Of a stretch of 16,107 nucleotides of DNA, positions 1 through 16,107 are shown one piece after another; positions within the stretch are counted from its first letter, which is position 1, and every line of letters begins with the position of its first letter. The notes under the pieces are model-generated. The model was not told the DNA's origin. It saw only the letters and a list, made by a program, of their open reading frames with translations, and ran no database searches. The stretch is from Clostridia bacterium. Its GTDB lineage: Bacteria; Bacillota_A; Clostridia; Christensenellales; Aristaeellaceae. The stretch covers positions 1 to 16,107 of the forward strand of contig JAFQEB010000055.1 in the NCBI GenBank assembly GCA_017399225.1, read 5' to 3'. Position numbers and translations under genes: made by a program.

Positions 1-44
1 AGCGGCTGCAGTACAGCCCGCAAAGGAACTGTTGCGGCGAATTT

Positions 45-92
45 GCAGAGGGTTTCTTCCGCTGAAAGCGGAAATTCAGAGAAACCCTCTGC
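45..92. repeat. Inverted repeat with nested hairpin
   Basis: The 12-nt arms gcagagggtttc (45-56) and gaaaccctctgc (81-92) are perfectly complementary. Inside them a second stem forms from ttccgc (57-62) and gcggaa (68-73). No T-run follows on either strand, so it does not look like a simple intrinsic terminator. No convincing gene lies in 1-294: the short open frames there have no ribosome site and lie across the hairpins. Confidence 0.75.
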
Positions 93-153
93 AACCCGAG
101 CCGCCCAGCACCGCAGCCGCAAAGCGGACTACTCATAGGGAGAAGAGGGGGGA

Positions 154-187
154 CCGGGGGGAAAGCACCGCTTTGCTTTCCCCCCGG
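154..187. repeat. Perfect 14-bp stem hairpin
   Basis: The arms ccggggggaaagca (154-167) and tgctttccccccgg (174-187) are exactly complementary around a 6-nt loop. There is no adjacent T-run. It lies 10 nt before the next hairpin (197-221), so the two could stack. Its function is unknown; it may be a palindromic intergenic element. Confidence 0.75.
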
Positions 188-196
188 CGGCTTTGC

Positions 197-221
197 GCCG
201 CTTTCGACGTGCGAAAGCGGC
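197..221. repeat. 10-bp stem hairpin
   Basis: The arms gccgctttcg (197-206) and cgaaagcggc (212-221) are fully complementary around a 5-nt loop. This is the third hairpin within 180 bases of non-coding sequence. 222-294 shows nothing recognisable. Confidence 0.7.
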
Positions 222-294
222 TCTCTGCGGCAGAATAAGTTTGCCTCGCAAGAAAAGTGACTCACACCCCCAATTCACCGCTCAACTTAATAGT

Positions 295-346
295 AAAAGG
301 GCGCACCTGCACACCCCTTCAAGGGTGACGGCAAGTGCGCTCTTTT
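295..346 (-). terminator. Intrinsic terminator downstream of the XRE regulator, probably bidirectional
   Basis: On the minus strand the arm gcgcacttgc (340-331) pairs with gcaggtgcgc (310-301) through 10 positions with one G-U. An inner CACCC/GGGTG stem extends it, and TTTT follows (298-295). On the plus strand the same stem is followed by tctttt (341-346). The site lies 12 nt past the stop codon of the regulator gene. Confidence 0.75.
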
Positions 347-357
347 GCGTATGGGGG

Positions 358-1089
358 TCAGTCCGGCAGGAGGGTCTCTGTTTCCAGCCGGATCCTTTGG
401 GCAAGATCGATCAGCTCCGGATGTCCATCCTTGCCGAGCTGGCGGAGGGCCGAGGCCAGCAGGGAGGACAGGAGCTGCACATTGCTCCGATGGATGCGGC
501 GGGCAGTCTCCGGCGGCGCGACCCGGGCCAGCATCAGCTCCCGGCAGACCCAGATGGCAGGCATTTCATCGCTGACCAGCCGGGCGGCCTGCTCGCATTG
601 GCCGAGCTGCTTCAGGGCCAGCGCCATCACCTGCTTGCAGCCAAAGGTGCTGCTCAGCCGCATGGGCCTGCCATCCGCCCGGCGGCACAGGGCCAGGGCC
701 TCGCGGGCGCTTTCCGTGGTGTTCAGGTGCAGCAGCGCCCGGGCCAGGTACACCATCAGCTCCGGCTGGTTGGGGTACTGTGCCAGCAGGCGGCGCAGCA
801 GGGTGATGGCGCCGGGGGCGTCGTCCCGGTTCAGGAGGGCGGTGCATTCCTCCGTGGCCTGGAGGATCTCCGCTTCCATGCGGGCAGGGTCCACGCCCAG
901 CAGCGCATCGGTGCTGACGTCCAGCAGCAGCGCCAGCCGGGGCAGGAGGGTCAGATCGGGCAGCGCCTCGTTTCGCTCCCAGCGGCTGACGGCCCGGTCG
1001 GATACCCCAAGCTGAGTGGCCAGGGCAGCCTGAGTCAGCCCGGCCTGACGGCGCAGGCGGCGAAGGTTCTCGGAAAGCCGGATGGTCAT
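358..1089 (-). CDS. XRE-family transcriptional regulator with helical C-terminal domain
   Basis: The predicted product has 243 residues and is a cytoplasmic DNA-binding protein. Residues 5-65 form a Cro/C1-type helix-turn-helix. The recognition segment, near TQAALATQLGVSDRAVSRWE (19-38), matches the family pattern well. Residues 70-243 are Leu/Ala/Arg-rich helices with paired segments around 85-170 that resemble tetratricopeptide-like repeats, as in regulators that sense a peptide or partner protein; that role is inference. There is no signal peptide or membrane segment. The ATG at 1089 is preceded by GAGGTGA 7 nt upstream. The gene is the last of a minus-strand run but is separated from the esterase gene by a strong hairpin (1201-1234), so it is probably transcribed on its own. 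Its targets cannot be read from the sequence. Confidence 0.9.
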   Translation of the reverse strand: MTIRLSENLRRLRRQAGLTQAALATQLGVSDRAVSRWERNEALPDLTLLPRLALLLDVSTDALLGVDPARMEAEILQATEECTALLNRDDAPGAITLLRRLLAQYPNQPELMVYLARALLHLNTTESAREALALCRRADGRPMRLSSTFGCKQVMALALKQLGQCEQAARLVSDEMPAIWVCRELMLARVAPPETARRIHRSNVQLLSSLLASALRQLGKDGHPELIDLAQRIRLETETLLPD

Positions 1090-1200
1090 GAATGTTCACC
1101 TCGTATCGTAGTGGAGCTTCCTGTAAACAGCATACCACGTTCCGGGGGATATGGCCATGTCTCCCTGCGGGAGAAAAACTCCCCCTGTCCGGGAAATGCA

Positions 1201-1234
1201 GCGCCCCGCCGCGGGAGCATCCGCAGCGGGGCGC
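1201..1234 (-). terminator. Strong GC hairpin after the esterase gene
   Basis: On the minus strand gcgccccgctgcgg (1234-1221) pairs with ccgcggcggggcgc (1214-1201), a 14-position stem with one G-U. The loop is 6 nt and the following T-run is weak (tgcattt). It begins 11 nt after the esterase stop. The position suggests a terminator, but the poor T-run leaves efficiency uncertain. Confidence 0.55.
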
Positions 1235-1244
1235 CTGGTCAGGT

Positions 1245-1997
1245 TCATTGCCGCTCGTCCGCGCCCTCCTGGCCGATCCTGCGCAGGAGGCTTTCATCCT
1301 GGGCGAGCCACTGCTCGTATTCGGCGCACAGCAGCTGCGCGTAGCCGCCGCCCAGTTCGTGCAGGCCCCGGGCGATCAGCCCGGCAAAGGCCAGGGCACC
1401 GGCGGGCTGCAGGTGGGTGCCGTCCTTCACGCCGCCGGGGAAGGCGGGGTATGCCCCGGCAGGGAGGTTCATGTAGTATTCCGTGCGGGCCCTTTCGCCC
1501 ATCCGGTCCACCAGCTCCTCGCTCATTCGGGTCAGGTCGATGAGGGCGACCCCAAGCTTTCTGGCGGTGCTGCGGCAGCTTTCTGCCCAGGCGTCGTGGC
1601 GGTATTTGGCAGCGGGGGCGTTGCGATCCAGGCGGGTCAGGGGGGTGATGATGACCGGGATCGCTCCCTTGCTGCGGGCGGCGCTGACGAAGCGTTCCAG
1701 GTTGGCGGGGTAGTCCCTTTCCGCGCTGGCATAGCGGGCGGGGTCCTCCGCCTTTTCGTCGTTGTGGCCGAACTGGATGAAGAGGTAATCCCCCCTTCCC
1801 ATGCGGTCACAGATCGCCTCCAGCCGGCCCTCGTCGAGGAAGGAGCGGGTGGAGCGGCCGTTCTCGGCATGGTTCTCGATCTGCACCTGCCCAAGCCGGG
1901 TGTAGCGGTGGAAGACCTGCCCGATACCCGTTTGCGGGTAGGTGGCGATGCTGTTCTGCTTCACGGTGGAGTCACCGGCCCAGAAGATGGTGATCAT
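1245..1997 (-). CDS. SGNH-hydrolase, rhamnogalacturonan acetylesterase-like (CE12 type)
   Basis: The predicted 250-residue enzyme should hydrolyse O-acetyl esters from plant polysaccharide fragments, most likely pectic (rhamnogalacturonan) or xylan oligomers. Its SGNH blocks are visible: WAGDSTVK with nucleophile Ser10; ENHAENGRS with the oxyanion Gly47; FGHNDEK with Asn79; and KDGTHL with Asp192 and His195 of the triad. The order and spacing follow the CE12 family typified by Bacillus YesT/RhgT, and the length is normal. There is no signal peptide, so it probably acts inside the cell on imported oligosaccharides. The start at 1997 was chosen over an in-frame ATG at 2033 because GAGGAGG lies just upstream of 1997 and the first conserved strand begins at residue 2. 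A hairpin separates it from the upstream glycosyltransferase gene. Exact substrate is not determinable. Confidence 0.9.
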   Translation of the reverse strand: MITIFWAGDSTVKQNSIATYPQTGIGQVFHRYTRLGQVQIENHAENGRSTRSFLDEGRLEAICDRMGRGDYLFIQFGHNDEKAEDPARYASAERDYPANLERFVSAARSKGAIPVIITPLTRLDRNAPAAKYRHDAWAESCRSTARKLGVALIDLTRMSEELVDRMGERARTEYYMNLPAGAYPAFPGGVKDGTHLQPAGALAFAGLIARGLHELGGGYAQLLCAEYEQWLAQDESLLRRIGQEGADERQ

Positions 1998-2033
1998 AGC
2001 TTTCCTCCTCAGCATGAAGGTCATGGATGGCAA

Positions 2034-2063
2034 AGCGCCCTGACCGGGCGGGTGCAGGGCGCT
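2034..2063 (-). terminator. Hairpin terminator after the glycosyltransferase gene
   Basis: On the minus strand agcgccctg (2063-2055) pairs perfectly with cagggcgct (2042-2034) around a 12-nt loop, followed by a short TTT. It starts 7 nt after the glycosyltransferase stop and 37 nt before the esterase start. It probably ends the glf-glycosyltransferase transcript, perhaps with read-through. Confidence 0.6.
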
Positions 2064-2069
2064 GGGGGA

Positions 2070-3083
2070 TCAGTTGAAGCCGAAGATCCGCTGGCTGACG
2101 GCATAGCCGAAGAGCATGAACTTGCGGCCGAGCTTGCCGGGCAGGTTCAGGGCGACACCCAGGGGACGGCGGCGCAGCTGACGGTAGACCTTGGGGTAGT
2201 CGCGCTTCATCTCGTCCCAGAGCTGCTGCTTCTTGGCCAGCTGCTCCTCGCTGCCGCCCTTGACCAGCAGGATGGAGGAAACCGTCGTGACGATCTCCAG
2301 GTGCTTGAGCATATAGCGCCGTTCCCTGCGGGTGGGGATCTCCGCCGTGGCATAGACCTGCATCATCATCTTGTTGACGCGGATCTGCTGGTCGATGCGG
2401 CTGATCATGATCGACTCGTTGACGGACTGATCGCTGCGGCCGATGTAGTAGCGGTACAGGTCGGCGTCGATGTAATACAGCGTCTTCACCAGCGGCAGGG
2501 GCTGGTAGGCGTAGAGGTTATCGACGTAGAAGGTCTTCTTGGGCAGCTCCAGGCCGCTGTCCAGCAGGAGCTGGCGGCGGTAGATCAGGGCGTGCATGAG
2601 CATGTACTGCCCCACGCGGAAGGAGCCGACCTCCTCCCAGGTGAGGATGCGCTCCTGGGGCAGGGCGTTGCCGTAGCGCACCACATGCTTGTGGGCCACG
2701 CCCTCCTTTTCGTAGACGTAGTTGGCCACCACCAGGTCGACGCCCTTGTCCCGGAGGGTGCGCAGGGCGTCCAGCACCCGCTTCAGGGCGGCTTCATCCA
2801 CCCAGTCGTCGCTGTCCACGACCTTGAAGTAGAAGCCCGTGGCGGCCCGGAGGCCGTGCATCACCGCATCGCCGTGGCCGCCGTTCTCCTTGTGGACGGC
2901 CTTGCAGCGCCCGGGATAGCGGGCCTGGTATTCATCGGCGATCTCCGCCGTGTTATCCTTTGTGGAGCCGTCGTTGACGATGAGGATCTCCACCTCTTCG
3001 CCGCCGGTGAGCAGCGTATCGATGCAGTGCCGCATGTACGCCGCAGAATTGTAGCAGGGGACTGCCACAGACAGTAGCTTCAT
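2070..3083 (-). CDS. Family 2 glycosyltransferase
   Basis: The predicted product has 337 residues and a GT-A fold. Its N-terminus (LLSVAVPCYNSAAYMRHCID) and VNDGSTKDNT (37-45) are the nucleotide-sugar binding part of GT2 enzymes. VDSDDW (89-94) supplies the metal-binding DXD-type motif at Asp90-Asp92-Asp93. The C-terminal third is Arg/Lys-rich with no obvious membrane span, so the enzyme probably works at the cytoplasmic face of the membrane. It starts 24 nt after the stop of glf, with an AAGGAGAGGGAG ribosome site in the gap, so the two form an operon. By context it may transfer galactofuranose, or build the glycan that carries it; donor and acceptor are inferred, not shown. GT2 enzymes of this kind are common in capsule, teichoic acid and exopolysaccharide loci. 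Confidence 0.9.
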   Translation of the reverse strand: MKLLSVAVPCYNSAAYMRHCIDTLLTGGEEVEILIVNDGSTKDNTAEIADEYQARYPGRCKAVHKENGGHGDAVMHGLRAATGFYFKVVDSDDWVDEAALKRVLDALRTLRDKGVDLVVANYVYEKEGVAHKHVVRYGNALPQERILTWEEVGSFRVGQYMLMHALIYRRQLLLDSGLELPKKTFYVDNLYAYQPLPLVKTLYYIDADLYRYYIGRSDQSVNESIMISRIDQQIRVNKMMMQVYATAEIPTRRERRYMLKHLEIVTTVSSILLVKGGSEEQLAKKQQLWDEMKRDYPKVYRQLRRRPLGVALNLPGKLGRKFMLFGYAVSQRIFGFN

Positions 3084-3107
3084 TCCAGTTCTCCCTCTCC
3101 TTGCGGA

Positions 3108-4235
3108 TCAGCCCAGCAGCGCCTTTTCCCGTGCCACCGCGTCCAGCGCTGCCCGGATGGTCTGATCCATGTCGTAGTATCTGTAGCCGCCAAGGCGGCC
3201 GCCGAAGATGACGTCGCTGCGCGTTTCAGCCAGCTTTGCGTAGGCCTGATACAGCGCCTGGTTGCGCTCGTCGTTGACGGGGTAGTAGGGCTCCATGCCC
3301 TCCTGCCATTCGCAGGGGTACTCCCGGCTGATGACCGATTTCTCCTGCTGGCCGAAGACAAAGTGCTTATGCTCGATGATGCGGGTGAAGGCTTCCTCCG
3401 GGCCGGTGTAGTTGACCACGGCCACGCCCTGCCAGTTGGCGGGGGCGCCGTCCGCATCGGGGGGGATGACCTCGTCCTCAAAGCGGACGGTGCGGTATTC
3501 CAGCTTGCCCAGCCGGTAGTCGAAGAAGGTGTCGATGGCGCCGGTGTAGACCGTGCGGGGGGCGACGCCGGGGTTGCTGGCGATGAAGGCCTTGTAATCC
3601 GTGTTCAGCAGCACGTCGCTGCCCTCCAGGAGGCGGTCGATCAGCGTGTTGTACCCCTCGGTGGGGACGCCCTGGTGGGGGTGGGTGAAATAGTTGTTGT
3701 CATAGGTGAAGCGCAGGGGCAGGCGGCGGATGATGAAGGCGGGCAGCTCCGTACACTTGCGTCCCCACTGCTTCATGGTGTAGTCCCGCACCAGCTTCTC
3801 GTAGATATCCCGGCCCACCAGCTTCAGGGCCTGCTCCTCCAGGTTGGCAGGCTCGATATCCCGGTAGGGGGCGGTCTGCTCGGCGATCTTTGCCCGGGCC
3901 TCTGCCGGGGTCTTCACCCCCCACAGGCGGGAGAAGGTGTTCATGTTGAAGGGCATGTTGAACACCTCGTCGCCGTTGCGGGCGATGGGGGAGTTGACGT
4001 AGTTGTTGAAGGTGACGAAGCGGCCGGCGTACTGCCAGACCTCCTCATCCGCGGTGTGGAAGATGTGGGCGCCGTAGCGGTGCACGCATACCCCCTCGAT
4101 CTCCTCGCAGTGGATGTTGCCGCCGGTGTGGGGCCGGCTGTCGATGACCAGGCACCTCTTGCCCATGTCGGTCATCTCCCGGGCGAAGACGCTGCCGTAC
4201 AGGCCCGCGCCGACAATCAGGTAATCGTATTGCAT
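3108..4235 (-). CDS. glf: UDP-galactopyranose mutase
   Basis: This FAD enzyme interconverts UDP-galactopyranose and UDP-galactofuranose in the cytoplasm, providing the donor for galactofuranose-containing surface glycans. The predicted protein has 375 residues, normal for the bacterial family. The N-terminal YDYLIVGAGLYGSVFARE (3-20) is the FAD dinucleotide fold. GGNIHCEEIEG (38-48) followed by HRYGAHIFHT (52-61) is a family signature, as are MKQWGRKCTELP in the middle and GGRLGGYRYYDM (345-356) near the C-terminus. The start at 4235 was preferred to an in-frame ATG at 4292 because AAAGGAGGAG lies immediately upstream and the fold begins at residue 3. The 201-bp spacer upstream (4236-4436) has a TATACA box near 4332 but no good partner -35 box, plus a small ctgcgc/gcgcag hairpin. 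The gene is followed by a glycosyltransferase in the same operon. Confidence 0.95.
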   Translation of the reverse strand: MQYDYLIVGAGLYGSVFAREMTDMGKRCLVIDSRPHTGGNIHCEEIEGVCVHRYGAHIFHTADEEVWQYAGRFVTFNNYVNSPIARNGDEVFNMPFNMNTFSRLWGVKTPAEARAKIAEQTAPYRDIEPANLEEQALKLVGRDIYEKLVRDYTMKQWGRKCTELPAFIIRRLPLRFTYDNNYFTHPHQGVPTEGYNTLIDRLLEGSDVLLNTDYKAFIASNPGVAPRTVYTGAIDTFFDYRLGKLEYRTVRFEDEVIPPDADGAPANWQGVAVVNYTGPEEAFTRIIEHKHFVFGQQEKSVISREYPCEWQEGMEPYYPVNDERNQALYQAYAKLAETRSDVIFGGRLGGYRYYDMDQTIRAALDAVAREKALLG

Positions 4236-4436
4236 ACAGGCTCCTCCTTTGTGATGAGGGGGTATGGGAACGGGCATAGCGCCCGGAGACATCGGATCGG
4301 GGCTGCATCCCTGCGCGCCAGCGCAGATGTATACCCCGTGTTATTCGGTCTGTATCCTGCGAAATCCTGCCGGAAAGGGCTAAAAATTACTTAATGTCCG
4401 AAAGAATGTTACTCTTTTGGATACAATCCGCCCTGT

Positions 4437-5297
4437 TCAGCGCCTGGCGTATTCCCGGGGCGGCACGCCGATGAATTTGTGGAAGGCCCGCAGGAAGGAG
4501 TTGTAGTTGCCAAAGCCGCAGCGGTAGGCGATCTCCGTCAGGCTTTCGCCCCGGCGGATCATGGCGCAGGCGGTGATGACCCGGCGGTACAGCACATAGT
4601 CGTAGATGCTGTGGCGGTTGTAGCGGGAGAACTCGTGGCAGAGGTAGCTGACGCTGATGTGGAAGGCGTCCGCCACGGCCTGGAGGGAGATCGGCTCGGT
4701 GAAATGCTCGTCGATGTAGTTCATCACCTGCTGGATGAGGGGGTAGGCGGCGGCCCGCTTTTCCGGGATGGCAGCGGATTCCACCGCATGGGCGACAATT
4801 TGAAGGTATTCCAGCATGGCCAGGTAGGCGTCGAAGGGCCCCAGCCCCTCTGCCTGGGCGGAGGCCTCCCGGATGCGCAGGATGCACTGCTTGCAGCGCT
4901 GGGCGTCCGCCTCGGTCAGGGTATAGAAGTAGCTGCCGCTGCGCACCGCCTTTTCCAGCAGGCCGGGCAGGTCGATCAACCCGCCGCCCGCTGCGGTCAG
5001 GGTCTCCGGGGTCACGTTGAGGTACATGCGCTCGTAGTCCGTCAGGGGCTCGTCGTAGATCAGGCCGTGCATACAGTAGGGCGGGATGACCACCAGCTGG
5101 TTGGGCTCCATGGGGGCCAGCTCGCTGCCGATGGAGAAGAGCTCGCCGCCCCGCAGGTGGATGTACAGTTCATAGTGATCGTGGCTGTGGCGCTCGCCCC
5201 GGTGCGCCATGCGGGGGGTGAAGTTGTATACGCCCTCAAAGGAGGAGCATTCCCCGCCGCGGCGGGCCCGGGAAAAGGGATGCAGCAGATGGGTCAT
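4437..5297 (-). CDS. AraC-family transcriptional regulator with cupin sensor domain
   Basis: The predicted product has 286 residues. Residues about 20-100 form a cupin-like ligand-binding domain with HSHDHYELY (37-45), typical of sugar-sensing AraC regulators. Residues about 186-286 hold the two helix-turn-helix units. The first is around ISLQAVADAFHISVSYLCHEF; the second is around SLTEIAYRCGFGNYNSFLRAF, ending in the classic GVPPREYARR tail. The ATG at 5297 has GGAGGT 5 nt upstream. The open frame continues far upstream without a stop, but that part is antisense to the neighbouring operon and is not coding. The gene diverges from three dehydrogenase genes across a 150-bp spacer, which strongly suggests it controls them in response to the sugar they process. 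The inducer is unknown. Confidence 0.93.
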   Translation of the reverse strand: MTHLLHPFSRARRGGECSSFEGVYNFTPRMAHRGERHSHDHYELYIHLRGGELFSIGSELAPMEPNQLVVIPPYCMHGLIYDEPLTDYERMYLNVTPETLTAAGGGLIDLPGLLEKAVRSGSYFYTLTEADAQRCKQCILRIREASAQAEGLGPFDAYLAMLEYLQIVAHAVESAAIPEKRAAAYPLIQQVMNYIDEHFTEPISLQAVADAFHISVSYLCHEFSRYNRHSIYDYVLYRRVITACAMIRRGESLTEIAYRCGFGNYNSFLRAFHKFIGVPPREYARR

Positions 5298-5320
5298 GGC
5301 ATACCTCCGGCACAGCTTTT

Positions 5321-5332
5321 CTATTAGAATAG
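5321..5332. promoter_or_regulatory. 12-bp perfect palindrome over the regulator -10 box
   Basis: ctattagaatag is a perfect inverted repeat that overlaps the -10 box of the predicted AraC promoter. Its position would suit an operator for autoregulation. AraC proteins usually prefer direct repeats, so another regulator or chance is possible. Confidence 0.3.
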
Positions 5333-5354
5333 AGCAAGATGTGTGGAAAGTCAA
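5326..5354 (-). promoter_or_regulatory. Sigma-70-type promoter of the AraC gene
   Basis: On the minus strand TTGACT (5354-5349) and TATTCT (5331-5326) are 17 nt apart, close to consensus. The box lies 28 nt upstream of the AraC start codon. On the plus strand of the same spacer, TTGCAA near 5376 and TACAAT near 5395 are only 13 nt apart, too close for normal spacing, so the operon promoter may be weak and need the activator. Confidence 0.6.
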
Positions 5355-5447
5355 GGAATATCTGTGTAGTATTGCAACAATCTTCTTTGGTACAATGTCA
5401 TCAACGGTATACAGGACACATCCATCACATCGAGGAGGCAGAAGTAT

Positions 5448-6599
5448 ATGATCCGCATCGCCATCGTTGGTACGGGCAATATCGCCCATGCCCATGTGGG
5501 CGCCTACAAGCAGTTCCCCGACCGGTGCCAGATCGTGGCGCTGGTGGACATCGTTCCGGAGAAGGCCCAGCGCATGAAGGAGCAGTACGGCCTGGAGGCG
5601 GAGGTCTACGACGACCACCTCAAAATCCTGGGCCGCACGGACATCGACCTGGTGGACGTCTGCACGCCGCCCTATGTCCATGCCTCCATCAGCATCAACG
5701 CCCTGCGCTCGGGCAAGAACGTGGTGTGCGAGAAGCCCATGGCGGCCTCCCTGGAGGAGTGCGACGCCATGCTGCGGGCCCGGGACGAGAGCGGCAAGAA
5801 GCTCTCCATCATCGCCCAGAACCGCTTCCGGCAGCCCATTGCCAACCTGAAGGCCCTTTTGGACAGCGGCATTGCCGGCCCCGTGCGGGCGGCCCAGGTG
5901 GATTCCTTCTGGTGGCGCGGCCATTGCTACTATGACCTGTGGTGGCGCGGCACCTGGGAGAAGGAGGGCGGCGGCTGCACCCTCAACCATGCGGTGCATC
6001 ACATTGACATGCTGTGCTGGATGATGGGCCTGCCGGAAAAGGTGACCAGCGTCCTGGCCAATGTCGCCCACGACAACGCCGAGGTGGAGGATCTCTCCGC
6101 CTCCATATTGCAGTACCCCGGCGCCCTGGCCCAGCTGACGGCCTCGGTCGTGCATCATGCGGAGGAGCAGCAGCTGGTGTTCCAGTGCGAGAAGGCGAAG
6201 ATCGCCGCGCCCTTCAGCGTGTACGCCTCCACCTCCATGGGCAACGGCTTCCCCACCCGCAACGAGGCGCTGGAGAAGGAGATCGCCGATTATGCCGCGC
6301 AGCTCCCCCGCGTGCAGTGGGAGGGCCATACCGGCCAGCTGGAGAACGTGCTGACGGCCATTGAAAAGGATGGCAGCGTGGCCATCACGGGCGAGGAGGG
6401 CCGCAGGACGATCGAGCTGATCACGGCCATCTACAAGGCTGGCGCGACGGGCACCACGGCGGAGCTGCCCCTTCAGAAGGACGATCCCTTCTACACGGTG
6501 GAGGGCATCATGGGCAGCGTGCCCCATTTCTACGAGAAGACCACCTCTGCCCGGGAGCTGAGCGGCAGCATTACCCTGGGCAGCAGCTACAAGAAGTAA
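5448..6599 (+). CDS. Gfo/Idh/MocA-family oxidoreductase, first of three
   Basis: The predicted cytoplasmic NAD(P)-dependent dehydrogenase has 383 residues, acting on a sugar, sugar acid or cyclitol. The N-terminal Rossmann fold has VGTGNIAHAH with the glycine motif at 8-13 and Asp34 at the end of the second strand, which favours NAD. CEKP (94-97) carries the catalytic Lys96. GGGCTLNHAVHHIDML (174-189) supplies the HxxD pair His184 and Asp187. All expected family residues are present. GAGGAGG lies 9 nt before the ATG. It opens an operon with two further, clearly different family members 13 and 12 nt apart, opposite an AraC regulator. Known paired family members oxidise, epimerise or dehydrate a sugar stepwise, for example in inositol or keto-glucoside metabolism. 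The substrate here cannot be named. Confidence 0.93.
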   Translation: MIRIAIVGTGNIAHAHVGAYKQFPDRCQIVALVDIVPEKAQRMKEQYGLEAEVYDDHLKILGRTDIDLVDVCTPPYVHASISINALRSGKNVVCEKPMAASLEECDAMLRARDESGKKLSIIAQNRFRQPIANLKALLDSGIAGPVRAAQVDSFWWRGHCYYDLWWRGTWEKEGGGCTLNHAVHHIDMLCWMMGLPEKVTSVLANVAHDNAEVEDLSASILQYPGALAQLTASVVHHAEEQQLVFQCEKAKIAAPFSVYASTSMGNGFPTRNEALEKEIADYAAQLPRVQWEGHTGQLENVLTAIEKDGSVAITGEEGRRTIELITAIYKAGATGTTAELPLQKDDPFYTVEGIMGSVPHFYEKTTSARELSGSITLGSSYKK

Positions 6600-6612
6600 G
6601 GAGGGATGCCCC

Positions 6613-7773
6613 ATGCTGCGTATGGGCGTCATTGGTATCGGAAACATGGGCAGCGAGCACTGCCGGATCCTGCGCAGCGGCCGCGTGCCGGAGGCGGAGC
6701 TGACCGCCGTGGCGGACGTGCGGGCGGATCGCCTCTGCTGGGCGCGGGAGAAGCTGCCGGGCGTGCAGGTGTTTGCAAGCGCCGGGGAGCTGATCGCCTC
6801 CGGGGCCTGCGATGCGGTGATTGTCGCCGTGCCCCACCCCAGCCATCCGGAGATCACGGTGAAGGCCCTGGAGGGCGGGCTGCATGTGCTGTGCGAAAAG
6901 CCCATTGCCGTTTCCGCCGCAGAGGCCCGGTGTATGCAGGAGGCGGCCCAGCGTACGGGCAAGACCTTCGCGCTGATGTTCAACCAGCGCACCAGCGGGC
7001 TGTACAAGCGGATGAAGCAGCTGCTGGATTCGGGCGAGCTGGGCGAGATCAAGCGGGTGAACTGGATCATCACCGACTGGTACCGGACGCAGCTGTACTA
7101 TGACTCCGGCGCCTGGCGGGCTACCTGGCTGGGGGAGGGCGGCGGCGTGCTGCTGAACCAGTGCCCCCATCAGTTGGATCTGCTGCAGTGGCTGTGCGGT
7201 ATGCCGGTGAAGGTGCAGGCCCACTGCCACGAGGGCAAGTGGCATGACATCGAGGTCGAGGACGACGTGACCGCCTACCTGGAGTTCGCAAACGGCGCGA
7301 CGGGGGCCTTTATTGCCTCCACCGGCGATCTGCCCGGCGTGAACCGGCTGGAGATCACCTGTGACCGGGGCCGCCTCCTGTGTGAGGACGGCAGGGTGCG
7401 CCTGCTGCGCCTGCCCGTGAGCGAGCGGGAATACTGCCGCACGGCGCAGAATGCCTACGGGAAACCTGCCTGCACCGAGGAGGTCTTCGACGACGGCGGG
7501 GATAATCCTCAGCACGCGGGGGTGACCACGGCCTTCGTGCGCCACATCCTGCACGGGGAGCCCCTGGTGGCCCGGGGCGAGGAGGGCATGAACTCCCTGC
7601 GCCTGAGCAACGCCATCCACCTCTCCGGCTGGCTGGGCGAGGCGGTGACCCTGCCCGTTGATGAGGAAATCTTCCTGGCGGAGCTGAACCGCCGCAGGGC
7701 CGTCTCCCGCCTCAAGGACACCCGGGATATCACCTTTACCACCGACCATTCCGGCAGCGGCAGCGCGACGTAA
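6613..7773 (+). CDS. Gfo/Idh/MocA-family oxidoreductase, second of three
   Basis: The predicted product has 386 residues. The Rossmann glycine motif GIGNMG lies at 8-13, the catalytic Lys96 in LCEKP (93-97), and GGGVLLNQCPHQLDLLQW (177-194) gives the HxxD pair His186 and Asp189. It is therefore expected to be an active NAD(P)-dependent sugar dehydrogenase like its upstream neighbour, but the two are only distantly similar, so this is not a recent tandem duplication. TAAGGAGGG lies at the stop of the preceding gene, 7 nt before this ATG, which implies coupled translation. The stop is 12 nt before the third member. Substrate unknown. Confidence 0.93.
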   Translation: MLRMGVIGIGNMGSEHCRILRSGRVPEAELTAVADVRADRLCWAREKLPGVQVFASAGELIASGACDAVIVAVPHPSHPEITVKALEGGLHVLCEKPIAVSAAEARCMQEAAQRTGKTFALMFNQRTSGLYKRMKQLLDSGELGEIKRVNWIITDWYRTQLYYDSGAWRATWLGEGGGVLLNQCPHQLDLLQWLCGMPVKVQAHCHEGKWHDIEVEDDVTAYLEFANGATGAFIASTGDLPGVNRLEITCDRGRLLCEDGRVRLLRLPVSEREYCRTAQNAYGKPACTEEVFDDGGDNPQHAGVTTAFVRHILHGEPLVARGEEGMNSLRLSNAIHLSGWLGEAVTLPVDEEIFLAELNRRRAVSRLKDTRDITFTTDHSGSGSAT

Positions 7774-7785
7774 GGAGGATGCGAT

Positions 7786-8865
7786 ATGAAGACCGATGCG
7801 ACCAACGGCATGACCTACGCCCCCAAGGGGAAGCCTGCCCCGGTGGTGAAGCCGGGCGAGTTCGTCTTCTCCTGCTGCCACCTGGATCACGGCCACATCT
7901 ACGGCATGACCAACGCCCTGCTGGAGGCCGGCGGCACGCTGAAGTACGTCTACGACCGGGACCCCAACCGGCTGGCGAACTTCATCAAGACCTATCCCCA
8001 GGCTCAGGCGGCCCTCTGCGAGGAGCAGGTGCTGGCTGACCCGGAGAGCCACATGGTCTGCTCCTCCTACATCACCAGCGAGCGGGGCCCCTTCGGCCTG
8101 AGGGTGATGGCGGCGGGCAAGGATTACTTTGTGGACAAGGCGCCCTTCACCACCATGGCCCAGCTGGAGGCGGCGAAGAAGCTGGCCGCCGCGACGGGCC
8201 GCAAGTACATGGTCTACTACGGCGAGCGCATCCACTGCCAGGCGGCGACCCTGGCCGGGGAGATGATCGCGGCCGGGGAGATCGGTCAGGTGATCCATGT
8301 GGAGGGCTTCGGCCCTCATCGCCTGATGGCCCATGCCCGGCCCCAGTGGTTCTTCGAGAAGGAGAAGTACGGCGGCATCCTCTGCGACATCGGCAGCCAC
8401 CAAATCGAGCAGTACCTGTACTTTGCCGGCGAAGAGGAGGCCCGCGTCACCCTCAGCCGCATCGGCAACTACGCCAACCCCGATCACCCGGAGCTGGATG
8501 ACTTCGGCGACTGCATGATCACCGGCGAAAAGGGCACGACCAACTACTTCCGCGTGGACTGGTTCACCCCCGACGGCCTGCGCACCTGGGGCGACGGCCG
8601 CACGCTGATCATCGGCACCAAGGGGTACATCGAGCTGCGCAAGTATGTAAACGTCGGCACCGACATGGTGGGCGGCGACCACCTGTACCTGGTCAACGGC
8701 TCCTCCGAGCGGTACTTCAATGCCGACGGCGCAGGCTGCCCCTTCTTCGGCCAGCTGATCCTGGACTGCCTCAACCGCACCGAGAACGCCATGACCCAGC
8801 ACCACGCCTTCAAGGCGGCGGAGCTGTGCCTGCAGGCCCAGGCCCAGGCGATCGTGGTGAAGTGA
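7786..8865 (+). CDS. Divergent Gfo/Idh/MocA-family oxidoreductase, third of three
   Basis: The predicted product has 359 residues. It keeps the overall family layout, but key motifs are altered. The dinucleotide glycine loop is replaced by SCCHLDHGHIYGM (29-41), the usual EKP is DKAP (117-120) with Lys118 kept, and the HxxD pair is HxxE in CDIGSHQIEQYL (His205, Glu208). An N-terminal extension of about 22 residues precedes the first strand. It may bind its cofactor differently, act as a non-redox lyase or epimerase, or serve as a partner subunit; these are inferences. GGAGG lies 7 nt before the ATG and 12 nt separate it from the upstream gene. It is the last gene of the AraC-linked operon, with a terminator 6 nt after the stop. 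Confidence 0.88.
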   Translation: MKTDATNGMTYAPKGKPAPVVKPGEFVFSCCHLDHGHIYGMTNALLEAGGTLKYVYDRDPNRLANFIKTYPQAQAALCEEQVLADPESHMVCSSYITSERGPFGLRVMAAGKDYFVDKAPFTTMAQLEAAKKLAAATGRKYMVYYGERIHCQAATLAGEMIAAGEIGQVIHVEGFGPHRLMAHARPQWFFEKEKYGGILCDIGSHQIEQYLYFAGEEEARVTLSRIGNYANPDHPELDDFGDCMITGEKGTTNYFRVDWFTPDGLRTWGDGRTLIIGTKGYIELRKYVNVGTDMVGGDHLYLVNGSSERYFNADGAGCPFFGQLILDCLNRTENAMTQHHAFKAAELCLQAQAQAIVVK

Positions 8866-8870
8866 TCATG

Positions 8871-8901
8871 GGCTCCCTCACTGTGAGGGGGCCTTTTTAT
8901 T
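8871..8901 (+). terminator. Intrinsic terminator of the dehydrogenase operon
   Basis: ggctccctca (8871-8880) pairs with tgagggggcc (8884-8893) through 10 positions with one G-U and a 3-nt loop. It is followed by TTTTTATT. Confidence 0.85.
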
Positions 8902-8920
8902 GTGCTGATTCATGTCCGTA

Positions 8921-8940
8921 GGGGCGACCATTGGTCGCCC
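8921..8940 (+). repeat. 20-bp near-palindrome, copy 1
   Basis: The core ggggcgaccattggtcgccc has 9-nt arms around a single central base and is preceded by cgta. Five copies lie in this window, four in this orientation and one reversed. The flanking cgta and the central T define the orientation. Confidence 0.85.
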
Positions 8941-9073
8941 GCCGTGCTGGGGGGGCGGCTGGCTGGAGGGGAGCGGATGGCCCCGCATCCCCCGGTTTCC
9001 CTGTGAAACAAAAAAGACCGGGAGCCAATGCTTCCAGCCAAGAAGGGGAATATGTGTTCTTATCCACGATATC

Positions 9074-9102
9074 ATTATAGCACACTTGACGTGATAATGC
9101 AA
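9074..9102 (-). promoter_or_regulatory. Strong promoter within repeat copy A
   Basis: On the minus strand TTGCAT (9102-9097) and TATAAT (9079-9074) have a 17-nt spacer, a near-perfect sigma-70-type promoter. It would transcribe leftward through the A element, towards a TCTTTTTTG stretch near 9015-9007, giving a short RNA. No ribosome site or convincing gene follows. Confidence 0.65.
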
Positions 9103-9210
9103 GCAAATCTTTGATAATTTTTCGCATGGGGGAGCTTTTTGACTGATCAGTCTTCCCTCTGAGTAGGGTGCCCGGGCAAGGGGGTGAGAGCCTTGTTGGG
9201 AGGGGGCGCG

Positions 9211-9342
9211 GGCTCCCACCGTCATCGCCTGCGGCGATGCCACCTGTCCCGGTCGCAATCATAGATTGCTCCCCGCTTTGGCTAAAAACATGCCACTGGC
9301 ATGTTTTCTTAACGCGTCGCGCCTCGGGGAGGGAGGCTTTGG
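9211..9342. repeat. Multi-hairpin module, copy 1 (~132 nt)
   Basis: The module has three hairpins with 3-nt loops: catcgcc/ggcgatg (9223-9239), gcaatc/gattgc (9255-9269) and aaaacatgcc/ggcatgtttt (9285-9307). The ends, ggctccc and gggaggct, are near-complementary, so the whole can fold as one branched structure. Copies lie at 9972-10104 and 13341-13473. Confidence 0.8.
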
Positions 9343-9358
9343 CGGGGGTATCCCGTTA

Positions 9359-9408
9359 CCTTCCCCCTTGGGGGAAGGGGGACCGCCGCGTCAGCGGGGG
9401 TGGATGAG
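9359..9408 (+). repeat. Two-hairpin element, copy 1
   Basis: A first stem, ccttccccc/ggggaagg (9359-9378), is followed by a second GC-rich stem ccgc/gcgg and a ggatgagg tail. The layout matches the other two-hairpin elements of the window. Confidence 0.55.
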
Positions 9409-9445
9409 GCCGTTCCTCTTGCGGCAGTATGAACATGCAGCAGCC

Positions 9446-9465
9446 GGACGACCAATGGTCGCCCC
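9446..9465 (-). repeat. 20-bp near-palindrome, copy 2 (reverse orientation)
   Basis: Read on the minus strand it is the same core with its cgta leader, except for one mismatch in the distal arm (tcgtcc for tcgccc). It is the only reversed copy. Confidence 0.8.
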
Positions 9466-9493
9466 TACGGGGATCTGGAGATCCGCACAGTCC

Positions 9494-9541
9494 AAAAGGC
9501 TCTCCCTTGGGGAGAGCTCCCGCGAAGCGGGTGAGAGGGTC
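9494..9541 (+). repeat. Two-hairpin element, copy 2
   Basis: ggctctccc/ggggagagct forms the first stem, cccgc-gaa-gcggg the second, and gtgagagggtc is the tail. It is a near-exact reverse-complement counterpart of 13573-13622. Confidence 0.75.
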
Positions 9542-9563
9542 TTGCGCGTCCGCAGACGTGCCT

Positions 9564-9640
9564 CCCTTGCGGCGTCGGGTTTCCTTGCGAGGGTCGGCGG
9601 AGGAGACCCTTTCAGTCACCTTCGGTGACAGCTCCCCCCA
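9564..9640 (+). repeat. 77-bp direct repeat, copy 1
   Basis: It matches 10243-10319 at all but about two positions and spans a non-palindromic half plus most of a two-hairpin element. The match shows that blocks larger than one module have been copied. Confidence 0.8.
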
Positions 9641-9655
9641 AGGGGGAGCCTTTTG
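9605..9655 (-). repeat. Two-hairpin element, copy 3 (reverse)
   Basis: It contains gtcacc-ttc-ggtgac and gctccccc-caa-gggggagc stems with a ttttg end. On the minus strand it has the same order as copy 2. Confidence 0.75.
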
Positions 9656-9681
9656 ACAGTGTGGAGGCCCGTGTACCCGTA

Positions 9682-9701
9682 GGGGCGACCATTGGTCGCC
9701 C
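9682..9701 (+). repeat. 20-bp near-palindrome, copy 3
   Basis: The core is identical to copy 1, with the cgta leader, at the left edge of composite copy B. Confidence 0.85.
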
Positions 9702-9834
9702 GCCGTGCTGCGGATTGGGACTGGTGGGAGGGGAGCGGATGCCCCCGCATCCCCCGCTTCCCTGTGAAACAAAAAAGACCGGGAGCCAATGCTTCCAGCC
9801 AAGAAGGGGAATATGTGTTCTTATCCACGATACC

Positions 9835-9863
9835 ATTATAGCACACTTGACGTGATAATGCAA
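9835..9863 (-). promoter_or_regulatory. Strong promoter within repeat copy B
   Basis: TTGCAT (9863-9858) and TATAAT (9840-9835) on the minus strand are 17 nt apart, identical to the promoter of copy A. Transcription would run leftward through the element. Confidence 0.65.
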
Positions 9864-9971
9864 GCAAATCTTTGATAATTTTTCGCATGGGGGGAGCTTT
9901 TACGACTGATCAGCCTTCCCTCTGGGTAGGGTGCCCGGGCAAGGGGGTGAGGGCCTTCGCGGCGTGGGGGC

Positions 9972-10104
9972 GGGCTCCCACCGTCATCGCCTGCGGCGAT
10001 GCCACCTGTCCCGGTTGCAATCATAGATTGCTCCCCGCTTTGGCTAAAAACATGCCACTGGCATGTTTTCTTAACGCGTCGCGCCTCGGGGAGGGAGGCT
10101 TTGG
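9972..10104. repeat. Multi-hairpin module, copy 2
   Basis: It has the same three hairpins as 9211-9342. The differences, such as ggttgcaatc for ggtcgcaatc, lie outside the stems. Confidence 0.8.
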
Positions 10105-10138
10105 TCGTTGCTGCTGCCGGGTGGGTTCCTTTGCGGCG
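10101..10138 (+). repeat. 38-bp direct repeat, copy 1
   Basis: The block starting ttggtcgttg and ending ttgcggcg recurs at 10216-10253 with two mismatches. Both copies follow directly on the end of a palindromic module. Confidence 0.75.
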
Positions 10139-10160
10139 GTGTGGGTGTGCGGGCTGCGGG

Positions 10161-10219
10161 GGCTCCCTCAGTCTCCGCGCAGGCGCGGAGCCAGCTCCCT
10201 CCCGGAGGGAGCCTTTTGG
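10161..10219 (-). repeat. Two-hairpin element, copy 4 (variant second stem)
   Basis: ctccgcgc-agg-cgcggag forms one stem and gctccctc-ccg-gagggagc the other, ending in cttttgg. The stem sequences differ from other copies while pairing is kept. Confidence 0.7.
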
Positions 10220-10253
10220 TCGTTGTTGCTGCCGGGTGGGTTCCCTTGCGGCG
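10216..10253 (+). repeat. 38-bp direct repeat, copy 2
   Basis: It is the second copy of 10101-10138 with two substitutions, again directly after a palindromic element. Confidence 0.75.
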
Positions 10254-10319
10254 TCGGGTTTCCTTGCGAGGGTCGGCGGGGGAGACCCTCTCAGTCACCT
10301 TCGGTGACAGCTCCCCCCA
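10243..10319 (+). repeat. 77-bp direct repeat, copy 2
   Basis: It is the second copy of 9564-9640 and overlaps the 38-bp repeat, which shows the mosaic build of the island. Confidence 0.8.
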
Positions 10320-10329
10320 GTGAGGGGGA
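10284..10329 (-). repeat. Two-hairpin element, copy 5 (incomplete)
   Basis: The gtcacc/ggtgac stem and the gctcccccc arm are present, but the closing arm is shortened to agtgaggggg and the ttttg end is missing. It marks the right end of the repeat island. Confidence 0.65.
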
Positions 10330-10378
10330 TGGAAAGGAAAGAGTTATCCTACACTTTGCACCAAAGAAATACCGAAAC

Positions 10379-10405
10379 AGCAAGCCCGCCAAGGCTTGCT
10401 TTTTC
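10379..10405 (+). terminator. Intrinsic terminator at the island edge
   Basis: agcaagcc (10379-10386) pairs perfectly with ggcttgct (10393-10400) around a 6-nt loop and is followed by ttttctt. No gene is recognised directly upstream, so what it terminates is unclear. It may be a remnant of a lost gene or the end of an island transcript. Confidence 0.65.
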
Positions 10406-10424
10406 TTGTTCTGCGTGATAGAAT
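10396..10424 (+). promoter_or_regulatory. Possible promoter of the small membrane-protein gene
   Basis: TTGCTT (10396-10401) and TAGAAT (10419-10424) are 17 nt apart and lie about 50 nt before the start codon. The -35 box overlaps the 3' arm of the terminator hairpin. Confidence 0.35.
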
Positions 10425-10473
10425 GAAAGCGACAAACTTGAATTTGGCGGAGGAATAATTTGGAGGAGTTGAC

Positions 10474-10683
10474 ATGGAAGAAAAAAAGAATGTCAGTCTG
10501 ACGGTTGTAATATTGAATTGCATTTGTGCTATTGGTTGGGATATTAATTTGTTTGTTGCCATTGCGTTCAGAGACACAAATTCTATGTCATTTGTTTTGC
10601 GTGGATTTTGTGCCATAGGATGGACAGTTGTTGCAATTATTTGGATTTGCCGTTATATTAAGTTCAAAAAGGGTAGCAAATAA
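10474..10683 (+). CDS. Small two-span membrane protein, unknown function
   Basis: The predicted product has 69 residues and I do not recognise its family. After a charged MEEKKN start it has two hydrophobic segments, about residues 8-32 and 40-62, and a KFKKGSK basic tail, so both ends probably face the cytoplasm. The tetrad-like string CAIGW occurs in each segment (18-22 and 46-50), suggesting an internal duplication. TTGGAGGAG lies just before the ATG, a convincing ribosome site. The codons are AT-rich, in sharp contrast to the GC-rich neighbours, and the gene sits between a repeat island and a strong terminator, so it may have been acquired horizontally. A partner gene or toxin role cannot be shown from sequence. 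Confidence 0.75.
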   Translation: MEEKKNVSLTVVILNCICAIGWDINLFVAIAFRDTNSMSFVLRGFCAIGWTVVAIIWICRYIKFKKGSK

Positions 10684-10720
10684 ATTCCAATTTATCGAGC
10701 AGCCACAGATCACAGGAGGG

Positions 10721-10752
10721 CGCAATTATACGCACCATTTCGGTGCATTGCG
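10721..10752 (+). other. Hairpin in the 3' region of the small gene
   Basis: cgcaat/attgcg and gcacc/ggtgc form a stacked stem with a tatac bulge. A further cgtttg/caaacg pairing (10751-10775) links it to the terminator that follows. It may protect the mRNA 3' end or belong to a small RNA. Confidence 0.4.
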
Positions 10753-10772
10753 TTTGTGGGGCGCATAAGCAA

Positions 10773-10811
10773 ACGAGCATCCGGCATGTTCACCGGATGC
10801 TCGTCTTTTTT
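10773..10811 (+). terminator. Strong intrinsic terminator of the small membrane-protein gene
   Basis: acgagcatccgg (10773-10784) pairs perfectly with ccggatgctcgt (10793-10804) around an 8-nt loop and is followed by ctttttt. Confidence 0.9.
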
Positions 10812-10840
10812 CGTAGTGGGATAAAATGTTCCTTAACAAC

Positions 10841-10863
10841 CCTCCCGCCAAGGGGGAGCCTTT
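10841..10863 (-). repeat. Partial two-hairpin element
   Basis: Only the ctcccgccaagggggagcc hairpin and the ttt end remain. 10864-10936 and 10973-11103 contain no gene or clear signal that I can identify. Confidence 0.45.
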
Positions 10864-10936
10864 GGCCGTTCACCTTGCGGCTTGTTCTGTGTTGCTGCAC
10901 AGGAGTGTCTGTTTTTCCCTGAGAGGAAGAGGGGAC

Positions 10937-10972
10937 TGGGTTCCCTTTGTTCCCTGGGTTCCCTTTGCTCCC
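10937..10972 (+). repeat. 18-bp tandem repeat, two units
   Basis: tgggttccctttgttccc (10937-10954) is followed directly by the same 18 nt with one change (10955-10972). Degenerate catgctccctatg-type units continue to about 10995. It is non-coding. Confidence 0.8.
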
Positions 10973-11103
10973 CATGCTCCCTATGTTACCCTATGCCCTC
11001 CGGGGGCACCTGTCGGTTATTATAGCAGGGAAATGCGGAAAAGTCAAGAGAAATGCAAATGGATGTTCTCTTAAATTTGTGTTACAAAACTGGCATCGCC
11101 CTT

Positions 11104-11123
11104 GCAAAGATTAGCAAAGATTA
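11104..11123 (+). repeat. 10-bp tandem repeat upstream of promoter
   Basis: gcaaagatta occurs twice in direct succession and abuts the promoter copy at 11126-11154. The A and B copies have a single related unit here, caaagattt. Confidence 0.7.
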
Positions 11124-11125
11124 GC

Positions 11126-11154
11126 TTGCATTATCACGTCAAGTGTGGTATACT
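11126..11154 (+). promoter_or_regulatory. Third copy of the repeat-island promoter
   Basis: TTGCAT (11126-11131) and TATACT (11149-11154) have a 17-nt spacer. The spacer and flanks match the minus-strand promoters at 9074-9102 and 9835-9863, including gcttgcattatcacgtcaag. The orientation is opposite to those copies. Confidence 0.7.
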
Positions 11155-11160
11155 GGTATT

Positions 11161-11235
11161 GTGAAAAAGAGAACATAAGTTCTCTGAATGGCAGCGATAC
11201 AAAGAGCCCCGCACCGGATCGGCGCGGGGCTTTGC
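11161..11235 (+). ncRNA. Candidate small RNA between promoter and terminator
   Basis: A start near 11161 would give a transcript of about 75 nt. It contains agagaac-ataa-gttctct (11168-11185), a perfect 7-bp hairpin, then the GC-rich terminator stem at 11205-11231. No open frame with a ribosome site fits. The first ~23 nt align without gaps to the start of the A and B transcripts (about 17 of 23 matches). Function is unknown; an alternative is a relic promoter from a repeat element that happens to face a terminator. Confidence 0.4.
11205..11234. terminator. Bidirectional terminator after the beta-xylosidase gene
   Basis: agccccgc (11205-11212) pairs with gcggggct (11224-11231), with an inner ccg/cgg stem. 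TTT follows on the plus strand and ctcttt on the minus strand, 15 nt past the stop of the xylosidase gene. Confidence 0.75.
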
Positions 11236-11245
11236 TGTGGCAAGA

Positions 11246-13216
11246 TCACCACAGGGGGACGTCGGTGGCCTCGGGGGAGGCGAAGGGGCCGGGGAGGGCG
11301 GTCAGGCCGCGGTGATTGCCGTAGTAGTCGCGGTCAAAGACGATGGTGGAGCCGTCCGGGCTCTCGAAGCGCTGCTCCGGCTCGAAGGCGCAGCCCAGCA
11401 CGTCGCTGTCCACGATGGCGGCGCGGTAGGCCGCGATCAGGTCGTACACATTGGTGCGCAGCACGGGGGCGCCGTCCCGCTCGGTCAGCTCAACGGCGGG
11501 CATGTCGGGCAGGACGAGGCAGTCATTCTCGTGCTTCCAGGGCTTCGCGCCGCCCAGGTACACATTGCCCCTGGCCCACACGGGCAGGTGGCTCTCATGG
11601 AACCGGGAGAGCTTGTGCATGTCGGGGCGGGCGACGTCCAGGTCGAACCAGGTGATCCACTCGTCGTAGGTGGGGTATTCGTCGAACTGCCAGGTGCCGC
11701 AGAGGCGCTCGCGCTCGTTGGGCTCGCCCCGGCGGGGATCGGGCTGCGGGTCAATGCCCTGGACGATGATGTTGTTGTAGAAGCGGTCGTCGCCGTGGAG
11801 GAAGTGCATGAAGCCCGCGACCTCGGTGCGGTGACGGATATGGTAGGGGGTATAGCGGGTGCCGGTGCCGCCGCCCACGAAGGTGAAGGTGCCCATCATC
11901 AGGTTGTGCACCAGCGCCACGCCCTGGGTAGCCATGCGGACGGCCACGCGGGAGAGCATCACGTTGTTGTCGATGAGGGTGGGGCCGTGGGAGACCTCGA
12001 TGAAGATATCCTGGCTCTCCATGCCGCCCTCGGCCCAGGTGCAGAAGTCCGGGCGCTGGTTGTGGTGCAGCAGGTTCTGGCTGATGCGGGTGCCCTGGGC
12101 CTGCCAGTCGCACCAGATGCCCATGGTGCAGTGGTGGATGTGATTGCGGCGCATGGTGACGTCGATGGCCGCGTGCAGCTTGATGCCGCTGATCTCGGCG
12201 CCGCCCAGCTCCTGCATGTTGTTGATGTGGTGGATGTGGTTGTCCTCAATGATGGAGAACACCGCGCCCATGCGGCCCACAATGCCGGTCTGCTCGCAGT
12301 GGTGGATGTGGCAGCGGCGGACGATGTGGCTGCCCACTTTCTCCTTGAGCCACCCGTGGTACTGGCCGCGGCACAGGGCGTCGCGCTCCATCTGGGTGGG
12401 GGACTTCAGGTGCTTGGTCGTGAAGTAGTGGTCATTCTCCGGGTCGTAATACTTGCCCAGGGAGATGCCGCAGCACTTGGAGTGGCTGATCTCGCAGTCC
12501 TCGATGATCCAGCCCTTTGACCAGTGGGGGCCGACCATACCGTCCTGGAAGGCAGCGGGAGGCGCCCAGGTGGTGGCGGCTTTCTCCACCCTGAAGCCGG
12601 AGAAGGTGATGTAGCCCCGGCCGGTCTCATCGGGGAAGAAGCAGCGGCGGCGGACGTTGATCTCCACCTTGCGGGTGTTGGGGTCGATATCCTGGAAGTT
12701 GCAGTAGAAGACGGTCTCGTTGCCCTCCTGCACGGTGATCCACTTGTAGACGGAGGATTCCGGCTCCCAGGAGGGGGCGTACACCTCGCCGGCGATGCAC
12801 TCCTCCATGGTCAGGGCCTCGTAGAGGGCGCGGTCATCCAGGTACACGCAGCCGGCATGGCGGACGGTGGGGGCGAAGTACCAGTCGCCGTAGACCTCCA
12901 CCACATAGGGGTTGAAGCGGCCGAAGACGGCGTTGTCCACGCGGGCCGTCCACAGGCCGTTATCCAGCCTCGTCCAGCCGGTGAGGGGCTCCGCGCCGGT
13001 GATCAGCGCACCCAGGGGCTCCACGGAGCGGTAGGTGATGCGGCTTTCCTCCGTGCCGCCGCGCTCGGGGCTGACCTGCTCGCGGTACACGCCGGGGTAG
13101 ACGAGCACCTCGTCGCCGGGCTGGGCGAGCTTCGCGGCGTCGCTGATGCGGCGGAAGGGGCGCTCCTTGCTGCCGTTGCCCTCGCGGGGGGCGGCCTGAT
13201 CGACATGCCAGATCAT
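11246..13216 (-). CDS. GH120 beta-xylosidase, right-handed beta-helix
   Basis: The predicted product has 656 residues and should release xylose from xylo-oligosaccharides with retention of configuration. It resembles, from memory, the GH120 enzyme XylC of Thermoanaerobacterium saccharolyticum along its length. Shared landmarks are the GDEVLVYPGVYREQV start of the helix, FNPYVVEVYGDWYF, NVRRRCFFPDETG, HWSKGWIIEDCEI, GSHIVRRCHIHHC, SGIKLHAAIDV and RTEVAGFMHF. The family nucleophile corresponds to Asp370 in WCDWQAQGTR, and the acid/base to Glu407 in FIEVSHGP. Between them is an insertion of about 14 residues (around 387-402) relative to the remembered XylC sequence. It has no signal peptide, so it is intracellular. 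The ATG at 13216 has AAGGAGG about 9 nt upstream. The gene stands alone, with an AT-rich -10-like tract at 13268-13278 upstream and a terminator downstream. Confidence 0.88.
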   Translation of the reverse strand: MIWHVDQAAPREGNGSKERPFRRISDAAKLAQPGDEVLVYPGVYREQVSPERGGTEESRITYRSVEPLGALITGAEPLTGWTRLDNGLWTARVDNAVFGRFNPYVVEVYGDWYFAPTVRHAGCVYLDDRALYEALTMEECIAGEVYAPSWEPESSVYKWITVQEGNETVFYCNFQDIDPNTRKVEINVRRRCFFPDETGRGYITFSGFRVEKAATTWAPPAAFQDGMVGPHWSKGWIIEDCEISHSKCCGISLGKYYDPENDHYFTTKHLKSPTQMERDALCRGQYHGWLKEKVGSHIVRRCHIHHCEQTGIVGRMGAVFSIIEDNHIHHINNMQELGGAEISGIKLHAAIDVTMRRNHIHHCTMGIWCDWQAQGTRISQNLLHHNQRPDFCTWAEGGMESQDIFIEVSHGPTLIDNNVMLSRVAVRMATQGVALVHNLMMGTFTFVGGGTGTRYTPYHIRHRTEVAGFMHFLHGDDRFYNNIIVQGIDPQPDPRRGEPNERERLCGTWQFDEYPTYDEWITWFDLDVARPDMHKLSRFHESHLPVWARGNVYLGGAKPWKHENDCLVLPDMPAVELTERDGAPVLRTNVYDLIAAYRAAIVDSDVLGCAFEPEQRFESPDGSTIVFDRDYYGNHRGLTALPGPFASPEATDVPLW

Positions 13217-13340
13217 AGAAGATTCCTCCTTGATGATATTGGGTTGTGAACGAAGGGGATTACTGTGATTATATTATATCGGTTTGGTGCAATGGTGTCT
13301 GTTCAGTGGTTGCCGGAAAGTTCGCAGTTTTTGCGCGAGG

Positions 13341-13473
13341 GACTCCCACCGTCATCGCCTGGCGGCGATGTCACCTGTCCCGGTCGCAATCATAGATTGC
13401 TCCCCGCTTTGGCTAAAAACATGCCACTGGCATGTTTTCTTAACGCGTCGCGCCTCGGGGAGGGAGGCTTTTG
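13341..13473. repeat. Multi-hairpin module, copy 3
   Basis: It matches 9211-9342 nearly base for base without the rest of the composite repeat, so this module moves or is copied independently. One inserted g turns the first loop from tgc to tggc while its stem stays intact. It begins 124 nt upstream of the xylosidase start codon, close to that gene's likely promoter. Confidence 0.85.
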
Positions 13474-13499
13474 GTCGCTTGGATGCCTGCATACCCGTA

Positions 13500-13519
13500 G
13501 GGGCGACCATTGGTCGCCC
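13500..13519 (+). repeat. 20-bp near-palindrome, copy 4
   Basis: It has an exact core with the cgta leader and lies 26 nt after the multi-hairpin module. Confidence 0.85.
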
Positions 13520-13572
13520 GTCTTGCAGTGGGGGCGGACTGGTAGGAGGGGGGCGCGTCTGCGGACGCGCAA

Positions 13573-13622
13573 GACCCTCTCACCCGCTGCGCGGGAGCTC
13601 TCCCCAAGGGAGAGCCCTTTGG
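13573..13622 (-). repeat. Two-hairpin element, copy 6
   Basis: It has cccgc-tgc-gcggg and agctctcccc-aa-gggagagc stems and a cctttgg end. On the minus strand it closely matches the element at 9494-9541. The neighbouring bases (gcgtctgcggacgcgcaag) also match in reverse complement, so a block of about 70 bp was copied in inverted orientation. Confidence 0.8.
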
Positions 13623-13647
13623 CTGGGCGGATGCCTGCTGTCCTGTA

Positions 13648-13667
13648 GGGACGACCATTGGTCGCCC
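13648..13667 (+). repeat. 20-bp near-palindrome, copy 5
   Basis: It has one mismatch in the first arm (gggacgacc). The leader is tgta instead of cgta. Confidence 0.75.
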
Positions 13668-13775
13668 GCCCGCTGCGGGGTTGGAGCGCCGCAAGGAATC
13701 CGCCAGGCAGCGGCATGGGCAAAGGCTCCCTTCACACAAGGGAGGCTTTGCGGGAAAGGCGGGCAGCGGGAGGCG

Positions 13776-13828
13776 AACCCTCTCAGTCACCTTCGGTGCC
13801 AGCTCTCCCGGAGGGAGAGCCTTTTGGT
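13776..13828 (-). repeat. Two-hairpin element, copy 7
   Basis: gtcacc-ttc-ggtgcc and agctctccc/gggagagc stems end in cttttgg. A half element with only a ggctccctt/aagggaggct hairpin precedes it at about 13726-13748. 13829-13936 holds no gene I can support. Confidence 0.75.
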
Positions 13829-13936
13829 ATGCCTTTGCAGCAGGCTATGCGTCGCGCCGCGCCCGTTGCGCGGCGGGACTCCCGCAAAGGAACCAACGCC
13901 GCGCGGGAGCGCCAAAACGGGACGAAGTCCCCATGG

Positions 13937-13965
13937 TTGCGTGGGCAACGGGGCTGTGGTATACT
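13937..13965 (+). promoter_or_regulatory. Promoter of the ribosome-protection GTPase gene
   Basis: TTGCGT (13937-13942) and TATACT (13960-13965) are 17 nt apart. A start near 13972 leaves a leader of about 27 nt, too short for the transcriptional attenuator found in front of Tn916-type tet(M). Confidence 0.65.
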
Positions 13966-13998
13966 GAGGGGGAATTTTGACGCAGGGGGAAGATAAAG

Positions 13999-16005
13999 GT
14001 GGAGCTGCGGAATATCGGGGTGTTCGCCCACGTGGACGCGGGAAAGACGACGCTGTCGGAGCAGCTGCTGATGCACGCCGGGGCGATCCGGAAGATCGGC
14101 AGCGTGGACGCGGGCACCGCGCATACGGACAGCCTGCCCGTGGAGCAGCGGCGGGGCATCTCGGTCAAGGCCAGCTGCGTGCGGCTCACATGGCAGGGGA
14201 CGGACATCAACCTGATCGACACCCCCGGGCATGTGGACTTCGCCGCGGAGGTGGAGCGCTCGCTGTGGGCGCTGGATGCGGCGGTGCTGGTCATCTGCGC
14301 GGTGGAGGGCGTGCAGCCCCATACGGAGACGCTCTTCCATGCGCTGCGGGAGCAGGACATTCCGGTGCTGCTGTTTTTGAACAAGACCGACCGGGAGGGC
14401 GCGGACGTCCAGCGAGTGCTGGGGCAGGTCAAGCGTCTGCTGACCCCGGACGCGGTGCCCATGGCGGATGAGGAAGCCGTGGCTGAAATGGTGTGCACCC
14501 AGGACGAGGAGCTGCTGGAGCGGTACCTGTCGGGCGAGGAGATCGACGGGGGCTTCATCCGGGAAAAGCTGGCGGAGATGACCCGCGCGGCACAGGCGTA
14601 TCCGGTGTTTGCCGGTTCGGCGCTGCGGGACGAGGGCGTCGTGCCCCTGTTGGACGCCATGGTCGACCTGCTGCCCCCGCCGGAAGCAGCTGACAAAGAT
14701 GAGAATGGGGAGAAGGGTGAAAGCGGGGCGAAGAAAGAAAACGGGGCGAAGAAAGAGGAGGGGACGAAGTCCCTGTGCGGCGTGGTGTTTGCCTCCGCGC
14801 AGGATCGCATCCTGGGCCGGGGCGTGTGGGTGCGCCTCTATGCAGGCAGGCTGGAGAACCGCGAGCCGGTGAATCTCCCGGCGGGCATCGATCCCCTCAC
14901 GGGCGATGAGAAGCTGGTGCAGCGCAAGATCAGTCAAATTCGCCGGGTGGACGGCAGCGACGCAGGCAGCCTCACCGCCGGTGAGATCGGCGTGGTGTAT
15001 GGCCTGGGCGACGTGGGCGTTGGGCATGTGCTGGGCGACAGCGCGCTCCTGCCCCGGCGCGTGGAGCCCGGACGGCTGCGCACGCCGCTGATCACGGTGC
15101 AGGTCATCCCCGAAAAGCCGGAGGAGATGCAGGCCCTGCGGGCAGCGTGCGGCGCCCTGGCAGCGGAGGATCCCCTTCTGCAGGTGCATTACGCCAAGGC
15201 GCTGGGGGAGCTGCAGCTGCATGTGATGGGCGCCATCCAGCTGGAGATCATCCAGGAGGAGATCGCCGGGCGCTTTGGCATGAAGGTGAGCTTCTCCAAG
15301 CCGGCGGTGATTTATAAGGAGACCATCGCGCAGGCGGCCAGCGGCTTTGTGGCCTACACCATGCCCAAGCCCTGCTGGGCGATCATGCGCTTTGAGATCG
15401 AGCCTGCCCCCCGCGGCAGCGGCGTGACCTTCAAGTCCATCGTGCCGGTGAAGGACATCCTGCTGCGCTATCAGCATCAGGTGGAGCAGGCCCTGCCCCT
15501 GGCCCTCAACCAGGGCCGCCTGGGCTGGCAGGTGACGGACGTGAACATCACCCTGGTGGACGGCAATCACCACCAGTTCCACACCCACCCGCTGGACTTC
15601 ATCGTTGCGACGCCCTGGGGCATTCAGGACGGATTACAGCGGGGCGGCTCGACGCTGCTGGAGCCGATCCTGGAGACGCGCTTCCTGCTGCCGCCGGACT
15701 GCGTGGGCCGCGTGATGAGCGACGTGGCGCAGATGCGCGGCGAGGTGACGGACACGCAGACGGACGCGGATCGCGTGCTGATGACGGCGCTGATCCCGGT
15801 GGCGACGAGTGTGGATTATGCTTCGACGCTGGCGAGCATCACCAGCGGAAGGGGGAGCATGAGTGTGAAGCTGCACGGGTATCGGGATTGTCCGCTGGAG
15901 CTGGGTGCGACGGCGAAGCGGAGGAATGTGGATCCGCTGGACACGGCGAAGTACATCCTGGCAGCCCGCAGCGCCTTGGAAGGCGGCATCTTTGATTTAG
16001 ACTAA
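13999..16005 (+). CDS. Tet(M)/EF-G-like ribosomal protection GTPase
   Basis: The predicted cytoplasmic translation GTPase has 668 residues; Tet(M) has 639. The G domain has AHVDAGKT (10-17), RRGISVKAS (51-59), DTPGH (74-78) and NKTD (128-131), all intact. Domains II-V follow the Tet(M) order, and TSGRGSMSVKLHGY matches domain V. A charged linker, about 230-257, with repeated GAKKEN/GAKKEE separates the G domain from domain II and is absent from Tet(M). The domain IV tip, SPVSTPADF in Tet(M), is QFHTHPLDF here. It may give tetracycline tolerance, but this divergence makes a housekeeping or stress role in translation equally possible. The start is GTG at 13999, with AGGGGGA 8 nt upstream. The gene has its own promoter and no mobile genes beside it. 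Confidence 0.88.
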   Translation: MELRNIGVFAHVDAGKTTLSEQLLMHAGAIRKIGSVDAGTAHTDSLPVEQRRGISVKASCVRLTWQGTDINLIDTPGHVDFAAEVERSLWALDAAVLVICAVEGVQPHTETLFHALREQDIPVLLFLNKTDREGADVQRVLGQVKRLLTPDAVPMADEEAVAEMVCTQDEELLERYLSGEEIDGGFIREKLAEMTRAAQAYPVFAGSALRDEGVVPLLDAMVDLLPPPEAADKDENGEKGESGAKKENGAKKEEGTKSLCGVVFASAQDRILGRGVWVRLYAGRLENREPVNLPAGIDPLTGDEKLVQRKISQIRRVDGSDAGSLTAGEIGVVYGLGDVGVGHVLGDSALLPRRVEPGRLRTPLITVQVIPEKPEEMQALRAACGALAAEDPLLQVHYAKALGELQLHVMGAIQLEIIQEEIAGRFGMKVSFSKPAVIYKETIAQAASGFVAYTMPKPCWAIMRFEIEPAPRGSGVTFKSIVPVKDILLRYQHQVEQALPLALNQGRLGWQVTDVNITLVDGNHHQFHTHPLDFIVATPWGIQDGLQRGGSTLLEPILETRFLLPPDCVGRVMSDVAQMRGEVTDTQTDADRVLMTALIPVATSVDYASTLASITSGRGSMSVKLHGYRDCPLELGATAKRRNVDPLDTAKYILAARSALEGGIFDLD

Positions 16006-16034
16006 CAAGGGGAAGCGAAAAAAAGGGTGTCGAG

Positions 16035-16077
16035 AGGGCTGAAAGCCCTTCGCGGGGTGGAGGGGCAGAGCCCCTCC
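16035..16077 (+). terminator. Two hairpins downstream of the GTPase gene
   Basis: agggct-gaa-agccct (16035-16049) is followed by ggaggggc-aga-gcccctcc (16059-16077). Neither has a real T-run, although AAAAAAA precedes them (16018-16024). They may end transcription or be another palindromic repeat. The rest, to 16107, shows no gene. Confidence 0.4.
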
Positions 16078-16107
16078 CCGTCGGAGACCTCCGCGCCGCA
16101 GCGCAAA

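Follow-up and report, generated by a model that had tools for sequence, protein, structure and literature searches.

Three promoter copies in a Clostridia contig as probable orphans of a prophage-like element's late-promoter leader

Three sites in a 16,107-nucleotide contig (the window) from an uncultured gut Clostridia bacterium carry the same promoter block, and sequence comparison makes a prophage-like element of the genus their likely source: they would be orphan copies of its late-promoter leader, gated by the SOS response and yielding short RNAs. As read from its sequence, the module is composed of direct repeats on a 10-bp grid, a promoter with a poor −35 and an extended −10, an SOS-type box and, mostly, a terminator. 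The initial annotation had taken the sites for a small RNA family. The common promoter, the lack of a gene behind it and the terminator hairpins all agree with that proposal. It fails as an RNA family, because the RNA bodies of copies A and C are unrelated and the shared part is a DNA control sequence.

A pattern search confirmed the three promoters at exactly 9102–9074 on the reverse strand (copy A), 9863–9835 on the reverse strand (copy B) and 11126–11154 on the forward strand (copy C). Each has TTGCAT, a 17-nt spacer and TATAAT (A and B) or TATACT (C), with TTGCAT of copy A at 9102–9097 and its TATAAT at 9079–9074, and the −10 is extended in the window copies (TGnTATAAT). This 29-nt pattern matched three times in the window and not at all in 200 shuffles. 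Their description as strong promoters is doubtful, since the −35 is poor (TTGCAT has 3 of 6 positions in common with TTGACA) and the array is of a kind typical of an activator. A sigma-70 scan of 8860–11260 did not include the A, B or C sites among its listed promoters. Open reading frames overlap the sites, for example at 9616–9888 on the reverse strand, and none was judged credible on inspection, so that the absence of a credible gene directly behind the sites was borne out. The similarity beyond the promoter is likewise real; it stops about 23 nt beyond the −10, whereas that distance had been counted from the transcription start. The 3′ half of the promoter spacer is specific to the window's genome, and the exact 20-mer TTGCATTATCACGTCAAGTG had no match in viral_contigs or genome_contigs. 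The EF-G-like loci (n = 80) held no clear copy (best E 0.14). With BLAST against phages, block A gave a 37-nt match (E 0.01) in one Bacillus phage, represented by two records, and block C matched plasmids in the terminator stem region only.

Copies A and B lie inside a tandem duplication of about 760 bp, largely of intergenic repeats (approximate limits 8911–10334), in which one 143-nt block is 98% identical at a spacing of 761 and a second of 144 nt is 97% identical at a spacing of 762. They therefore represent one duplication, and the window holds two independent instances of the module, not three. Over array, promoter and box, 61 of 72 positions are identical between copies A and C, whereas the sequences 3′ of the box are not similar (local score 7.0, reached by 197 of 500 shuffles). 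The suggestion that two of the sites sit in mobile repeats was right for other pieces of the 760-bp unit, which are dispersed in the genus. It was not right for the promoter-terminator piece, which matched promoter homologues only (among at most 29 candidates scored in each genome), and the idea that the promoter travels on a dispersed mobile element was rejected on that ground.

Relatives point to the probable origin of the module. With profile R1, 18 genomes of the genus yielded 20 matches scoring 30 bits or more: 14 stand before a terS-like motif, 2 before a DNA-deoxyinosine glycosylase gene and 4 before neither. The module precedes a terS-like gene in 14 of the 18 genomes, at the head of a phage-like packaging operon (terS-terL-portal). 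In all four cases tested the product downstream of the module matched phrog_51 (TerS), and further phage genes follow, for TerL (phrog_38), portal (phrog_64/PF05133) and capsid (phrog_267). An independent profile, R2, was built from 8 prophage leaders and contained no window sequence. It found exactly the three sites in the window (E 3.8e-17, 7.7e-17 and 2.7e-16; 53–56 bits) and nothing else at E ≤ 1. Ordinary sigma-70 promoters that are alike by chance would fit the many weak R1 matches of 17–28 bits outside the genus and the two 23-bit matches inside it that precede ordinary genes. The R2 search, with none expected by shuffling, refutes this explanation, to which we give practically no credence.

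In 13 of the 14 prophage copies a helix-turn-helix (HTH) reading frame ends 0–98 nt before the −10. Eleven of the 13 HTH proteins match phrog_36 (transcriptional regulator) at E ≤ 0.05, and 2 of 13 match a Q-like family (best E 0.016); when one HTH protein was searched against phage records, there was no match. In the element, which spans about 11 kb in G001, repressor and protease genes lie beside the small regulator and are followed by terS-terL-portal. In this order, and in having no recognised integrase, the element resembles PBSX-like defective prophages of Bacillus and gene transfer agents. In nearly all relatives it adjoins an rRNA operon, a position that points to domestication. Contigs bearing the prophage stop a short way upstream of the promoter.

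Counted from the −10, the direct repeats of the module sit at −18, −28, −38 and so on, a grid with steps of 10 bp. Over 14 prophage copies the mean self-match was 0.45 for a lag of 10 and 0.47 for a lag of 20, against 0.21–0.30 at the other lags between 4 and 25. Lag-10 self-match and motif search placed the array of copy A at 9092–9122 (reverse strand), with the motif T-N-A-[TG]-C-A at −18 and −38 and reaching into the promoter spacer. The array of copy C lies at 11106–11136 (forward strand), has 10-bp units with GATTAGCAAAGATTAGCTTGCATTATCA, and carries its motif at the same two positions. In copy B the array is the tandem duplicate of that in A, at 9853–9883 (reverse strand), as found by duplication, profile and motif search. 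The lag-10 score was reached by 19 of 1000 shuffles for copy C and by 76 of 1000 for copy A, so the array of A taken alone is weak. The one grid holds three different array motifs, which vary according to the type of HTH in the adjacent protein; this correspondence follows two clades plus G003 and so does not amount to 13 independent cases. Lag 10 was not significant in 5 of 6 TGTCC-type arrays (661–902 of 1000 shuffles), some motifs lie off the grid (−75, −64, −70/−72), and motif search left G002, the glycosylase copy of G007 and two copies in G006 without an array motif.

All three copies carry a box that looks like a LexA (SOS) operator, judged by motif scoring. In A (9048–9059, reverse strand) and B (9809–9820, reverse strand) it reads GAACACATATTC, with one mismatch to the GAAC-N4-GTTC core. 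In C (11171–11182, forward strand) it is the perfect GAACATAAGTTC and forms the core of a 7-bp hairpin. Across the module the box lies 8–19 nt past the −10. At most one mismatch was found in 23 of 24 leaders, compared with 1.1% of 20,000 random 45-nt stretches, and in these 23 leaders the box score was reached by 0–124 of 2000 shuffles of the same 45 nt; the G006 glycosylase copy has two mismatches and a score reached by 390 of 2000. Column counts for the box exclude winB, G027 and G006C18b as near-duplicates. The same kind of box stands upstream of lexA in the genus (all 5 loci scoring 84 bits or more) and of recA (7 of 8 examined). It has both the core and the palindrome of the Firmicutes LexA box, for which the consensus GAACn4GTTC / CGAACRNRYGTTYC is given in PMC2248561, and differs from it, as far as that source's passages describe it, in lying within the promoter's transcribed leader.

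Behind the box, a hairpin scan identified terminators that were absent from the initial annotation for two of the copies. Copy A has an intrinsic terminator at 9010–9039 (reverse strand; stem 9039–9016, −12.1 kcal/mol on folding) and copy B another at 9771–9800 (reverse strand), each a GC stem with a good run of six Ts. Copy C had been said to run into a hairpin and a terminator. A terminator-like stem is present at 11204–11236 (forward strand), with a weak T run, and the hairpin at 11169–11186 proved to be the GAACATAAGTTC palindrome of the box. The stem of C also stands directly behind a convergent GH120-type gene. The hairpins end 59 nt (A, B) and 77 nt (C) past the −10, within the 48–77 nt seen for most prophage copies and the window copies together. 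A terminator 48–78 nt downstream occurs by chance at 13% (reverse strand) or 27% (forward strand) of window positions. Twelve of the 14 prophage leaders have one before the gene; two do not, nor does either glycosylase copy. The predicted RNAs would probably be about 58 nt for copy A, if it starts near 9067, and about 75 nt for copy C, if it starts near 11161.

That each site is a functional gene for one discrete regulatory RNA is nevertheless unlikely. The promoter and the terminator-like hairpin 59–77 nt behind it at every site, with the six-T run in A and B, would suit such genes, as would two non-phage copies in G006 that have promoter, box and strong hairpin in common. Against it stand the unrelated RNAs of A and C 3′ of the box, the absence of any Rfam family in the window at the gathering score, and, in relatives, the lack of the module 3′ of the two corresponding genes, though the neighbourhoods there differ. 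An RNA family as such was rejected, with neither RNA sequence nor structure conserved: A and C diverge after the box, and both are without the 5′ stem of the prophage leaders. Rfam matches below the gathering score were also discarded.

The window copies have the upstream direct repeats of Ltr/RinA-type late promoters, without an adjacent HTH regulator gene and without packaging or structural genes downstream; because no HTH gene adjoins them, they are best seen as orphan copies of such a promoter. Further copies occur apart from the phage operon. In G006 and G007, which both have the prophage copy, another copy precedes the glycosylase gene, and G006 holds five more with no phage operon. The regulatory-RNA reading and the two that follow concern function and are compatible with the orphan late-promoter identity.

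It is quite possible, if short of an even chance, that the window copies are functionless relics, left by repeat expansion and duplication or by a lost prophage. A and B sit in a duplication rich in repeats that are dispersed in relatives, the copies are lineage-specific as far as was looked, the prophage 5′ stem is lost, and tblastn of TerS, TerL, portal and HTH proteins against the window gave chance matches only (best E 0.08). A decayed prophage should, however, leave other pieces, and array register, extended −10 and box are kept in A and C amid unrelated surroundings. It is improbable that the sites act as decoys, spare sites that would titrate away LexA or the late activator and thereby fix the phage-like element's threshold. 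A and C do share the DNA-binding parts only and a single genome can carry several copies (G006), but decoys would make the terminators unnecessary.

Under the late-promoter reading, the Ltr/RinA/ArpU-like HTH protein encoded next to the prophage copies would occupy the array on one side of the helix and recruit RNA polymerase to the weak promoter, while LexA on the box would block it until DNA is damaged. To reach terS in the prophage, polymerase would have to pass the leader terminator, by antitermination or partial read-through. At the lambda late promoter pR′, the terminator tR′ lies shortly downstream and a short 6S RNA is made unless polymerase is termination-resistant; the module resembles it in its probable late promoter, its nearby terminator and the short RNA predicted from it. 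It differs in the regulator, since only 2 of the 13 HTH proteins match a Q-like family. The window copies would give only RNAs of about 58 nt (A, B) and about 75 nt (C), SOS-induced and activator-dependent, because no gene follows the terminator.

Ltr/RinA-type late promoters, such as P23 of Staphylococcus aureus phi13 with Ltr and that of TP901-1 with Alt, have a small regulator (~130 aa) encoded directly upstream and drive packaging and structural genes, according to passages of PMC13123087. The prophage copies share the upstream regulator gene and the packaging genes. The repeats differ: 18 bp in phi13 and four imperfect repeats at −76 to −32 in TP901-1, as those passages give them, and here 10-bp units on a grid into the spacer. 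The SOS-type box and leader terminator are additional here, neither being mentioned for phi13 in those passages, and, unlike the type they describe, the module also has copies without phage genes elsewhere in the genome. Grid array, SOS-type box and leader terminator may form a late-promoter design of its own; the combination was not found described as a unit in the literature covered, from which subscription papers were mostly absent.

What had appeared to be a small RNA family becomes a testable regulatory module. Detached from the phage operon, before a repair gene or with no gene at all, it is relevant to how control elements of phages are appropriated by their hosts, in this case uncultured gut Clostridia. 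We raise, as a tentative and rather doubtful extension, that a domesticated phage-like element, retained beside an rRNA operon throughout the genus, lent its host a dispersed, SOS-gated and array-activated regulon. The deoxyinosine glycosylase would belong to it, and so would promoter-terminator units that lack a gene, the short RNAs or binding sites of which might feed back on the element or on the SOS response.

A pattern describing the three promoter sites, copy A at 9074-9102 (-), copy B at 9835-9863 (-) and copy C at 11126-11154 (+), matched three times in the window and never in 200 shuffles, and the sites stand as the initial annotation had described them. Copies A and B are parts of one ~760-bp tandem duplication and were therefore counted once. 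Over a stretch that starts in the upstream repeats and reaches into the palindrome, A and C are identical at 61 of 72 positions; beyond the palindrome the likeness is absent. The promoters had also been called strong. This description is doubtful: the -35 element, TTGCAT, shares only 3 of its 6 bases with TTGACA, and none of the three sites was among those listed by a consensus promoter scan. The -10 is extended (TGnTATAAT), and the promoter looks like an activator-dependent type rather than a strong one. A near-consensus promoter (TTGACT, 17 nt, TATAAT, extended -10) lies at 11047-11019 (-) and points away from copy C; no credible gene was seen to follow it.

Searching 22 relatives with block A gave clear homologues in four genomes (G001, G005, G006 and G007). 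The G001 copy as query found matches in 10 of the 18 genomes of a tool-defined genus, and profile R1, which includes window sequences, found matches of at least 30 bits in 14 of the 18. There were 20 such R1 matches. Fourteen, one per genome, are prophage copies that precede a terS-type motif ([DGA][IVA][AS][TS]P[DEQ]EVL, 91-173 nt after the -10 start in all 14); TerS was assigned to phrog_51 in 4 of 4 tested. Further downstream are TerL (phrog_38, E 2.9e-65 in G007), a portal protein (phrog_64; PF05133, E 3.9e-27 in G006) and a capsid protein (phrog_267 in G001). Two matches, in two genomes, lie upstream of a DNA-deoxyinosine glycosylase gene (TIGR04274, E 1e-40 and 5.8e-39; L133:985-1479 (-) and L134:982-1461 (-)). 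The other four, all in G006, have neither the motif nor the glycosylase, and a fifth such G006 copy (21.7 bits) is paired divergently with one of these four. Profile R2, made from eight prophage leaders only, identified exactly the three sites in the window (E 3.8e-17 to 2.7e-16). The identification of the three sites as copies of a late-promoter module of prophage type is well supported.

Upstream of the -10, the 14 prophage copies show a 10-bp period: over lags 4 to 25 the mean self-match reaches 0.45 (lag 10) and 0.47 (lag 20), and it is 0.21-0.30 at every other lag. In 8 of the 14, none of 1000 shuffles was as good at lag 10 (30 of 1000 for G002); lag 10 was not significant in five copies with mixed 9/10-bp spacing. 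The motif varies (TTATCA/TTAGCA, TGTCC, or TTTAC in G003), and most motif starts fall on a common grid at -18, -28, -38, -48 and onward. The TGTCC group slips from it by 1-2 bases, and off-grid motifs occur at -75 (G025), -64 (G014) and -70/-72 (A, B). The motif search found no array motif in G002, the G007 glycosylase copy or the two copies on G006 contig C10. All three window copies carry the motif at -18 and -38, and the conserved TTGCATTATCAC in the spacer is the array's last unit.

In 13 of 14 prophage loci (the exception is G002) an ORF of 130-155 aa in the alignment, with a sigma-region-4-like HTH toward its C-terminal side, precedes the -10, with 0-98 nt between its end and the -10. 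At E <= 0.05 these ORFs matched phrog_36 (11/13) and phrog_248 (7/13), both transcription regulation families. TGTCC arrays occur with mostly RHANRLR-like helices and TTATCA arrays with SRxRxNQxR; this pairing is supportive only, since it follows clades.

A GAAC-N4-GTTC box with at most one mismatch was present within 45 nt of the -10 in 23 of 24 leaders; among 20,000 stretches drawn at random from the genomes the rate was 1.1%. When the 45 nt of each of the 23 leaders were shuffled, 0-124 of 2000 shuffles reached the box score. Copy C has no mismatch, A and B have one each, and the G006 glycosylase copy has two (shuffles equalled its score in 390 of 2000). The Firmicutes LexA box in the excerpted text of PMC2248561 is GAACn4GTTC and CGAACRNRYGTTYC. 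GAAC-N4-GTTT lies upstream of lexA in all five loci scoring at least 84 bits (such a lexA was present in 5 of 11 genomes searched), and AAAC-N4-GTTC is in the recA promoter in seven of eight examined, among nine strong loci. Of five weaker LexA-domain loci, the three plus-strand ones were covered, and their upstream 350 nt contain no such box. LexA would be expected to bind at the box. We infer, with good sequence support, that the module would be under SOS control and activated by the HTH protein.

Twelve of 14 prophage leaders contain a terminator whose end lies 48-74 nt past the -10, and in nine of these a ribosome-binding site can be recognised 9-33 nt further on; none was found in the leaders of G022, G028 and both glycosylase copies. 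Of the five stray G006 copies, three show a hairpin whose T run is poor and two show no hairpin. Terminators in the window end 59 (A, B) and 77 nt (C) after the -10, and are suggestive only, because chance alone puts one at such a distance from 13% of window positions on the minus strand and 27% on the plus strand. Seven of 14 prophage leaders (1.07 expected) have a 5' stem in which GUGGAA or a variant has a 6-bp partner, sought within 27-85 nt, with at least five Watson-Crick pairs. Changes occur on both sides (GUGGAA/UUCCAC, GCGGAA/UUCCGC, GUGGUC/GACCAC). This stem is absent from A and C; the window copies therefore retain the DNA control part and not that RNA structure.

The phage-like element of G001 spans ~11 kb (contig C129, about 84.5-95.6 kb; L117 and L231; further loci are L118, L119, L121, L204 and L131). 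Its order is XRE-ImmA, HTH, TerS, TerL, portal, scaffold, capsid, prophage tail endopeptidase and peptidoglycan-binding lysin, after which come a phosphoesterase and mnmE; neither an integrase nor a replication gene was recognised in it. In G001 and G007 the XRE repressor (PF01381) and ImmA-type protease (PF06114) genes are divergent beside the HTH gene. The late promoter occurs once per genome in 14 of 18 genomes, and each of the 14 contigs stops 0.9-2.2 kb upstream of it. The G003 and G022 contigs stop in the 5' end of 16S rRNA (RF00177), ~440 nt from the HTH gene, with no room for XRE-ImmA between. Contig ends match that of G003 at E <= 1e-4 in 13 of 14 (G003 counted; not G024), and the element therefore neighbours an rRNA operon in almost every one of these genomes. 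This position points to vertical inheritance, and the element is probably domesticated there. Lambda pR'-tR', PBSX and gene transfer agents may resemble this system. As excerpted, PMC13123087 describes the phi13 late promoter P23 as having a small regulator encoded directly upstream, requiring direct repeats for activity and preceding packaging and structural genes; it also describes Ltr families, proteins of about 130 aa whose binding sites are four imperfect repeats. The copies in prophages are like P23/Ltr, as described there, in position, size and repeats, but differ in the 10-bp grid, SOS-type box and leader terminator.

R1 matches of at least 30 bits across 200 family genomes fell in eight genomes, all of this genus, and R2 matches at E <= 1e-6 across 396 order genomes only in G006 and G023, also of this genus. 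Within this sample, and given that the wider searches were filtered more strictly, the module is confined to the genus. The EF-G-like protein (13999-16002) has relatives of 81-84% identity in seven MAG contigs with Clostridia or Clostridiales in their titles (L001-L007); five of the titles mention the cecum, colon or rectum of goat, sheep or roe deer. The GH120-type protein (11246-13216) has full-length relatives of 82-86% identity in eight of the 18 genomes. We infer that the window represents a further species of this genus.

TerS, TerL, portal and HTH proteins gave chance matches only against the window (best E 0.08). By eye, no module was seen 3' of the GH120 gene in 12 relatives or 3' of the Gfo/Idh gene in 6; the neighbourhoods are unlike the window's, and two of these flanks are cut by contig ends. 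R2, run on 20 of the 30 fetched loci, found only two scraps of 11-14 bits. The window sites look lineage-specific. Positions 8990-9140 had only promoter homologues among the matches listed for the 18 genomes, and other pieces of the 760-bp unit (about 9206-9346, 8916-8971, 9488-9564 and 9596-9664) match elsewhere in 12 of 18. The window copies would yield short RNAs that may have a function, and that the sites are relics is about as likely as their being anything functional.

The label "orphan" for the G006 copies is provisional: co-directional ORFs begin ~0.3 kb beyond C10a, and the contig ends ~0.5 kb beyond C73b. Two G006 loci without a phage operon (L137 on C73, L212 on C18) have in common the promoter, the box ACGAACGTATG and a hairpin that is long in both (-32.4 and -23.6 kcal/mol), and they are possibly a real small-RNA pair. 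The 760-bp unit pieces contain intergenic repeat families, with 20-36 copies among the matches listed for some genomes. Intergenic stretches at 10310-10446 and 10713-10852 are 89% and 81% identical to stretches in L004 and L011, and a hairpin repeat at 10160-10214 (-) matches Rfam whalefall-1 weakly (26.6 bits against a gathering threshold of 37; E 3.8e-4). A lone hydrophobic ORF of 69 aa between repeats, at 10474-10683 (+), possibly encodes a small membrane protein.
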